A stretch of DNA of 64,000 nt, from assembly GCF_002117485.1 (NCBI RefSeq), contig NZ_CP021030.1:2545001-2609000 (forward strand), given 5' to 3'. Below the pieces are notes generated by a model, which saw only the letters and a program-made list of their open reading frames with translations, had not been told where the DNA came from and searched no databases. The position numbers were made by a program, and so were the translations under genes. Origin of the DNA: Rhizobium sp. NXC14 (lineage in GTDB: Bacteria; Pseudomonadota; Alphaproteobacteria; Rhizobiales; Rhizobiaceae). Positions 1 to 64,000 of this stretch are shown piece after piece (the stretch's first letter is position 1; every line of letters starts with the position of its first letter).

Positions 1-339
1 CCGCGGCGGCAGTAGCGCGTGGATCTCGGCGGCAATCGCCAGCGCGATCGACCGGGCCTGCGCCCTGTCTTCGGCGGTCTCAGGCATCAGAGGCGGCTCA
101 GGCTGAATCTCGTCGAGATATTCGACGATCGCCAGCGACTGGGTGATGAGCGCGCCGCTATCCGTCAGCAAAGCCGGCACCAGCCCCTGAGGGTTGACGC
201 TGCGATATCCATCCTGCCGGCTCTCGGCCTCTTCGCCGAGGATCGAGACCGGCAGTGCTTCGGCCGTCAGTCCCTTCAGGGCGAGCGCGATCCGGACCCT
301 CGATGTGGCCGAAGAAATTTCATTCTGGTAGAGTTTCAC
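1..339 (-). CDS. Zeta-class glutathione S-transferase / maleylacetoacetate isomerase-like (3' end outside window)
   Basis: The 113 visible residues are the N-terminal thioredoxin-fold domain of a GST. The motif NPQGLVPALL followed by ITQSLAIVEYLDE is the glutathione-binding region typical of zeta GSTs and maleylacetoacetate isomerases, which isomerise maleylacetoacetate in tyrosine or aromatic degradation using glutathione. The start is GTG at 339, preceded by GGAGAAAGACA; no ATG fits better. The C-terminal helical domain lies beyond position 1, so length and exact class cannot be checked. The partner enzymes of tyrosine catabolism (fumarylacetoacetase, homogentisate dioxygenase) are not visible, so a generic GST role remains possible. 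Confidence 0.75.
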   Translation of the reverse strand, partial: MKLYQNEISSATSRVRIALALKGLTAEALPVSILGEEAESRQDGYRSVNPQGLVPALLTDSGALITQSLAIVEYLDEIQPEPPLMPETAEDRAQARSIALAIAAEIHALLPPR

Positions 340-350
340 TGTCTTTCTCC

Positions 351-485
351 CTATTGATCCGAGGAGGCTGCGGACGCCGCCGCGACGAGGCTCGCCAGCG
401 GCGAAGGCTCGCGCGAACTCACGTCATAAACGCAGGGCGCGGCGAAGACCGTAGCTCCCAGAATGCAGATGATCATCAATCTCAT
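351..485 (-). CDS. Small secreted or membrane-anchored hypothetical peptide (44 aa)
   Basis: A 44-residue reading frame starts MRLMIICILGATVFAAPC and continues into a Ser/Ala-rich tail. The first 17 residues look like a signal peptide, and the Cys at its end could be a lipobox-like position (FAAPC), although the -1 Pro is unusual. GGAGGA lies 6 bases upstream of this ATG, which favours it over a longer in-frame start at 533. It sits between ohr and the GST on the same strand, so it may be cotranscribed with them. I recognise no family; it could be spurious. Confidence 0.4.
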   Translation of the reverse strand: MRLMIICILGATVFAAPCVYDVSSREPSPLASLVAAASAASSDQ

Positions 486-525
486 CAAATCCTCCATCAT
501 GAGGCCGACCGGCAATCCCTGTGCG

Positions 526-942
526 TCAGGCAACGGTCACTTCGACGTGGATATTGCCGCGCGTCGCCTTCGAATAGGGGCAGGTCCGGTGCGCCTCATC
601 CACCAGCGCCTTTGCCACATCCGCTTCGATGCCAGGTAGACTGACCTTGAGACGGGCCTGCAGGAAATAGTCGCCATCGGTCGTACCGAGGTCGACCTCC
701 GCATTCACAGCGGTCTCTGCCGGCAGCCTGACCTTCAGCTTGCCGGCAGCAATGCCGATCGCACCAATGAAGCAGGCCGACCAGCCGGCTGCGAAAAGCT
801 GTTCGGGATTGGTGCCGGGCCGGGCGCTGCCGGGAGGCGAGAGCCTGATGTCCAGCTCTCCGTCATCGCTCTGCGAGGCGCCGTCGCGTCCGCCGGTGGT
901 GCGGGTCCTGCCGGTATAAAGTACCTTGTCGATCTTGGTCAC
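526..942 (-). CDS. ohr: Organic hydroperoxide resistance protein Ohr (OsmC/Ohr family peroxiredoxin)
   Basis: The 138-residue protein has the full Ohr layout: N-terminal YTGRTRTTGGRDG (Arg18/19 region), NPEQLFAAGWSACF with the peroxidatic Cys57, and HRTCPYSKATRGN with the resolving Cys121. Ohr reduces organic hydroperoxides in the cytoplasm using lipoylated proteins as reductant. Length is normal for the family. The start is GTG at 942 with AAGGAGTG just upstream. Ohr is usually controlled by an adjacent MarR-type OhrR; none is encoded here, so regulation is unclear. It precedes the small peptide and the GST on the same strand, a possible detoxification grouping. Confidence 0.9.
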   Translation of the reverse strand: MTKIDKVLYTGRTRTTGGRDGASQSDDGELDIRLSPPGSARPGTNPEQLFAAGWSACFIGAIGIAAGKLKVRLPAETAVNAEVDLGTTDGDYFLQARLKVSLPGIEADVAKALVDEAHRTCPYSKATRGNIHVEVTVA

Positions 943-1121
943 GGAAACACTCCTTGTTGCGTCGCTTCATGCGACTGGCCGCTACCGCGGCCGGGTTGAC
1001 GGAGTGTGGTTTGACGGATCGATATATCCAGCATGTTTCCGGACTCGGCCGAAATGTCACAAAACGTAGCATCCGGCGTCCAGGACATTTTCCCGTACAA
1101 TCCATTCCGATAATTTCAACA

Positions 1122-2444
1122 TCACCGAATGGTGACTTCAGCCGCCAGTCCGCCACCCGAGCGATTGTAGAGCTTCAGAGAACCGCCGATCTTGGCCGTC
1201 AGTTGCTGGGCGATTGCCAGCCCGAGACCTGTGCCGCCCGTCTCCCGATTGCGGGATTGCTCGAGCCGGAAGAAGGGCTGCATCGCGGCTTCGAGCATAT
1301 CATCCGGAATGCCGGGTCCGCGATCCATAACGCTGATGACGACGGAATTGTCAGCGCCTCGCTCGACGCTGATCTCGGCGGCGCCGGCAAACTTCAAGGC
1401 ATTGTCGATGAAATTCGACAGAATACGGCGAAGGGCGTGCGGCCTGGTGAAGGCGGCGCCTTCAACCAGACCGACGACCGTAACGGCCTTTCCAGTGTCC
1501 TGATAGTCGTAGGCTATACTGTCGATGAACGAGGCGAGATCGATGCGGGCGTTCTTCTCTCCGCTGCCGTGGGCGCTGCGCGCATAGGCGATGCCGTCCT
1601 GGACGAGACGCTGGATCTCGGCGAGATCATGCACCAGCTTGTCCTTCTCAGGTGAATCCTCCGCCATGTCGGCGCGCAGCCGCATGCGGGTGATCGGCGT
1701 CTGCAGATCATGCGAGATCGCCGCCAGTATCTGCACCCGTTCCTCGAGATAATGGGCGATCCTCTCCCGCATCGCATTGAACGCTCTTGCCGCATGCGCC
1801 ACCTCGCTCGGACCGGCCTCGCTCAAAGCCTGACCGTCCTTATCAGGATCGAGCGCATCGGCAGCAGCGGCGAGCTCGCCGAGCGGCCGGATCGCCTGGC
1901 GGACCGCAAACCAGGTGCAGAGAATGAGCAGCGCCATCTGGATCGCGAAAACATAAGGCAGCCATGCGGCGATCGGCATCACGCCTCTCGGTGTGACATC
2001 GATCGTCAGAGGAGTTCCGTCGCTCAGCGTAAGATGCGCCTGCAGCCGGCTCACCTCACCCGGAATCCGTTCGACGCGGATTGGAAAGCGATGCCCGGCG
2101 GCCGCCTCTATCTTTCCTGCGATCTCCCTCGCCTTGCTGGAGCTGTCGGGCGCACCGGCAAGGCCAGTCCCAAGTTCGAAACGGTAGTTGCCGCGGCTCA
2201 GCCAGTCCAGAAGGTCGCCGCGCTCACTTGCCGGAAGCCGATCGAGAACGGCAATCGATGTCGCGACGTCGTTCTCCAGCGTGCCGAGCATCACCGCCTT
2301 GGCCGACATGTAGCGCTCCATGTAGAGAACACTGAAGGAGAGCCCATAGGCGAAGGCCAAACCGATCAAAAGAATGAGAAATATCCGCGATCGCAGAGTT
2401 CTCGGCCACGTCAGGTTCGCCAGGATGGCAATATCGGCTCTCAT
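1122..2444 (-). CDS. Two-component sensor histidine kinase (EnvZ-like)
   Basis: A 440-residue inner-membrane kinase. A first membrane helix lies at residues 20-41, a periplasmic domain at about 42-160 and a second helix at about 163-182. Then come HAMP (183-235), the phosphoacceptor H-box AISHDLQTPITRMR with His245, an N-box around Asn344/Asn348, the G1 box DRGPGIP (374-380) and the G2 box GGTGLGLAIA (about 403-412). The SHDLQTP variant is typical of the EnvZ-like branch in alphaproteobacteria. Its ATG overlaps the stop of the upstream response regulator gene (ATGA), so the two are translationally coupled partners. The sensed signal cannot be told from the sequence. Confidence 0.9.
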   Translation of the reverse strand: MRADIAILANLTWPRTLRSRIFLILLIGLAFAYGLSFSVLYMERYMSAKAVMLGTLENDVATSIAVLDRLPASERGDLLDWLSRGNYRFELGTGLAGAPDSSSKAREIAGKIEAAAGHRFPIRVERIPGEVSRLQAHLTLSDGTPLTIDVTPRGVMPIAAWLPYVFAIQMALLILCTWFAVRQAIRPLGELAAAADALDPDKDGQALSEAGPSEVAHAARAFNAMRERIAHYLEERVQILAAISHDLQTPITRMRLRADMAEDSPEKDKLVHDLAEIQRLVQDGIAYARSAHGSGEKNARIDLASFIDSIAYDYQDTGKAVTVVGLVEGAAFTRPHALRRILSNFIDNALKFAGAAEISVERGADNSVVISVMDRGPGIPDDMLEAAMQPFFRLEQSRNRETGGTGLGLAIAQQLTAKIGGSLKLYNRSGGGLAAEVTIR

Positions 2445-3181
2445 CGGCGCGGCTCAGAAATTTCGACCGGCACCGAGAAGACATAACCTTCGCTGCGCAC
2501 CGTCTTGATATAGGTCGCCTCGCGCGCATCGTCCCCCAGGCGCTGCCGCAGGCGGCTGACAAGAAGATCGATCGAGCGATCGAAGAGTTCGGCGTCGCGG
2601 CCCTGCGTCAGGCTCAGAAGCTGGTCGCGGTTGAGCACGCGCTGCGGATGGTCGATGAAGACACGAAGCAGCCGGTATTCGGCACCGCTCAAGGCAATCG
2701 CGGTCCCTTCCTTGTCGAGAAGGTGACGTGCGACCGTGTCGAGCCGCCAGTCACCGAAGGTCAGCAATTGACCAGCCTCACTGATCTGCAGGTTGGGCGG
2801 CAGCATGCGGGTACGCCGCAGCACCGCCTTGATGCGGGCAAGAAGCTCGCGCGCGGCAAAGGGCTTGGCGAGATAGTCGTCGGCGCCCATCTCCAAACCG
2901 AGGATTCTGTCCATCTCGTCGGTGCGGGCCGTCAGCATCAGGATCGGGATCGCCTTGTGCCGGCCGGCGCGCAATTCGCGGCACAGCACCAGCCCGTCGT
3001 CGCCGGGCATCATAATATCGAGCACGATCAGGTCGACGGCGTTGGCTTCCAGGAAACTGCGCATCTGGCGCCCATCCGCGGCAACGCTGGTCCTGAGGCC
3101 ATTCTTCTGCAGATAGCCCGAGACCAGCTCGCGGATTTCACGATCGTCGTCGACGATCAGGATGTGATCGACATGATCCAT
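2441..3181 (-). CDS. OmpR-family response regulator
   Basis: The 246-residue protein has a receiver domain (residues 5-120) with acidic pocket DDD (11-13), phosphoacceptor Asp55 in LIVLDIMMPG, and Lys106 in LAKPFAA. A winged-helix DNA-binding domain follows (about 135-240, ending IKTVRSEGYVFSVPV). It is the first gene of a two-gene operon with the histidine kinase at 1122-2444. The pair resembles rhizobial OmpR/EnvZ-like systems, but the regulon is unknown. No sequence evidence links it to the neighbouring hydrolase gene, which lies 110 bases further upstream on the same strand. Confidence 0.92.
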   Translation of the reverse strand: MDHVDHILIVDDDREIRELVSGYLQKNGLRTSVAADGRQMRSFLEANAVDLIVLDIMMPGDDGLVLCRELRAGRHKAIPILMLTARTDEMDRILGLEMGADDYLAKPFAARELLARIKAVLRRTRMLPPNLQISEAGQLLTFGDWRLDTVARHLLDKEGTAIALSGAEYRLLRVFIDHPQRVLNRDQLLSLTQGRDAELFDRSIDLLVSRLRQRLGDDAREATYIKTVRSEGYVFSVPVEISEPRR

Positions 3182-3291
3182 ATTGCCTATTCCTCACGAT
3201 TGCGGCCGCGCCCGCCGCCTCGCTCTTATCGAAGTGCCAGATGCGACCTACGCATATTCCGCCCGCGCGAGCAACGAAGCTTTGCCGCCAA

Positions 3292-4344
3292 TCAGAAGCG
3301 GTCGACGTCGATGACCGCCTGGGCGAAGGCCTGCGGCGCCTCCTGCGGCAGATTGTGGCCGATGCCGCCACCGATCGTGCGATGTTCGTACCTCCTGGAA
3401 AATTTTCCGGCGTAGGCGGAAGGTTCCGGATGCGGCGCACCGTTTGCATCGCCTTCCATGGTGATCGTCGGCACCGAAATCATCGGCAGAGCGGCAAGCT
3501 TCTTCTCATAGGCATCATATTTCGCCTCGCCTTCGACAAGCCCCAGGCGCCAGCGGTAATTGTGGATGACGATATCCACATGGTCGGGATTATCGAAGGC
3601 GGCCGCCGATCTGTCGAAAGTTGCGTCGTCGAAATTCCACTTCGGCGATGCCGTCTGCCAGATGAGCTTTGCGAAATCATGCGTGTTGCTCTGGTAGCCC
3701 AGGCGGCCGCGTTCGGTGGCGAAATAGAACTGGTACCACCAGGCAAGTTCCGCCTTCGGCGGAAGCGGCTTCTTGTTGGCCTCCTGGCTGCCGATCAGGT
3801 AGCCGCTCACCGATACCATCGCCTTGCAGCGCTCGGGCCACAGCGCCGCCATGATATTGGCGGTCCGTCCGCCCCAGTCGTAACCGGCAATGACAGCCTT
3901 TTCGATCTTGAGCGCATCGAGCAGGGCGATCATGTCGGCGGCAAGCGCCGAAGGCTGGCCGTTGCGCGGTGTCTTGTCATCGAGGAAGCGGGTGGTGCCG
4001 TAGCCACGCAGATAAGGCACGATCACCCTGTAGCCGGCCGAGGCAAGCAGCGGCGCGACATCGACGAAACTGTAAATATCGTAGGGCCAGCCATGAAGCA
4101 GCAGCACGACCGGGCCGTCCGCCTTTCCCGCCTCGGCATAGCCGATATCGAGCACATCGGTTCTGACCTGCTTCAGCGCTTCGAAGGAGGTATGGCTACC
4201 GGCCTTCGCGCCAGGCAAAACGGCTTTGGAAGGCTGCGCCTGCTGGGCTGCGGCCGCGCCGGCTACTCCGAATTCGACGGCCGCAAGGGCGATGGCCGTC
4301 ATGCCGAAGAAGCGGCGGCGGTGATGGTTGATTTGCTCTGACAT
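3292..4344 (-). CDS. Tat-exported alpha/beta hydrolase (epoxide hydrolase-like)
   Basis: The 350-residue protein starts with a twin-arginine signal (HHRRRFFGMTAIALA, cleavage near AAAAQQA). The mature part is an alpha/beta hydrolase: oxyanion-hole motif HGWP, nucleophile elbow GYDWGG with Asp rather than Ser, and catalytic His in the C-terminal GHNLPQE. An Asp nucleophile with HGWP points to the epoxide hydrolase / haloalkane dehalogenase branch. The substrate is unknown. The gene is divergent from the dipZ-like gene across a 355-base region. A relic of another small exported hydrolase sits after dipZ, so hydrolases flank it on both sides. Confidence 0.85.
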   Translation of the reverse strand: MSEQINHHRRRFFGMTAIALAAVEFGVAGAAAAQQAQPSKAVLPGAKAGSHTSFEALKQVRTDVLDIGYAEAGKADGPVVLLLHGWPYDIYSFVDVAPLLASAGYRVIVPYLRGYGTTRFLDDKTPRNGQPSALAADMIALLDALKIEKAVIAGYDWGGRTANIMAALWPERCKAMVSVSGYLIGSQEANKKPLPPKAELAWWYQFYFATERGRLGYQSNTHDFAKLIWQTASPKWNFDDATFDRSAAAFDNPDHVDIVIHNYRWRLGLVEGEAKYDAYEKKLAALPMISVPTITMEGDANGAPHPEPSAYAGKFSRRYEHRTIGGGIGHNLPQEAPQAFAQAVIDVDRF

Positions 4345-4699
4345 CGGTCTCTCCTGTCGAATGGATCACGGCACTCAGATGACGTTCGGCTTGTATCGCC
4401 CATATGTCACAGGCTGCGGATTTTGAATGCGAGTGTAGCCTCCGCCTGCCGAGATACATTCTGATACAAATGCGCCGCCTCGTCAGAGCATTTCGCGCAC
4501 CACAGCGGTTTTCGCCGCCGCCTCTGAGCCCCAGACACTGTGTATTCTTTTGTATCGCCCGCGCGCCGGCGCAATAGTTCGGTACATTTCTCCATCAAAC
4601 CGGACACATCGGAGATACCTCCGCGCGGCTACATCGCCGCCGTTGCTGGTTCAGGCCCATCGCCGTCCAGAGCCCGATCACTCGGTTTCAAAGGAAACG
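4345..4699. other. Intergenic region between divergent hydrolase and dipZ-like genes
   Basis: This 355-base stretch must hold the promoters of two divergent genes. The phrase TTGTATCGCCC occurs twice (near 4391 and 4551), and TGATACAAATG lies near 4459. These could be regulator half-sites, but I cannot assign them. A frame continues upstream of dipZ to 4550, but it has no Shine-Dalgarno sequence and no family resemblance, so I treat it as noncoding. Confidence 0.4.
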
Positions 4700-6478
4700 A
4701 TGATGACACTTCTGATCATTGCCTATCTTGGAGGCGTGCTGACCATCCTCAGCCCCTGCATTCTCCCCATCCTCCCCTTCGTCTTCGCCCGCGCCGGTCA
4801 GCCCTTCGTCAAGAGCACACTGCCGATGCTGGCGGGCATGGCCTCCACTTTCGCGCTGGTCGCCACGCTTGCAGCGGTCGGCGGTAGCTGGGCCATTCGC
4901 GCCAATGAATATGGCCGCCTCGCCGCGATCGTCCTGCTCGGGCTCTTCGGAGTGAGCCTGCTGTCGCCGCGCTTCGCGAGCACGCTGGCCCGCCCGATCG
5001 TCGACCTCGGCAACAATCTTCTGAACGCCGGCGGTGGCGGACGCACCGCGCCGTCGGTCAGGAGCGCGCTCATCCTCGGCGTCGCCACCGGCCTGCTCTG
5101 GGCGCCCTGCGCCGGACCAATTCTCGGCCTTGTGCTGACCGGCGCGGCATTGCAAGGCGCCAACCTGCAGACAACCGCCCTCTTGATCGCCTATGCCGCC
5201 GGTGCTGCGACGTCGCTTGCCGTCGCCTTGCTGATCGGCGGTAAAATCTTCGCCGCGATGAAGCGCTCGCTCGGCGTTGGCGATCGAATCCGCCAAGCTG
5301 TCGGCGCTGCCGTGTTGGCGGGCGTGGCGGTGATCGCGCTCGGTCTCGACACCAGCCTTCTGGCGCGCCTTTCCTATGCCAGCACCGCCTCGCTGGAACA
5401 GACCCTGCTGGACAGGCTGCATGCCAAGCCCGTCGCCGGCACGCCCTCTGAGGTGGCGAGCAGCGACACAATCATTCCCGCGGCCGATGGAAGCAAGCCT
5501 TTCCGCAGTGATCTGCCCGTCGAAGCTTACGCGCCTTCGTTCGACGGCGCGGTCGAATGGCTGAACTCGAAGCCTCTGACCAAGGAGCAGCTGCGGGGCA
5601 AGGTGGTGCTCGTCGACTTCTGGACCTATTCCTGCATCAACTGCATTCGCACCATTCCTTATGTCAGGGCCTGGGCGGAAAAATATGCGGATCAGGGCCT
5701 GGTCGTCATCGGCGTGCACGCCCCGGAATTTGCCTTCGAAAAGAAAATCGACAATGTCAAGAAGGCTGTCGGCGACTTTCAGATCGGCTACCCGGTTGCG
5801 ATCGACAATGACTACAAAATCTGGCGCGCTTTCGAGAACAGCTACTGGCCTGCCGCCTATCTGATCGATGCCAAAGGTCAGATCCGCTATCACCATTTCG
5901 GCGAAGGCAATTACGGCAGGACTGAAAAGGCCATCCAGGACCTGCTGCGCGAAGCGGGCAACCAGATGGTGGAAACGGCCCCGGTTGCGCCCGATGCCAA
6001 GGGTGTGGAAGCGGGTCCCGACCTCGCCAACATCGGCTCCGGCGAGACCTATCTCGGCTACGCACAGGCCGAAAATTTCGTCTCTCCCGAAGGGCTGCAG
6101 GCCGATACGCCGCAGAACTACTCGATCGCCAAGCCCAGCATCAATGCATGGGGCCTGTCCGGCGCCTGGACCGTCGGTAAGGATCAGGCAACGCTCGACC
6201 AGCCGGGGGGCGGCATCGCCTATCGTTTCAGCGCCCGCGATCTGCATCTCGTGCTCGGCCCCGGCGCCGACGCCAAACCGGTCCGTTTCCAGGTGAGGCT
6301 CGATGGCAAGGCGCCCGGAGCCGATCATGGCTCCGACATCGACGCAGACGGCAATGGCACGGTCACCGCAACGCGGCTTTACCAGCTCGTTCGCGAGTCC
6401 GGCGCCGTCACCGCCCGCACCTTCGAAATCCGCTTCCTCGATCCGGGCGTCCAGGCTTACGCCTTCACCTTCGGCTGA
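4700..6478 (+). CDS. dipZ: DipZ-like cytochrome c biogenesis / thiol-disulfide transport protein (CcdA-thioredoxin fusion)
   Basis: The 592-residue protein begins MMTLLIIAYLGGVLTILSPC, a CcdA/DsbD-type membrane domain (about residues 1-240) with the paired cysteines seen in ILSPC and LWAPCAGP. A TlpA-like thioredoxin domain follows (about 290-430) with active site CINC in FWTYSCINCIRTIP. A C-terminal beta-rich module (about 460-592) resembles the extra domain of mycobacterial DipZ. It is expected to carry reducing equivalents across the inner membrane to periplasmic proteins. ATG 4700 has AAGGAAACG directly upstream; the frame extends to 4550 without support. The relic at 6531 lies 53 bases downstream. 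Confidence 0.85.
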   Translation: MMTLLIIAYLGGVLTILSPCILPILPFVFARAGQPFVKSTLPMLAGMASTFALVATLAAVGGSWAIRANEYGRLAAIVLLGLFGVSLLSPRFASTLARPIVDLGNNLLNAGGGGRTAPSVRSALILGVATGLLWAPCAGPILGLVLTGAALQGANLQTTALLIAYAAGAATSLAVALLIGGKIFAAMKRSLGVGDRIRQAVGAAVLAGVAVIALGLDTSLLARLSYASTASLEQTLLDRLHAKPVAGTPSEVASSDTIIPAADGSKPFRSDLPVEAYAPSFDGAVEWLNSKPLTKEQLRGKVVLVDFWTYSCINCIRTIPYVRAWAEKYADQGLVVIGVHAPEFAFEKKIDNVKKAVGDFQIGYPVAIDNDYKIWRAFENSYWPAAYLIDAKGQIRYHHFGEGNYGRTEKAIQDLLREAGNQMVETAPVAPDAKGVEAGPDLANIGSGETYLGYAQAENFVSPEGLQADTPQNYSIAKPSINAWGLSGAWTVGKDQATLDQPGGGIAYRFSARDLHLVLGPGADAKPVRFQVRLDGKAPGADHGSDIDADGNGTVTATRLYQLVRESGAVTARTFEIRFLDPGVQAYAFTFG

Positions 6479-6530
6479 ACCCTAAGAATTTCATATCCCG
6501 CCCTTCAACATCACCACTAGGAGTAACCCC

Positions 6531-6736
6531 ATGAATAAGCATCTGACTTTCATCGCAAGTCTTGCATTTGCCACCGCCGGAATCGCCTTTGCTGCCGAGG
6601 CTAGCTGGAGCGTGACATGGCCAAACGAGCCGGCAGCGACATGACCGAGATCAAGGGCAGCCACGCCGTCTTCGCATCCCAGCCGAAGAAAGTCGCCGAC
6701 GTCATCGAAAACGCGGCTACGAAAGCCGGCCGATAG
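6531..6736 (+). pseudogene. Relic of an exported alpha/beta hydrolase: signal peptide joined to the C-terminal tail by an internal deletion
   Basis: AGGAGTAACCCC precedes ATG 6531, which encodes a clean signal peptide (MNKHLTFIASLAFATAGIAF, then AAEA). After about 24 residues the frame runs to a stop near 6643. In the next frame the sequence ERDMAKRAGSD continues to GSHAVFASQPKKVADVIENA and ends at 6736. That is the characteristic C-terminus of secreted alpha/beta hydrolases of about 250 residues (catalytic His in GSHAV). The core with oxyanion hole and nucleophile is missing, so a large out-of-frame deletion joined the two ends. A short secreted peptide could still be made from the intact start. 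Confidence 0.6.
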
Positions 6737-6758
6737 AGAGGGTAAGAAAAGGCCACTT

Positions 6759-6780
6759 CCCCTTCTCCCGGCGGGAGAAG
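6759..6780. repeat. RIME-like palindromic repeat core
   Basis: CTTCTCCC (6762-6769) and GGGAGAAG (6773-6780) form a perfect short palindrome of the CTTCTCCCC...GGGGAGAAG type. The same core recurs near 36.7, 36.8, 38.6 and 39.8 kb in this window, always between genes. Confidence 0.55.
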
Positions 6781-6790
6781 AGGAGGTCAG

Positions 6791-6818
6791 CGCCCCTCCC
6801 TGACGCCAGGGAGGGGCG
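6791..6818 (-). terminator. Strong hairpin terminator after the OmpA-family gene
   Basis: CGCCCCTCCCTG (6791-6802) pairs perfectly with CAGGGAGGGGCG (6807-6818) around the 4-base loop ACGC. It lies 6 bases beyond the stop codon at 6825. There is no long T tract, so it may act as a 3' stabilising hairpin as much as a terminator. Confidence 0.65.
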
Positions 6819-6824
6819 GATCAG

Positions 6825-9020
6825 CTACTGGTTGGCGGCGACCGGACGCACCAGCGGAGTGACGCGACGGATGGTGACGCGGCGGTTTTCCTGTTCGGGG
6901 CCTGACGTGTTGACCTTCAAGTAACGTTCGCCGTAGCCCTGCGTCGCCATGTTTTCCGGCGGAATGCCATAGACGTCGGAGAGCACATTGGCGACCGATT
7001 CCGCCCGCTGGTCGGAGAGGACCAGGTTGCTCTGGTCGGAACCGACGGCATCCGTATGGCCCTCGATCAGGAAGGTCTCGCTCGGATCTTTCTTCAGAAC
7101 CTGGCTGATCGCGTCGGCAACCTTGCGCAATGTGCGCGCCTGGGTCATCGGGATCTCGGCGCTGCCGGTCGCGAAGGTGATCGTATCGAGGTCGATGCGG
7201 CGCACCTTGTCGCGAATACGGGCAGAATACTTCACTTCGTCAAGCGAATAGACACGCTCCACCTGCTCGACGGGCGGTTCGCTGAGGAATTCGTAATAGT
7301 CCCGGTCAGGATCGCTGCTGGTGTCGATGATATAGTCGTTAAGCGGGACACGCAGCCGCATCGGCGGCAGATCAGCGCCCGGGTCATCGAAATAGCCGCG
7401 ATCAGGATCTTCGTAGAGATCAGGTGAGTAGTAGAGCACGTATTCGCGCCCGCGGGAATCGACGCGCGACCGCTGGATGATGTCGCCGTAGCGGTTGCGA
7501 ATGGTGACGATCCGATAGCCTTCCGGCCGGGTGATGATCTCGCGATAGCGATTGTCCGGGAGCTCTTCATAGATCGGCCGTTCACCGTCGCGCAGGAACC
7601 GCCTGTCGTCGTCGCTACGCACGATCACTTGATTGTTGTACTGGATGATCACCCGGTTATCGTCCGTTTGATCCTCGATGCGCGCTCCCTCGGGACGGGC
7701 AAATTGCGGCCGGGTGTCGAGCCTCGTGCCCTTCTCGCTGGTGACCGCCTCGAGCTTGATCAACGGCGCCGCAGCGGCGGCAGGAGCCTGCGCATCCGCA
7801 TCCGAGGTCGGCACCTTCACCTCCTGGCTTTCGGCCCGCAGCTTGTCGCGGTCACGGCGACCTTCCCGCCCCTTGCTGCGATCGGCATCCTTGTCGCTGT
7901 CAAGCACGGCGGCACCGTTCTCGACCGGCAGCACGACGGTCTCGTTGCTCTTGGCCGGATCTGCGGCGATCTTTTTCCGGCGCTCCAGCTCCTCGGGAGA
8001 AACCTTTTCCGGTGCCGGAATGGCCTGCTCCACCTGCTGTCCGCCGCTGGCTTCCGGCAGCGGCTGGGCCGTGTCGGTGGCGGGCGCAGCCGGCTCTTCG
8101 CCGGCGGGCTGTTTGGCGGCGGGTTGCTCAGCGGTGGGTTGCTCAGCGGTGGGCTGTTTGGCGGCAGGCTTGGCAGCCGTGCCATCCGTCGGCGCTTCGG
8201 CTGGCGCAGCTTCGGGAGCGGCCGCCTTTTCTTCGGCTGGCTTCACCGCCGGGGCTGCAGCCTCGCCCTTCTTCGGCTTCTTGGCTGGCGCTTCGGCAGC
8301 GGGTTTTGCTTCCGGCTCAACTGCGGGCTTGGCCTGTTCCTCGGTGGGCGTCACCGCCTCGGGAGCGGCGGTCTCGGTCTTAGCCTTGCCCTTATCTCGG
8401 CTCTGGGCCTTGTCCTGACCCTTCTTGCCGCCTTCCGGCTTGACCTCGGGCTGGGCCTGTTCGGTCTCCGGCTGGGCTTGCTTTGCCGCCGGCTGCTGTT
8501 CAGGGGCCGGCTGAGCTTCCGGCTCGGCCTGCTCAGTCTGCTGCTTCTTCGGCTTTCTCGGCTTTTCCTGCGTTACCGGCTGCTGTTCTTCCTGTTGCGG
8601 CTCGGCCTCCGGCTGGGCTGCCTGCTTGGCTTTCCGCTCCGGCTTGCTCTCGGCCTTCGGCGCGGGCTCCTCCTTCGGCGCTTCGGCCTTCGGCGGTTCC
8701 GGCTCCGCCTTGGGTTCGGGCGCCGGCGCCTCCTTGCGCTCGGCCTTCGGCTTCTCGGCAGGCGCCTCCTTCGGCTGCTCGGCGGCCGGCGCCTGTTCGG
8801 CCGGGGCTTCCCCCTTCTGCTTGCGCTTCTTCTTCAAGAGTTCCTCTTCGGAGGGCGCGTCCTGCGCCACTTCGAAGCTGCCCTGTTCGATCTGCCGTAC
8901 GGCCGCAGCCTCGGTCGTAGCGCCGCGCGCGGCCGCCACTGCCGATGCCGGCTGCAGCGCCAACGAGAGAGAAAGCAGCGGGAAAGCTGCGCTTGCAAAC
9001 AATCTTGATTTCTTGCCCAT
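6825..9020 (-). CDS. OmpA-family outer membrane / peptidoglycan-binding protein with long low-complexity linker
   Basis: The 731-residue protein starts MGKKSRLFASAAFPLLS with a signal peptide (to about residue 30). GAGGAAACCCG precedes ATG 9020, and the extension to 9119 lacks support. Residues about 60-340 are almost only Pro, Ala, Glu, Lys and Gln, with near-repeats such as AEQPTAEQPAAKQP. A globular segment (about 400-590) carries RPEGYRIVTIRNRYGD-type repeats. The C-terminal OmpA domain (about 600-715) includes TFATGSAEIP, LIEGHTDAVGSD and LSDQRAESVANVL. It should bind peptidoglycan and span the periplasm. The repeat region may vary in length between strains. Confidence 0.85.
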   Translation of the reverse strand: MGKKSRLFASAAFPLLSLSLALQPASAVAAARGATTEAAAVRQIEQGSFEVAQDAPSEEELLKKKRKQKGEAPAEQAPAAEQPKEAPAEKPKAERKEAPAPEPKAEPEPPKAEAPKEEPAPKAESKPERKAKQAAQPEAEPQQEEQQPVTQEKPRKPKKQQTEQAEPEAQPAPEQQPAAKQAQPETEQAQPEVKPEGGKKGQDKAQSRDKGKAKTETAAPEAVTPTEEQAKPAVEPEAKPAAEAPAKKPKKGEAAAPAVKPAEEKAAAPEAAPAEAPTDGTAAKPAAKQPTAEQPTAEQPAAKQPAGEEPAAPATDTAQPLPEASGGQQVEQAIPAPEKVSPEELERRKKIAADPAKSNETVVLPVENGAAVLDSDKDADRSKGREGRRDRDKLRAESQEVKVPTSDADAQAPAAAAAPLIKLEAVTSEKGTRLDTRPQFARPEGARIEDQTDDNRVIIQYNNQVIVRSDDDRRFLRDGERPIYEELPDNRYREIITRPEGYRIVTIRNRYGDIIQRSRVDSRGREYVLYYSPDLYEDPDRGYFDDPGADLPPMRLRVPLNDYIIDTSSDPDRDYYEFLSEPPVEQVERVYSLDEVKYSARIRDKVRRIDLDTITFATGSAEIPMTQARTLRKVADAISQVLKKDPSETFLIEGHTDAVGSDQSNLVLSDQRAESVANVLSDVYGIPPENMATQGYGERYLKVNTSGPEQENRRVTIRRVTPLVRPVAANQ

Positions 9021-9350
9021 CGGGTTTCCTCGATCCTGTTTGAGCTTCCTGAAGGCCGACAGGCCTCGGTTCGCCCTAGTTTCGCAATGAGGCGAAACGG
9101 CGAATTGGCAAAGTGCCAAACCGCCGATTTGTTCCGTTTCTAGGAATCAGCGGATTAACCTCCGGTGAATGTTGCAGTCTGCTTTCGTTCATCTCACCTG
9201 TTATTTGCACCGCACAATTGGTGGGAATTTCTGTTGCATTTCCGTGAAAAAAAGTCTGATTATCGCCGCAAGGCGGTGCCCGTCACCGTTGAACAGCAGC
9301 CGTCAGCCCAAGAGAAAAAAGCGCGATGGCTACCAACAGAGAGGATCCTC
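9021..9350. other. Intergenic region between divergent OmpA-family and amino acid binding protein genes
   Basis: About 330 bases hold the promoters of both genes. A frame continuing upstream of the binding protein to GTG 9165 is not supported, because the signal peptide starts only at 9351. I see no tRNA, riboswitch or clear operator. Confidence 0.4.
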
Positions 9351-10124
9351 ATGCATATCTCCACCCGTATCTTCGCGGCAGCCTCGATCGCGGCAATGTC
9401 GCTCTTTGCCGGTTCGGCCATGGCCGATGGCGAGAAATACGTGATCGGCACCGATTCGACCTATCCGCCCTTCGAATTCGTCGATGCCAGCGGCACCATC
9501 CAGGGCTTCGACATCGATATCGCCAAGGCGCTCTGTGCCGAGATGAAAGCGGAATGCTCCTTCGTCAGCACCGATTGGGACGGCATCATCCCGGCTCTGA
9601 ACGCCAAGAAGTTCGATATGATCGTCTCCTCCATGTCGATCACGCCGGAGCGCCTGAAGCTCGTCGACTTCTCCAACAAGTACTACAACACGCCTCCGGC
9701 CATCGCCGTGCCGAAGGATTCGAAGATCACTGACGTTGCCGGCCTCAAGGGCAAGGTGATCGGCGCACAGACTTCCACGACGCATGCCAACTACGCCGAG
9801 AAGCACCTCGCCGATACCGAGCTGAAGCTCTATCCCACCGCCGACGAATACAAGCTTGACGTTTCCAGCGGCCGTGTCGATGCCGTCATCGACGACGTCG
9901 TCGTTCTCTCCGAATGGGTCAAGTCCGACGCCGGCGCCTGCTGCAAGATCCTGACGACCCTGCCGGTCGACAAGGAAATCAACGGCGAAGGAGCAGGCAT
10001 CGCCATCCGCAAGGGAGATCCGCTGAAGGAAAAGCTCAACACGGCGATCGCAGCGATCCGCGCCAACGGCGAATACAAGAAGATCCAGGACAAGTACTTC
10101 GATTTCGACGTTTACGGCGAATAA
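9351..10124 (+). CDS. Polar/basic amino acid ABC transporter periplasmic binding protein
   Basis: The 257-residue mature-type protein starts MHISTRIFAAASIAAMSLFAGSAMA, a signal peptide cleaved near AMA-DG, with GAGGATCCTC upstream of ATG 9351. The body is a family 3 solute-binding protein: YVIGTDSTYPPFEFVD, GFDIDIAKALCAEM, DWDGIIPALNAKKFD and SMSITPERLKLVDFS. These match lysine/arginine/ornithine/histidine (ArgT/HisJ, opine) binders. It is followed by a terminator hairpin and then two permease genes, the usual order for this uptake system. Substrate choice between basic amino acids and opines cannot be made from sequence alone. Confidence 0.88.
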   Translation: MHISTRIFAAASIAAMSLFAGSAMADGEKYVIGTDSTYPPFEFVDASGTIQGFDIDIAKALCAEMKAECSFVSTDWDGIIPALNAKKFDMIVSSMSITPERLKLVDFSNKYYNTPPAIAVPKDSKITDVAGLKGKVIGAQTSTTHANYAEKHLADTELKLYPTADEYKLDVSSGRVDAVIDDVVVLSEWVKSDAGACCKILTTLPVDKEINGEGAGIAIRKGDPLKEKLNTAIAAIRANGEYKKIQDKYFDFDVYGE

Positions 10125-10151
10125 GAAATTCGGTATCTGGCCGATCAAGCG

Positions 10152-10187
10152 AATGGCGGAAGGCTTGCTCTTCCGCCATTTTTGTTT
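10152..10187 (+). terminator. Intra-operonic terminator between binding protein and permease genes
   Basis: AATGGCGGAAG (10152-10162) and CTTCCGCCATT (10170-10180) form a perfect 11-bp stem with a 7-base loop, followed by TTTGTTT. Placed between the binding protein and its permeases, it probably gives partial termination, so that binding protein mRNA exceeds permease mRNA. Confidence 0.75.
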
Positions 10188-10237
10188 GACAAAGGTGGCA
10201 AGATCAAAACGGCAAAAGCCGTGAGGGGAATTCTCGC

Positions 10238-11044
10238 ATGGGCGGATTGTTTTCCGCGCTTGGCTCCTTCTGGAGCTCACTTGTGCACATTTTCGATCCG
10301 CTATGCGGACCCGTCGGCATCTTCACCTGGTTGGGTCAGTCGACGATACTTGCCTGTGGCGATACTGGCTGGGGCGACGAGATCGCCCTTGGGCTGCAGG
10401 TCACCGTATCGGTGGCGATCGTCACCCTGCCCATCGGCCTCGTCATCGGTTTCCTTGTCGCGCTCGGCCAGCAGTCGGACGAAAAGTCCCTGAGGCTGGC
10501 GGCCGGTATCTATACGACGATCTTTCGCGGCCTGCCGGAGCTTCTGACGCTCTTCATCATCTATTACGGCATGCAGATGCTCATCCAGTCTCTCCTGGAG
10601 CTTGCCGGCTATGTCGGGCCGCCGATCGAAATCAATGCTTTCTTCGCCGGCGTCATCGCGCTGTCGGTCGTCTTTTCCGCCTATTGCTCGGAAGTACTGC
10701 TCTCGGCCTTTCGCGCCATTCCCAAGGGCCAATATGAGGCCGGAGACGCGCTGGGCCTGCATCGCGGCCGCACTCTGCGCCTCATCGTTCTGCCGCAGCT
10801 CATACGCATCGCGCTACCCGGCCTCACAAATCTCTGGATGGTGCTTCTGAAAGACACATCCTACGTCTCGATCATCAGCTTGGCCGACATCCTGCGCCAG
10901 ACGAACGTTGCCGTGCGGGTGACCAAGGAACCCTTCTTTTTTTATGGCATCGCCTGCTGTCTCTATCTGGTGCTCGCCATCCTCTCCTCCTTCCTGCTCG
11001 CCTATGTCGATCGCTGGGCCAAGCGTTCGGAGGTCCGTCGATGA
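10238..11044 (+). CDS. Polar amino acid ABC transporter permease
   Basis: The 268-residue protein of the HisM/HisQ family has about five membrane helices and the EAA loop EAGDALGLHRGRTLRLIVLP that contacts the ATPase. An N-terminal segment of about 40 residues with FDPLCGPVG precedes the first helix. GAGGGGAATTCTCGC lies upstream of ATG 10238. The next permease starts with an ATGA overlap at 11041. Together with the binding protein at 9351 it forms an amino acid importer. No ATP-binding gene follows, so an ATPase encoded elsewhere must energise it. Confidence 0.88.
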   Translation: MGGLFSALGSFWSSLVHIFDPLCGPVGIFTWLGQSTILACGDTGWGDEIALGLQVTVSVAIVTLPIGLVIGFLVALGQQSDEKSLRLAAGIYTTIFRGLPELLTLFIIYYGMQMLIQSLLELAGYVGPPIEINAFFAGVIALSVVFSAYCSEVLLSAFRAIPKGQYEAGDALGLHRGRTLRLIVLPQLIRIALPGLTNLWMVLLKDTSYVSIISLADILRQTNVAVRVTKEPFFFYGIACCLYLVLAILSSFLLAYVDRWAKRSEVRR

Positions 11045-11871
11045 GCTACGCCGAAACATTGATCCCGCCGCAGCCCGCGCCGCGCCAGGTGGCGAAGCCG
11101 ATGACAACGGCACGTTTTGCCGGCTGTATCTTCGTCGCATTTTGGGCCATGCTGGCCGCGCTGCTGATCTTCACCGTCATCAATGGCTGGGATATCGAGA
11201 AATTCACCCGCTATGGCCCCCGCTATCTGCACGGCCTCTGGGTGACGCTCAGTCTTGTAGCCATTTCGGTGGTCTGCGGCGCACTCCTGTCGCTGCCGCT
11301 TGCTATGGCGCGCTTGTCGAAAAACAACCTGCTGAACTGGCTTTCCTATGCCTATATTTATTTCTTCCGCGGCACACCGCTGCTTGCCCAGCTCTTCCTG
11401 GTCTATTACGGCCTCGGCGTATTCCGCCCCCAGCTGGAAGCCGTCGGCCTCTGGTGGTTCTTCCGAGACGCGTGGTATTGCGGCCTGTTCGCCATGACCA
11501 TCAATACCGCGGCCTACCAGGCGGAGATTCTGCGCGGCGCAATCGAAAGCGTACCGCACGGGCAGCGCGAAGCAGCGGCTGCCCTCGGAATCCATAGGAG
11601 CATCGCCTTCCGCAAGATCATCCTGCCGCAGGCCTTCATCGTGGCGCTTCGCCCCTACGGCAACGAGATCATCCTATTGATCAAAGGCTCGGCCGTGGTG
11701 GCCATCATCACAGTGCTCGATCTGATGGGCGAAACGCGCTACGCCTTCTCCCGCACCTTCGACTACCAGACCTATCTCTGGGCAGCGATCTTCTATCTCA
11801 CCATCGTCGAGGCGCTGCGCCATCTCTGGGCCTGGATTGAGCGTCGCCTGACGCGGCATCTGAAACGGTAG
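11041..11871 (+). CDS. Polar amino acid ABC transporter permease (second subunit)
   Basis: The 276-residue membrane protein is the partner of the permease at 10238 and overlaps it by four bases (ATGA). It has about five helices and an EAA loop, REAAAALGIHRSIAFRKIIL. A segment of about 45 residues before the first strong helix is slightly long for the family. It should form a heterodimeric channel with the upstream permease. The transcription unit appears to end here: the next 210 bases hold no gene on this strand until the usg gene. Confidence 0.88.
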   Translation: MSYAETLIPPQPAPRQVAKPMTTARFAGCIFVAFWAMLAALLIFTVINGWDIEKFTRYGPRYLHGLWVTLSLVAISVVCGALLSLPLAMARLSKNNLLNWLSYAYIYFFRGTPLLAQLFLVYYGLGVFRPQLEAVGLWWFFRDAWYCGLFAMTINTAAYQAEILRGAIESVPHGQREAAAALGIHRSIAFRKIILPQAFIVALRPYGNEIILLIKGSAVVAIITVLDLMGETRYAFSRTFDYQTYLWAAIFYLTIVEALRHLWAWIERRLTRHLKR

Positions 11872-12081
11872 GCATAACGCCGAAAAGTACAATCGTTTCT
11901 GGGACAGCGATTGCTCAAACCGGCATGGCAGCACTCGCTTCGCTATGCTGCCAAGCACTTGAAAATAAAAAAGAATACTTCCTCGGCAACGTATCTGTTA
12001 AGCTTGCGTTAACCATTCGCATGTTTCCATTTCGCCTAGCGCTAATAAAGCGCGAGTGGGAACGAGAAGAAGCTGAATACG

Positions 12082-12348
12082 ATGCACAAGGACATGGAAA
12101 AGCAACTGCAGGGCTACGGTCTGACAACTGCCCAGATCCTCTACCGCCTGCCGGATCACCCTACGATCCTGCAGACTTATGTCTGGCAGGATTATGACCT
12201 CGCCCCTGATTTTCCCGAAATGCGCGGTTTCCTGAAGTTCTGGCAGGAAAAGCTCGACGGACCGCTGCATTCGGTGCGCTACGTCCACCGCAAGCTGATC
12301 TCGGCCACCGAGTGGCGGGCGCTGAAGGGCGAGTTCATCCTGCACTGA
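12082..12348 (+). CDS. Usg family protein
   Basis: The 88-residue protein (MHKDMEKQLQGYGLTTAQIL, with PDFPEMRGFLKFWQ later) matches the Usg family of small alphaproteobacterial proteins of unknown function. The start could be ATG 12082 or the internal Met at codon 5; neither has a strong Shine-Dalgarno sequence. It is convergent with the DUF2270 gene, leaving a gap of about 10 bases. No signal peptide or membrane helix is visible. The name derives from early trp-region annotation and implies no function. Confidence 0.75.
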   Translation: MHKDMEKQLQGYGLTTAQILYRLPDHPTILQTYVWQDYDLAPDFPEMRGFLKFWQEKLDGPLHSVRYVHRKLISATEWRALKGEFILH

Positions 12349-12358
12349 TCTGAGCGCG

Positions 12359-13084
12359 TCAGACATGCGCTTCGCCGTGGCCGAATTCGCCTTCGTCACG
12401 GTCCGGGCGCAGCGCGAAGACGAGGATGCCGAGGTAGAAGACGACGACGCCGATGATGACGGCAAGGCCGGGAACCGGCCCGAGCACTGCGTTGTCGATG
12501 ACATAGGTCCAAGACTGCGCCTGCAGCGCTGGCATGCCCTCCGTCTGTAGCTTCGGCGTCGTGATCTTCAGACACCATGCCAGAAACAGGATGAAATACA
12601 TCCAGCCGTAATTACGCTTAAGCCGCCGGTGCATCGCCTCATGATAGCTGAGCAGAAAACGCGGCTTGCGCAGGCTGTTGGCGATGACCGTGGCCCATTC
12701 GCCCCGGGCCGCCGCGTCAGGCGCCAGGATCTGCGCGAAATAGTTTCGTTCGATTTGCCGGATTCGGGCACGGTAGATGTCAAAGAAGCGGTAGCGCCGC
12801 GCCTCGATCATCAGAAGCAGCGTCACCAGCATGATACCGAACAACAGCACGCCGTGATGCGAGGTCGGCGTCGACAACGACACCGAAAGCAGCGCCGCCA
12901 CCACGGTGATCGCCCAGTTGGACGTCCGGTCGATGCGGTCGCGCCAGCTCGTCATCCGCCCGAGCTCGCCGCGGTAATAGTGGCTAAGTGTATTGGTGAT
13001 CTCGCCCGGCGTCGTGGGCAGCAGCAAGGGGCGCTCACCCTCTTCTTCCCTTGCCGGTCGCATCCTGTCTTGCTCCGCTTCCAT
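12359..13084 (-). CDS. DUF2270 family integral membrane protein
   Basis: The 241-residue protein has a conserved front (TNTLSHYYRGELGRMTSWR) followed by two helices (WAITVVAALLSVS and GVLLFGIMLVTLLLMIE). A cytoplasmic segment with YRFFDIYRARIRQIERNYFA comes next, then two C-terminal helices. This is the DUF2270 layout. ATG 13084 has GGGAGGAAATGCC upstream, an excellent ribosome site. An open frame continuing to 13633 lies over the methyltransferase gene and is a shadow. Function is unknown. It is divergent from the methyltransferase gene with only about 115 bases between the starts. Confidence 0.8.
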   Translation of the reverse strand: MEAEQDRMRPAREEEGERPLLLPTTPGEITNTLSHYYRGELGRMTSWRDRIDRTSNWAITVVAALLSVSLSTPTSHHGVLLFGIMLVTLLLMIEARRYRFFDIYRARIRQIERNYFAQILAPDAAARGEWATVIANSLRKPRFLLSYHEAMHRRLKRNYGWMYFILFLAWCLKITTPKLQTEGMPALQAQSWTYVIDNAVLGPVPGLAVIIGVVVFYLGILVFALRPDRDEGEFGHGEAHV

Positions 13085-13198
13085 GGCATTTCCTCCCGTC
13101 GTCTTCTTTTCGGCCATTCTGCGCCTGTAGCCGCGCCATTGCAAAACATCGAAAGCCGCCGTAGAGCCATGCCTGAAAACAGAAGGACATGGACCGCG

Positions 13199-14017
13199 AT
13201 GGCAAAGAAGATCAACGAAGAAGCCCTTGCCGAGGCCTACAACCGCGCACTGGCGCTGGAGAAATCCGGTGATGTCGACGCGGCGGTGGCGGCCTACCAG
13301 GACGTTTTGGCGATCGATCCCGAGGATCACGGCGGAGCCGCCGTGCGCATCGCCGCGATGGGCCGCGGCGAAATCCCGGTCAAGGCTCCTGACGCCTATG
13401 TCGAAACGCTGTTCGATCAGCATGCCGAGGTGTTCGAGGACGTACTCGTCGAGCAACTCGGCTATCACGTGCCGATGCTGGTGCGCCAGCGCCTGCAGGC
13501 ATTGAAGCTCGGCCCGTTCAAGCGGCTGCTCGATCTCGGCTGCGGCACCGGTCTCACCGGCGGTGCGCTGCGCGACCTGTGCGAGGACATGACCGGCATC
13601 GACATATCGGAGAAGATGGTCGAGATCGCGCATGAAAAAGATCTTTACGAGACGCTATTCGTCGCCGAGGTCGAGGATTTCCTCGACGACAACGACGAGG
13701 AGGCGTTCGACCTCATCACCGCCACAGACGTGCTCCCCTATCTCGGTGCGCTCGAACCGCTCTTCTTCGGCGCCGCCGAAAACCTGATGCCGGGCGGTCT
13801 GTTCATCTTCTCCTCCGAAACCCTGCCCGAAGAGACGCTTGCCGGCCGCGCCTACATGGTCGGGCCGCATCAGCGCTTCGCCCATGCCGATACCTATGTC
13901 AGGGAACGTCTGACGGCGACCGGTTTCGAACTCGTCGAGGTATCAGAGATCAACGTCCGCATGGAAGACGGTCAGCCGACACCGGGCCACCTGGTGATCG
14001 CTCGATACATCGGCTGA
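13199..14017 (+). CDS. TPR-containing class I SAM-dependent methyltransferase
   Basis: The 272-residue protein begins MAKKINEEALAEAYNRALAL with one TPR-like helical hairpin (about residues 8-45). A class I methyltransferase domain follows, with motif I LLDLGCGTGLTGG, then MTGIDISEKMVEIA and FDLITATDVLPYLG. Such TPR-methyltransferases are common in rhizobia; the substrate is unknown. The start is taken as ATG 13199, with AGAAGGA 12 bases upstream. An in-frame ATG at 13169 is the alternative. The longer frame back to 12629 is antisense to the DUF2270 gene and is rejected. Confidence 0.82.
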   Translation: MAKKINEEALAEAYNRALALEKSGDVDAAVAAYQDVLAIDPEDHGGAAVRIAAMGRGEIPVKAPDAYVETLFDQHAEVFEDVLVEQLGYHVPMLVRQRLQALKLGPFKRLLDLGCGTGLTGGALRDLCEDMTGIDISEKMVEIAHEKDLYETLFVAEVEDFLDDNDEEAFDLITATDVLPYLGALEPLFFGAAENLMPGGLFIFSSETLPEETLAGRAYMVGPHQRFAHADTYVRERLTATGFELVEVSEINVRMEDGQPTPGHLVIARYIG

Positions 14018-14119
14018 GGGAATAGTCGCACGACTAGCGAAGTATGTATTGCGCGGCGCTTTCGGACCTGATACTTAGTCATTCGGTAAAGTTTTCTACC
14101 GGATAAGAAAGGTCGCCGC

Positions 14120-14806
14120 ATGTCGCTCGTGCTCTATGGGCATCCGCTCGCCTCCTTCTGCCACAAGGTGCTGATCGCGCTTTATGAAAACACGACTCCG
14201 TTCGAAAATCGCCTCGTCGATCTGTCCGACGAGGCTTCGCGCGCCGATCTCTTCCGCTTCTGGCCAATCGGCAAGATGCCTCTGTTGAGGGACGAGGCGC
14301 GCGACAGCACCATTCCCGAAACCACGATCATCATCGAATATCTCGACCATTACTATCCCGGCCCCGTGCGCCTGCTGCCGCTGGAGATCGATCGGGCGCT
14401 GCAGGTCCGCCTCTGGGACCGCTTCTTCGACCAATATGTCCAGGTGCCGATGCAGACCCTCGTCAGCCATCGCCGGCGTCCAGAGGGCACGGCAGACGAA
14501 ATAGAGATGGCCGCCTGCAAAGCGACGCTCACCACTGCCTATGCGATGATCGAAAAGCAGCTGGGCGAAAGCCCTTGGATAACAGGCGATGCCTTCACCA
14601 TGGCTGATTGCGCTGCAGCCCCGGCCCTCTTCTATGCCGAGACGCTGGTCCCGTTCTCACAGGAGCAGCCGAAACTTGGCGCCTATTACAACAGGCTGCT
14701 GGCGCGCCCGTCCTTCGCCAGGGCGCTGGAAGAGGCCCGCCCTTATTTCAAGTTCTATCCCTATCAGGACAGGCTGCCCGCCCGCTTTCGGGATGCGGCG
14801 GAATGA
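14120..14806 (+). CDS. Glutathione S-transferase family protein
   Basis: The 228-residue protein has an N-terminal thioredoxin fold (MSLVLYGHPLASFCHKVLIA, with Cys/Ser near residue 12-14) and the glutathione site IPETTIIIEYLD. Its all-helical C-terminal domain carries the folding motif ITGDAFTMADCAAAPALF. It is the first gene of a three-gene chain (GST, ArsR, SRPBCC) in which each start overlaps the previous stop as ATGA. This coupling suggests that the ArsR-type protein controls the GST and the SRPBCC protein. The physiological substrate is not evident. Confidence 0.88.
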   Translation: MSLVLYGHPLASFCHKVLIALYENTTPFENRLVDLSDEASRADLFRFWPIGKMPLLRDEARDSTIPETTIIIEYLDHYYPGPVRLLPLEIDRALQVRLWDRFFDQYVQVPMQTLVSHRRRPEGTADEIEMAACKATLTTAYAMIEKQLGESPWITGDAFTMADCAAAPALFYAETLVPFSQEQPKLGAYYNRLLARPSFARALEEARPYFKFYPYQDRLPARFRDAAE

Positions 14807-15144
14807 TCGAAAACCAGGCGGATCTAGACCGCATGTTCCACGCGCTTTCCGACCGCAGCCGCCGCGGGATGATCGACCGCCTCGGCCGCGGCCCGGCCTC
14901 GGTCACCGAACTGGCCGCACCGCTCGCCGTCGCCCTGCCGACGGTGATGAAACATCTGCAGGTGTTGGAGGAGAGCGGCCTCGTGCTGTCCGAAAAATCC
15001 GGCCGGGTGCGAACCTATCGCCTGCAGCAGGATGCGCTCGCCGCTATCGAGCGCTGGGTGGAACAGCGAAAGACCCGCTGGAACGCCGCCTTTGACAGGT
15101 TGGATCAATTTCTCGCCGATGAGCCGGAGACCCTCCCCGAATGA
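14803..15144 (+). CDS. ArsR-family winged-helix transcriptional regulator
   Basis: The 113-residue protein is a compact winged helix: MFHALSDRSRRGMIDRLGRG, then VTELAAPLAVALPTVMKHLQ as helix-turn-helix, then ESGLVLSEKSGRVRTYRL as the wing. It lacks the CxC metal site of ArsR/SmtB and belongs to the group usually found beside SRPBCC (AHSA1) proteins. It overlaps the GST stop and the next gene start (ATGA at both ends), which favours this start over the longer frame from 14608. Confidence 0.88.
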   Translation: MIENQADLDRMFHALSDRSRRGMIDRLGRGPASVTELAAPLAVALPTVMKHLQVLEESGLVLSEKSGRVRTYRLQQDALAAIERWVEQRKTRWNAAFDRLDQFLADEPETLPE

Positions 15145-15617
15145 CGACACGCTCTGCCGAACATACCACCTTCGTCATCGAGCGCCGCCTGAAGGCGCCC
15201 GTCGCCCGGGTCTTTCGCGCCTGGTCGACGCCGGAGTCGAAGCGGCAATGGTTTGCCTGCCACGGCGAATGGGTGCCGCTGGAATATGCGCTCGATTTCA
15301 GGCCGGGCGGCACAGAGAGGAACTATACCGCCGACACCGATGGGCTTCTGCACGCCTATGACGCCCACTACATCGATATCGTGCCGGATACCCGCATCAT
15401 CTATGCCTATGAGATGAAGCTCGGCCAAACCCGCATCTCAGCCTCGCTCGTCACCGTCGCCTTCAACGTCGAACCCAGCGGCACCAGAATGGTCTTCACC
15501 GAGCAAGTGGTTTTCCTCGACGGCTACGCCGACAACGGCGCTCGCCTTCAGGGCACCGAGATCGGCCTCGGCAATCTCGAGCTCTTTCTCGAACGCAAGG
15601 CATGCCCAATTCACTAA
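15141..15617 (+). CDS. SRPBCC / AHSA1-domain protein
   Basis: The 158-residue protein has the AHSA1 fold signature: FVIERRLKAPVARVFRAWS at the front, FRPGGTERNY in the middle, and a final helix GNLELFLERK. The family forms a hydrophobic cavity that binds small hydrophobic ligands; the ligand here is unknown. It is the last gene of the GST-ArsR-SRPBCC chain and is convergent with the first DUF1801 gene, 17 bases away. The second ArsR-SRPBCC pair at 16.9-17.6 kb faces it from the other strand. Confidence 0.85.
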   Translation: MTTRSAEHTTFVIERRLKAPVARVFRAWSTPESKRQWFACHGEWVPLEYALDFRPGGTERNYTADTDGLLHAYDAHYIDIVPDTRIIYAYEMKLGQTRISASLVTVAFNVEPSGTRMVFTEQVVFLDGYADNGARLQGTEIGLGNLELFLERKACPIH

Positions 15618-15634
15618 CGCGGCCGGATGACCCG

Positions 15635-16090
15635 TCACGCGCTGCTTGATTTCTTCCGCGAGCCGGCCGCGCGCACCGACGTATTCAGCGCTGCCGCGGC
15701 TCGAATGAGCGCCTTCAGCGCCTCCTCGTCGATCTCGTCGCCTTCATGAAAGTCGATGGCGCGCCGGGTGTTCCCGTCGAGGCTGGAGTTGAAAAGCCCG
15801 TTCGGATCCTCAAGCGAGGCTCCTTTTGCGAAGGTAAGCTTGACCACGCTCTTATAGGTCTCACCGGTGCAGATGATGCCGGCGCGCTCCCACACCGGAA
15901 CCCCTCGCCACTTCCATTCCTCGACCACCTCGGGTTCGGCCTGCTTGATGAGCGCGCGGACCCGCGCGAGCATGTCGCCGCGCCAATCCTTGAGCTCCTC
16001 GATCCTCGCATCAATCAGTTGAGAGGGAGAGGCTTGCCCGTTCCCTTCCTTGGAATCCGTCTTCTTCATGGTTGCCGTGGCCTCCTTCAT
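15635..16090 (-). CDS. DUF1801 domain protein
   Basis: The 151-residue protein carries the DUF1801 (YdhG-like) core: IDARIEELKDWRGDMLARVR, VEEWKWRGVPVWERAGIIC, YKSVVKLTFAKGASLEDP and RAIDFHEGDEIDEEALKALI. The fold resembles SRPBCC-neighbour proteins of unknown function. Start choice is uncertain: ATG 16090 has GGAGAACGACAAAG upstream, and ATG 16069 has GGAGG about 11 bases upstream. It is the last gene of a minus-strand set: ArsR, SRPBCC, small membrane protein, DUF1801, DUF1801. Confidence 0.8.
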   Translation of the reverse strand: MKEATATMKKTDSKEGNGQASPSQLIDARIEELKDWRGDMLARVRALIKQAEPEVVEEWKWRGVPVWERAGIICTGETYKSVVKLTFAKGASLEDPNGLFNSSLDGNTRRAIDFHEGDEIDEEALKALIRAAAALNTSVRAAGSRKKSSSA

Positions 16091-16124
16091 CTTTGTCGTT
16101 CTCCCGTCGCCGCGCATCAAAACC

Positions 16125-16592
16125 TCACATCCGTTCGTCGGGCAACCGGCTCGCCTGCTCTACCCAGGAGGCGACTTGCGCCTCGTCGAAGGGATCGTCC
16201 TTGCGGATATCGAGGTAACGCACCTCTTTCTGCTTGGACTCGCCTGGCGGCAGAGGATGCAGCGACGCGCCCTTGAAGAAGGCCACCTTGACATAGCTGG
16301 CGTAGCAATGGACGCCGAGGAACCAACCCTGCCCTTCCATGCCGTAAAAGGGCGAGTTCCACTTGACCGCCTTGCAGACGCCGGGCACGGTTCTGGTGAT
16401 CAGCGCATCGAGGCGACGCCCGATCTCATTTTTCCAGTCCGGCATGGCGGCGATGTAGGCTTGTACGGGCGCATCGCCGTAACCCTTGGGGATTTGCGGG
16501 TTGCCGCCCGACAGAAGCTTCGGCGCCGCCCCCGCCGGTTTGGCGGTCTTTTTCGTGACCTTCTCCGCGCCTTTCGACGTTCTGCCCGTCAT
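16125..16592 (-). CDS. DUF1801 domain protein (second paralogue)
   Basis: The 155-residue protein starts MTGRTSKGAEKVTKKTAKPA, a basic tail, followed by the DUF1801 core: VQAYIAAMPDWKNEIGRRLD, KAVKWNSPFYGMEGQGWF, VKVAFFKGASL and VRYLDIRKDDPFDEAQVASW. AGGAGGAAATCT directly precedes ATG 16592, a near-ideal ribosome site. An open frame runs on to 16814 only because the upstream membrane protein gene is frameshifted into it. Restoring that frame gives an ATGA overlap between the two genes. It diverges clearly from the neighbour at 15635, so this is an old duplication. Confidence 0.85.
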   Translation of the reverse strand: MTGRTSKGAEKVTKKTAKPAGAAPKLLSGGNPQIPKGYGDAPVQAYIAAMPDWKNEIGRRLDALITRTVPGVCKAVKWNSPFYGMEGQGWFLGVHCYASYVKVAFFKGASLHPLPPGESKQKEVRYLDIRKDDPFDEAQVASWVEQASRLPDERM

Positions 16593-16814
16593 AGATTTCC
16601 TCCTAACCGCCGATGCCTCCGTGTCGCGGCATATGGCAGCACGAACAAGGGTTAGACCGGCAACGGGAAGCAGCCCGGGCGGCAGCAGCGCCAAGAGCCC
16701 AATCCAGACCGCCGACTCCTCCTGCACCATGGCGATGATATTGGCGATGGCGACCAGCGTAAAGGCAACGGACAGCCAACGGTGGACCTGCCGAAACCAG
16801 TTGTTCAAGTTCAA
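16589..16814 (-). pseudogene. Small two-helix membrane protein gene with a single-base frameshift
   Basis: The frame starts MNLNNWFRQVHRWLSVAFTL and continues IANIIAMV and WIGLLALLPPGLLPVAGL, two membrane helices of a small rhizobial membrane protein type. After Leu54 (about 16650) the frame is wrong. Shifting by one base gives LFVLPYAATRRHRRLGGNL and a stop at 16589 that overlaps the DUF1801 start as ATGA. The simplest change is one extra C in the run ACCC (reads GGG on the plus strand). It is either a recent mutation or a sequencing error. Without repair the frame reads into DUF1801 as an artificial fusion. Confidence 0.7.
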
Positions 16815-16861
16815 TGAAGCTCCTCGAAATCAGCGCGACGGCCCGCCCGCTTGGCGATGGA

Positions 16862-17272
16862 TCAGTCAATCCGCGCCAACACCTGCTCCAGTTTGTCGAA
16901 GAATTGCGGCCACCCGCTCCTGGCGCCGCCATAGGCCTGCCGCTGATCCGCCCGGAAACCCGACTGCTCCATGCGCAGATGCGTACCCGCGCCCGTGGAT
17001 GTGAGCGTCCAGGTCACGACGGTTTCGAGGCCATAGGCGCCCCAGCTGTAAGCGAGGGTCTTGTGGGGCTCGACTTCCAGAACGCGGCATTCGACCGCAC
17101 CCCAATCGGCGTTGAAGTTAAAGCGATGGTCGACGACCGGCTTGAAGTCGCTTTTCATCAACCACTCCTGAATCAGGTGCGGCTGGGTCAGCGCCCGCCA
17201 GATCTTTTCCGCCGGAAAAGGCATCTCCCGCTCGATGACGACGGAACGTGCTTCGGTCGATATGTCTGTCAT
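16862..17272 (-). CDS. SRPBCC / AHSA1-domain protein
   Basis: The 136-residue protein has VVIEREMPFPAEKIWRALTQ and LIQEWLM at the front, then a Trp/Tyr-rich core, ending QFFDKLEQVLARID. This is the AHSA1 ligand-binding fold. Its start overlaps the stop of the upstream ArsR gene (ATGA at 17269-17272), so the two are coupled. It is related to, but clearly different from, the SRPBCC protein at 15141. Proteins of this pair are often called activators of Hsp90-like proteins only by fold; no chaperone link is implied here. Confidence 0.87.
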   Translation of the reverse strand: MTDISTEARSVVIEREMPFPAEKIWRALTQPHLIQEWLMKSDFKPVVDHRFNFNADWGAVECRVLEVEPHKTLAYSWGAYGLETVVTWTLTSTGAGTHLRMEQSGFRADQRQAYGGARSGWPQFFDKLEQVLARID

Positions 17273-17592
17273 TGATCCATCCTCTTCAACAAATCTTCGA
17301 GGGCATTGAAGCGGCTTTGCCAGAAGCCGGCCATCTCGCTCGTCCAGTTGACGAGCGGCGCAAGCGCGCCGAGCTGCGCGCTGTAATGCGTCTGCCGCCC
17401 CTCATGACGGTCGCGCACCAGGCCGGCTTTCTTCAGCAGCCCAAGATGTTTCGAAACGACCGGCTGCGAGACCCCGGCCTGCGCCGTCAACGCTCCGACC
17501 GTCTTCTCCCCTTCCCGGCACAGCCGCTCGAAAAGCGCGCGCCGGGTAGGATCCGCAAGCGTCCTGAAGAGCACGTCCTGAGCGTTCGACAT
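17269..17592 (-). CDS. ArsR-family winged-helix transcriptional regulator
   Basis: The 107-residue protein shows FRTLADPTRRALFERLCREG, the recognition helix VSQPVVSKHLGLLKKAGLV, and the wing DRHEGRQTHYSA. There is no metal-binding CxC. It is the first gene of a minus-strand operon and is preceded by a consensus-like rhizobial promoter and an 18-bp near-palindrome (separate entries). That arrangement suggests autoregulation. Confidence 0.9.
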   Translation of the reverse strand: MSNAQDVLFRTLADPTRRALFERLCREGEKTVGALTAQAGVSQPVVSKHLGLLKKAGLVRDRHEGRQTHYSAQLGALAPLVNWTSEMAGFWQSRFNALEDLLKRMDQ

Positions 17593-17599
17593 GAAGACA

Positions 17600-17617
17600 C
17601 ATACCTGTACAGCTATG
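17600..17617 (-). promoter_or_regulatory. Candidate ArsR operator (18-bp near-palindrome)
   Basis: CATACCTGTACAGCTATG has a perfect 8-bp core CTGTACAG and matching CATA/TATG ends; only one symmetric pair breaks the dyad. It lies between the predicted transcription start and the ATG of the ArsR gene, where repressor binding would block transcription. Confidence 0.5.
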
Positions 17618-17624
17618 AATTAAC

Positions 17625-17654
17625 ATATAGCCATCGAGATATACGTATGTCAAG
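17625..17654 (-). promoter_or_regulatory. Sigma-70 promoter of the ArsR-SRPBCC-DUF1801 operon
   Basis: On the minus strand CTTGAC (17654-17649) and CTATAT (17630-17625) are separated by 18 bases, matching the rhizobial housekeeping consensus. Transcription would start near 17618, at the edge of the palindrome. Confidence 0.6.
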
Positions 17655-17857
17655 CGACATAGAAAGCGACAAATGGATTGGAAAAGACTGGGGCCAGCCC
17701 GCGAGCATACAACAATCGAAAAGCCACGAACACATCCAGCATAGCCCATCGACTATGTATAATTGCGACTCGCCAGCCTGAAGGGCAACCGACATGCGGA
17801 AAAACGCCGGAAACCGCTGACGGCTTCCAGCGATACATGCTCTGCATCTTTTTGAAT

Positions 17858-19033
17858 TCAGGAGCCTGAGACGACTTTCAGGTTGCCGCCATGGCTGCCG
17901 CCGGCGAATATCTGCTTGCGGCCGAATTCATTGTTGAATGCCAGACGCTGCTGCTCGCGAGTAATGCCGAGCTCGGGGAAGAGCAGCTCGGCCACACGAT
18001 AGGCCTCTTCGAGATGCGGGTAGCCGGAGCCGATCACTGTGTCGATGCCAAGTCCCTGATATTCGCGCAGGCGGGCAGCCACCGTCTTCGGAGAGCCGAC
18101 AAGCGCGGTGCCTGCGCCGGCGCGCACCAAGCCGACGCCGGCCCATAGGTTCGGCGAGACCTCAAGCTTGTCGCGGCGGCCGCCGTGAAGAGCGGCCATA
18201 CGCTTCTGTCCGACTGAATCGGATTCGTGGACAAAGCGCTCCTGCGCCTCGCGGATCGTTTCGTCGTCGAGATGACGGATCAGCCGCTCGGCCGCCTCCC
18301 ATGCCTCCTCGTCCGTTTCCCGCACGATGAAATGCAGGCGGATGCCGAAGGTCACCTCGCGGCCACGATCAGCAGCCGCCTTGCGCACCTTGGTGACCTT
18401 CTCGGCCACCTGCGCCGGCGGTTCGCCCCAGGTCAGGTACTTGTCGACGCGGCCGACCGAGAAATCGATGCCGGCATCCGACGAGCCGCCGAAATAAAGC
18501 GGCGGGCGCGGGTTCTGCACCGAGGGAAAGCCGAGGCGCGCATTGGTCGCCTTGATGTATTTGCCGTCGAAGCTCGCCGTCCCCTTGTCCAGCAGCTCTT
18601 CGAACACAGTAAAGAACTCCTCGGCATGGGCGTAGCGCTCGTCATGCTCGAGATGGATGCCGTCGCCGGCAAGCTCCGCCGGGCTGCCGCCCACGACGAT
18701 GTTGAGCAGCAGGCGGCCGTTGGAAATGCGGTCGAGCGTTGTCGCAAGACGCGCATAATAGGCAGGCGATGCCGTGCCCGGGCGGATCGCCACCAGGAAC
18801 TGCAACTTCTCGGTCTTTGCCGCCAGTGCGGCTGCCGTCACAAAGGATTCCTCGCACGCAACCCCGGTCGGCAACAGCACGCCAGAATAGCCCAGCCGGT
18901 CTACGGCCTGCGCGATCTGGGTGAGATAGCCGATCTCCGGCGCCCGGTTGAGGTCGGAAGAGCCGAGATAAGTGCCGTCGCCCGATGTAGGGATGAACCA
19001 GAGAAAATTGATGGGATCAGAGGTGGCGGTCAT
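17858..19033 (-). CDS. ssuD: FMNH2-dependent alkanesulfonate monooxygenase
   Basis: The 391-residue protein is a bacterial luciferase-like flavin monooxygenase of the SsuD type. It shows [17 protein letters not shown] at the start, [15 protein letters not shown], then [15 protein letters not shown] and [11 protein letters not shown]. SsuD desulfonates C1-C14 alkanesulfonates to release sulfite when sulfate is scarce, using reduced flavin from SsuE. Neither the reductase nor the SsuABC transporter genes are next to it, so it acts as an isolated copy. CysB/Cbl-type control is usual for the family; no such site could be defined here. Confidence 0.88.
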
Positions 19034-19406
19034 GAAAACGGTCCTTTACTGCGAAATTCGAAGATCAGCTCGCGCGGTGAGCCTGGCATGGCTGCACACC
19101 GCCGCCATGCGAATGCTCGGAAGGGCCGCGGTGGCGGTGCGAAAATGGTCCGGGCGCCTGTCTACGCTTGAGCATTTGAATGTCCTGTCGGTCGACGGCG
19201 GTTATCACGCTCCGTTCCAGAGCCGGCCCCCAATTCGCACAAATACTGACATAGACTACAGATTATATCGATAATACGAGTTTGCCATTGTTGCGCCGTT
19301 CGCGGAATATTTTTTCGCGTTTGACGTGGTGAGGGCTCTTCCCATGCCGCCTTCGGTAAACTCGCCCGGAATCGCGATCAGGCGGAGTTCCTCGCGCTCT
19401 GCCTCG
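19034..19406. other. Non-coding region upstream of ssuD
   Basis: This 373-base stretch contains the ssuD promoter region. A perfect TATCGATA lies near 19265-19272, and a 7-bp inverted repeat GCATGGC...GCCATGC lies near 19087-19110. Short open frames exist on both strands, but none has a ribosome site with a recognisable product. Confidence 0.4.
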
Positions 19407-19778
19407 CTACTTCTCTCGACGTTCGGCAGCCAATTGCTCGCGAATGAAGCCGGGCCCGCCGGCAAGACGTTTCGCAAGCAGGCTCGCCGGATCGACCATG
19501 CGCCAATATGGCGTCACCGTCGAAAGCGGTTCGCCCTTCTCCAGCGCGCCGAAGGATAATTCGGCGATCGCACGCAAATGCCGCTGCACCGTCACCGGAC
19601 AGCAGGCATCCGCTCCGTACTGGGCCGCGAGCCGGCGGCGCAGGACGCCGGCCTCAGTAAGAACACCTTCAGGCGCCAATCGAATCTGATCTTCGATCAT
19701 CTGCCGCGACGGAATAAGCATCGCCTGGGTGCCGCTGCGGCCCTTGCGACGTGGCTCGATCGTTGGAACTTCGTTCAT
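19407..19778 (-). CDS. MGMT-like (alkyltransferase-like) family protein
   Basis: The 123-residue protein reads GTQAMLIPSRQMIEDQIRLA, then LTEAGVLRRRLAAQYGADA, CCPVTVQRHLRAIAEL and TPYWRMVDPAS. This order (AMLIPSP, GADxxCPVT, PYWR) matches small proteins annotated as MGMT-family / winged-helix in alphaproteobacteria. The alkyl-acceptor motif PCHR is absent, so it is unlikely to repair O6-alkylguanine by itself. It could bind DNA or be misassigned. It is divergent from the dehydrogenase and AlkD-like genes; the DNA-repair flavour of both sides is suggestive but weak. Confidence 0.55.
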   Translation of the reverse strand: MNEVPTIEPRRKGRSGTQAMLIPSRQMIEDQIRLAPEGVLTEAGVLRRRLAAQYGADACCPVTVQRHLRAIAELSFGALEKGEPLSTVTPYWRMVDPASLLAKRLAGGPGFIREQLAAERREK

Positions 19779-19942
19779 GTCACCCCTCGGGAAACGTTAT
19801 TCGTCGTTCCCATCTAGGGCTCGGCTGAATGGAGACCAGCCTCATATGCGCCAACCGGAAGGAAGTCCGTCTTCACGGCTTTTCTGCTTGCGCCGTTTCG
19901 GTTAATCCTCAAGGCCTCTCACTCAGGATAAGGATAGGACAT

Positions 19943-20812
19943 ATGGCTAAAGTCGCGTTCATCGGTCTCGGCGTCATGGGCTTCCCCATGGCCGGTCATT
20001 TGAAAACGAAGGGCGGCCACGATGTCACCGTCTACAATCGCACAGCCGAGAAAGCCGCTGCCTGGGCCGAGAAATTCTCCGGCAAATCCGCGCCCACACC
20101 GGCAGAGGCTGCGGCTGGCGCCGACTTCGTCTTCGTTTGCGTCGGCAATGACGACGATCTCCGTTCGGTGACCTCGGGTGAGAACGGGGCTCTGCACGGC
20201 ATGAAGCCGGGTTCCGTGCTGATCGATAATACCACCGCCAGCGCCGAAGTCGCCCGCGAGCTTTATGCCGCGGCAAAGGAAAAGGGTGTGGATTTTATCG
20301 ACGCTCCAGTCTCCGGCGGCCAGGCCGGCGCCGAAAACGGAGTGCTGACCGTCATGTGCGGCGGCGATGAAGCCGTCTTCGAGAGAGCCCGGCCGGTGAT
20401 CGACGCCTATGCGCGCATGGTCGGCCACCTGGGGCCGGCCGGTTCCGGACAGCTTACCAAGATGGTCAACCAGATCTGCATCGCTGGCCTCGTCCAGGGG
20501 CTTTCTGAAGCGCTGCACTTCGGCAAGCGCGCCGGCCTCGATATTGAAAAGGTCGTCGAGGTAATCTCGAAAGGCGCGGCCGGCTCCTGGCAGATGGAAA
20601 ACCGCCACAAGACCATGAATGCCGGCAAATATAATTTCGGCTTCGCAGTCGACTGGATGCGGAAAGATCTTGGCATCGTGCTCGCCGAAGCGCGCAGCAA
20701 CGGCGCCAAGCTGCCGGTCACCGCCCTCGTCGACCAGTTCTACGGCGACGTGCAGGCAATGGGCGGCAATCGCTGGGACACCTCCTCGCTGCTCGCCCGG
20801 CTTGAGAAATGA
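19943..20812 (+). CDS. NAD(P)-dependent beta-hydroxyacid dehydrogenase (3-hydroxyisobutyrate dehydrogenase family)
   Basis: The 289-residue protein starts MAKVAFIGLGVMGFPMAGH, a Rossmann nucleotide site (GLGVMG). It continues with the substrate motif DAPVSGGQAGAENG and the catalytic Lys region GSGQLTKMVNQI, then GAAGSWQMENR. This family reduces or oxidises 3-hydroxyisobutyrate, tartronate semialdehyde or succinic semialdehyde; the substrate is not fixed by sequence. AGGATAGGAC lies upstream of ATG 19943, and the frame extension to 19829 has no support. The next gene starts with an ATGA overlap. Confidence 0.82.
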   Translation: MAKVAFIGLGVMGFPMAGHLKTKGGHDVTVYNRTAEKAAAWAEKFSGKSAPTPAEAAAGADFVFVCVGNDDDLRSVTSGENGALHGMKPGSVLIDNTTASAEVARELYAAAKEKGVDFIDAPVSGGQAGAENGVLTVMCGGDEAVFERARPVIDAYARMVGHLGPAGSGQLTKMVNQICIAGLVQGLSEALHFGKRAGLDIEKVVEVISKGAAGSWQMENRHKTMNAGKYNFGFAVDWMRKDLGIVLAEARSNGAKLPVTALVDQFYGDVQAMGGNRWDTSSLLARLEK

Positions 20813-21492
20813 TCGGTCCCTCCTCCGATCCGGCTGAATTGATCGCGCATCTCGAAACGCTGCGCTCGGAGGAGAATGCCGCCGGAATGGCGCGATTCGG
20901 CATCGTCACCGACCGCGCCCTCGGAATTTCCAATCCTGATATCAGGGCAGTCGCCAGATTGGCGAAGAGGAATCACCTCAGGGCAATGCAGCTCTGGCGA
21001 AGCAATATCCGCGAGGCTCGACTGCTCGCTCTCTATACCGCCGAGCCGAAGCGGCTGACGCTAGAAGAGGCAAGAAACTGGGCTCATGATTTCGACTCCT
21101 GGGAAATCGTCGACTGCTCTGCCGATCTCTTCGTCGAGGCGGGCCTGGACGAGCTCATTCCGGAATTCGCTGCCGAAGAGCGCGAATTTGTCCGTCGCGC
21201 CGCTTTTGCAATGATCGCTGGCGCCGCCGTCCATCGAAAGGGCGAGATCGATATGGCCATCCTTTCCTGGCTGCCGCTGATCGAGGCGCATTCCGGCGAT
21301 TCCCGCAGCTTCGTTCGCAAGGCGGTCAGTTGGGCACTGCGCAGCATCGGAAAGCGCAATCGCACCTGCCATGGGCCGGCGCTGGGGTTGGCGAAGCTGC
21401 TGGCTGAACGTCCAGATAAAACCGCCCGCTGGATCGGCAGGGATGCGGTCAGGGAGCTGAGCGGTGAAAAGCTGTTGGCGCGGCTGAAATAG
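20809..21492 (+). CDS. DNA alkylation repair protein (AlkD-like HEAT-repeat family)
   Basis: The 227-residue all-helical protein matches the AlkD-like DNA alkylation repair family: GISNPDIRAVARLAKRNHL, LWRSNIREARLLAL, WAHDFDSWEIVDCSADL, FVRRAAFAMIAGAAVH and SFVRKAVSWALRSIGKRN. The conserved Asp/Trp pair in FDSWEIVD corresponds to the family's DNA-binding cleft. Members excise N3- and N7-alkylated bases, although many paralogues are uncharacterised. It overlaps the dehydrogenase gene by four bases, so they are cotranscribed without an obvious metabolic link. Confidence 0.82.
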   Translation: MIGPSSDPAELIAHLETLRSEENAAGMARFGIVTDRALGISNPDIRAVARLAKRNHLRAMQLWRSNIREARLLALYTAEPKRLTLEEARNWAHDFDSWEIVDCSADLFVEAGLDELIPEFAAEEREFVRRAAFAMIAGAAVHRKGEIDMAILSWLPLIEAHSGDSRSFVRKAVSWALRSIGKRNRTCHGPALGLAKLLAERPDKTARWIGRDAVRELSGEKLLARLK

Positions 21493-21514
21493 CGCTGAGG
21501 ATTTCGCCTCGTCG

Positions 21515-22096
21515 TCAATGGGGCCTGGATTTTTCCACCAGAAAGTCGATCAGCACTCTGACTGCCGGGGACATGGCCTTGGCCGTCGTGAAGACGATAT
21601 AAAACTGGCTTTCCTCCGACTGCCATTCGGCAGCACCCGCACCAGCCTGCCGGCCTGCAGATTCACCTCGCACGCGCTTTCGAGCAGAAGCTCGAAGCCG
21701 AGGCCGGCGCAGGCGGCATCGTGAATTGTCGTCATTCGGACCGATGAGTTCCCAACTATGGAACGACACCCACGGGGTCATCGCCAGCGTCGGAAGCTCG
21801 GCGAGCTCGTCGACGCAATTTAAACCGCCGATACGTTCGATGAGCGACGGACTTTCTCGGTGACGATCGATTTGGCGCGATCGGCCTCCTGCAGAATGGT
21901 CTGGCATCTTTCGTAAAAAGCTCGATCTCTGTCACCCGGAAGTGACGGGTCGAACGCTCTATCAGCAGTGCGCCAAGCCCGTCCTCGAGGCGACTGACCC
22001 GCTTTGAGCGCGGTATTTTCAGATTGCGACTGGCAGAAGCAAAACCACCGCTGGAAACGACGGCTGCAAAATATCAAAGTTGCTGAGATCATCCAT
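21515..22096 (-). pseudogene. Degraded LysR-family regulator gene
   Basis: Fragments in three frames line up as one LysR protein. MDDLSNFDILQ starts at 22096; pieces matching the helix-turn-helix follow; then FYERCQTILQEADRAKSIVT, the usual segment after the HTH. Near the end come LLLESACEVNLQAGRLVRVL and ESQFYIVFTTAKAMSPAVRV, finishing at 21515. Several frameshifts and an internal deletion of the ligand-binding core (about 100 residues missing) make it non-functional. Its target genes are unknown; the surrounding noncoding DNA on its right suggests further loss. Confidence 0.7.
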
Positions 22097-22449
22097 GCGA
22101 ACAAGCCGAGAGTATGAATGAATGCCGCCCCGAAAGGGTTGTATCTCTCTCTCCAGCAAAGCTGTAATCACATTGTCGGCATTGGATTCTTCTTTCCACG
22201 AACCGTCGCGGCAAAGCCAACCAATGCCCAATGTCAACCCAAACTCTCTTGAGAATAAGAATGGCCTCAATCAAGGCCTGCAGGATGCCGACGTGCGATA
22301 CACAATATGCCGGTTCGGCTTACCTGGATAGTGCTCCGAAATGCAGCCACGAGAGCGCGTGTCAAAAACACTGCAAGGACGGTCCGGCAGGGAAGACCGG
22401 ACCCGTCCCCGTAGCTGGAGGTCACTCGGATCAGAAACTGATTTTAAGC
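22097..22449. other. Gene-free stretch between LysR relic and porin gene
   Basis: About 350 bases of lower GC content than its neighbours. I see no credible gene, RNA or repeat; it may include decayed upstream DNA of the LysR pseudogene. Confidence 0.4.
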
Positions 22450-22473
22450 GTCCCCGGCCCGAAGACCGGGGAC
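22450..22473 (-). terminator. Terminator hairpin of the porin gene
   Basis: GTCCCCGG (22450-22457) and CCGGGGAC (22466-22473) form a perfect 8-bp stem with an 8-base loop, 15 bases past the porin stop. It is followed on the minus strand by GCTTAAAAT, a weak T-rich tail. Confidence 0.65.
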
Positions 22474-22487
22474 ACTCACCAATTGGA

Positions 22488-23495
22488 TTAGAACGAACGC
22501 TGCAGGCGGAAGTAGCCCGTCGTGGAGTCGTCAGCGTCTTCCGGATCGAGGTACTGAACCGAAGCCTTGGCGTAGAAGTTGTCAACGATCTGGTAATCAA
22601 CCGTCAGACCGACCTTCCAGGCATCGCCGTCGCTGAAGTCGTCGCCAGCAACGTAGTAGTCGCCGTAGTACTGGACGCCAGGAGTGATCTTGAGCTTGTC
22701 GGTTGCCTTGATAGCGTATTCGGCAGCGACAGCCCATTCAGCTGCGGAGTAGTAGGAGTTCGGGCCGGAAGAGTACACGGCTGCGAGGCCGAGCGTGCCG
22801 GGGCCGATGTCAACCGTGCCCATTGCACGGATAGCGCCGTCTTCGTTGTCGAAGTCCCAACCGCCGGTGAGCTGGTAGCTAAAGGCGCCAGCCTTGCCGC
22901 CGAGACCGAAGGCAACGCCTACGTTGTTCGGGCCTTCGCCAGACTTGTAGAAGCCGTCTTCCAGTTCGTCGACGCTGAGACCAGCGTAGAAGTCGCCGCT
23001 TTCGTACTGATAACGGATGGAGTTGTGCAGCGTTACGATCGAGCCGATGTCGTCGGTTTCACCCGAGAGACCATCGTCCCACCAGCTGTAGAACAGACCG
23101 GCGCGGAAGCCCGCGACGTCGAGGTAAGCGGAGTCGAGCTTGGCTTCCTGGTCGGTGGCATTGTCAGCATTGAACTGCATGACGATGACGCCGGTCAGCG
23201 GACCATATTCGGTGTCGCTCTTGGCGGTGAACTGAACCTGACCGCGGGTGACTGCATCCCAGTCAGAGTCGCCGCCGACGTCTTCGCCAACGTTAACCTG
23301 GAAACGGATGTAGCCTTCGATCTTGAGGCAGGTTTCGGTGCCCGGGATGTAGAAGTAGCCGGTGCCGTAAGCGTCGCAGACGCGAACATATTCAACCGGT
23401 TCCGGCTCAGCAGCAACAATAGCGTCAGCAGCAAGAACCGGCGTCGATGCAGCAAATGCTGCTGCTGATGCGAGCAAAACCATTCTGATGTTCAT
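22488..23495 (-). CDS. ropA: Outer membrane porin, RopA type
   Basis: The 335-residue protein has a signal peptide (MNIRMVLLASAAAFAASTPV, cleaved after LAA), then EPVEYVRVCDAYGTGYFYIP with a Cys pair (also ETCLKIEGY). Many amphipathic beta strands follow, ending in the aromatic-terminated GYFRLQRSF needed for outer membrane insertion. It belongs to the Omp2b/RopA porin family of Rhizobiales. Codon use is strongly biased towards common codons, consistent with high expression. The very long upstream noncoding region (about 690 bases) may carry regulatory sites. Rhizobia usually hold several ropA paralogues, so the exact copy is uncertain. Confidence 0.88.
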   Translation of the reverse strand: MNIRMVLLASAAAFAASTPVLAADAIVAAEPEPVEYVRVCDAYGTGYFYIPGTETCLKIEGYIRFQVNVGEDVGGDSDWDAVTRGQVQFTAKSDTEYGPLTGVIVMQFNADNATDQEAKLDSAYLDVAGFRAGLFYSWWDDGLSGETDDIGSIVTLHNSIRYQYESGDFYAGLSVDELEDGFYKSGEGPNNVGVAFGLGGKAGAFSYQLTGGWDFDNEDGAIRAMGTVDIGPGTLGLAAVYSSGPNSYYSAAEWAVAAEYAIKATDKLKITPGVQYYGDYYVAGDDFSDGDAWKVGLTVDYQIVDNFYAKASVQYLDPEDADDSTTGYFRLQRSF

Positions 23496-24185
23496 TTACC
23501 AATCCATTCCTTTGTCGATCGGGGCTGACGTCTCATCGGGTAGTCAATTTGAAGCCGGCCCAGTTTGAACAGCCATCTCGGCGTGCGGATCGATCGAACC
23601 GCCGAACCGTCATCACACAGAAGGCGCATTCAAGCAATTCTCAATATATCCGAGAGGGGTTCGCTGGAGCAACTTTCGCCAGCAACGTGATTTTTATACA
23701 ACAATTCAAATAATTAGATGACAAACGCACAAAACGGCCCCGCAATGGAAACCTCCATCGCAAGCCGCAAACGCTATGCCGCATTCTCAAATCTCCATCG
23801 TTCGACCCCGCCGAACACAATGGTGAAGCACATCAAACTCTACCGCCAACTAATGAACCTATACAAGGTAGCGGTGTAGAAAATGGTGTTCTGATTTCGA
23901 TACCAATGAGTCAAAATGATGACAGGATGCTCATTGATGCCACACATCATAGCTGCGCAATCGTTACCAGGCTATATATTTTTCTAGCATTTTGGTGAAA
24001 CTGAAGCGTTTTCTCGCGATTTTTCCGGCTTTCTTTTGCAGCTAGAGCCACATTCTTCGAAAGCCGCTTCCAGGCGCCGCATTCCTGCGTGCGGGCGAAT
24101 CGCCTCAGAGACCGGGGTTCCGGGGCGAATCCCACGCGGTATATGCGACTGCCGGCCAGCGGTCGGTCGCAACCTATTGGCGACT
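23496..24185. other. Long AT-rich region upstream of the porin gene
   Basis: Nearly 700 bases without a credible gene. The part from about 23640 to 24000 is clearly more AT-rich than the surroundings, with several A/T tracts. It should contain the porin promoter and could encode a small RNA or a long 5' leader. A frame on the minus strand starting just after the Lrp stop lacks a ribosome site and family resemblance. Confidence 0.45.
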
Positions 24186-24680
24186 TCAATCTTCGTTGGA
24201 TTTGGCGTTCTCAAGAATCATGTAGTCGAGCGGCAGCTGCGTCGAATACTTGATCTGCTCCATCGCAAAGGCGGAGGAGACGTCGCGAATCTCGATCTTG
24301 GCGATCATCCGCTTATAAAAGGCGTCGTAGGCGGCGATATCGGGCACGACGACTCGCAGGAGATAGTCGACATCGCCGCTCATTCGATAGAATTCGACCA
24401 CTTCGGGGAATTCGGCGACCACCTCGGAAAAGCGGCGCAGCCACTCGATTGAATGAGTCGCCGTGCGAATCGATACGAAAACCGTGACCTTGGTGTTGAC
24501 CTTCTCCGGATCGAGGATGGCGACCCGACGCTTGATGACGCCATCTTCCTCCATTTTCTGAATGCGTCGCCAGCAGGGCGTCGTCGAAAGCCCCACCTTC
24601 TTGGCGAGGTCAGCAACGGCAAGGGTCGAATCTTCTTGCAGCAGACGCAGTATTTTTCGGTCGAGGCGGTCCATGCGCAC
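24186..24680 (-). CDS. Lrp/AsnC-family transcriptional regulator
   Basis: The 164-residue protein has an N-terminal helix-turn-helix (LDRKILRLLQEDSTLAVADL, LSTTPCWRRIQKMEEDGVI). A RAM/AsnC ligand domain follows, with VVEFYRMSGDVDYLLRVVVP and the C-terminal SSAFAMEQIKYSTQLPL. This is full length for the family. Such regulators sense amino acids and often control an adjacent catabolic gene; here no amino acid enzyme is adjacent. Another start two codons downstream is possible. It is unlikely to be coupled to the UDG gene, which ends 63 bases upstream. Confidence 0.9.
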   Translation of the reverse strand: MRMDRLDRKILRLLQEDSTLAVADLAKKVGLSTTPCWRRIQKMEEDGVIKRRVAILDPEKVNTKVTVFVSIRTATHSIEWLRRFSEVVAEFPEVVEFYRMSGDVDYLLRVVVPDIAAYDAFYKRMIAKIEIRDVSSAFAMEQIKYSTQLPLDYMILENAKSNED

Positions 24681-24743
24681 GTCAGTCCTTTCGAATTATT
24701 TTCTTTGTATAACCCGATTCCGCGCGAGGAAAAGAATTTTGTT

Positions 24744-25376
24744 TCAGGAAAGCAGCATTTTCACCCGCTCCTGCAACACAGGAAGCAATTCTTGCTCGAA
24801 CCAGGAATTGCGTTTCAGCCAGCCGCTGTTGCGCCAGCTCGGATGCGGCAGCGGCAGCACCGCCGGGGACCGGCCGGACACGAGGCTGTCACGCCAAGCC
24901 CGCACGGTCTCCGTCATATTGCCTCGTCTCTCGTCAGCCACATGCCAAACCTGCGCATATTGGCCGACGGCCAGCACCAGCTCGATCTGCGGCATTGCCG
25001 CGATCGCCCTTTGCCGCCAGACCGGAGCGCATTCGCGGCGGGGCGGCAGGTCCGCGCCCTTGTCGTCGTAGCCAGGAAAGCAGAAGCCCATCGGCACGAT
25101 GGCGAATCGGCTGCGGTCGTAAAAGCTTGCTCTGTCGACGCCGAGCCATGACCGCAGCCGGTCGCCCGATGCATCGTCAAACGGCAGACCGCTCTCATGC
25201 ACCCGAAGGCCGGGCGCCTGCCCCGCGATCAGGATGCGTGCACGCGAAGAGATCACCGCCACCGGCCGCGGCTCGTGCGGCAGTCGGTGCTGAGGTCCGC
25301 TTGCCGGGGCGTCGCGACAGACGCGACAGGCGGCAATTTCCCGCCGCAGAGTTTCCAGCTTGGCTTCATCGGTCAT
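24744..25376 (-). CDS. Uracil-DNA glycosylase family protein
   Basis: The 210-residue protein starts MTDEAKLETLRREIAACRVC. The active-site region RILIAGQAPGLRVHESGLPF corresponds to UDG motif A (GQAPG), with FDDASGDRLRSWLG after it; motif B is LPLPHPSWRNSGW. This is a uracil-DNA glycosylase superfamily member close to families 4/5, expected to excise deaminated bases. AGTAAGGTG precedes ATG 25376. The frame's extension to 25760 is antisense-like readthrough over the nuclease gene. The nuclease gene ends 4 bases upstream, so the two form an operon. Confidence 0.82.
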   Translation of the reverse strand: MTDEAKLETLRREIAACRVCRDAPASGPQHRLPHEPRPVAVISSRARILIAGQAPGLRVHESGLPFDDASGDRLRSWLGVDRASFYDRSRFAIVPMGFCFPGYDDKGADLPPRRECAPVWRQRAIAAMPQIELVLAVGQYAQVWHVADERRGNMTETVRAWRDSLVSGRSPAVLPLPHPSWRNSGWLKRNSWFEQELLPVLQERVKMLLS

Positions 25377-25380
25377 CACC

Positions 25381-25938
25381 TTACTCCCATCCGACGATCC
25401 GCCTGAGGAAGCGCAGCGCGTCGCCGTAACCGGATTCGTGACGGGCATGATCGCGCACATCGCGCGGCCGCTCGAAAGTCCCGGCCCACAGCCCCGCCTT
25501 CGCTCCCCTCGCCTCGGCCTCCTCCTTACCGTAGCCACCATAGGAAACGGCCATGCCTCGGCGCACCATGCCGGCATTGATGTCGCCGCCCGTCCCGCTT
25601 CGGCAGACGACAAGCAGCCTATCGTAGCGGTCGCGCCGATCGCCCTGGCAAAGCGTTTCCGATGCCAGAACCATCTCCTGCAACACCTCCCGCGCCACGC
25701 GCCCGCAAGCCCAGGCCTTTCCCGCCCGTTCACAGCTTTGGTTGAGCTCCGGCGCGTCAATGCCTTCGAGGCGGAAGCGCTCCCCGCCCAATGTCAGACT
25801 GTCGCCATCGGCAGCATGAAAGGCGCCTGCACGCTTGATTGTTGCTCGATCGTTGATCTTGGCGGCAATCAGCGCCAGGAGCACCAGCAGGACAAAAGCG
25901 GTCACGCCGTCACGAATCAGGCGCAGGCCACGTGTCAC
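25381..25938 (-). CDS. Thermonuclease-like (SNase superfamily) membrane-anchored protein
   Basis: The 185-residue protein has an N-terminal membrane anchor (AFVLLVLLALIAAKI). The staphylococcal nuclease-like fold follows: HAADGDSLTLGGERFRLEGI, DAPELNQSC, the catalytic-type Arg in GDRRDRYDRLLVVC, then GMVRRGMAVSYGGYG. It probably cleaves nucleic acid or binds it in the periplasm or membrane surface. The usual catalytic Glu position is less clear. It is transcribed with the UDG-family gene, separated by 4 bases. Confidence 0.8.
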   Translation of the reverse strand: MTRGLRLIRDGVTAFVLLVLLALIAAKINDRATIKRAGAFHAADGDSLTLGGERFRLEGIDAPELNQSCERAGKAWACGRVAREVLQEMVLASETLCQGDRRDRYDRLLVVCRSGTGGDINAGMVRRGMAVSYGGYGKEEAEARGAKAGLWAGTFERPRDVRDHARHESGYGDALRFLRRIVGWE

Positions 25939-26038
25939 GCTTTCGCCTCCTTAAAAAACAAATCCTTGGCAAAGATGGCAAACATCTTCTTAAGAATTGC
26001 CGGTTAAGCTCTTATCCACCCAGGGGTGAAGTTTCAAC

Positions 26039-27580
26039 GTGCACATGAGTACCGGCGTAAGCACATCGACCGACAAGATTATCGTCGACAGGTCGCGCAG
26101 CCACCGCAACAAGGCCGTTTCCAAGGCTGTGCGGCAGACGCGCGAGCGCCTGCAGTCCGGTCATGCGTCTAATTCCGCCTTCGACCGTGACGTACTCAAG
26201 ATGTATATAGCGTCGATGATGCAGGGCGCGACGATCATGCCGCTCTTCGTCGTCATCATCACCGCCCTCGGCGTCTATTTCACTCAAGATACCCAATTGC
26301 TCTTCTGGGCGCTGCTGACGCTCACCTGTCATACCTGCAACATCCTGCTCGCCCGGCGCGCGCGCCGACAGGAGATCACCTCCGAGAGCGCCCGCAAATG
26401 GCGCCGCCTGCTGCTCGCCGGCCAATTCCTGGTCGGCTGCTGCTGGGCCGTCTTTGCGCTGCAGGGGTGCGACACCTGCGAGCCGTCGAGCTTCATTCTC
26501 TACAAGGGCGCAACATTGCTGATTGCGCTTTCCGTCACCGCGATGTCGAACTTCATGCTGACGCCAGCCGTGCTGGTGGCCTTCGCGCCGACGGTCCTGG
26601 CGCTTGGCGCCAAGAGCAGCCTGTCACGCGACCTCCTCGAAATCAGCCTGACCGGGCTCTTCACCACCACGCTCGTCTTCTTCAACTATATCAGCGACCG
26701 GCTCTTCAAATCGAACCTCAGGATCCTCTCCTACCAGTCGGAGAAGGACGACCTAATCGCCGAGCTGGAAGTGGCGAAATCGATGTCTGATGAGGCGCGC
26801 CGCCGCGCCGAAGAGGCAAACCTCGCCAAGTCCCGCTTCCTTGCCTCGATGTCGCACGAACTCAGGACGCCGCTCAACGCCATTCTCGGCTTCTCCGAAG
26901 TGATGTCGGCCGAAGTCATGGGACCACTCGCCAATCCGACCTACAAGGAATATGCTGGCGATATCCATCGCTCCGGCCAGCATCTGCTCGATCTCATCAA
27001 CGAAATCCTCGACCTGTCCCGTATCGAGGCCGGCAAATACGAACTAAGCGAGGAAGCGATCTCGCTGCTCGATATCACCGAGGATTGCATCGGCATGGTG
27101 CAGCTGCGCGCCCGCGCCAAGAACATTGCCATTTCGGATCAATTCGAACGGCAGTTGCCGGCTATCTGGGCGGACGAGAAGTCGATGCGCCAGGTGGTGC
27201 TCAACCTCCTCTCCAATGCCGTCAAATTCACGCCGCAGGGAGGTGAAATCCACGTCAAGGTCGGCTGGACGGCCGGCGGCGGACAATACATCTCGATCAA
27301 GGACAACGGCCCCGGCATTCCGGAAGAAGAGATTCCCGTCGTCCTCTCGGCCTTCGGCCAGGGTTCGATCGCCATCAAGAGCGCCGAACAGGGCACCGGC
27401 CTCGGCCTGCCGATCGTCCAGGCGATCCTTGCCAAGCATGACGGACAGTTCCTGCTGAAATCGAAGCTGCGTGAAGGCACGGAGGTTATCGCCATCCTGC
27501 CGGCCAAGCGCGTGCTCCAGAGCCTGCCGGCCGTCGAAGAGGCTCAGGCAGTCGCGCGCAAGCGTAAGAGTTTTGCCTGA
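26039..27580 (+). CDS. Membrane sensor histidine kinase (DivJ/PleC-like family)
   Basis: The 513-residue kinase has about six membrane helices grouped between residues 60 and 220, a coiled-coil linker (about 228-262) and the H-box FLASMSHELRTPLNAILGFS with His273. The ATPase domain shows NLLSNAVKFTPQGG, DNGPGIP and GTGLGLPIV. The H-box and the following EVMGPL...YKEYAGDIHRSG are typical of PdhS/DivJ/PleC kinases of alphaproteobacteria, which feed the DivK-CtrA cell cycle network. That role here is inference. The start is GTG 26039 with GGGGTGAAG upstream; ATG 26045 is the alternative. No response regulator is adjacent. Confidence 0.85.
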   Translation: MHMSTGVSTSTDKIIVDRSRSHRNKAVSKAVRQTRERLQSGHASNSAFDRDVLKMYIASMMQGATIMPLFVVIITALGVYFTQDTQLLFWALLTLTCHTCNILLARRARRQEITSESARKWRRLLLAGQFLVGCCWAVFALQGCDTCEPSSFILYKGATLLIALSVTAMSNFMLTPAVLVAFAPTVLALGAKSSLSRDLLEISLTGLFTTTLVFFNYISDRLFKSNLRILSYQSEKDDLIAELEVAKSMSDEARRRAEEANLAKSRFLASMSHELRTPLNAILGFSEVMSAEVMGPLANPTYKEYAGDIHRSGQHLLDLINEILDLSRIEAGKYELSEEAISLLDITEDCIGMVQLRARAKNIAISDQFERQLPAIWADEKSMRQVVLNLLSNAVKFTPQGGEIHVKVGWTAGGGQYISIKDNGPGIPEEEIPVVLSAFGQGSIAIKSAEQGTGLGLPIVQAILAKHDGQFLLKSKLREGTEVIAILPAKRVLQSLPAVEEAQAVARKRKSFA

Positions 27581-27595
27581 TTCAGCTCGGGAATG

Positions 27596-27985
27596 TCACG
27601 CGGCGCCGAAGAAGAGGTGCTTGACGATGACGAAGCCGAGATAAAGAGAGCAGGCGGCGATCATGCAGGTCACCGCAAAGGAGCCGAGATCTTTAGCATG
27701 TTTGCCGACAATCGAAATCTCCGGCGAAATCCTGTCGATCACCTCTTCGACGGCGGTATTCATGGCTTCCATCGAAAAAAGCCCGAGAAACAACAGCGCC
27801 GCGACGACAATCTCGCCGATGCTCGCCCCTACCAGCGCCAGCGCTGCCATTGAAATGACGAAGAAGCCGAGTTCCTGGCGGAAGGCCGCTTCTTTCAGCA
27901 CGCGCAGAAAGCCTGCCCAGGAATAGCTGGCGGCGGCGATGAAATGCCCAAGCCCGGTCTCTTTCGTCACCGCAGGCTTCGTCAA
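27596..27985 (-). CDS. dgkA: Diacylglycerol kinase
   Basis: The 129-residue membrane protein has three helices and the DgkA signatures AAASYSWAGFLRVLKEAAFR, QELGFF and the catalytic segment MEAMNTAVEEVIDRI with KDLGSFAV. It phosphorylates diacylglycerol for lipid recycling, which in rhizobia is linked to cyclic glucan modification. The start is TTG 27985, preceded by GAGGAGGGGGCGTC; the frame's extension to 28087 has no ribosome site and no homology. It is convergent with the kinase gene. Confidence 0.87.
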   Translation of the reverse strand: MTKPAVTKETGLGHFIAAASYSWAGFLRVLKEAAFRQELGFFVISMAALALVGASIGEIVVAALLFLGLFSMEAMNTAVEEVIDRISPEISIVGKHAKDLGSFAVTCMIAACSLYLGFVIVKHLFFGAA

Positions 27986-28119
27986 GACGCCCCCTCCTCT
28001 TCCCGTTGCACCACGGTGCGGGGAAAAACTGTACCATCTCCCCTTGTTGACCAGCCAATAGCGAATCCACCCGGACGGCGCAAGCAAAGCCCGGTGGGTC
28101 GGCTGCGCCGGCCGCGGCC

Positions 28120-29136
28120 TTAATGTTTGTTGCTCACACCCGCCTGGGCGAAGGTCGCCATTCCGGAATGGCAGGCAGCAGCGGCCTTGACGATGCCGGC
28201 GGCAAGCGCCGCACCAGTGCCCTCACCGAGCCGCATGCCGAGCGCCAGAAGCGGCGTCTTGCCAAGCATCTCGACTGCGCGCAGATGGCCGGGCTCGCTG
28301 GACACATGGCCGATCAGGCAATGATCGAGCGCGGAGGGATTGGCGGCTTTCAGGATCGCCGCCGCGGCAGTCGCGACATAGCCGTCGATCAGCACCGGGA
28401 TGCGCTCCATGCGGGCGGCCAGGATGGCGCCTGCCATTGCGGCAATCTCGCGTCCACCGAGCCGGCGCATGATCTCCAGGGGATCGTCGAGATGGTCGCT
28501 ATGCAGCTCGACCGCTTTTTCCACCGCCGCAATCTTGCGCTCCAGCATCTCGCCTTCCGAGCCGGTGCCGGGGCCCACCCAGTCGCGCGCCGATCCGCCG
28601 TAGAGCGCATAGTTGATCGCTGCTGCAATCGTCGTGTTGCCGATGCCCATCTCGCCAATGCAGAGCAGGTCGGTGCCGCCGGCGATCGCCTCCATGCCGA
28701 AGGCCATGGTTGCTGCGCAGTCGCGCTCGGAAAGCGCGGCTTCCTCGGTGATGTCGCCCGTGGGGTAATCGAGCGCCAGATCGAAGACTTTCAGCCCGAG
28801 ATCATAAGCGACACAGATCTGGTTGATCGCAGCTCCACCGGCTGCAAAATTCTCGACCATCTGCTGCGTCACCGCGGGCGGAAAGGGTGTGATTCCCTGT
28901 CTGGTGACACCGTGATTGCCGGCGAAGATCGCCACCAGCGGCCGGTTGACGGCCGGTTGACGGCCCGTCCAGGCGGCAAGCCAGAAAGCAATCTCCTCGA
29001 GCCGTCCGAGCGCGCCCGGCGGCTTGGTCAGTTGCGCGTCGCGTTCGCGTGCGGCCACCAGCGCGCGTGCATCCGGCCCCGGCAGGTCCCGGAGCAGGGT
29101 ACGGAAATCGTCGAAAGGCAGGCCTGAAACGCTCAT
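28120..29136 (-). CDS. cobT: Nicotinate-nucleotide--dimethylbenzimidazole phosphoribosyltransferase
   Basis: The 338-residue enzyme makes alpha-ribazole phosphate for the lower ligand of cobalamin. Family motifs are KPPGALGRLEEIAFWLAAW, FAGNHGVTRQGITPFPPAVT, LLCIGEMGIGNTTIAAA and the C-terminal LALGMRLGEGTGAALA with the catalytic Glu. In Pseudomonas denitrificans nomenclature the same protein is CobU. It is divergent from cobS across 136 bases, so both nucleotide loop assembly genes share one regulatory region. I found no B12-box or cobalamin riboswitch there. Confidence 0.93.
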   Translation of the reverse strand: MSVSGLPFDDFRTLLRDLPGPDARALVAARERDAQLTKPPGALGRLEEIAFWLAAWTGRQPAVNRPLVAIFAGNHGVTRQGITPFPPAVTQQMVENFAAGGAAINQICVAYDLGLKVFDLALDYPTGDITEEAALSERDCAATMAFGMEAIAGGTDLLCIGEMGIGNTTIAAAINYALYGGSARDWVGPGTGSEGEMLERKIAAVEKAVELHSDHLDDPLEIMRRLGGREIAAMAGAILAARMERIPVLIDGYVATAAAAILKAANPSALDHCLIGHVSSEPGHLRAVEMLGKTPLLALGMRLGEGTGAALAAGIVKAAAACHSGMATFAQAGVSNKH

Positions 29137-29272
29137 CGGTGCGTATTCCTATGAATGGCTATTCTTGTTTTTTTGACGCAAATCAGCTTCTTTGCGGTGG
29201 CTCTCTCTTAAAGCCGGCGGGCGAAGCGAACAACACCTAAAGCGCCGTAGCCCTCCGGCAGAACGAAACAGA

Positions 29273-30055
29273 ATGAAGATCAAGGACTATGCGGTCGACA
29301 CCGCCCGCGCCGTCGCCTTTCTTAGCCGCCTTCCGATGCCGCCAGCGCTGTTCGAAGGCTATGACGGCAGGCTCGGCCGCCTGGTGCGCGCCTTTCCCCT
29401 CGCCGGTCTTGTCATCGGCTTCGTCCCGGCGCTCGCCCTCCTCCTTCTTTCAGGCCTGCGCGCCGATCCCCTGATGGCGGCCCTGCTTGCGCTCTCGATC
29501 CAGGCTCTTGCCACCGGCGCGCTGCACGAAGATGGCTTGGCCGATACGGCCGACGGCATCGGCGGCGGCAAGAACCGCGAACAGAGCCTCATCATCATGA
29601 AGGACAGCCGGATCGGTACCTATGGCGCGATAGCGCTAATCCTCTCCTTCGCAATCCGTGCGGCCGCACTCGCCGCCATTGTCCGCCAGTCCTCACCGCT
29701 CGCCGCAGCGCTTGCCGTTGCCGCCGTCGCAGCACTCAGCCGTGGCGCTATCGCCTGGCATTGGCAACGGCTGCCGGCCGCAAAGGCCGATGGCGTGGCC
29801 GCCTCAACTGGCCAGCCGAATGAGGCGGCGATGCATTTTGCGCTCGTCTCGGCCGGTCTGCTCGCAGCACTTCTGATCTGGCCGGCATTCGGCCTGCGGC
29901 CGCTCGTCGCCGGCCTGCTCGCCACCGGTGTCGCAGGATTCGCCTTCACCGCCGTCATCCGCCGCAAGCTTGCCGGCCACACCGGCGACACGCTGGGCGC
30001 GACGCAGCAGATTTGCGAAATCGCCACCCTTTGCGCCCTTGCCACCACTCTTTGA
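29273..30055 (+). CDS. cobS: Adenosylcobinamide-GDP ribazoletransferase (cobalamin synthase)
   Basis: The 260-residue membrane enzyme joins adenosylcobinamide-GDP and alpha-ribazole to give cobalamin. Motifs are [19 protein letters not shown], the acidic active-site stretch [17 protein letters not shown], and KDSRIGTYG. It has about six membrane helices. It is called CobV in P. denitrificans nomenclature. ATG 29273 is chosen because the family begins there; an upstream frame to 29192 has no ribosome site. The DUF1289 gene follows after 18 bases. Confidence 0.92.
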
Positions 30056-30073
30056 AACTCCGATATATCAGCC

Positions 30074-30289
30074 ATGCAAACACCCTGCATTCACGTCTGC
30101 TCCATGGTTTCAACCACCGGTTTTTGCGCCGGTTGCGGCCGCACTCTTCAGGAAATCGGTGGCTGGATGAACTATACCGATGCCGAAAGGCGCGGGATCA
30201 TGGCGCAACTGCCGGCGAGGCTCGCAACCGCCGCGACGACGGGCCGGATGAAAACAAGCCTCGCCGAGCGGCCGGGGCGGCCTTCATGA
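30074..30289 (+). CDS. DUF1289 small cysteine-rich protein
   Basis: The 71-residue protein begins MQTPCIHVCSMVSTTGFCAG and has four Cys (C5, C9, C18, C21) followed by GRTLQEIGGW. This is the DUF1289 (YdhL-like) pattern, thought to bind a metal or Fe-S cluster. The C-terminal tail after residue 50 is not conserved in the family as I recall it. Its stop overlaps the start of the protease gene (ATGA), and it follows cobS closely, so the three may be one transcript. Confidence 0.8.
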   Translation: MQTPCIHVCSMVSTTGFCAGCGRTLQEIGGWMNYTDAERRGIMAQLPARLATAATTGRMKTSLAERPGRPS

Positions 30290-30981
30290 TCCGATTCACC
30301 GTCATTCTCGTCGTGATCGGCATCGGCCTTGCCGTGCTGATCCTCAACGGCGACAGCGGCCGCATTCTCGGCTTGCAAAGTGACGAGTTCGGCCGCTTCG
30401 TTTACCTGCTGCCGATCGCACTGATGTTGTCGGCCGGGATCTGGGCGCGCAGCGTCGGTGAAACGATGCGCCAGATGATAATCTGGTTGGTCATCATCCT
30501 GGCGCTCGTGACCGTCTATCTCTATCGTCAGGAAGCGATCGGCGTCGGCAACCGGGTGCTCGCTGGTCTCATTCCTGGCCGCGCCGTCGTCGTCGCGACC
30601 AGCGAAGGTGGCGCGGAAATCATCCTGCACAAGCTGTTGAATGGCCATTTCGAAGCGGACGTCAATGCGAATGGCCGGACTGTCGAGATGCCCGTCGACA
30701 CCGGCTCTAGCATGGTCGCGCTCTCACACGAGGATGCTGAACGCATCGGCATCGATCTCACGGGCCTCACCTACTCGATGACGGTCATGACCGCCAACGG
30801 CCGCAGCCGCGCGGCCCCCATTACGCTCGACCAGGTGGCGATCGGTCCGATCGTCCGCAACAATGTTGCAGCCAGCGTCGCCGAGGACGGCCGGCTTGAC
30901 CAGAGCTTGCTCGGCATGAGCTTCCTGGAGACGCTGGGCTCCTTGCAGATGCAGACGGACGAATTGCGCATGCGGGATTGA
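30286..30981 (+). CDS. TIGR02281-type retropepsin-like aspartic protease, membrane anchored
   Basis: The 231-residue protein has three hydrophobic helices in the first 80 residues (FTVILVVIGIGLAVLI, YLLPIALMLSAGIW, IIWLVIILALVTVYL). A retropepsin-like domain follows: FEADVNANGRTVEMPVDTGS with catalytic Asp in DTGSS, then LTYSMTVMTANG and LDQSLLGMSFLETL. This is the clan AA family common in alphaproteobacteria; the target is unknown. The start at 30286 is set by the ATGA overlap with DUF1289. Confidence 0.85.
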   Translation: MIRFTVILVVIGIGLAVLILNGDSGRILGLQSDEFGRFVYLLPIALMLSAGIWARSVGETMRQMIIWLVIILALVTVYLYRQEAIGVGNRVLAGLIPGRAVVVATSEGGAEIILHKLLNGHFEADVNANGRTVEMPVDTGSSMVALSHEDAERIGIDLTGLTYSMTVMTANGRSRAAPITLDQVAIGPIVRNNVAASVAEDGRLDQSLLGMSFLETLGSLQMQTDELRMRD

Positions 30982-30995
30982 TCCGACAGAACAAA

Positions 30996-32291
30996 TCATG
31001 CCGCCGATCCGCTCTCGACCGGCTCTCCATTGGGCATACGGACCGCAAGTCGCCGGTCGATAAAAGCTGCAAAAAACGCTGCCGACAAGGCAAGTGACGC
31101 CGATGTCAGCAACATCGCAAACAGCGTCGACACTGCTCCTGCCTCTCGGAGAAACAGCCCGGCGATCGAAGCGATCAGCGCGGCGCCGGCGATCGACATG
31201 GCTGCGGCAAGGCCTGCAGCGGTGCCGGCGAGATGGGCGCGAACCGACATCACGCCCAGATTGGCGGCCGGAAAGGTCAAGCCATTGCCGATGCCGATGA
31301 ACATACAGGGTCCGAAAAATGCCAGGACATGCGTGACGCCCGAGATCGACAAGATCAGCCCCAAAAGCAGACCCATGCACGTCGATAAACGCGCAATGAC
31401 GAGCGTGGTGCTGAGCGATTTCCTCGTCAATCGGGCAGCGAGATAACTGCCCAGAATGAATCCCGCGGGAACCATTCCCATGAAGAAGCCCAGTTTCGCG
31501 CTCGACCCACCGAGTGAGGAACTGACTGCCAAGGAAGCGCCTCCGAGGAAGATATAGAGAGTGCCGGTGGGGCAGGCCATGCACAGCGTATAGGCCCAGA
31601 ACCGCGCCGAACCGAGAATCTGCCTGTAGGAAGCAAGGTAATTGCCTGTTGGTCTCGACGCGGGTCCGGCTGTTTCCTTCAGCTCGCGCATGGAAACGGC
31701 GAGGATGGCTGCGCCTATCAGCGCAAGAGCGATGAAGATCGCCCGCCATCCGAACGCTTCGTCGAGAATGCCGCCGACGCTCGGGCCGAGCATCGGCGCG
31801 ATAGCCCATCCCATGGCGGCGTAGCCGATCCTGTTGGCGGCCCCGCGTTCGCCCGCCGTCTCCTTGATGGCAACGAGAGCGACGCAGAAGCAGGCGGCGA
31901 TCGACGCCTGCATCACGCGAAACAACAGGAAGATGCCGATATTGGGCGCCAGCGCGCAGCCGATCGACGCGACAATGAAAATGGAAACGGCGATCAGCGC
32001 GACCGGCCGGCGCCCATAACGATCCGACATCGCGCCGGCGACGATTTCCGTAAGGGCATTGATGATCGCGTAGCCCGCAATGGAAAGATTGACGATCGCG
32101 AAATCGGCCTGGAACGTGGCGGCGATATTTGGCAGCGCCGGCAGATATATATTGACCGGCAACACCGAGAGCGCCGTCAGCAGGAGAAGGATCGTACGTC
32201 GGGGCGCCGCAGTCGAAGTCGCCGCCGCCTTCTCGGTCAGGCGGTTGCCGGAAGTCTGCGCAGAATTGTCGCGTGACATGGTCTTGTCCAT
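30996..32291 (-). CDS. MFS multidrug efflux transporter, Bcr/CflA family
   Basis: The 431-residue protein has 12 predicted membrane helices. Motif A is GAMSDRYGRRPVALI, preceded by LPALPNIAATFQADFAIVN (the Bcr/CflA first loop), then RVMQASIAACFCVALVAIKE and GYAAMGWAIAPMLGPSVGG. Members export chloramphenicol, florfenicol, bicyclomycin and related drugs. The start is uncertain: ATG 32291 or 32279 are possible, and TTG 32333 opens the frame, none with a strong ribosome site. A leader peptide, antiterminator and terminator lie just upstream (separate entries), so expression is probably controlled by attenuation. A LysR gene is divergent. Confidence 0.88.
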   Translation of the reverse strand: MDKTMSRDNSAQTSGNRLTEKAAATSTAAPRRTILLLLTALSVLPVNIYLPALPNIAATFQADFAIVNLSIAGYAIINALTEIVAGAMSDRYGRRPVALIAVSIFIVASIGCALAPNIGIFLLFRVMQASIAACFCVALVAIKETAGERGAANRIGYAAMGWAIAPMLGPSVGGILDEAFGWRAIFIALALIGAAILAVSMRELKETAGPASRPTGNYLASYRQILGSARFWAYTLCMACPTGTLYIFLGGASLAVSSSLGGSSAKLGFFMGMVPAGFILGSYLAARLTRKSLSTTLVIARLSTCMGLLLGLILSISGVTHVLAFFGPCMFIGIGNGLTFPAANLGVMSVRAHLAGTAAGLAAAMSIAGAALIASIAGLFLREAGAVSTLFAMLLTSASLALSAAFFAAFIDRRLAVRMPNGEPVESGSAA

Positions 32292-32344
32292 GGTGTCAGG
32301 GAGATTGTGGGAATCCGACGAGGCGCAGCGCAAATTCAGAGCAC

Positions 32345-32387
32345 AAAAAAAGCCCCGTCAGGAGCTTGATTTACCGCGCATGGGGCT
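32345..32387 (-). terminator. Attenuator: intrinsic terminator in the efflux gene leader
   Basis: On the minus strand AGCCCC (32387-32382) pairs with GGGGCT (32356-32351), directly followed by seven T (32351-32345). The loop is 25 bases, longer than usual. It lies about 54 bases before the efflux gene start and after the leader peptide stop, so it should stop transcription before the gene unless the 5' arm is sequestered. Confidence 0.65.
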
Positions 32388-32422
32388 GATCGCCGGATGG
32401 TTACACCATCCTGCCCATGCGC
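32376..32422 (-). promoter_or_regulatory. Antiterminator pairing that competes with the attenuator
   Basis: GCGCATGGG within the leader peptide codons (32422-32414) is exactly complementary to CCCATGCGC (32384-32376). That downstream segment overlaps the 5' arm of the terminator (AGCCCC), so the two structures cannot coexist. Between them GGATGG and CCATCC form a 6-bp hairpin around the leader stop codon. Confidence 0.6.
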
Positions 32423-32457
32423 CCTATCACCATGACAAGAACCATTGCGATCTTCAT
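32401..32457 (-). CDS. Leader peptide of the efflux gene (18 aa)
   Basis: ATG 32457 to TAA 32401 encodes MKIAMVLVMVIGRMGRMV. It sits between the promoter and the terminator of the Bcr/CflA-type gene. Five of its 18 codons are Met, and it ends with two Arg-Met pairs. The antiterminator 5' strand lies in codons 12-16. A ribosome finishing the peptide would cover that strand and allow termination; a ribosome stalled earlier, for example by a translation inhibitor, would free it. No Shine-Dalgarno sequence is visible and the predicted transcription start is within a few bases, so it may be translated from a leaderless mRNA. This is inference from sequence only. Confidence 0.55.
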   Translation of the reverse strand: MKIAMVLVMVIGRMGRMV

Positions 32458-32464
32458 GACCGTA

Positions 32465-32493
32465 CAGCTAGACAGAAATTTCCATCTCGTCAA
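32465..32493 (-). promoter_or_regulatory. Promoter of the leader peptide and efflux gene
   Basis: TTGACG (32493-32488) and TAGCTG (32470-32465) are 17 bases apart on the minus strand. The -10 box can also be read as CTAGCT with 16-base spacing, close to the rhizobial CTATAT. Transcription would start at about 32458-32460, at the leader peptide ATG. Confidence 0.5.
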
Positions 32494-32558
32494 CGTGCGG
32501 TTTCAATGCTCGCAGAAAATGCCGCTCTCGAAACTCGCCCCGATCTGAGCGCTGCAAC

Positions 32559-32665
32559 GTGCTGGTGACCCTAGCGATAGGCGCAGTCTTTCTCGGCGAA
32601 GCCTCCGAGCTCAACATGGCGCGGCTCGCAGCCGGCACCCTTTTCATCTGTTGGCGCCCTGCTCG
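32559..32665 (+). pseudogene. Possible relic of an EamA/DMT transporter C-terminus
   Basis: One frame reads VLVTLAIGAVFLGEA, then SELNMARLAAGTLFI, which resembles the last two helices of EamA-type transporters (the LGE motif is typical). No start, no upstream part and no further downstream part are present. It lies between the divergent efflux and LysR genes. The resemblance is short and could be chance. Confidence 0.3.
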
Positions 32666-32747
32666 TCAGAAGTGCCTGACAGACCCCGCATTGCGGCTGG
32701 ATCGCCTTTGTTGATATCCTGCATTCGCGCAAATGGCGGAGCCCGAC

Positions 32748-33671
32748 ATGACCCCACGACAACTGAAGACTTTCCTGGCCGTCATCCGGCACGGAAACCT
32801 CACGCGCGCCGCTGCCGAGGTCAATCTCGCTCAGTCGAGCCTCAGTGATCAAATCCAGGCACTCGAAGAGGAGATGGGCGTTGAACTCTTCCTCCGCTCC
32901 CGGCAGGGCGTCGCTCCCACACCGGCAGGCATGACACTGAAGACCTATGCGGAAGAGATACTGGCGCTGAGCGATGAGGCGCAGACCGCCGTCCGTGTTG
33001 CCGCCGGCATTTCCGGATCCTCTATCACCCTGGGCACGCTCGAAACCATTGCCGCTGAAAGGCTGGCGCCCTGGCTCTCCCTCCTCCGCAGGCAAAATCC
33101 CGATCTCGGTCTCAAACTCAAGGTCGGTGGCAGTGGCGAATTGCATGCGAAATTGCAGCATGGCTCGGTTGATGTCGTCTTCACGTTCGATCGCGGCCAG
33201 CAGGACGAGCGCTTTGTGACACGCCGCGTCGCCAGCGAGCCGCTGGTGCTGATTGCCGCCGGCAGCTCGCAAATCTCGCCGCCGGAAAGCCTCGCAGCCC
33301 TGCACACCGCCCCGTTCATCGCAACCGCGGCCGGCTGCGTCTATCGCCGCCTGCTCGATACCGCCTTTGCCGAAGCGGGTTTTGCTCCGCCGGCCGTCGC
33401 CACGGAGGCGGACAGCATCGCAACAATCATCCGTCTCGTGGCATCAGGCGCCGGCTACGGCCTGGTCCCAAGTCTTGCGGTGGGGCCGTCCATTGCGCGC
33501 GGCGATCTCGTCGAACTGCCATGGCCCGGCCGACCACTTGCTACCTCGCTGGTGATGATGTGGCGACGTCGGCGCGTCCAGCCGCCGCACATCGCTTTCC
33601 TTCTGCAATCGGCCAGCGAAAATCTTTCGCCAGTCAGACCAGCCGATGCCCGCCTTCGACATGCAGGGTAA
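32748..33671 (+). CDS. LysR-family transcriptional regulator
   Basis: The 307-residue protein has the N-terminal HTH (MTPRQLKTFLAVIRHGNLTR, AAAEVNLAQSSLSDQIQALE) and a ligand-binding domain (about 90-295) with ITLGTLETIAAERLAPWL and VDVVFTFDRGQQDERFVTRR. The start is ATG 32748 with GCGGAGCCCGAC upstream, rather than ATG 32733. It is divergent from the efflux gene, a common layout for a regulator and its target, but the attenuator already offers a control route. Its last 38 bases overlap the end of the convergent SDR gene. Confidence 0.88.
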   Translation: MTPRQLKTFLAVIRHGNLTRAAAEVNLAQSSLSDQIQALEEEMGVELFLRSRQGVAPTPAGMTLKTYAEEILALSDEAQTAVRVAAGISGSSITLGTLETIAAERLAPWLSLLRRQNPDLGLKLKVGGSGELHAKLQHGSVDVVFTFDRGQQDERFVTRRVASEPLVLIAAGSSQISPPESLAALHTAPFIATAAGCVYRRLLDTAFAEAGFAPPAVATEADSIATIIRLVASGAGYGLVPSLAVGPSIARGDLVELPWPGRPLATSLVMMWRRRRVQPPHIAFLLQSASENLSPVRPADARLRHAG

Positions 33672-34362
33672 TGCCCGTGGTGAAACCGTTGCCGATCAGG
33701 AAACGGATCGCATCGGCCATATCCTCGGGCTGCCCAACCCGCCCAACCGGCAGGCGCTGCGCCATCGCATCCAGCCTCGCCTGCTTGGCATCACCGGCAA
33801 CGAAGCTCCAGATCGGCGTGTCAACCCAGCCCGGCGAGACCGCGTTGACGCGGATGGGCGCCAGTTCAACGGCAAGCGCCCTGACCAAGCCTTCGAGTGC
33901 CGCATTGACGGCCGCGACCATCGATCCGCGCGCGAGCGGCCGATAGGCCGCAATACCTGAAGTGTAAGTGATCGAACCTGACGACGGCAGTTGGGAGGCG
34001 CCATATTTCGCCAGCAGCAGCGGCCCGTATAACTTGCTCTGGACCACCTTTTCTGCCGCCGCCAGCTCGAGCGACGACAGCAGCTGATAGGCTCCTTCGA
34101 TTTCCGCCGCCGTGCTGACGATATGATCGACCGGTCCGCACTCCCGGAACAGCGCCGCGACCTCCTCCTCCCGGCCTATATCGACGACATGGGTTCGGTG
34201 TTTCGGGTGGTCGCCGAGATGACGGCAAGCTGTCGCAAGCTTCTCCTGACCGCGCCCGGCAATCGTCACCGACGCCCCCTCCTCGAGCAGACGCCCGGCA
34301 AGTGCCAGCCCCATGCCCGAACTGCCGCCGACAATTATCACCTTCTGACCTTCGATGCTCAT
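33634..34362 (-). CDS. SDR-family protein lacking the usual Tyr-Lys catalytic pair
   Basis: The 242-residue protein has the SDR nucleotide site VIIVGGSSGMGLALAGRLLE and the strand SITYTSGIAAYRP. At the position of the standard YxxxK it has GSMVAAVNAALEGL, in which Tyr and Lys are replaced by Val and Asn. RVNAVSPGWVDTPIW after it is normal. A family of rhizobial SDRs with this feature exists as I recall it; the activity is unclear. It could bind NAD(P) without redox function or use other residues. It is convergent with LysR and overlaps it tail to tail. Confidence 0.82.
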   Translation of the reverse strand: MSIEGQKVIIVGGSSGMGLALAGRLLEEGASVTIAGRGQEKLATACRHLGDHPKHRTHVVDIGREEEVAALFRECGPVDHIVSTAAEIEGAYQLLSSLELAAAEKVVQSKLYGPLLLAKYGASQLPSSGSITYTSGIAAYRPLARGSMVAAVNAALEGLVRALAVELAPIRVNAVSPGWVDTPIWSFVAGDAKQARLDAMAQRLPVGRVGQPEDMADAIRFLIGNGFTTGITLHVEGGHRLV

Positions 34363-34431
34363 AACAGCTGTCTCGCCACTTCATTGGAATGAGACAGCAG
34401 ATGCCTCCGCCGGACGCGAAAGAAAAACGGA

Positions 34432-34457
34432 AGAAGCCGATAGCACTATCGGCTTCT
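34432..34457 (-). terminator. Rho-independent terminator of the yadG-yadH operon
   Basis: AGAAGCCGATAG (34432-34443) and CTATCGGCTTCT (34446-34457) are perfectly complementary over 12 bp with a 2-base gap. On the minus strand they are followed by TCCGTTTTTCTTT. It lies 22 bases after the permease stop. Confidence 0.8.
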
Positions 34458-34479
34458 CCGATCATCGACGTTCAAGCGG

Positions 34480-35241
34480 TCAGTTGCGCAGCCGATACCC
34501 CGTCTTGAAGATCCAGCCGAGCGTTCCCAGGCAGATTGCCAGGAACATGGTGATCATCGCCAGGCTGATCGCCGGGTTGACATCGGCGATCCCGTAAAAA
34601 CTCCAGCGGAAGCCGCTGACGAGGTAGAGCACCGGGTTGAAGTGGCTGACCGCCTGCCAGAATGGCGGCAGCATGCTGACGGAATAGAAACTGCCGCCGA
34701 GAAAGGTCAGCGGCGGCACCACAAGCATGGGAATGAGGTTCAGCTGCTCGAAATTTCCGGCCCAGATGCCGATCATAAAGCCGAACAGGCTGAAAGTGAT
34801 CGCGGTCAGCAGGAAGAACAGGATCATCATGAAGGGATGTTCGATCCTGACATCGACGAAGAGATTGGCGGTCATGAGAATGATGACGCCGATAATCAGG
34901 CCCTTGGTGGCCGCGGCCCCGACATAACCGAGCAGTATCTCCGTCATCGCCACCGGCGCCGACAGCACCTCATAGATCGTGCCGGTGAACTTCGGGAAGT
35001 AGATCCCGAAGGAGCCGTTGCTAATACACTGGCCGAGCAGCGTCAGCATGATGAGGCCCGGCGTGATGAAAGCACCGTAGGATACGCCCTCCACTTCCTG
35101 AATACGCGAACCGACTGCCGCTCCGAAGACGATGAAATAAAGTGAGGTCGAGATGACCGGCGAGATGACGCTCTGCAGCAGCGTGCGGCGCGTGCGCGCC
35201 ATCTCGAAGAAGTAGATCGATTTGACCGCTTCGAAGTTCAT
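34480..35241 (-). CDS. yadH: ABC-2 type transporter permease (YadH-like)
   Basis: The 253-residue protein has six membrane helices and the ABC-2 features [32 protein letters not shown] and a C-terminal [17 protein letters not shown]. Length and pattern match E. coli YadH. It pairs with the ATPase gene upstream, whose stop overlaps its start (ATGA at 35238-35241). The substrate of YadGH exporters is not established. The 12-bp terminator follows directly. Confidence 0.88.
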
Positions 35242-36164
35242 TTGCCCGCTCCCACCAGCGCTACGAAGATATCTTCGAGCGAACTCTGCCGCGTCGAGAG
35301 ATCCTTGAAATGGATATTGTTCTCGCCGAGCCGGGTCAGCAGCGTCGCGATGCTATCCTGCTCGTTATCGGCGTCGAAATCATAAGTCAGACGGCTTCCG
35401 TCGGCTTCGAGAGTGAGGCCATTGCCAGCAAAGCAGTCTGGCAGCCGGCTTAGCGGTTCCGCCAAATCGAGGATGAGCTGCTTGCGGCCGAGCTTGGCCA
35501 TCAACGCCGCCTTTTCCTCGACGAGCAGCAGCTCGCCGCCATTGATGACGCCGACACGGTCGGCGATTTCCTCGGCCTCTTCGATATAATGGGTCGTCAG
35601 TATGATGGTGACGCCCGAAGCCCGGAGTTCTTCGACGACATGCCACATGTCCTTGCGCAGAGTCACGTCGACGCCAGCAGTCGGCTCGTCAAGGAAAAGA
35701 ATATCCGGCTCGTGGGAAAGCGCCTTGGCGATCAGCACCCGTCGTTTCATGCCGCCGGAGAGCTGACGCAGCGTATTGTCCTTCTTGTCCCAAAGCGAGA
35801 GCGCCCGCAGCACCTTCTCAATATGCGCTGGATTGGCCTTCTTGCCATGCAGCCCGCGCGAAAAGCTCACCGTGTTGAACACCGTCTCGAACTGGTCGGT
35901 CGTCAACTCCTGCGGCACCAGCCCGATCATCGAGCGGGTCGCGCGGAAATCCTTTACGACATCCTGGCCGGCCACCAGCACGCGACCGCCGCTCGGATTG
36001 GCGATGCCGCAGATGATCGAGATCAGGGTCGTCTTGCCGGCGCCGTTTGGCCCGAGCAGAGCCAGGATCTCGCCCTTCTCGACATCGAGGTTGATGCCCT
36101 TCAGGGCCTCGAACCCGTTGGCATAAGTCTTCGTCAGGTTCTGAACGGAAATAATAGGGGTCAT
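35238..36164 (-). CDS. yadG: ABC-2 type transporter ATP-binding protein (YadG-like)
   Basis: The 308-residue ATPase has Walker [10 protein letters not shown], the signature [16 protein letters not shown], Walker [13 protein letters not shown], and a C-terminal domain of about 80 residues ([15 protein letters not shown] onward). Its length equals E. coli YadG as I recall it. It forms an exporter with the YadH-like permease. A 13-bp palindrome overlapping the predicted -10 box upstream (separate entry) hints at repression by a TetR-like protein, none of which is encoded nearby. Confidence 0.9.
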
Positions 36165-36203
36165 GCAGGACTCTTGCAGATGCTCGAAGTATTTCGGCCC
36201 GCT

Positions 36204-36221
36204 ATATAGTCACTCTGTGAC
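36204..36221 (-). promoter_or_regulatory. Candidate promoter -10 box with overlapping palindromic operator upstream of yadG
   Basis: GTCACTCTGTGAC (36209-36221) is a perfect 5-bp inverted repeat with a 3-base centre. It abuts CTATAT (36209-36204 on the minus strand), a rhizobial -10 type box about 40 bases upstream of the yadG start. The -35 match is poor. Confidence 0.4.
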
Positions 36222-36946
36222 GCTTTGACATCCTTCGGGAACATGAACACTGCATTCACGCCTCGCCAACACCCTCGCCTTCGTGAAGCCGATCATCCAT
36301 CGGCGACAAGCCGCCGATAGCCGGCTTCCGATTGCCGTCGCCCGCCGGCAATTCTCCCTGAAAGAAAGGCATCGGTCGGCTCCGGATGTCATCATCCGGT
36401 GATATTCATGCTTGATAAGAGAGCCGAGGCAAGCACCGGCATCCGCCCCGCCGCCCATTCCTTTGCGGAGCCGTCTTACCGGCGTTCTCGTTGCGCCCTT
36501 TTCCGCTGCCTCGGCATGTAATGAAGGTTATTGTTCAGTCACAAAGCGTTTGGAACCGGCCAGTATCCCTGTGCAGCCGCGTTCGTCTTAGCCGGCCTCT
36601 GCGCCGGCTTTTCTTTTGATGTGTCGTTGCAGCAGATGACCGCCCCTCGTCCTTCGAGGCGGATACATGTAGCCATTAATGCCTTTCGCCTGCCGCTCAA
36701 GGCTTTCGTCGCTAACGCTCCTCACCCCCTCATCTGCCCTACGGGCATCTTTCTCCCCGTTGGGGAGAAGAGGGAGCAAGCCGCCGACCATCGTTTCCTA
36801 TCGTAAAGGTCTCAATGGGAGCGAGGTGCTGCCACGAGTTCCTTCTCCCCAGCGGGGAGAAGATGCCAGCAGGCAGATGAGGGGGTGAGCGACTTTAGGA
36901 GCGAATGCAATGAGTGAAAGCGAGGCGCAAGGATAAGGGCCACCCC
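36222..36946. other. Gene-free region between yadG and the GH43 gene
   Basis: About 725 bases with no credible gene. An 82-codon frame on the minus strand at its left end has no family resemblance. The right half holds a pair of inverted RIME-like repeats (separate entry). Confidence 0.45.
36716..36900. repeat. Inverted pair of RIME-like repeats
   Basis: Copy A (about 36716-36775) and copy B (about 36838-36893) are inverted relative to each other. Both contain TCACCCCCTCATCTGCC followed by a variable 9-base piece and CTTCTCCCC...GGGGAGAAG. Together they could form a cruciform of about 180 bases. This is the common intergenic mosaic type of rhizobia. Confidence 0.65.
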
Positions 36947-38560
36947 TCACAATTCATCATAATTGAACCAATCGAAATCCGCCGTCTTCCCTCGCCCCGA
37001 CGTATCGAAGGCGAACACGCCGGCAAAGGCGCCTGTGAAGGAGCCGTGCTCGCCGCGTCCGCCCTCGTCGGAAATCACGCCGGCGTCGAGGACAGGGCCG
37101 ATCGGCTGCCAGGCGCCCTTGCCTTCCGTCTGCCAGAAGAATTGCAGGTCATTCTCGCGGATTTCCATCGCAAGCTGGACACGGCCCTCGGCCGGGATCG
37201 CTACACCGCTTTCAGCGGGAAAGCTCAGGCGACTGTTCGGATAGTCGCCATTGCAGGAGAGGATCGTCACGCATCGGCCGAGCGTTTCGTGCAGCGTCAC
37301 GGCAATCGCGTGGAACTTATGGCGATTGTAGTACTGCGTCAGCCCCGCAACCTGCTGATAGTTGTCGGGTGAAAATTCGATCACAGTCTCAGCGCGGAAA
37401 CTATGATGCTCTTGCCGGCGCGCGACCAGCGACTGCTCGAACCAGGAGCCGATGCTCTCGCGTCCGATCAGCCTGAGATGGCCGGGTCGATCCGTCAGGC
37501 TGAAGATGCGCCCGGGCTCGGGCGTGCGCAGCCACTGGAAATCAGCCGGCAGCTTGCCTCCATCGAAACTGTACTCGCTGCGCATCGGCTTCTCGACCGG
37601 CACAGCACCGAAGGGAGCCGGCACATCGACATCGGGCACCGAGGTGCCGTTTTCCAAATAGAGCCAATCGTCGTCGCGCCAGACGCATTTCTGCAGGGAC
37701 GTTTCGCGCCCCAGCGTGCATCGCCGTTTCGGCGGCAGCGGCCGGCCGCTGAGATGAGTGTGATAGGCCTGACCATTGGGTGTCTCGACATATTGGCCGT
37801 GCCCTGCCCGCTGCAGCACCGCACCCGGATGATCCTTCGAGGTGATCAGATGCGTGTTTGGATGCATCTCATAGGGCCCGTCGATGCGGCGCGAACGCGC
37901 CATGGTGACGGCGTGGTCATAGCCGGTGCCGCCCTCGGCGGTCGTCAGATAATACCAGCCGTTCTTCTTGAAGAGATGCGGGCCTTCGACGAGGCCGAGC
38001 GGGCTCCCGGCGAAGATGTTGCGGATCGGGCCTTTCAGCACCTTCGCCTCCGGATCCCATTCCTGCAGCAGGATGCCGTCGAAGGCCGGCGATTTCGGCG
38101 AGCCACCGAAGCTTTCGGTACGGTGGTTCCACTGCATGTTGACGAACCATTTGCGGCCGTCATCGTCGTGGAAGAGCGAGGGATCGAAGCCGGAAGAATT
38201 TACATAGACGGGCTCGGACCATTCTCCCTCGATCGAGGGAGAGGTCACGATGTAATTATGCGCATCCTTGAAATTGCCGTCGAAACGCTTAACGTCGGTA
38301 TAGACCAGCCAGAACTGCCCGTCGGCATAGGAAAGGCACGGGGCCCAGATGCCGCAGCTATCGGGATTGCCGCGCATGTCGAGCTGCGAGGCGCGCTCCA
38401 GCGGCCGGCGCACCAGAGTCCAGTTCACCAAGTCTCGCGAATGATGAATCTGCACACCCGGATACCATTCGAAAGTCGAGGTGGCGATGTAATAATCGTC
38501 GCCGACGCGGCAGATCGACGGATCGGGATTGAACCCGGGCAGGATGGGATTGCGGATCAT
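36947..38560 (-). CDS. Glycoside hydrolase family 43 (beta-xylosidase / arabinosidase type)
   Basis: The 537-residue protein starts MIRNPILPGFNPDPSICRVG with the catalytic base Asp in NPDPS. It continues IATSTFEWYPGVQIHHSRDL, then SGFDPSLFHDDDGRKWF (pKa-modulating Asp) and GLVEGPHLFKKNGWYYL (proton-donor Glu). The C-terminal beta-sandwich (from about residue 325) is the XynB-type domain. It has no signal peptide, so it acts on imported oligosaccharides. It is the last gene of the minus-strand sugar block and would release xylose or arabinose from plant glycans. Confidence 0.9.
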   Translation of the reverse strand: MIRNPILPGFNPDPSICRVGDDYYIATSTFEWYPGVQIHHSRDLVNWTLVRRPLERASQLDMRGNPDSCGIWAPCLSYADGQFWLVYTDVKRFDGNFKDAHNYIVTSPSIEGEWSEPVYVNSSGFDPSLFHDDDGRKWFVNMQWNHRTESFGGSPKSPAFDGILLQEWDPEAKVLKGPIRNIFAGSPLGLVEGPHLFKKNGWYYLTTAEGGTGYDHAVTMARSRRIDGPYEMHPNTHLITSKDHPGAVLQRAGHGQYVETPNGQAYHTHLSGRPLPPKRRCTLGRETSLQKCVWRDDDWLYLENGTSVPDVDVPAPFGAVPVEKPMRSEYSFDGGKLPADFQWLRTPEPGRIFSLTDRPGHLRLIGRESIGSWFEQSLVARRQEHHSFRAETVIEFSPDNYQQVAGLTQYYNRHKFHAIAVTLHETLGRCVTILSCNGDYPNSRLSFPAESGVAIPAEGRVQLAMEIRENDLQFFWQTEGKGAWQPIGPVLDAGVISDEGGRGEHGSFTGAFAGVFAFDTSGRGKTADFDWFNYDEL

Positions 38561-38627
38561 GGCGGCTCCTCCGAAATAAAATGTGGTACGTACGTCAGAT
38601 TAGCGTGGCTATCTCGCCTTCCCCTTC

Positions 38628-38652
38628 TTCCCAGCGGGGAGAAGAGGGAGCA
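38628..38652. repeat. RIME-like half repeat
   Basis: CTTCTTCCC...GGGGAGAAG lies between the GH43 and aldo/keto reductase genes. It continues as AGGGAGCAAGC, as in the copy near 36.77 kb. Confidence 0.5.
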
Positions 38653-38673
38653 AGCAGCACTCCCATCTCTCTC

Positions 38674-39705
38674 TTAGTCCCGCTCCGCCGACTTCGCCCA
38701 GAGATTGATATCGGCCTCCTTGGCATAGACATCAATCTCCTTCAGTTCCTCAGCCGAGAACTCGATATTATCCAGCGCCTTGACGCAATCGACGATCTGC
38801 GAGGAGCGGCTGGCGCCAATTAGCGCCGAAGTCACGCGTCCGCCGCGCAGCACCCAGGAAATCGCCATCTGCGCCAGCGTCTGGCCGCGCCGTTCGGCGA
38901 TCTCGTTCAGCTTCCTGATATTGTCGATGATCGAGGGACGGATGAAATCGCGCTTGAGGAAATGATTCTGCGCCGCTCGGCTGTCGTCGGGAATGCCGGC
39001 GAGATACTTGGTCGTCAGCATGCCCTGGGCGAGCGGCGAGAATACGATCGAACCCATGCCGACGTCATCGAGCGTATCGAGCAGCTTGTCATCCTCGACC
39101 CAGCGGTTGAGCATCGAATAGCTCGGCTGGTGGATCAGGCAGGGCGTGCCGAGGCTCTTGAGGATCGCGGCGGCTTCGCGGGTGCGCTGCGAATTGTAGG
39201 AGGAGATGCCGACATAGAGCGCCCGGCCGGAGCGGACGATATGATCGAGCGCGCCGCAGGTTTCCTCGAGCGGCGTCTCCGGATCGAAGCGATGCGAATA
39301 GAAGATATCGACATAATCAAGGCCCATGCGCTTCAGGCTCTGGTCGCAGGAAGCGATCAGGTACTTGCGGCTGCCCCACTCGCCGTAGGGACCCGGCCAC
39401 ATATCGTAGCCGGCCTTCGAGGAGATAATCAGCTCGTCGCGAAGCCCGGAAAATTCGGTGCGCAGTATCTCGCCGAAAGCGGTCTCCGCGCTTCCAGGAG
39501 GCGGCCCGTAATTGTTGGCGAGGTCAAAATGGGTGATGCCGAGGTCGAAGGCCGTGCGGCACATGTCGATCTTGCGGTCATGCGACGTGTCATCGCCGAA
39601 ATTATGCCAAAGGCCGAGGGAGACGGCCGGCAGCTTCAGACCGGAGCGGCCCGTGCGGTTATATTTCATTTTCGAATAGCGGTCTGCGGCCGGTTGCCAG
39701 CTCAT
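38674..39705 (-). CDS. Aldo/keto reductase (L-glyceraldehyde 3-phosphate reductase / YghZ type)
   Basis: The 343-residue protein has MKYNRTGRSGLKLPAVSLGL, then THFDLANNYGPPPGSAETAF with catalytic Asp and Tyr, and SSKAGYDMWPGPYGEWGS with Lys. The C-terminal NADP site is SALIGASRSSQIVDCVKAL. The NNYGPPPG form is that of the YghZ/Kvbeta-like group, which reduces L-glyceraldehyde 3-phosphate and other aldehydes. It starts at ATG 39705 or 12 codons later. It belongs to the sugar block but is separated from the upstream genes by an insertion element. Confidence 0.87.
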   Translation of the reverse strand: MSWQPAADRYSKMKYNRTGRSGLKLPAVSLGLWHNFGDDTSHDRKIDMCRTAFDLGITHFDLANNYGPPPGSAETAFGEILRTEFSGLRDELIISSKAGYDMWPGPYGEWGSRKYLIASCDQSLKRMGLDYVDIFYSHRFDPETPLEETCGALDHIVRSGRALYVGISSYNSQRTREAAAILKSLGTPCLIHQPSYSMLNRWVEDDKLLDTLDDVGMGSIVFSPLAQGMLTTKYLAGIPDDSRAAQNHFLKRDFIRPSIIDNIRKLNEIAERRGQTLAQMAISWVLRGGRVTSALIGASRSSQIVDCVKALDNIEFSAEELKEIDVYAKEADINLWAKSAERD

Positions 39706-39775
39706 CTGAATAACTCCTGATAAAATACAATACTGTCGTCATTCCACACCTCGACCCAAGAGATCTCCGACGGCA

Positions 39776-39915
39776 GCCCCTCATCCGCCTGCCGGCACCT
39801 TCTCCCCTAAACAGGGGGAAGGGAGATGCCGCACCGGCTTCCTCCAAACTCAAAACTGCGTTTTGGCACGTCCCCTCTCCCCGTTCCAACGGGGAGAGGG
39901 CTAGGGTGAGGGGCA
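39776..39915. repeat. RIME-like inverted repeat pair
   Basis: The outer ends GCAGCCCCTCATCC (near 39772) and GGTGAGGGGCAGCC (near 39905) are inverted copies. Inside are the cores CTTCTCCCC...GGGGGAAGG and CCTCTCCCCG...CGGGGAGAGG. The repeat lies beside the IS481 left end, upstream of the aldo/keto reductase gene. Confidence 0.6.
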
Positions 39916-39961
39916 GCCATCGTGAACGACCGGGTTGATGATCGACATTTTGGACCGGGAT

Positions 39962-41246
39962 GATACCTGACAGTTTTCATTCTGTCGTATGTGCTGCTTT
40001 AGGCCTCATCGGCCCGGGCGGTCGCGGCGGAGCGAAGCGACGAAAGCGTCCGTCCGGGCCGATGAGGCCTATGTCGCGGTTGCAGAAGCGCACGACGTGG
40101 TCACCGTTTTCGAGCTCGCTCAGGCCGACGAGTTCGCCGGCAAGGGCTTCGCTGACAAAGAGTCGGCCTCCCTTCCATTTGATCTCACCGTTGTCTCGCA
40201 CGCGACGCACTTGATGATCGGCATCATACCAGGGATCGTCGAGACGCTCGGGCATCACACGCGGCTGGCAGGGTCGATAGAGATCGGCCGGTGGTCGTTG
40301 ACCCAGCGCTTCATGCGGGCGCTCCTCATTGTAGTGCCGGCGAAAGGCATCGAAACGGGCCTGCTGTTGGCCGGCATTATCGGCCGGTGGCTTGGATGTC
40401 TGGGCCTTGAGAGTACGATGCATGCGCTCGTGCCTGCCGTTCTCCTGGGGCGATGCCGGCGAGATGAAGTGCGCCTCGATGCCGAGCTTGATCCACCAAG
40501 TCGATAATCGGGTCAGGCCGCCGGCCCCATGGCTGCCGAAAGGCGAACCATTGTCGCAGCGGATCGCAAACGGTAGCCCATGGGTGCGAAAGGCTCGTTC
40601 GAAGACAGGCCGCACGCCGTCGATGGTCTGTGGAGCAATTTGGACATCGATCAGAAAACGGCTATAGCTGTCGCTGATCGTCAGTGGATCGATGCGTTGT
40701 TGGTCGCGGGTGCGGAACCAGCCCTTAAAGTCCACGCTCCATTCGTCATTGGCTTTTGTTGCCTCGGTGAACGGCCGGCTTTGGTCCAGTGCCCTGCGTC
40801 GCCGCTTGGCAGTGTCCACAAGGCCTGCCCGTTTGAGGATGTCGCCGATCGTCGAGGCCGCCGGCCAAGCGGTCTGCGCAGACTGGCGCTGCAACAGCGC
40901 CAGCAGCTTGCGCGGCCCCATATGCGGAAACCGCCGGCGTAGCGCAATCACCTCATCGGCAAGGGCTGACGGCGTGCGATGCGGGCACGAAACCGTGCCA
41001 TGCGACCGATCGACAAACCAATCCGGCGCTCCGCTCATCTGCCGTTTGCGCCAGGCGTAAAATGTATCCCGGCTCACACCGTAGCGTCGGCAAAGATCTC
41101 TCACACTCCAGTGCCCCAAAGCATAGTCCGACAGCATCCGAACACGTTCTTCCATGCGACAAGTCTCCACAAATGGCATCGGAAGCCCTCCCTCCGACAC
41201 ACTATGACTTGTCGACCATCAACCCGGTTCATTCTGTCAGGTATCA
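39962..41246. mobile_element. IS481-family insertion sequence
   Basis: Terminal inverted repeats TGATACCTGACAG (39962-39974) and CTGTCAGGTATCA (41234-41246) bound a single transposase gene. The match may extend outward by about 6 bases (CCGGGA and CCCGGGC flanks), so the true ends could be slightly wider. No certain target duplication is visible. The element of about 1.3 kb sits between the aldo/keto reductase and Gfo/Idh/MocA genes and splits a run of same-strand sugar genes. The transposase reading frame is intact, so it may be active. Confidence 0.8.
39977..41179 (-). CDS. IS481-family DDE transposase
   Basis: The 400-residue protein has an N-terminal HTH (MLSDYALGHWSVRDLCRRYG, VSRDTFYAWRKR) and an HTH_29-like linker. 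An rve/DDE core follows, with first Asp in NDEWSVDFKGWF, second in FAIRCDNGSPF and Glu in ASPQENGRHERMHRTL. The order and spacing match IS481 transposases. ATG 41179 has GGAGGGAGGGCTTCCG upstream; the frame opens at 41200. No internal stop is present. Confidence 0.9.
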   Translation of the reverse strand: MPFVETCRMEERVRMLSDYALGHWSVRDLCRRYGVSRDTFYAWRKRQMSGAPDWFVDRSHGTVSCPHRTPSALADEVIALRRRFPHMGPRKLLALLQRQSAQTAWPAASTIGDILKRAGLVDTAKRRRRALDQSRPFTEATKANDEWSVDFKGWFRTRDQQRIDPLTISDSYSRFLIDVQIAPQTIDGVRPVFERAFRTHGLPFAIRCDNGSPFGSHGAGGLTRLSTWWIKLGIEAHFISPASPQENGRHERMHRTLKAQTSKPPADNAGQQQARFDAFRRHYNEERPHEALGQRPPADLYRPCQPRVMPERLDDPWYDADHQVRRVRDNGEIKWKGGRLFVSEALAGELVGLSELENGDHVVRFCNRDIGLIGPDGRFRRFAPPRPPGPMRPKAAHTTE

Positions 41247-41356
41247 GCCCGGGCTGTACCATCGGAGCGAGCCGGACAGCCGTGGCACATGCCCGAACGT
41301 GACGAAACTATTGGATCAAACGCGCCGATACGGCAAGCGAACGGCGCGAGTTTCTA

Positions 41357-42490
41357 CTACCTCAACAGCGCCTGCGCCTCTTCGATACCAAGCGCGGCCG
41401 GCTGCGTGCAGGTCGTCGTGAGCTCGATGAAACGGCCCTCCTCGCCCGATTTCAGGATCGAAGTCATGACGTCGACCCCGTGCAGCGTGCGGTCGAGCGA
41501 GCAGCGCGCGTCGCGTCCCTCGATCAGCGCCATCGCCATATCGGCAAGGCCGGCCGTGCGATAGTTGGCGCGCGCCCCGTTCGGGTTTTCCTGGTTGATC
41601 TTGCCAAAGGGATGATCCCAGTCTTCCAGCGGTTTGATGTCCTTGTCGCGGCCGCTGGCTTCGACGGTGCCGCCGAAAAAGTTCGGGTCCGGCACGTAAA
41701 GCGAGCCGTCGGTGCCGTAGAGCTCCATATTGGCATGGCGGTGCGACCACACATCCCAGCTCGCCGACAGCGTCACGGTGGCGCCGCTGACGAATTCAAG
41801 CAGCGCCTGGATCGTTGTCGGCGTCTTCACCGGGATGATCTCACCATAGCGCGGCTGGCTGGTGATCGTGCGGGTTTCCGATGCCATCGAGGTCATCGCG
41901 CCGACGCGCTTCACAGGGCCGATCAGGTTGATCAGATTGGCAATGTAATAGGGGCCGAGATCGAGGATCGGACCGCCGCCCGGCAGGAAGAAGAAATCAG
42001 GGTTCGGATGCCACATCTCCATGCCGGGGCTCATGACATAGCAGGCGCCCGAAGTAACCCGGCCGATGCCGCCGTCATCGATGAACTTGCGGGCAAGCTG
42101 GTGGGCGCCGCCGAGGAAAGTGTCCGGCGCGCAGCCGACGGCTAGATTCTTCGCCTTGGCGATGCGGCGAAGCTCCTCGCCCTGCTCGAGCGAAAGCACC
42201 AGCGGCTTTTCCGAATAGACGTGTTTGCCGGCCTCGAGGATCGCCTTCGATACCGGAAAATGCGCATCCGGAATCGTCAGGTTGACGACGACGTCAATCT
42301 CGTCATTGGCGAGCAGTTCGTCGATCGTCTGCGCTTTGACGTCGTATTCCTTGGCGCGCGCCTCGGCAGCCTGAATATTGATATCGGCGCAGGCCAGCAC
42401 CTTCAGCCCCTTGAAGAGCGGTGCCAGCGAGAAGTAGGTGGTGGAGATGTTGCCGCATCCGATGATGCCGACGCCAAGTTCCCTGGTCAT
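41357..42490 (-). CDS. Gfo/Idh/MocA-family NAD(P)-dependent oxidoreductase
   Basis: The 377-residue protein has the nucleotide site LGVGIIGCGNISTTYFSLAP. The motif YSEKPLVLSLEQGEEL carries the conserved EKP Lys, and the C-terminal domain includes FFLPGGGPILDLGPYYI. Members oxidise sugars, inositols or glycosides at a hydroxyl carbon. ATG 42490 has GAGGTACATC upstream; the frame opens at 42502. Its start region overlaps the end of the isomerase gene by little or nothing, so the two are cotranscribed. A role in modifying the sugar released by the block is likely. Confidence 0.88.
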   Translation of the reverse strand: MTRELGVGIIGCGNISTTYFSLAPLFKGLKVLACADINIQAAEARAKEYDVKAQTIDELLANDEIDVVVNLTIPDAHFPVSKAILEAGKHVYSEKPLVLSLEQGEELRRIAKAKNLAVGCAPDTFLGGAHQLARKFIDDGGIGRVTSGACYVMSPGMEMWHPNPDFFFLPGGGPILDLGPYYIANLINLIGPVKRVGAMTSMASETRTITSQPRYGEIIPVKTPTTIQALLEFVSGATVTLSASWDVWSHRHANMELYGTDGSLYVPDPNFFGGTVEASGRDKDIKPLEDWDHPFGKINQENPNGARANYRTAGLADMAMALIEGRDARCSLDRTLHGVDVMTSILKSGEEGRFIELTTTCTQPAALGIEEAQALLR

Positions 42491-42498
42491 GATGTACC

Positions 42499-43260
42499 TC
42501 AATAAGTCTGGAAGGATGCAATCGAACGGCTGATGTTGCGGTCGATGTCTTTCGGATTGTCATGTTCGACGACGAAGTGCTTCGCCTTGGTGCCACGAAG
42601 TGCGGCAATCAGCTTGGCCCACTCGACCCTGCCATGGCCGACATCGGCCCAGCCATCTTCATCTGTCGCCTCGCCGGCCGGCGCGATGTCCTTGACGTGA
42701 ACTGCGGTGATGCGCGAGCCGAGCTTGTCGATCCAGGCGAAGGGATCGGCGCCGCCGCGGATGACCCAGGCGATATCGGCTTCCCAGGAGATGTCCGGCG
42801 CGCCTTCGAAGATGCGCTCAATCGGCAGCGAGCCGTCAGCAAGCTTGACGAATTCGAAATCGTGATTGTGCCAGCCGAACTCGTAGCCGGCATCTTTATA
42901 GGGCTTGCTCATTTCCTGCAGACGCTTGCCGAAGGCCAGCCAACCGGCTCCGTCCGAGGGGCGCTGGTCTGCCGCCAGATGCGGGGCATAGATCGAATCC
43001 ATGCCAAGTATTCTGGCGATGTTGAGCGACTTCTGAACTTCCTTATCCAGGAAGTCGGGGCTGAAATGGCCGCTCGCCATCACGAGGCCGTTCTTGTCGA
43101 GATCGGCGCGAAGGCTCTTCAGTCCCGCATCGTCGAGATCGGCGTAGATGCCGCCGAAGCCTTCGACTTCGGCATAGCCTGATTTGCCGAGCTTTTCGAA
43201 AATCACAGAATAGGGCTGGAAGTTGCGCGCGCTGTAGAGCTGGTAGCTGAGTTTCGTCAT
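42499..43260 (-). CDS. Sugar phosphate isomerase/epimerase (AP endonuclease 2-like TIM barrel)
   Basis: The 253-residue protein has MTKLSYQLYSARNFQPYSV, then the metal-site motifs FGWHNHDFEFVKL, ISWEADIAWVIRGGADP and AVHVKDIAPAG with His and Asp. This is the IolE/xylose isomerase-like TIM barrel. Such proteins accompany Gfo/Idh/MocA dehydrogenases in sugar and inositol catabolism. The exact substrate is unknown. It is located between the dehydrogenase and the beta-mannosidase genes in the same operon. Confidence 0.87.
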   Translation of the reverse strand: MTKLSYQLYSARNFQPYSVIFEKLGKSGYAEVEGFGGIYADLDDAGLKSLRADLDKNGLVMASGHFSPDFLDKEVQKSLNIARILGMDSIYAPHLAADQRPSDGAGWLAFGKRLQEMSKPYKDAGYEFGWHNHDFEFVKLADGSLPIERIFEGAPDISWEADIAWVIRGGADPFAWIDKLGSRITAVHVKDIAPAGEATDEDGWADVGHGRVEWAKLIAALRGTKAKHFVVEHDNPKDIDRNISRSIASFQTY

Positions 43261-43299
43261 CTTATTCTCCTTGGGCGTCGTACCCGTTTCTTGGAAGGA

Positions 43300-45759
43300 T
43301 CAATCCGCCGATTGGCAGGAATGCAGGTCGTAGAAGCGGAATTCCGGCAGCTTGCCGCGTTCGAGTTGACGTGCCGGGGTGAAGGTGATGCGGCGGCTCT
43401 CGCCTGCCGCCAGATCGAACGCATTGTCGGAATATTTGCCGTCCGTCTCGCTCTCGATCATCACGAAGAGCGCAAGTCCCTTAGCGGTGATGTTGATGTC
43501 GACGACGCCGCTCTTCTCGACATATTCATGGGTAACGGTCAGGCCCGACGGATCCAGCTCCAGCGCCTTATAGGTGCCGTTGACATAGTGCCCCTCGCCG
43601 CCCATGCCGTTCGACGCGGTGAAATGCCAGGCAAGCAATGTTCCCTCGGCAATCTCGGACACATCGATTGTCGCAGCCGTCACCGCCGCATCCGGCGAAC
43701 ACATGGCCTGCACGTCTTTCAGATGCTTCCGCTCGCCTTTCATCGTCAGAAGCGATATCGACAGATCGATGCTGACATCTGAAAGCGTGTCGTTAACGAG
43801 CGAGAAGCGGATCGTCTTGCCGTCCTCGGCGGGAATGGCGGCGACCGCGACCGGCTGGAAGAAACGTTTGACGAGATAATGCATCGCCTTCCAGCGGCCG
43901 CCATAATCCAGGCTCGACCAGGAGGCGACCGGCCAGGTATCGTTGAGCTGCCAATAGATCGTGCCCATGCAATGGGGCTTCAGCGACCGCCAATATTCCA
44001 CCGCCGTCTTGATTGCCAACCCCTGCTGGATCTGGGAGAGGTAGACGAAATTCGGGAAATCTTTGGGAAAGCGGAAATAGCGGAACATCGTGCCGGCGAT
44101 GCGCTCGTTGCCGCCAGTATTCTTCTGGTGCAGCTCCATGACGGGAGAAGCGATATTCATATCCTTCTCCTCGGCATAAGTCCTGATGACAGGCAGCGAG
44201 GTATAGGACTGGAAGCCGAATTCCGAGCAGAAGCGCGGCCGTACCGACCGGTAATTATCGAATGACTTGTTCTCGTGCCAGACCGACCAGTAGTGCATGT
44301 CGCCGGACCCGTCCGCATGCCAGGCATCGCCGAAATCGAGATAGCCGGAAGCCGGGCTCGAAGGCCACCACAGCGCACCGGGCAACGCCTTCTTCACCGC
44401 CTGCTCGATCGTCCGGTTGAGGCGATCGTAGGAGACGAGGTAGCGGTCGCGGTCTTTCCGTGATTCCTCGAACCAGGTCAGCGCGCCGACAAGCTCATTA
44501 TCGCCGCACCACAGCGCGATGGAGGGATGCGACGAAAGCCGGCGCACCTGGTAATCCACCTCGACCGCCACATTGTCGAGGAAGTCGTCGGTCGAGGGAT
44601 AGAGATTGCAGGCGAACATAAAGTCCTGCCAGACCAGGAGGCCGCGCCGGTCGCAGAGATCGTAGAAATGATCCTGCTCGTAGAAACCGCCACCCCAGAC
44701 ACGGATCATGTTCATGTTGGCGGCTTTTGCCGATTGCAGCAGATCTTCAGTCTTCTCGGGCGAAGACAGCGAATATAGCGCATCGGCCGGAATCCAGTTG
44801 GCGCCGCGGCAAAAGATCTCGCGGCCGTTGATCCTGAAGGCGAAGCGGGCGCCTGCTGCATCCGGCGTAGTGACCAGCTCGATGGTGCGAAGGCCGATTT
44901 GCCTGGTCACCACCTCGTCGGACACTTCCACCGACAGCGTGTAGAGCGCCTGCTCGCCGCTGCCGGAAGGCCACCAGAGCCGCGGCTCGTCGATATGGAA
45001 GAGATAATTGACATCAGTCTCGCCCTTGACGCCGACGTCGAGGCGCACCCGTTCGCCGTCAAACTCGAAATAGATCTGGGCGACGCCGGCATGCTTGGAA
45101 TAGAGGCTCGCGGTGACCGTCAGGTCGACCGAGCCGTCATTATTGTGGACCTGGCGGGTGACGACATGTTCGATGCGCGCAGTTTCGAGCTTCTTGAGAG
45201 CAACCGTGCCGTAGATGCCGAGCGGCGCAATGGCGATGTTCCAGTCCCAGCCGAAATGGCATTGCGGCTTGCGCAGCATGTTGCCATCGGGGATCGGCGA
45301 ATTGCCGGTGCTGTAGGGAATGTAGAAGGGCTGCTTTTTCTGCCGTTCGGCGCCGACGCCGGGGTTGGAGGCAAAGACGATGCGGATGGAGTTGTCGCCC
45401 GATTTCAGCATGCTCGAGACATCCGGCCGGTAGCGGCGGAAGCTATTGTCAGCTTCGAGCACCAGAAAGCCGTTGACGTGGACGCTGGCGACCGTGTCGA
45501 GATAGTCGATATCGAGATACCAGTCGCCTTCGACCTCATGCAGCGTGAAGCTGCGCTCGACCGCCCATTCACGCTGGGCAACCCACTGCACCTTCTCCTC
45601 GTTGCGACCGAAATAGGGATTAGGGATCAGGCCGGCCCGATGCAGCGCCGTGTGCACGTCGCCTGGTAGGGTGATAACGCTTTTGATCTCGCCATCAACG
45701 GAGGTGAGCTGCCACGAACCGGAAAGGTCGATGCTGGAAGGGGTCGATTGTTGCGTCAC
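43300..45759 (-). CDS. Beta-mannosidase, glycoside hydrolase family 2
   Basis: The 819-residue protein has the GH2 order: sugar-binding domain (IDLSGSWQLTSVDGEIK, YFGRNEEKVQWVAQREW), immunoglobulin-like domain, and TIM barrel. The acid/base is in ALWCGDNELVGALTWF and the nucleophile Glu in RFCSEFGFQSYTS. The pattern is that of beta-mannosidases rather than beta-galactosidases. No signal peptide is present, so imported mannosides are the substrate. GTG 45759 with GGAAATGAAATC upstream is preferred. The open frame to 45900 reads through a palindromic repeat that encodes the spurious WILGSSPRMTE. Confidence 0.88.
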   Translation of the reverse strand: MTQQSTPSSIDLSGSWQLTSVDGEIKSVITLPGDVHTALHRAGLIPNPYFGRNEEKVQWVAQREWAVERSFTLHEVEGDWYLDIDYLDTVASVHVNGFLVLEADNSFRRYRPDVSSMLKSGDNSIRIVFASNPGVGAERQKKQPFYIPYSTGNSPIPDGNMLRKPQCHFGWDWNIAIAPLGIYGTVALKKLETARIEHVVTRQVHNNDGSVDLTVTASLYSKHAGVAQIYFEFDGERVRLDVGVKGETDVNYLFHIDEPRLWWPSGSGEQALYTLSVEVSDEVVTRQIGLRTIELVTTPDAAGARFAFRINGREIFCRGANWIPADALYSLSSPEKTEDLLQSAKAANMNMIRVWGGGFYEQDHFYDLCDRRGLLVWQDFMFACNLYPSTDDFLDNVAVEVDYQVRRLSSHPSIALWCGDNELVGALTWFEESRKDRDRYLVSYDRLNRTIEQAVKKALPGALWWPSSPASGYLDFGDAWHADGSGDMHYWSVWHENKSFDNYRSVRPRFCSEFGFQSYTSLPVIRTYAEEKDMNIASPVMELHQKNTGGNERIAGTMFRYFRFPKDFPNFVYLSQIQQGLAIKTAVEYWRSLKPHCMGTIYWQLNDTWPVASWSSLDYGGRWKAMHYLVKRFFQPVAVAAIPAEDGKTIRFSLVNDTLSDVSIDLSISLLTMKGERKHLKDVQAMCSPDAAVTAATIDVSEIAEGTLLAWHFTASNGMGGEGHYVNGTYKALELDPSGLTVTHEYVEKSGVVDINITAKGLALFVMIESETDGKYSDNAFDLAAGESRRITFTPARQLERGKLPEFRFYDLHSCQSAD

Positions 45760-45851
45760 GATTTCATTTCCGAATTGCAGTTTTTGAAGAGGACGGCGCA
45801 TGATCGCCATCCGGTAGCTGTCGTTCGTCACGGCTCCTTCCGCCTGCCCCG

Positions 45852-45946
45852 CCTCCGTCATCCTCGGGCTTGACCCGAGGATCCACACCGCATCCACCAA
45901 CAGCCACGGGCATGGATCCTCGGCACAAGGCCGAGGATGACGGAGG
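45852..45946. repeat. Alphaproteobacterial palindromic repeat (CGTCATCCTCGG type)
   Basis: CCTCCGTCATCCTCGG (45852-45867) and CCGAGGATGACGGAGG (45931-45946) are perfect 16-bp inverted arms. Inner shorter palindromes are CTCGGGCTTGACCCGAG and CCTCGGCACAAGGCCGAGG. The unit lies between the ATPase stop and the beta-mannosidase start and could form a cruciform or an RNA hairpin that separates expression within the operon. Confidence 0.8.
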
Positions 45947-45990
45947 GTGGGGTAGGCCTTCTCGCCGAATTCGCCCGCCCGGAGAATCTC

Positions 45991-47097
<1,107 letters not shown>

Positions 47098-47101
47098 GTG
47101 A

Positions 47102-48046
47102 TCACCCCTTCACTGCGCCAGCGGCGATGCCGCGAACGAAAAGCCGCCCGGAGACGAAATAGACGATCAGCGGCACCAGACCGGTGAGGATCGTCGCTGC
47201 CATGTTGACGTTGTATTCCTTCACACCCTGGACGGAATTTACGATGTTGTTGAGCTGCACGGTCATCGGATAGGTATCCGGCCGGGTGAAAACCACGCCG
47301 AACAGGAAGTCGTTCCAGATGCCGGTGACCTGCAGGATCATGGCGACAACGAAGATCGGCAGCGACATCGGCAGCATGATCTTCAGGAATATCTGCCAGA
47401 AGCCCGCCCCGTCGACGCGCGCCGCCTTGAACAGTTCCTCCGGCAGCGACACGAAGTAGTTGCGGAAGAGCAGCGTCAGGATCGGCATCCCGAAGATCGA
47501 ATGCACTATGACGAGGCCGGTCAGCGTGCCGTAGATGCCGATTTCACGCAGGATGATGACGATCGGATAGATCATCACCTGATAGGGAATGAACGCTCCG
47601 ATGATCAGGATCGAGAAGAAGAGCTCCGAACCCTTGAATCGCCAGTTTGCCAGCGCATAGCCGTTCACCGAAGCGATGGCGATCGAGATGATGACAGACG
47701 GCACCGTGATGCGCACCGAGTTCCAGAAACCGCGCGAAAGGCCGTCGCAGTTGAGGCCAGTGCAGGCCGCCGCCCAGGCCTTGACCCAAGGTTGGAAGGT
47801 GATCTCCACCGGCGGCGAGAAAATGTTGCCGAGACGGATCTCCGGCATGCCCTTCAGTGAAGTCACGACCATCACATAGAGCGGCAGCAGATAATAGAGC
47901 GCTGCAACCGTCAACGTTCCGTAGAGCATGATGTTGCGCGCTGACAGCGTCGGGCGCGGCTTCGGACCGCTCGGCCCGTCGCCGAGCCTCCGTGAGACGG
48001 CGTCGAGGCCGACAGCCGTGGTGTTGAGAGTTTCGATATCAGCCAC
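47102..48046 (-). CDS. Sugar ABC transporter permease (MalG-like)
   Basis: The 314-residue protein has six membrane helices after a 40-residue cytoplasmic tail and the EAA loop ELFKAARVDGAGFWQIFLKI. The terminal segment VSGRLFVRGIAAGAVKG is the usual end of MalG-type permeases. Its start overlaps the end of the preceding permease gene by 8 bases. It pairs with the MalF-like protein to form the inner membrane channel of the CUT1 transporter. Confidence 0.92.
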   Translation of the reverse strand: MADIETLNTTAVGLDAVSRRLGDGPSGPKPRPTLSARNIMLYGTLTVAALYYLLPLYVMVVTSLKGMPEIRLGNIFSPPVEITFQPWVKAWAAACTGLNCDGLSRGFWNSVRITVPSVIISIAIASVNGYALANWRFKGSELFFSILIIGAFIPYQVMIYPIVIILREIGIYGTLTGLVIVHSIFGMPILTLLFRNYFVSLPEELFKAARVDGAGFWQIFLKIMLPMSLPIFVVAMILQVTGIWNDFLFGVVFTRPDTYPMTVQLNNIVNSVQGVKEYNVNMAATILTGLVPLIVYFVSGRLFVRGIAAGAVKG

Positions 48047-48950
48047 GCTTGCGCCCTCCTCCGAACTCCAGATAGGCCCACGGAACGATGATGATCGCGA
48101 CTGTGACCAGCATCATCGTCGATGCGGCGAAGCCCTGACCGAGATTCTGCGCCTGGAACATGTAATCGTAGACGTATTTGGCCGGCACTTCCGATGATAT
48201 GCCGGGACCGCCCGAAGTCTGCGCCACCACGAGGTCGTAGACCTTGACGATGCCGGAGGCGATGATGACGATCGTCGTGATGAACACGGGCCGCATCATC
48301 GGAATGACGACGAGCAGGTAGGTCTTCCACACCGGGATGCCGTCGACGCGGGCCGCTTTCCAGATATCCTCGTCGATGCCCCGCAGACCTGCAAGCATCA
48401 GGCACATGACGAGGCCCGTTCCCTGCCAAAGCGCCGCGATCAGAATCCCGTAGATGACGATTTCGGGCGTATAGAGCGGATTGAAGGTGAAGCTTGTCCA
48501 GCCGAGCGAACGCACCACCGACTGGACGCCGAAATCTGGGTTCAGAACCCATTGCCAGACGAGACCGGTCACGATGAAGGACAGCGCGAAGGGGTAGAGA
48601 AAGATGGTGCGAAAAGTGTTTTCGAAACGGATCTTCTGATCCATGAGTGCGGCGAGCACAAATCCGATGACCAGGCTGAAGATCAGCGAGAGGACGCCGT
48701 AGAGCGCCAGATTTTCGATCGCAGTAACCCAGCGGGGTGCCGCCCAGAGACGGTGATACTGGTCAAAGCCGACGAAGCTCAACCGCGGGAGGAGCTTGGA
48801 ATTGGTGAAAGAATAAAAGACCGTCCAGAACGTGCCGCCGACAAAGATCACCAGCGCTGTCAGGATCATTGGGATGGACGCAATCTTGGCGTTCAGATTG
48901 CGCAGTAACTTGTTTGGCCGGCCTGCTTGCGCTTGACCCGTCATGAACAC
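48039..48950 (-). CDS. Sugar ABC transporter permease (MalF-like)
   Basis: The 303-residue protein has six membrane helices and the EAA loop DIWKAARVDGIPVWKTYLLV. It has the long periplasmic segment usual for MalF-like subunits (FDQYHRLWAAPRWVTAIENL). It lies downstream of the binding protein gene, with a 145-base gap that contains a strong hairpin. Together with the subunit at 47102 it makes up the channel. Confidence 0.92.
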   Translation of the reverse strand: MFMTGQAQAGRPNKLLRNLNAKIASIPMILTALVIFVGGTFWTVFYSFTNSKLLPRLSFVGFDQYHRLWAAPRWVTAIENLALYGVLSLIFSLVIGFVLAALMDQKIRFENTFRTIFLYPFALSFIVTGLVWQWVLNPDFGVQSVVRSLGWTSFTFNPLYTPEIVIYGILIAALWQGTGLVMCLMLAGLRGIDEDIWKAARVDGIPVWKTYLLVVIPMMRPVFITTIVIIASGIVKVYDLVVAQTSGGPGISSEVPAKYVYDYMFQAQNLGQGFAASTMMLVTVAIIIVPWAYLEFGGGRKRG

Positions 48951-49049
48951 TTCTCCTCAAATCGCAGCTGCGGCCGGTGACGGCCGTCTCTCACCCCTGC
49001 CCGCTGGATCGGCCGGATGGGCCGGCAAGACCATCGAAACTTGCGGGAG

Positions 49050-49073
49050 GATCCGGCTCCGCGGAGCCGGATC
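49050..49073 (-). terminator. Hairpin between binding protein and permease genes
   Basis: GATCCGGCTCC (49050-49060) and GGAGCCGGATC (49063-49073) form a perfect 11-bp stem. Further pairing TTGCG/CGCAA flanks it. No T tract follows, so it probably stabilises the upstream mRNA or gives partial termination, as common after binding protein genes. Confidence 0.6.
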
Positions 49074-49095
49074 GCAAGGGCAGTGAATCTGCCGA

Positions 49096-50328
49096 TCAGT
49101 CAGCCGAGGCGATGATTTCGGCGAAACGCTTCTGCGCGGCCTCCGGCGTCATCGACGGGTTGGCGAAGAATTCGGAGAAGAGGTCCTCCTTCTGCTTCTG
49201 GCTGTCGGCCGAAAGCAGCTGGTCGGTGCCCTGGATCACATTGCCCTTCGCCAGGATGTCGAGACCCTTCTTCATGCAATCGTTGGCGGCGGCAAGATCG
49301 ACATCGCCACGAACCGGCAGCGAACCCTTCTTCAGGTTGAAGGCAACCTGGGTCTTGGGATCGAGCAGGGTTTTGGCGAGCACGGCCTGTGCCTTGGACT
49401 TTTCCTCATCCTTCAGCAGCGGGAAATAGAAGGCGTCGCCGCCGGTCGAGATGATCTCGTTGACGCCGAGGCCCGGAAGGCAGGTATAGTCGGTGCCGGC
49501 CTTCTGACCGGCGAGTGCGAATTCGCCCTGCGCCCAGTCACCCATGATCTGGCCGCCGGCCTTGCCCGTGATGACGAGATTGGTCGCCTGGTTCCAATCC
49601 TGGACATTGCTGCCCTTGGACATGCGGCGGGCGTCGTCGGCAGCCTTGAAGACCTTGGCGATCTCGGGTCCGGCGGCGACCTCTGCATCCTTGTCCTTGA
49701 AGACCTTGTTGAACACGTCCTTGCCGGCGACCGCGACCATCAGCACGTCGAAGGCGCCTGTCGCCTGCCATGGCTGACCGCCGACAGCGAGCGGAATGAT
49801 ACCGGCCTTTTCGAGAGCCGGAGCGGCAGCGACGAATTCGTCCCAGTTCTTCGGAACCTCGACACCGGCCTTCTTGAAGGCAGCGTTCGAAAGCCACAGC
49901 CACTGCCAGGAGTGGATGTTGACCGGAGCGCAGTAGATCTTGCCGTCGATCGTGCAGGAATCGAGCAGGCTAGACGGACGAATAATGTCCTTCCAGTGCT
50001 CCGCGGTCGCGACATCGGTCAGGTCGCGCATCAGGCCCGCCTGGACAAGCTCTTCCGCCTGGCGGCCATGATTGAACTGGGTGGCGCCCATCGGGTCACC
50101 GCCGGTGATGCGGCTGATCATGATTGGGCGAGCAGTTCCGCCGGAACCGGCGATAGCGCCGTCGACCCAGTGGTTGCCGGTAGCGTCGAATGCCTTTGCC
50201 AGCTCGGCGACAGCAGCGGACTCGCCGCCGGACGTCCACCAATGGGTGACTTCGAGGTCGGTGGCGCTGGCGCTGATCGGAAGTGCTGCTGAAGCGGCGA
50301 GCATAGCCGCCATCATACGGATTTTCAT
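49096..50328 (-). CDS. Sugar ABC transporter substrate-binding protein (family 1)
   Basis: The 410-residue protein has a signal peptide (MKIRMMAAMLAASAALPISA, cleaved near SAT). A family 1 binding fold follows: EVTHWWTSGGESAAVAELAK, PVNIHSWQWLWLSNAAFKKA, VPKNWDEFVAAAPALEKAG, AQGEFALAGQ and GLGVNEIISTGGDAFYFP. This is related to glucose/mannose binding proteins such as GtsA. GGGAGGAGAACTC lies upstream. It is the first gene of the transporter operon and is divergent from the LacI gene. Mannosides or manno-oligosaccharides are the likely ligand by context. Confidence 0.9.
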   Translation of the reverse strand: MKIRMMAAMLAASAALPISASATDLEVTHWWTSGGESAAVAELAKAFDATGNHWVDGAIAGSGGTARPIMISRITGGDPMGATQFNHGRQAEELVQAGLMRDLTDVATAEHWKDIIRPSSLLDSCTIDGKIYCAPVNIHSWQWLWLSNAAFKKAGVEVPKNWDEFVAAAPALEKAGIIPLAVGGQPWQATGAFDVLMVAVAGKDVFNKVFKDKDAEVAAGPEIAKVFKAADDARRMSKGSNVQDWNQATNLVITGKAGGQIMGDWAQGEFALAGQKAGTDYTCLPGLGVNEIISTGGDAFYFPLLKDEEKSKAQAVLAKTLLDPKTQVAFNLKKGSLPVRGDVDLAAANDCMKKGLDILAKGNVIQGTDQLLSADSQKQKEDLFSEFFANPSMTPEAAQKRFAEIIASAD

Positions 50329-50781
50329 GAGTTCTCCTCCCTCACTGAAACGTTGCCGGAAAAACTTAGATCAATCGATTTCCCCACGCAACTGCCCGCC
50401 CGTAAATTTTTCTTTAAAGATCCTGATTGCTACTTCTGACTGTTTCGGAAGGCGGCTTCACACCCGTTGAATCGGCGGACGAGCAGACTTTTCCGCAGGC
50501 GCTGTGTCTAACCAGTGCGATGAAATTTAACATTAATTTTTATAATTCAATCTCGAGATCCCCATTACCTTTTTCGCAGCTGCAGAAAAATCCTATAGGA
50601 ATCACCGATTCAACCTGTGCGAACAATGTTGCGACGCACACAAGAAAAACCACTCGACATTTCTACTGTATCGTTACAGATTGAATTCCTCAGGGAGGCG
50701 CGATTTTGGCAGGCGGCGGGCTTACGGCGCCTGAGAAAGCCTCTATAAGCGAGACCAATTCGCGCAAGGCGGCCTACAGGG
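50329..50781. promoter_or_regulatory. Divergent promoter region between binding protein and LacI genes
   Basis: This 453-base region is AT-rich in its right half. CTGAAACGTTGCCGG (about 50346-50360) and TCAATCGATT (50371-50380, with core AATCGATT) lie just upstream of the binding protein gene. They are imperfect LacI-type operator candidates. I could not define a single clear operator or a -35/-10 pair. Confidence 0.4.
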
Positions 50782-51825
50782 ATGGAAAACAAGGGAAATT
50801 TCGGACAGGCGACATCGACGGCGGTGACGCGCGAGCGCCCGACATTGAAGACGATCGCCTTCATGACCGGCCTCGGCGTGACCACGGTATCGCGTGCGCT
50901 GAAGGACGCGCCGGATATCGGTGCCGAAACCAAGGAGCGGGTGCGCATGGTCGCCCGCCAGCTCGGCTACCAGCCGAACCGGGCGGGCGTGCGCCTGCGC
51001 ACTGGCAAGACCAACGTCATCGCCCTCGTTCTCAGCATCGACGAGGAGATCATGGGCTTCTCGAGCCAGATGGTCTTCGGCATATCCGAAGTGCTGTCTG
51101 GCACGCCTTATCATATCGTCGTGACACCGCATTCGCACAGCAAGGACCCGATGCTGCCGGTGCGCTATATTCTTGAAACCGGCTCGGCCGACGGCGTTAT
51201 CATCTCGCGCATCGAACCGGACGACCCGCGCGTGCGGCTCTTGTCCGAACGTGGCATGCCCTTTGCCACGCATGGGCGCACCGATGCAGGTCTCATCCAC
51301 CCCTTCCACGATTTCGACAACGAGGCCTTCGCCCATCAGGCGGTGGAACGCCTTGTCAAACGAGGCCGGCGCCGCATCGCCCTGCTGCAGCCGCCGAGTA
51401 AGCTCACCTATTACGCCCATATCCGCATCGGCTTTCAGACCGGCCTGCACGACTACGGCGCCGAGGAGGTGCCGTTGCGCGTCAACACCGACGCAGCGCT
51501 TGCCGATATCCGCGACATCGTCGAGGTGATGATGCGCTCGGCCAATGCGCCTGATGGCATCGTCTGCTCGGCCGGCAGCGCCGCGATCGCTGTCAATGCC
51601 GGCATAGAAGCCGCCGGCAAGGCGCTCGGGCGCGATCTCGACATGGTCTCCAAGCAGTCGGTGCCGATCCTCAACTGGATCCGCCCCGAAATCATCACCG
51701 CTCAGGAGGACGTGCGTCAGGCCGGCCGCGAAATGGCCAAAGCCGTCATCGCCCGCATCGACGGCGTCGAACCCGAACTGCTGCAGAGCATCAGCCAACC
51801 GATCTGGCCGGAAAACACCAGATAG
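50782..51825 (+). CDS. LacI-family transcriptional regulator
   Basis: The 347-residue protein has the LacI HTH ([59 protein letters not shown]). A periplasmic-binding-like ligand domain follows (from about residue 77, with [18 protein letters not shown]). It is transcribed away from the transporter and glycosidase operon and is its probable local regulator, responding to the imported sugar. Its start at ATG 50782 is the first good one; an in-frame alternative is not evident. The gene is full length. Confidence 0.9.
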
Positions 51826-51946
51826 GGCGATGGCGGAATAAGAGCGGAGAAAAGCCGCGGCGCGGTTGACTGGCGGCTGCGGTGTAGTTCACCGGCCGTT
51901 AGTGGTAAAACCCGCCTGTGGCTACTCTCGGCCCGAGGCGGACTGC

Positions 51947-52156
51947 TCAGTCCGAATGAGACGGAAATTTAAACCCTGCCCATTCAACCCGTTCCTGCCA
52001 GTCCGGAAGACCAGCAGTTCGGATACGGTCAATCTGTCTGTGCTTCCGAGCAATTTGGCGTGGGTCACCACCATCCCTTTTCATGTGACGTAGCTGCTCA
52101 CGGGCGACCCAGAGTGCGTCACGCCAAACTTCTTCTGAAATCCATTTGCCACCCAT
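51947..52156 (-). CDS. Small hypothetical protein (69 aa)
   Basis: The frame starts MGGKWISEEVWRDALWVARE and continues RHMKRDGGDPRQIARKHRQI and GLPDWQERVEWAGFKF. The composition is protein-like, with helical charged patterns, and AGGTAGAAAGCC precedes ATG 52156. I recognise no family and no domain. It lies in a region that holds a LysR relic, and its base composition is less GC-rich than the neighbours, which hints at transfer. Confidence 0.45.
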   Translation of the reverse strand: MGGKWISEEVWRDALWVAREQLRHMKRDGGDPRQIARKHRQIDRIRTAGLPDWQERVEWAGFKFPSHSD

Positions 52157-52264
52157 GGCTTTCTACCTGTTATTTTCATCCCTGTATCGATGCACCAGAC
52201 CACACTGTCCGCTACTGGCGCAAACGGACCATCGCCAGATCGCAATGATCGGCTTTCATCGACG

Positions 52265-52545
52265 TCAAGGCCGACCTGGAAACCCTATATCAACCTCGCC
52301 TGCATCCCTCGATCCGCTCCTCGCCAATTGCTCCTGCACAGCCTTGATCTTCGGATTGCAGCCCTCGCCGCGGCGTCGCGTGATCGAGTGGATGCCGCGA
52401 TAAGCAGGTGGGGCAAGCGGTTTGACGATCACCCTGCCGCGGAAATCGCGAAGCGCCAGGCCCGGCACCACCAAAATCGAGCAGCCGGCTTCGACAAGCG
52501 CGAAAAAAGCCTTGATTGCCAGCCATCCCGCATACGAGCCACGGG
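52265..52545 (-). pseudogene. 3' relic of a LysR-family regulator
   Basis: The readable piece includes WLAIKAFFALVEAGCSILVV, then PGLALRDFRGRVIVKPLAPP and YRGIHSITRRRGEGCNPKIK, the C-terminal ligand-domain end of LysR proteins. A frameshift lies near 52530 (VDFPVARMRDGW continues in another frame), and nothing of the HTH is present. The remainder was probably lost when the region to its right was rearranged. Confidence 0.6.
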
Positions 52546-52557
52546 GAAATCGACAGA

Positions 52558-53172
52558 ATGCATGAAAGCAGCGTGCCCTATTTCAGCCAATGGGAAACAC
52601 CCGGCATGACGCTGCCGGTGCTTGCCGAGGGATCGCAAGCGCTGCTCAGCGACCCGCTCTGGCGCCATTCGGGAGCCGTGACCATCGAGGAATATGCGTG
52701 CTGGGCGGTGAATATCTGCGGCATGGCCTGCCTGAAGATGATCCTTGCTGCGCGCGGTGAGATCCATCCTACTCTTGAGCTTGCCCGCGCCTGCACGGTT
52801 TACGGCGGCTATGTCGTCAACGAGATCGACGCCTCGATCAAGGGACTGATCTACGCTCCCTTCGTCCGCTTCGTGAGCGAGCGTTTCGGCCTCGGCGCCG
52901 AGACGATGACCAATGTCGAGACGTCAGCCATCCCGGAACTTTTGTCGAAACGCCGCTTCTTCATCGCCTCGGTGCATTCGGCCATCCGCTGGCCGGAGCA
53001 GGAGCCGCCGGCAAAGGGCGGTCATCTCGTGCTGGTGACATCAGCCTCGCAGGAGACGATCCGATTCCACAATCCGTCCGGCCATGACGCGGCGAGCCAG
53101 GCCGATGTCACGCTGCCGCTTGCCGTCTTCGATCGTTTCTTTGCCAAGCGCGGCATATCGATCGAGGCCTGA
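52558..53172 (+). CDS. C39-like cysteine peptidase family protein
   Basis: The 204-residue protein has WAVNICGMACLKMILAARGE with a probable catalytic Cys (Cys54), KGGHLVLVTSAS with His156, and FHNPSG with Asn172. This matches peptidase_C39-like proteins, which share the papain-like triad. No signal peptide is visible. GGGGAAATCG precedes ATG 52558. It lies directly before ddl on the same strand, so a link to cell wall peptide metabolism is plausible, but neither substrate nor activity is known. Confidence 0.75.
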   Translation: MHESSVPYFSQWETPGMTLPVLAEGSQALLSDPLWRHSGAVTIEEYACWAVNICGMACLKMILAARGEIHPTLELARACTVYGGYVVNEIDASIKGLIYAPFVRFVSERFGLGAETMTNVETSAIPELLSKRRFFIASVHSAIRWPEQEPPAKGGHLVLVTSASQETIRFHNPSGHDAASQADVTLPLAVFDRFFAKRGISIEA

Positions 53173-53205
53173 TCTCTCAGACATCCCATCGCTTCGGAGG
53201 CTTTC

Positions 53206-54282
53206 ATGACCCCTTCTCCCAACAGGCTGCGCATCGCCGTGCTCTTCGGCGGGCGTTCGGCCGAGCACGAAGTTTCCATCCTCTCGGCGACCAACGTGAT
53301 GGCCGCCCTGGAGCCTGAGAAATACGATGCCTTTCCCGTCTTCGTCACCCGCCAGGGACAATGGCTGCTGAGCAGTTTCAAGGACGGTAGGCTCGCCACG
53401 CCCTCGTCAGGCACGGAAATCTGCCTCATGCCGGGCGGCCGCGGGCGTATGCTGGCCACCCCCTCTCATGGCGCGCCGCATGAATTGCCAAAAATCGATG
53501 TCCTGTTTCCCGTGCTGCACGGCCCGCATGGTGAGGACGGATCGGTGCAGGGCGCAGCTGAAGTGGCGCGCGTGCCGCTCGCCGGCTGCGGCATCCTCGG
53601 TTCGGCCACGGCCCTTGACAAGGATATCGCCAAGCGCCTGCTGCGGGCGGCAGGCCTGCCGGTGGCGCGCGCCGTGACGATCCACGAGGGTGCGGCCCCT
53701 TCATTCTCCGCGCTCGAAGGCGAACTCGGCCTGCCGCTCTTCATCAAGCCGGCACGGCAGGGATCGTCGGTCGGCGTCGCCAAGGTCCATGCCAGCCAGG
53801 AATTCGCCGCAGCGCTCGAGCAGGCCTTCCGCCACGACCGCACTCTGCTCGCCGAGGAATTCGTCGCCGGTCGCGAAATCGAATTCAGCGTGCTCGAGGA
53901 TACCGACGGCAAGCTCTTCGTCTCCCGCCCGGGCGAGATTGTGCCGGCCGAAAGCCATGGCTTCTACAATTACAACGCCAAATATATCAATGAGAACGGC
54001 GCCGCCTTGAAAGTGCCGGCCGACCTGCCGGCGGAGATCGAGGCCGCCATGCGCGACGTGGCCGCAAGGGCTTTCCGGGCCGTCGGCTGCGACGGCATGG
54101 CACGCGTCGATTTCTTCCTGACATCGGACATGCGCTTCGTCATCAACGAGCTCAACACCATTCCCGGTTTCACCGATATCAGTATGTATTCCAAGGCGAT
54201 GGCGGCAAGCGGCGTCAGCTATGCCGAGATCATCGACCGGCTGGTGGACCATGGAATGGCGCGCGCCCACAGGGAAGGCTAG
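53206..54282 (+). CDS. ddl: D-alanine--D-alanine ligase
   Basis: The 358-residue enzyme joins two D-Ala for peptidoglycan precursor synthesis. Motifs are LRIAVLFGGRSAEHEVSILS, PVLHGPHGEDGSVQG, the ATP-grasp segments LGLPLFIKPARQGSSVGVAK and LAEEFVAGREIEFSVLE, YNAKYINENGA, and the metal site RVDFFLTSD...FVINELNTIPGFT. GGAGGCTTTC precedes ATG 53206. Rhizobia usually encode another ddl in the mur-fts cluster, so this may be a second copy. The next gene starts with a 1-base overlap. Confidence 0.9.
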   Translation: MTPSPNRLRIAVLFGGRSAEHEVSILSATNVMAALEPEKYDAFPVFVTRQGQWLLSSFKDGRLATPSSGTEICLMPGGRGRMLATPSHGAPHELPKIDVLFPVLHGPHGEDGSVQGAAEVARVPLAGCGILGSATALDKDIAKRLLRAAGLPVARAVTIHEGAAPSFSALEGELGLPLFIKPARQGSSVGVAKVHASQEFAAALEQAFRHDRTLLAEEFVAGREIEFSVLEDTDGKLFVSRPGEIVPAESHGFYNYNAKYINENGAALKVPADLPAEIEAAMRDVAARAFRAVGCDGMARVDFFLTSDMRFVINELNTIPGFTDISMYSKAMAASGVSYAEIIDRLVDHGMARAHREG

Positions 54283-54808
54283 TGTCGGTTCTGATTTCCG
54301 GATGTTCCGGCGGCGGAAAATCGACGCTGCTTGCTGAGCTTGGCCGTCGCGGTCATAGGATCGTCGAAAAGCCTGGCAGGCGGATCGTCAAGCAGGAGCT
54401 CGAGAGTAGTGGAACCGCCCTGCCCTGGATCGACGCGATTGCCTTTGCCCGCCGCGCGATCGAGATGGCGATGGCCGACTACACGGCAGCGTGCGAATGG
54501 ACGGGCTGGAGGTTTTTCGACCGCGGGCTGATCGATGCCGCCTCGGCCTGCAGCACATGACCGGCGAACCGGTCCTGGAACGAATGACCGCCGCCCATCG
54601 ATATAACGGAAGCGTTTTTCTGACGCCGCCACGGCCCGAGATCTACACGACCGACCCTGAGCGCCGCCATGGCTTCGAAGAGGCCGTCGCAGAATATGAT
54701 CGGCTCGCCGCGACCTATCCGACCCTCGGTTACGAGGTCGTCATACTGCCAAAAATCGGGGTTGCCGAACGGGCCGATTTCATCCTCGATTGCCTTGGGG
54801 CGAGAGCT
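54282..54808 (+). pseudogene. AAA ATPase-like gene with a frameshift and a transposon-derived 3' end
   Basis: GTG 54282 overlaps the ddl stop by 1 base. Frame 1 reads MSVLISGCSGGGKSTLLAEL (Walker A), HRIVEKPGRRIVKQEL and WRFFDRGLIDAAS, then stops near 54560. The next frame continues LQHMTGEPVLERMTAAHRYN, VFLTPPRPEIYTTDPERRHG and YEVVILPKIGVAERADFILD. These are parts of one AAA_28-like ATPase. One missing C in GGCCTG (about 54547) explains the break. The C-terminus then runs into a MITE-like repeat. It is broken by one lesion or by a sequencing error plus the insertion. Confidence 0.75.
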
Positions 54809-55156
54809 TTTCGGGTTAGATTGAAGCATTCTGTTGGCTCAAACGGAGTCGGATGGTCGACCGGCCGGCGCGTATCGTAGCCCAGTTCTACGGCCAAGCC
54901 GGCCGGTCGATCAGGCGGCCCGTTTCAGCCAACCCTCCCGCAGATTAGCCTGGCAAATCTGCAAGACTTCAGAATCGCCGGATGCACTTATCGCTTCGCC
55001 ACGGCGAAGCGGTGCGGCCGGTGGGTCGGGCATCTCTAGCCAGGATCAAAGGCGATCGGCTCGGACGTACCTCGGGGGTATGCCCGTCGCCAATCGCCTT
55101 TACCCTGACGAAAACCTGCTCCGGCAGAATGCTTCAATCTAGCCCGGAAAGGCTCT
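54803..55156. mobile_element. MITE-like element with terminal inverted repeats
   Basis: The left end AGAGCTTTTCGGGTTAGATT (54803 on) and the inverted right end (AGAGCCTTTCCGGGCTAGAT on the minus strand from 55156) match over about 35 bases, continuing GAAGCATTCTG. The element is about 354 bp and has no coding capacity. It holds several perfect hairpins: CGCTTCGCC/GGCGAAGCG, GCAGATT/AATCTGC, GACCGGCCGG/CCGGCCGGTC, and AAAGGCGAT paired to ATCGCCTTT. It disrupts the 3' end of the ATPase gene. A target duplication is not clear. Confidence 0.65.
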
Positions 55157-55163
55157 AGTCGCC

Positions 55164-55781
55164 TTAACGCCGACGAAAGACGCACCACTGAAACGACTGC
55201 CGGCCCCCGGCAGGCGTCCTATGCTCCTCACGCCACTCGCTTTCCAGGACGAATGCGGAAGAGAATTCCGACGCGAGCGCCGCCGCATCGTAACGCTGAA
55301 CCGGCAGACCGCTGCACCGCTCCGGCCCGTCAGGTGCGAAGGTGGCGATGATCACGACGCTGCCCGGCGCCGTGCCGGTTTCCAGGGCGCGGCGATAGGC
55401 GATCCGCTGCTCCGGCTCGGTGAGGAAATGAAAGACGGCGCGGTCGTGCCATATGTCGTAGCACCGCCCTGGTCGCCATTCGGTGACATCGGCCATGAGC
55501 CAGGCGACCCGGGCGGCGTCACCATGCAGCCGTGCCTTGGCGACATCCAACGCCGGCGCAGCGATATCGAGAACCGTGAGGTCGGACCAGCCGCGCTCGA
55601 GGAGACGGTCGACAAGGCTCGACGCGCCGCCGCCGACATCGATCAGCGCGGCCGTAACCGGCACATGCAGCTCGTCAAGCGCCCTGAGCGAAGGCACGGG
55701 CGTCGGCTGATACCAGCTGACTTTGTCAGCTGCTTTCGTGCGGTAAACCTCGTCCCAATGTTCCTGTTTTGCGGCCGTCAT
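55164..55781 (-). CDS. Class I SAM-dependent methyltransferase
   Basis: The 205-residue protein has HWDEVYRTKAADKVSWYQP, motif I ALIDVGGGASSLVDRLLERG, LTVLDIAAPALDVAKARL and YDIWHDRAVFHFLTEPEQRI. It belongs to small methyltransferases annotated only by fold (thiopurine-like pattern: Trp-Tyr at the front). The substrate is unknown. It has no detectable coupling to neighbours; it ends next to the MITE-like element and faces it. Confidence 0.82.
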   Translation of the reverse strand: MTAAKQEHWDEVYRTKAADKVSWYQPTPVPSLRALDELHVPVTAALIDVGGGASSLVDRLLERGWSDLTVLDIAAPALDVAKARLHGDAARVAWLMADVTEWRPGRCYDIWHDRAVFHFLTEPEQRIAYRRALETGTAPGSVVIIATFAPDGPERCSGLPVQRYDAAALASEFSSAFVLESEWREEHRTPAGGRQSFQWCVFRRR

Positions 55782-55852
55782 CCGCTATTCCCATTTCTTG
55801 CAGCACCGATCCTGACCTATCAAGATGTAAGGATTGAGACATGCCTCATCGC

Positions 55853-56373
55853 TTACCGCCCGGTCTTAGGAAGTAGGTGACGATAGACGAGATCGGCAGG
55901 ATCAGTTCGAGGCGCTGCCGGATCAAGACGCGCCCCCAGCCGTTCGGCAACGGCAACGGATGCAGAATTGTCAGGCGCGATATAACTGACGAGCGACTAC
56001 AGTTTGAGCGTCTGGAAGGCCCTCCCGCAGCGCCGAAGCCTCCTCGGTCGCATAGCCGCGGTCCTCGAACCCGTCATAAGCGAACCAGCCCAGCTCCTTT
56101 TCCGGAAAGAGCGGCCCATGGTTGATCCCCACCTGGCCGATGCATTGGCCGGTTTCGCTGAGGTCGATCATCATCGCGCCGTGCCCGAAAAGCTGCCAGA
56201 GAGCGACGTCGTGACAGAACATCCCCCACGCCGCCCGCAGATCAAAGGGGCCGCCCATCCCGGCGGACCGTGGCGAGGCCCATTATCGGGGCGTAGGCAT
56301 CGAAGTCGTCGATGTCAGGCATACGAAGCTTCAGACGCTTGGTTCGGAGGCTAATAGCGCCCGCCTCTGACAT
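55853..56373 (-). pseudogene. Degraded GNAT-family N-acetyltransferase gene
   Basis: GGAAGGGCGAGAC precedes ATG 56373, which starts MSEAGAISLRTKRLKLRMPD. Near 56265 the frame breaks; the next frame reads MGGPFDLRAAWGMFCHDVAL and continues VGQ-like motif CIGQVGINHG to YATEEASALREG. Near 56020 it breaks again; the third frame has an in-frame TAG, then SYIAPDNSASVAVAERLGAR and DPADLVYRH to 55853. Three lesions make it a pseudogene of a RimJ/RimL-type acetyltransferase. An intact but unrelated GNAT gene is directly upstream. Confidence 0.75.
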
Positions 56374-56387
56374 GTCTCGCCCTTCCA

Positions 56388-56882
56388 CTACTTTTCGAAC
56401 GCTGGAGCGAACCGAAGCACCCCGCTCGGCGCCGGTCCGTGAAAAACAATCCGCTGCACAAGCCGCGTATCGAGATCCTGATATGTTAATTGGCCGTCGC
56501 TGCTGAAGCCCGCACCGCTGTAGACCTCGGGATTGCCGATCAGCGCGCACCCCCTCGCGCCCATCTCCTTCAGCAATTCGAGCCCCTTCGCCGTAAGCGC
56601 CCTTCCGATGCCCTGCCGCTGTCTCTCCGGCGTGACCGCTATCGGCCCCAGCCCGAACCAGCCGTCATGTACTCCGTTGACCGTCACCGGCGAGAACGCG
56701 ACGTGCCCCAGGATCTCGCCATCCTCCTCGGCAATCAGCGATATCGCCAGATCGCCGCTCAAGCGAAGCCTCCGGATGATCTCCGCTTCCGTACCCTCGC
56801 TATAGGGCATCGGCTTGAAGGCGGCCGAGGTCAAATTCTGAATCGCTTCGATATCTGCCGGCGTCTCGTATCGGATGAGCAT
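56388..56882 (-). CDS. GNAT-family N-acetyltransferase
   Basis: The 164-residue protein has MLIRYETPADIEAIQNLTSA, the beta-strand VNGVHDGWFGLGPIAV, then the acetyl-CoA site PERQRQGIGRALTAKGLELL, and GCALIGNPEVYSGAGFS. This is the pattern of YhbS-type N-acetyltransferases. The substrate is unknown. The gene is intact and has a separate origin from the degraded acetyltransferase that follows it. Confidence 0.85.
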   Translation of the reverse strand: MLIRYETPADIEAIQNLTSAAFKPMPYSEGTEAEIIRRLRLSGDLAISLIAEEDGEILGHVAFSPVTVNGVHDGWFGLGPIAVTPERQRQGIGRALTAKGLELLKEMGARGCALIGNPEVYSGAGFSSDGQLTYQDLDTRLVQRIVFHGPAPSGVLRFAPAFEK

Positions 56883-57003
56883 TCCTTTAGTTCTCCGGAA
56901 CGGTCTTCCGCAAATGCTATGAAGGGAAAGTCGGAAATCAACAAGCCAGTTTGCACAGGCAGAAACAACACAGTTGTCGGGTCAGGCAGCGATCTCACAA
57001 GAA

Positions 57004-57025
57004 AGCCCGGCGCAACGCCGGGCTT
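57004..57025 (-). terminator. Rho-independent terminator of gnd
   Basis: AGCCCGGCG (57004-57012) and CGCCGGGCT (57016-57024) pair perfectly around the loop CAA, followed on the minus strand by TTCTTG. It lies about 25 bases past the gnd stop. Confidence 0.8.
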
Positions 57026-57049
57026 CCTCGATGTCTTTCTCCGCAAACC

Positions 57050-58480
57050 TCAGAAGGTCGCAGCACCGCTGCCCCAGGGGCCGTGGTGGAAGTCCTTGCC
57101 ATCGAGGCGGTCGAAGCCGTGAGCGCCGAAGAAGTCGCGCTGGGCCTGGATGAGGTTGGCCGTCCCCCTGCCCTGGCGGTAGGCGTCGAAATAGCTGAGC
57201 GCCGAGGTCAGCGCCGGCACCGGCAGGCCGGCGGCGAGAGCGGCGGTCACGACGCGGCGAAGCGCCGGGATCGATTCCTTGACCATGGATGAGAAGGCCG
57301 GCGTGACGATGAGGTTCGCCGCATCGGGCGCATCGGTGAAAGCCCTGGTGATCTCATCGAGGAACTGCGAGCGGATGATGCAGCCGGCACGCCAGATCTT
57401 CGCGATAACAGGCATCGGCAGCGACCAGTTGAACTCCTTGGAAGCTTCCGCCATCACGGCGAAGCCCTGCGCATAGGCGCCGATCTTGCCGGCAAACAGT
57501 GCCAGTTCCAGATCCTTGTTGAGCTCGGGCCCGTAGGCGGTCGGGAAGACGCTGCCGAGATTACCGAAGATCTTTTCGGCGGCTTCGCGCTCAGACTTCA
57601 TTGAGGAGAGGCTGCGGGCGGCAACCGCGGCCTCGATCGCCGTTGCCGGAATGCCCATGTTCTGCGCCTCGATCGCCGACCACTTGCCGGTGCCCTTCTG
57701 GCCTGCCTTGTCGAGGATCATGTCGACCATCGGCCCCCCGGAGACGGGATCGCTCGCCGCAAGCACCTTCTCGGAGATCTCGATCAGATAGGAGTTCAGC
57801 CGGCCCTTGTTCCACTCGCCGAAGATGCCGGAGATTTCGGAGGCACTCTTGCCGAGACCGTCTCGCAGGATGCCGTAGATCTCGGCGATCATCTGCATGT
57901 CGGCATATTCGATGCCGTTATGGATGGTCTTGACGAAATGGCCGGCGCCGTCATTGCCGAGCCAGGCGACGCAGGGCTCGTCATTGTAGCGGGCGGCAAT
58001 CGACGTCAGCACCTTCTCGACGCGCTTCCAGGACTCTTCGGTACCGCCGACCATGATCGACGGGCCGTGGCGCGCACCCTCTTCGCCGCCGGAAACCCCC
58101 ATGCCGATGAATGTCAGTTCAGTATCCTTGAGACGGCCGAAGCGGGCGACGGTGTCGCGGAAATTGGCGTTGCCGGCATCGATCATGATGTCGCCCTTGG
58201 CAAGATGCGGGCGCAACGCCTCCATCTGCTGGTCGACAGCGTCACCGGCCTTGATCATGATAATGATCGGACGCGGCGGCCGGATTGCATCGACGAACTC
58301 CTCGATGGTCTTGCAGGGAATGATCTGCTTCTTCAGATCGCCGGCGCTTTCGTAGAATTCGTCGGTTTTCTCAGGCGTGCGGTTGAAGACCGCGATTTTA
58401 TTGCCTTTCTCCGCGATGTTGAGCGCCAGGTTGGAGCCCATGACCGCAAGGCCGATCAGTCCGATTTCTGCCTTTTCCAC
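57050..58480 (-). CDS. gnd: 6-phosphogluconate dehydrogenase (decarboxylating)
   Basis: The 476-residue enzyme oxidises 6-phosphogluconate to ribulose 5-phosphate in the pentose phosphate pathway, producing NADPH. Motifs are IGLIGLAVMGSNLALNIAEK, GVSGGEEGARHGPSIMVGG, the catalytic Lys in FVKTIHNGIEYADMQMIAE, GTGKWSAIEAQNMGIP and FGAHGFDRLD. The start is GTG 58480 because CGGAGGTTTGTC lies just upstream; the frame is open to 58540. It stands alone as a transcription unit with its own terminator. Confidence 0.93.
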   Translation of the reverse strand: MEKAEIGLIGLAVMGSNLALNIAEKGNKIAVFNRTPEKTDEFYESAGDLKKQIIPCKTIEEFVDAIRPPRPIIIMIKAGDAVDQQMEALRPHLAKGDIMIDAGNANFRDTVARFGRLKDTELTFIGMGVSGGEEGARHGPSIMVGGTEESWKRVEKVLTSIAARYNDEPCVAWLGNDGAGHFVKTIHNGIEYADMQMIAEIYGILRDGLGKSASEISGIFGEWNKGRLNSYLIEISEKVLAASDPVSGGPMVDMILDKAGQKGTGKWSAIEAQNMGIPATAIEAAVAARSLSSMKSEREAAEKIFGNLGSVFPTAYGPELNKDLELALFAGKIGAYAQGFAVMAEASKEFNWSLPMPVIAKIWRAGCIIRSQFLDEITRAFTDAPDAANLIVTPAFSSMVKESIPALRRVVTAALAAGLPVPALTSALSYFDAYRQGRGTANLIQAQRDFFGAHGFDRLDGKDFHHGPWGSGAATF

Positions 58481-58707
58481 GACAAACCTCCGATGTGTCA
58501 TTTGGACCGGTGTTGTGGCACTGTCTCGCTCAAACGGCAAGTCTCGCGAGGGTCTAATCGGTTCGCAAAAGCCATTGAAATGCAGCTTTGATCGTCTGAC
58601 TTGTCCGACAACTTTTCATCTGCAGCCCGATCCGGAAGCCGCAAAATATTCGCGATCGCCCGTACTGCCCTATCTCATGTTATCATGCGGACCTCGGGAG
58701 ATATCGT

Positions 58708-59499
58708 TTGGTTTCGAAAAGACGAAAAGACATGGCGATGCTTGCGCCCCGCGCCGGCCGCTACCGCGAATATGCGCCGCCGCCAGCGCTACGGCGCCAT
58801 TTCAGCTGCCTCTGGTCGCATACACTTAGGGACGGGGCGGCGGCCACGGTGGCGATCGTGCCGGATGGCTATTGTGATCTCCTCTGGATGGACGGACGGC
58901 TTGTCGTCGCCGGTCCTGACCGGATCGCGGCCTTCCCGATCATAAGGCCGGGCGCGACCGTCATCGGCGCGCGCTTTGCGCCGGGCGCCGCAGCATCCTG
59001 GCTGAAGACGCCGCTCTCGGCGCTGGTCGGCCTGTCGGTGCCGCTTGCCGATATCGGACGGAAGGATACCAGCGAATTCGAGGCGCGGCTGCGGGATTGC
59101 CCGGACCCCGCGGCCGCCGCGACGCTGTTCGGCCGTCTGCTTGAAGGGGCCGCGCGCGATGAGGAGGAGCCCGCCCAAGACGCCGCCGTGATCTTCGCCG
59201 CCGCCGACAGCGGCCGCCCAACCTCCGGCCTGCCCGACCAGCTCGGCATGAGCGAAAGGCAACTGCGCCGCCGCTGCCACCATCATTTCGGCTATGGCGC
59301 AAAGACACTGGAACGCATCCGCCGGTTCCAGCGTTTCCTCGACCTCTGCCGCAGGGTGGACACGATGCCACTCGCCCGCATCGCGCTCGAAGCGGGCTTT
59401 GCCGACCAGGCCCACATGACACGCGAGGTCGCAGAACTCTCGACTCTCACCCCTGCGATCATTCTTAACCAACTCGGCACGCGGGAAGGATCCGGCTGA
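58708..59499 (+). CDS. AraC-family transcriptional regulator
   Basis: The 263-residue protein has an N-terminal sensor domain (YREYAPPPALRRHFSCLWSH, then VPDGYCDLLWMDG, the pattern of a DUF6597-type domain). A C-terminal AraC HTH follows: LGMSERQLRRRCHHHFGYGA, KTLERIRRFQRFLDLCRR and ARIALEAGFADQAHMTREVA. The start is TTG 58708 with CGGGAG upstream or ATG 58732. Two small genes (SRPBCC and VOC) follow on the same strand, 68 bases away, and may be its targets. Confidence 0.85.
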   Translation: MVSKRRKDMAMLAPRAGRYREYAPPPALRRHFSCLWSHTLRDGAAATVAIVPDGYCDLLWMDGRLVVAGPDRIAAFPIIRPGATVIGARFAPGAAASWLKTPLSALVGLSVPLADIGRKDTSEFEARLRDCPDPAAAATLFGRLLEGAARDEEEPAQDAAVIFAAADSGRPTSGLPDQLGMSERQLRRRCHHHFGYGAKTLERIRRFQRFLDLCRRVDTMPLARIALEAGFADQAHMTREVAELSTLTPAIILNQLGTREGSG

Positions 59500-59567
59500 C
59501 CGTTTTGTTCAAGACACCGCCGGCCGGCCTTATTATTCAGGGAAACCCAAATACAAGGACCTGCACC

Positions 59568-59966
59568 ATGGCGACAATGCCTGCAAAAATCATCCACCAG
59601 TCGATCGAGCGCGACTGGCGGGATGTCTACGACTTCGCCCGCAAGCCGGAGAACATGCCGCTCTGGGCCTCCGGCCTTGCCACCGGTTTCGAGCCCGACG
59701 GCGCCGACTGGATCGCCCACGGTCCCCTCGGCACCATCAAAGTGAGCTTCGTTCCCGCCAATGAATTCGGCGTGATCGATCATACGGTGACGATCGAATC
59801 CGGGCTCCGGGTTTATAATGCCCTGCGCATCGTACCGAACGGCGATGGCTGCGAGGTCATGTTCACGTTGCTGCGTCTGCCCGGCATGACAGATGCGCAA
59901 TTTGCCGCTGATGCCGCGCATATCGAGAAGGATCTCGTCATGCTGAAAGCCCTGATGGAGAGATAG
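59568..59966 (+). CDS. SRPBCC-fold protein
   Basis: The 132-residue protein has KIIHQSIERDWRDVYDFARK, then ENMPLWASGLATGF and IKVSFVPANEFGVIDHTVTI, a polyketide cyclase / SRPBCC-like fold. The ligand is unknown. ATG 59568 follows AAGGACCTGCACC. Its stop is directly next to the start of the VOC gene (TAG-ATG), so they are cotranscribed. It is the third SRPBCC protein in the window but not close to the other two in sequence. Confidence 0.8.
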   Translation: MATMPAKIIHQSIERDWRDVYDFARKPENMPLWASGLATGFEPDGADWIAHGPLGTIKVSFVPANEFGVIDHTVTIESGLRVYNALRIVPNGDGCEVMFTLLRLPGMTDAQFAADAAHIEKDLVMLKALMER

Positions 59967-60326
59967 ATGTCTGAAAACTCCGAACACAACGACCGCCGCA
60001 TCGACTATGTTGAATTCAACGTCTCCGACATCGCCGCCGCCAAAGCCTTTTACGGCTCGGCCTTCGGCTGGCGTTTCACCGATTACGGCCCGAATTACTG
60101 CGAATTTGACGACGGCCGGCTGAAGGGCGGCTTCACCGATTTCGGCCCCGTCAGGCCGGGCGGCCCCCTCGTCGTCGTCTACGCCAGGGATCTGGAAGAA
60201 GTGCTGACTTCGGTCGAAAGGGCCGGCGGCACGATCTGCCGGCCGATTACCGATTTTCCGGGTGGCCGCCGCTTCCATTTCCTCGACCGCGACGGCTACG
60301 AGCTCGCCGTCTGGGCGACGGCGTAA
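59967..60326 (+). CDS. VOC-family (glyoxalase/bleomycin resistance-like) protein
   Basis: The 119-residue protein shows RRIDYVEFNVSDIAAAKAFY, GSAFGWRFTDYGPNYCEFDD and GRRFHFLDRDGYELAVW. This is the VOC fold with paired beta-alpha-beta units; the metal ligands typical of glyoxalase I (His, Glu) are only partly present. It could act in detoxification or as a binding protein. It follows the SRPBCC gene directly and the pair follows an AraC-type regulator. Confidence 0.85.
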   Translation: MSENSEHNDRRIDYVEFNVSDIAAAKAFYGSAFGWRFTDYGPNYCEFDDGRLKGGFTDFGPVRPGGPLVVVYARDLEEVLTSVERAGGTICRPITDFPGGRRFHFLDRDGYELAVWATA

Positions 60327-60328
60327 AT

Positions 60329-60410
60329 TAGAGCAATTCCAGCAAAAGTGTGCAGCGGTTTTGCGTCCGGAATTGCGTGAAAACAAAGAGATAGAACAAT
60401 TCCGTGATTC
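60329..60410. repeat. Rhizobial intergenic stem-loop repeat
   Basis: TAGAGCAATTCCAGCAAAAG, followed by TGTGCAGCGGTTTTGCGTCC and GGAATTGCGTG, is a recurrent intergenic family of rhizobia as I recall it. GCAATTCC (60333-60340) and GGAATTGC (60369-60376) form a perfect stem. It could act as a terminator for the VOC gene or for the PAS gene, which converge here. Confidence 0.55.
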
Positions 60411-60434
60411 GAAGAAAAACGGACTTGCTGTAGA

Positions 60435-61145
60435 CTACCGATCCATCACGATCAGAGCGCCGATGACAATGCCGCCCGCATCGCGCAGCGGCGACATGCG
60501 ACAGCGCACCTGGCGGGATACACCGCCGCCGGTCCGGCGCTCATAAGTGTAGTCGACCTCCCCGCCGGCAAAACAGACGTCCAGCTTATGCTTGGCGCAT
60601 TCGGCGAAGCGCTCCTCGCCGATGAATTCGGAGAGGTGACGCCCGATCAGTTCCATCGGCTTCCTGTCCAGATGGGCACTGTTGGCCGCGTTGGAATAGA
60701 GGTAGCGGTAGTCCCTGGTCAGCACCGCCACCCGATCCGGCAGGCTTTCGAGGATCGCGGCGTTGAGGAAGTGGCCATTGTCGGTGTCGGGCACATAGGC
60801 TGCCGGCGGCTCGATGCGCACATCCTGCGGCGAAGGCACCCGCCAATCCGGCGCATGCGTGCCGAAATAACAGTCGAGCAGATAGGAAAGCACCGCCGCA
60901 TGTTCTCTGACACTGGCGCTGTCGTCCGCGTCCCGGGCGACAAGATGGCTGACGAACTGCAATTGCATGTAGACTTCGAGCAGATTGGCCGCCCGGCAGG
61001 CCAGGATGGCCTCGACCAGCGGCTCGACATGACGGTCGAGCAACATGACGCGCTGATCGTCGCCTTGGCGTATGGCTTCCTCTATTTGCGCGCAGCGCAA
61101 GGAAAAGGCTCGAAAAAGCTCCAGCAAGACGCCTCCCACTCCCAT
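60435..61145 (-). CDS. PAS domain-containing protein of unknown role
   Basis: The protein of about 236 residues has a helical N-terminal part (RCAQIEEAIRQGDDQRVMLL, VYMQLQFVSHLVARDADD). A PAS domain follows, with LESLPDRVAVLTRDYRYLYS, NAANSAHLDRKPMELIGRHL, FAECAKHKLDVCFAGGEVDY and a terminal GGIVIGALIVMDR. No output domain is present, so it may sense and pass a signal to a partner. Start choice is uncertain: ATG 61145 or TTG 61127, the latter with GGGAGGCGTC upstream; the frame is open to 61256. The gene is alone between repeats and the lipid A genes. Confidence 0.75.
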   Translation of the reverse strand: MGVGGVLLELFRAFSLRCAQIEEAIRQGDDQRVMLLDRHVEPLVEAILACRAANLLEVYMQLQFVSHLVARDADDSASVREHAAVLSYLLDCYFGTHAPDWRVPSPQDVRIEPPAAYVPDTDNGHFLNAAILESLPDRVAVLTRDYRYLYSNAANSAHLDRKPMELIGRHLSEFIGEERFAECAKHKLDVCFAGGEVDYTYERRTGGGVSRQVRCRMSPLRDAGGIVIGALIVMDR

Positions 61146-61305
61146 TGTCCCACGTGGGTGTCCAAATTGTGTGGCTGCATTTCCCAAATGCGCCCTGAGG
61201 TGGATATTATTCTCGCCCTGGTAGTGACGGCTAACATGAAGTTTACTCGTTTTCAATCCGAGAGCACCTGCCGCTTTTCACCGCTGATAAATCAGGGTTT
61301 GATTT

Positions 61306-62241
61306 TCAAGGCGCGAGCGTCTTCTTGATCTGCCAGCGGTCGTGATACCAAAGCCACTGTTCCGGATATTCCCGCACCCAACTTTCCACCTTGTCATTGA
61401 GTAGCTGGGCGGCGGCAGGCAGGTCGAGATTGCCTTTGGCGTCGCGCGGCATCTCCAGCCGCGGCTCAATTTCCAGCCGGTAGCGATTCTCCGGAAGGCG
61501 GATGCAGCGCGCCGGATAGACCTCGCAATCGAACTGGCGCACCAGCTTCGGCAACAGCGGATTGGTCTTCACCTCTCGCCCGAAGAAGGTGCCTTTCAGC
61601 CCCTTGCCGAATTTCTGGTCGACGAGCACGCCCACCCCCTGGCCCGCCTCCAACTGGCGTGCGAGCGCGAAGGAGGAGCCGGCATGCGAGGGCACCAGCT
61701 TGCCCATGCGCGCACTGCGGAAATCGAACACCTTCTTGGCGACATAGGGATTGTTCGGCGGCCGGAAAAGTACGGTGACGGTGAGCCCGAAGGCCGCGCC
61801 CGCCACCGGCAGCAGCTCGAAATTGGCGGTATGGCCGGTAAAGACGATGAAGGGGCGCGGATTGTCGCGCAGGTCGAGGAAGATGGGGATGCCCGACACC
61901 TCCACCCTGCCCGGCTCCGGCCGTTCGGGGTCGTAGTCGAACAATTCGTCGAGGAAGACGTATTCGGCCGCAAGCCGGCCCATATTTCCCCAGCTGCCGA
62001 GCGCGATCTCTTCGATCTCGGCCTCGCTCTTCTCAGGGAAAGCGTTGCGCAGATTGACAAGCATCAGTCTATGACGGCGCGTCCGCCGGCCGAGGCGGCG
62101 CATCATCCGGTCGGCGAAGCGAATCGCGCCATCGGCCGGAAACAGCTTCAGCACATTCAGGAAGCCGAACATCACCTGCGCCACCAGCCATTGCTGGAAA
62201 TTTCTGAGCGCCAGAACGACCCGGGTAATGAACAGCTTCAC
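61306..62241 (-). CDS. lpxXL: Lipid A very-long-chain fatty acid acyltransferase
   Basis: The 311-residue protein belongs to the LpxL/HtrB acyltransferase family: an N-terminal anchor, the catalytic motif FTGHTANFELLPVAG (HxxxxD/E type), then LFRPPNNPYV and VDQKFGKGLKGTFFG. In Rhizobium the family member that follows the acpXL-fab genes is LpxXL, which transfers the 27-hydroxyoctacosanoate chain to lipid A. The order fabF, alcohol dehydrogenase, acyltransferase here matches that cluster. It follows the dehydrogenase gene by 6 bases. Confidence 0.88.
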   Translation of the reverse strand: MKLFITRVVLALRNFQQWLVAQVMFGFLNVLKLFPADGAIRFADRMMRRLGRRTRRHRLMLVNLRNAFPEKSEAEIEEIALGSWGNMGRLAAEYVFLDELFDYDPERPEPGRVEVSGIPIFLDLRDNPRPFIVFTGHTANFELLPVAGAAFGLTVTVLFRPPNNPYVAKKVFDFRSARMGKLVPSHAGSSFALARQLEAGQGVGVLVDQKFGKGLKGTFFGREVKTNPLLPKLVRQFDCEVYPARCIRLPENRYRLEIEPRLEMPRDAKGNLDLPAAAQLLNDKVESWVREYPEQWLWYHDRWQIKKTLAP

Positions 62242-62247
62242 GTGAGG

Positions 62248-63276
62248 TCAGTCCATCTTCAGAATGATCTTGCCGAAGATCTGGCGGCTTTCCATCCGCT
62301 CCAGCGCCCGGTCGATATCGTCGAATCCGACTTCCGTATCGATGACGGGATGGACGAGCCCGCGGCCCATCTTCTGCATCGCATCGGCCATGTTCTCCAT
62401 GCGGCAGCCGAAGGAGCCAAGCAGCTTCAATTGCTGCTGGAACAGCATCATCAGGTTCATCTCTGTCGAGACGCCCGAGGTCGAGCCGCAGGTGACGAGG
62501 CGCCCGCCGCGCTTCATGCAGAGTATCGAGCCTGCCCAGGTGTCCTTGCCGACATGTTCGAAGACGACGTCGACGCCCTTCTTCTTGGTCAGCTTGCGCA
62601 CCACGCCTTCGAAGCGGTCGGTGCGGTAGTTGATGACGTGATCGGCGCCGAGAGCCTTGGCCCTCTCGATCTTGTCATCGGAACCGACCGTGGTAATCAC
62701 GGTGCAGCCGATCTTCTTGGCAAGCTGGATCGCCGCAGTGCCAATGCCGGAGCCGCCGGCATGAACGAGGATCGTCTCGCCGGGCTCGAGCTTGGCATTG
62801 TCGAACAGCATATGCTCGACCGTGCCGAAGGTGACGGGTGCCAATGCTGCGCCGATCGCATCGACACCGGGAGGGGCCGGAACCAGCAGACGCGCCGGCA
62901 GGTTCACCTTTTCCTGCGCGAAGCCGTCGAGATGGAAGCCGTGCACGCCGGAGACATGTTCGCAGAGATTGTCGCGGCCTTCGCGGCAGGGACGGCAGAG
63001 GCCGCAGGTGCGCGCGCCGTAGATCGAAACCAGCTGGCCCGGCAGGACGTTGGCGACACCGGGACCGATCGCCTCGACGACGCCGGAGGCTTCCGCGCCG
63101 ATGACGAGCGGCATCTTGCGCTTGGCGAAAGCCATGCCGCGCCAGCCCCAGACGTCGATATGGTTGAGGGCCACCGCCTTGACGCGCAGCGTCACCTCGC
63201 CTGCAACGGGTGCGTCCGGTTCTGGCAGGTCGGTGATCTCAAGCTTGCGGTCATCGATCAGTTGCAAAGCGCGCAT
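62248..63276 (-). CDS. adh2XL: Zinc-type medium-chain alcohol dehydrogenase of the VLCFA cluster
   Basis: The 342-residue protein has ALNHIDVWGWRGMAF, then GAEASGVVEAIGPGV and the structural zinc site CGLCRPCREGRDNLCEHV. The Rossmann site is VHAGGSGIGTAAIQLAKKIG. It belongs to the medium-chain dehydrogenase/reductase family. In the acpXL region it is thought to take part in making the very long hydroxy acyl chain of lipid A, possibly as an enoyl reductase; the reaction is inferred from context. It lies between the ketoacyl synthase and the acyltransferase genes. Confidence 0.82.
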   Translation of the reverse strand: MRALQLIDDRKLEITDLPEPDAPVAGEVTLRVKAVALNHIDVWGWRGMAFAKRKMPLVIGAEASGVVEAIGPGVANVLPGQLVSIYGARTCGLCRPCREGRDNLCEHVSGVHGFHLDGFAQEKVNLPARLLVPAPPGVDAIGAALAPVTFGTVEHMLFDNAKLEPGETILVHAGGSGIGTAAIQLAKKIGCTVITTVGSDDKIERAKALGADHVINYRTDRFEGVVRKLTKKKGVDVVFEHVGKDTWAGSILCMKRGGRLVTCGSTSGVSTEMNLMMLFQQQLKLLGSFGCRMENMADAMQKMGRGLVHPVIDTEVGFDDIDRALERMESRQIFGKIILKMD

Positions 63277-63332
63277 GGCAAAATCCCTCGCCTCGAAGGC
63301 GTTCGTCTCGTCTTAAATTAGTCGGGAACCGC

Positions 63333-64000
63333 TTAAGCCGGTTCGAGCGCCATGACAAGGCTGGCATTCTGCCCGCCGAAGCCGAAGGAGTTGGAAAGCA
63401 CGGCCGAAACCTGGGCTTCCCGCTTCTTGTTCGGCACGACATCAAGCACGATCGACGGATCGGGATTGGTGTAGTTGATCGTCGGCGGCAACGTGCCCGT
63501 CAGCATCGTCTGCAGCGAGAACACCGCTTCGACCGCACCCGCTGCCGTCAGCGTATGGCCGATCATCGATTTGTTCGACGAGACGGGAATGCCGACGAGT
63601 CGTTCGCCGAAGACAGCCGACATCGCGCCGTATTCCATCTTGTCGTTCTCAGGCGTCGAGGTGCCGTGCGCATTGATGTAGCCAATGCCGCTCTCGTCGA
63701 TGCCGGCGTCGGCAAGGGCCGCGCGGATCGTCGAGATAGCCGGTCCGCCGTCGGGCGAGGAGCGAGTGCGGTGGAAGCTATCGGCCTTGTCGCCGGCGCC
63801 CTTCATGATGCCGAGCACCCTGGCACCGCGGGCGACCGCCGCTTCCAGCGATTCCAGGACCAGCGTCGCCGCACCCTCGGCGATGACGAAGCCGTCGCGG
63901 TCCTTGCTGAACGGCTTGGAGGCCTTGGTCGGCGGATCGTTCTGCGTCGAAAGAGCCGACAGAAGCGAGAAGCGGATCAGCGCTTCGGCGCTGAGCGACC
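63333..64000 (-). CDS. fabF1XL: Beta-ketoacyl-ACP synthase (FabF-like), C-terminal part; start outside window
   Basis: The visible 222 residues are the C-terminal half of a KAS II enzyme. They include FSKDRDGFVIAEGAATLVLE, the first catalytic His in YINAHGTSTPENDKMEY, the second in SMIGHTLTAAGAVEAVFS (with the conserved Lys in SNKSMIGH), and SNSFGFGGQNASLV at the end. It elongates acyl chains on the dedicated carrier AcpXL. The name is from context with adh2XL and lpxXL. The first half with the catalytic Cys is beyond 64000. Confidence 0.85.
   Translation of the reverse strand, partial: SLSAEALIRFSLLSALSTQNDPPTKASKPFSKDRDGFVIAEGAATLVLESLEAAVARGARVLGIMKGAGDKADSFHRTRSSPDGGPAISTIRAALADAGIDESGIGYINAHGTSTPENDKMEYGAMSAVFGERLVGIPVSSNKSMIGHTLTAAGAVEAVFSLQTMLTGTLPPTINYTNPDPSIVLDVVPNKKREAQVSAVLSNSFGFGGQNASLVMALEPA

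Follow-up and report, generated by a model that had tools for sequence, protein, structure and literature searches.

In E. coli, the attenuators ivbL-ilvBN and ilvL-ilvGMEDA combine branched-chain codons in a leader peptide with an intrinsic terminator and a classical antiterminator, and have biosynthetic genes as their targets, and the erm and cat leader peptides, which are drug-responsive, are located before resistance genes. Within the alphaproteobacteria, an “ilvB leader peptide” is named in the available part of PMC1273637 and an “ilvIH cis regulatory” element of S. meliloti in that of PMC2573895, both citing Vitreschak et al. 2004, and the leaderless trpL of S. meliloti is, going by the available parts of PMC10117765 and PMC7298713, a precedent for a leaderless leader open reading frame (ORF).

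The leader described here precedes an MFS transporter gene in the window, i.e., the whole 64,000-nt stretch of Rhizobium sp. NXC14 DNA that was analyzed, and it quite probably represents a leaderless ilv-type branched-chain amino acid attenuator that was duplicated and recruited to an EmrD/Bcr-type exporter gene, the transcription of which it would control; its translation, the leaderless start, the response to branched-chain amino acids and the efflux activity are what we infer. It resembles the E. coli leaders in its branched-chain codons and terminator, and differs from them in that their targets are biosynthetic and that they have an antiterminator, none having been found in the window leader, whereas with the erm/cat leaders it shares a leader peptide before a resistance-type gene, but has cognate-amino-acid codons and no drug-specific motif that could be seen. 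The likeness to the alphaproteobacterial ilvB/ilvIH attenuator, as far as the available parts of the two papers describe the latter, lies in a leader peptide before ilvI/ilvB, an RF02502 copy with a Leu/Val/Ile peptide, the hairpin P1 and a terminator being located before ilvI in NXC14 itself, whereas the target in the window is an MFS transporter and there is an extra post-terminator stem that is missing in the ilvI copies. The S. meliloti trpL/rnTrpL/peTrpL system, in the available parts of PMC7298713 and PMC10117765, is alike in its leaderless leader-peptide ORF, in being a rhizobial attenuator and in its link to drug efflux, but has Trp codons and influences efflux in trans, via smeABR, rather than as a cis leader of a pump gene.

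An earlier sequence-only reading had taken the whole system to be undescribed, which does not hold for the ilv version, known in alphaproteobacteria (PMC1273637 and PMC2573895, in the parts available); the version before the transporter was not found described in the literature searched by title and abstract start (subscription papers being mostly outside this scope); an exporter as the target of an amino-acid-biosynthesis attenuator was likewise not found described there. Words beginning with ilv are absent from the available main text of two R. etli RNA papers (PMC2881028, PMC4167512) and of a Rhizobiales sRNA paper (PMC3927594).

Parts of the leader and its family

All of the letters that the sequence-only reading had relied upon are in place (the promoter hexamers, ATG 32457, the 18-codon ORF, GCGCATGGG/CCCATGCGC, AGCCCC 32387-32382, GGGGCT 32356-32351 and seven T at 32351-32345), whereas the boundary that it had set at 32291 had to be moved, as the alignment of orthologues puts the transporter start at ATG 32279. 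The features are:

32465..32493, minus strand: promoter TTGACG-17-TAGCTG (TTGACG 32493-32488, 17-nt spacer, TAGCTG 32470-32465), read from the sequence
32401..32457, minus strand: leader-peptide ORF MKIAMVLVMVIGRMGRMV, 18 codons and stop TAA, ATG at 32457, predicted to be leaderless
within 32401..32457, minus strand: control codons V6 L7 V8 M9 V10 I11, read from the leader ORF
32376..32422, minus strand: hairpin P1, arms GCGCATGGG (32422-32414) and CCCATGCGC (32384-32376), from folding and cross-family compensatory changes
32411-32395, minus strand: inner hairpin of P1, with the leader stop codon in or adjoining its loop
32345..32367, minus strand: intrinsic terminator, AAGCTCC (32367-32361), loop TGAC, GGGGCTT (32356-32350), U-tract 32351-32345
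32317..32326, minus strand: post-terminator GCGCCTCGTC, complementary to terminator GACGGGGC (32359-32352)
32335..32455, minus strand: RF02502 (Atu_C8) match, 100.5 bits, gathering score 50
30996..32279, minus strand: MFS transporter gene, EmrD/Bcr-CflA-like, start ATG 32279 by orthologue alignment, with an in-frame ATG upstream at 32291

Across loci, promoters were compared by the TTGAC-to-ATG distance only, not by their -10 hexamers: from the start of TTGAC to the leader ATG it is 35-37 nt in 57/57 transporter-linked loci and 37 nt in all 33 ilvI-linked copies, a spacing that would place +1 at or next to the A of the leader ATG. The possible leaderless start that had been proposed earlier is thus backed, by this geometry only. 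Some ilvI leaders of other families, judged by eye, apparently have a Shine-Dalgarno sequence instead.

The window leader is a full-model match to RF02502 at twice the gathering score, so that by sequence and structure it falls within the ilv-type attenuators, even though the gene downstream is an MFS transporter rather than one for branched-chain amino acid biosynthesis. Atu_C8 is entered in Rfam as a “Rhizobiales sRNA” of type sRNA, but at the loci examined here it forms the 5' leader of either ilvI, an orphan paralogue of ilvI, or an MFS gene. The NXC14 genome has two copies, the other one (L001) being located about 174 nt upstream of ilvI, which encodes the acetolactate synthase large subunit. 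Matches were found in 48 of 61 genomes (NXC14 and 60 relatives; the 13 without one all belong to other families) and in 240/247 genomes of the wider family. Wherever the first copy was looked up within the genus, it was upstream of ilvI (33/33, from among 37 genus genomes), as were the matches in other families (11/11), and, because of this consistency, RF02502 looks like the known alphaproteobacterial ilv leader, with the window copy as its paralogue. Rfam's A. tumefaciens seed, we infer, is likewise the ilvI leader. Taken together, the loci suggest that the “sRNA” Atu_C8 is a cis leader.

Leader ORF and RNA structure

The ORF table comprises 117 rows (76 transporter-linked, 33 ilvI-linked and 8 ilv2-linked, ilv2 being the lone ilvI paralogue discussed below; the named and unnamed sets share some genomes). 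The ORF has 18 codons in 116 rows (19 in L120) and begins with ATG in 116 (L052 has ATT, then ATG), the ilvI- and ilv2-linked rows having both properties without exception (33/33 and 8/8) and the transporter-linked ones having each of them in 75/76, with different exceptions. The place of the stop is fixed as well, the codon being TAA or TAG in transporter-linked rows and also TGA in ilv2-linked ones. As expected of an ilv-type leader, the short ORF is conserved and contains a stretch of cognate codons for Leu, Val and Ile. In the set of 52 distinct transporter-linked ORFs, Val is invariant at codon 10 (GTG 26, GTA 25, GTT 1), codon 9 is Val in 51, codon 8 is Val, Ile or Ala, codon 7 is Leu in 41 and codon 6 is Val in 44. 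Methionine, which had been stressed in the reading of a Met-rich leader under drug-responsive control, did not turn out to be what is conserved outside of the hairpin: Met 5 is found in 26/52 ORFs and Met 9 in the window only, and the conserved Met 14 and Met 17 lie inside P1, which spans codons 13-18. Inspected by eye, the ORF table showed no drug-specific stalling motif in residues other than those of the Leu/Val/Ile run or those encoded in the hairpin.

The pN/pS of transporter-linked ORFs is 0.32 over codons 6-10, and over codons 2-12 it is 0.77 in frame vs. 1.17 in frame +2; the ilv2-linked ORFs give 0.39 vs. 1.04. For the ilvI-linked ORFs the frames are alike (0.85 vs. 0.87 and 0.87), and the value for codons 6-10 is 1.73, from very few changes. 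The coding signal over codons 2-12 of the leader ORF is weak.

The piece 32450-32270, covering the greater part of the leader and extending into the start of the transporter, gave a better fold than 200/200 dinucleotide shuffles (z -3.9). The conservation among orthologues, set as a test beforehand, came out in favor of the leader: ORF length, start and stop positions and the distance to the transporter are kept, and each of the two hairpins has compensatory changes when families are compared, 13 of the 19 consensus pairs having two-sided changes. An ORF-overlapping hairpin and an intrinsic terminator, both with covariation, are thus found as in ilv-type leaders. Within an alignment of 37 transporter-linked leaders (the window and 36 of the 57 named loci; the sequence of L124 is cut short), only 3/22 pairs show two-sided changes, because these sequences are alike.

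The pairings themselves had to be redrawn. The terminator had been read as AGCCCC/GGGGCT, but the stable hairpin is AAGCTCC/GGGGCTT, AGCCCC being present in just 7 of the 37 aligned leaders, and P1 (GCGCATGGG:CCCATGCGC with the inner hairpin), supposed to exclude the terminator, does not overlap its true arms, the two being mutually compatible and coexisting. With the ribosome footprint masked at the stall, the terminator stays ahead of any alternative by a mean of 4.3-4.7 kcal/mol in transporter-linked leaders (n = 56) and by 4.6-6.2 kcal/mol in ilvI-linked copies (n = 33, no favored alternative, without a shuffled control); an alternative within 2.5 kcal/mol of the terminator is seen in 10/56 transporter-linked leaders vs. 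117/280 shuffles. The window itself has an alternative only 1.9-2.3 kcal/mol behind at the masked stall, but the pairing of the proposed antiterminator strand with the terminator 3' arm is no better than that of a shuffled segment. A candidate of this kind, segment 2 with the terminator 3' arm (at least 4 pairs), is available in 53/56 real leaders but also in 219/280 segment-2 shuffles, which compete even better (mean gap 3.3 vs. 4.7 kcal/mol), and was rejected as a general mechanism. No antiterminator beating shuffled controls was found among transporter-linked copies by masked-ribosome folding with the terminator forbidden. What stands of the attenuator as originally read is, then, a translated-leader attenuator of the transporter, and what falls is its mutually exclusive pair, its drug/Met logic and the novelty of the whole system. 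In L102 and L140 the alternative pairing equals the minimum, and in one long-range fold (32285-32457, minus strand) the leader ORF is paired with the transporter start region.

Linkage to the transporter and proposed mechanism

The transporter matches PF07690 and also TIGR00710 (Bcr/CflA), the latter with 182.2 bits, under the curated cut-off of 200.9, and its top-scoring solved structure is EmrD (2gfp). A GPxxGG motif, which we take to be the antiporter motif C, is present in 64/65 transporter loci (a stricter motif C pattern in 0/65), making export likelier than import, and the protein is thus predicted, from its sequence, to be more likely an exporter.

A protein search yielded 65 named transporter loci, i.e., 57 assessable rhizobial ones, seven non-alphaproteobacterial ones and L144, which has no upstream DNA. 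All 57 assessable loci have the leader, about 160-200 nt ahead of the transporter (56 by pattern, and L119 with one pattern mismatch). They come from Rhizobium, Mesorhizobium and Phyllobacterium, or from records with no name other than “Rhizobiales bacterium”, are mostly of one genus and are not independent. The leader is absent from the seven non-alphaproteobacterial homologues (six Actinobacteria, one Variovorax); an Rfam scan of 20 of the 65 loci gave RF02502 in 13/13 rhizobial ones and 0/7 others. The leader also accompanies more distant homologues (45-49% identity) from three further genera of the family (L083-L085). Shared neighborhood was rejected as the source of this linkage, as the commonest neighbor cluster is found in only 15/65 loci (about 3 kb flanks with mechanical ORFs, some of which are perhaps spurious). 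The leader-free homologues L130, L141, L143, L147 and L142 from Actinobacteria and Variovorax are 58-66% identical, which suggests a horizontal transfer of the transporter gene.

The presence of the transporter (E <= 1e-80) was also compared with leader copy number over 120 genomes of the genus: at least two copies are found in 63 of the 65 transporter-positive genomes (with the place of the second copy looked up in a minority of them), and among the 55 transporter-negative ones, one copy is found in 23 and two in 32 (Fisher p about 1e-7, a value that ignores kinship). The two exceptions, G329 and G343, each lack the transporter leader. In G329 (L198) the transporter is truncated at its 5' end, with the leader lost too, and G343 has a divergent homologue without a leader. 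Several transporter matches contain an internal stop (e.g., G019, G353, G314, G012), pointing to either gene decay or a match running past the true stop. Row L086 was excluded (29.6 bits, below cut-off, with the match overlapping a dehydrogenase-like ORF).

The leader is kept before the transporter in several genera, so that the pump probably responds to starvation for amino acids. In the mechanism envisaged, RNA polymerase would start at or next to the leader ATG and ribosomes would load directly on the leaderless 18-codon ORF. With charged Leu-, Val- and Ile-tRNA plentiful, the ribosome would clear codons 6-11, reach the stop inside P1 and depart, upon which P1 and the terminator would form and transcription would end at the U-tract, leaving an RNA of about 113 nt, i.e., Rfam's sRNA. 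When these tRNAs are short, a ribosome stalled over codons 6-11 would cover the P1 5' arm, allowing more readthrough into the transporter. A starvation-opened exporter makes sense if the transporter removes what causes the starvation, and the exported compound would likely be the cause of the branched-chain shortage, be it a toxic intermediate or something that inhibits acetolactate synthase or the cognate tRNA synthetases. What speaks against an attenuator is that no antiterminator was found, that the coding signal is weak and that the target lies outside the branched-chain amino acid genes.

The lack of an antiterminator, the location of codons 13-18 in P1 and the ilvI-linked ORFs without an in-frame coding signal would also suit a constitutive partial terminator without any regulation, its ORF persisting along with the RNA structure, but in transporter-linked leaders synonymous changes preserve Leu/Val/Ile at codons 6-10, a part of the ORF that is not in P1, and the places of start and stop are kept although stop codons vary, making this reading highly improbable. 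Stalling by a translation inhibitor, as in the erm/cat leaders, would turn on the pump through much the same readthrough, as any slow-down on the leader could, and the product does resemble drug exporters; the conserved part outside the hairpin, however, is mainly the Val/Leu/Ile run that is common to the ilvI leader, no other stalling motif was seen and Met outside the hairpin is not conserved, so that we regard drug-responsive stalling as very unlikely.

It is also conceivable, if rather unlikely, that the short RNA acts in trans as an sRNA, or as a dual RNA/peptide like rnTrpL/peTrpL of S. meliloti, its place before the transporter being less important. The Rfam type of RF02502 agrees with this, as does the terminated trp leader RNA of S. 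meliloti acting in trans and its peptide acting on a multidrug efflux operon (according to the available part of PMC7298713), whereas the near-fixed distance to one gene at 57/57 loci with differing neighborhoods, and the position upstream of ilvI at the 44/44 other loci, are marks of a cis element, with which an additional action in trans would be compatible. The preferred reading, that of a recruited ilv-type attenuator, offers a testable hint at the role of an orphan drug-pump-like gene. As some rhizobial symbioses are limited by the supply of branched-chain amino acids (“symbiotic auxotrophy”, in the available part of PMC2978685), an exporter that opens upon starvation may be of importance in the nodule.

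A second target and the post-terminator stem

In 27 unselected two-copy genomes, the second leader was found before the transporter in 19 and before ilv2, a lone ilvI paralogue (68-74% identical), in eight, none of these eight having a transporter match. A further 14 genomes, picked as two-copy and transporter-negative, have ilv2 in 14/14; being chosen by these very properties, they inform on the nature of the second copy, not on exclusion. The target of the second copy was thereby examined in 22 of the 32 transporter-negative two-copy genomes. The transporter and ilv2 seem to replace each other between genomes, an exclusion that rests on the eight unselected genomes rather than on 22, and in G314, picked as a three-copy genome, a leader precedes each of ilvI, ilv2 and the transporter. 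The ilv2 loci with a leader of their own are L036, L043-L049, L181-L193, L195 and L196. Behind the normal ilvI, ilvH was found in 10/10 loci checked, and behind ilv2, within a few hundred bases downstream, in 0/10 (L036, L043-L049, L195, L196). The valine feedback control of the enzyme is carried by ilvH, for which reason an ilv2 without it, in the transporter's place, fits the idea of an exporter that removes an inhibitor; ilv2 is possibly a feedback-insensitive acetolactate synthase.

Transporter-linked leaders carry GCGCCTCGTCAG behind the U-tract, which pairs with the loop of the terminator and its 3' arm CTGACGGGGC. A duplex of below -15 kcal/mol is seen in 55/57 named transporter loci vs. 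20/285 shuffles, and, in the genus set, which overlaps the 57, in 19/19 transporter-linked rows (shuffles 24/190); it is found in 8/8 ilv2-linked rows (shuffles 11/80), in none of the 33 ilvI-linked copies (shuffles 8/330) and in 1/11 distant copies (shuffles 7/110). The stem marks transporter- and ilv2-leaders as one derived subtype. It can only form once the polymerase is past the U-tract, and our guess is that it serves as a lock on the readthrough RNA. We put forward tentatively, as a possibility somewhat on the unlikely side, that this derived ilv-leader subtype constitutes a small starvation-triggered defense of rhizobia, in which a shortage of Leu, Val or Ile, such as an acetolactate synthase or cognate tRNA synthetase inhibitor would bring about, would open either an exporter clearing that inhibitor or an ilvH-less second synthase insensitive to it, the sensor reading the damage and not the drug, and the stem locking the readthrough open.

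Other arrangements of additional leader copies were seen as well. In two further genera, G122 and G207 being of one genus, both copies are located before an ilvI-type gene. G348 has a third copy (L194:2496-2800) before a different MFS gene (PF07690/PF05977), with an amino-acid-permease-like gene upstream.
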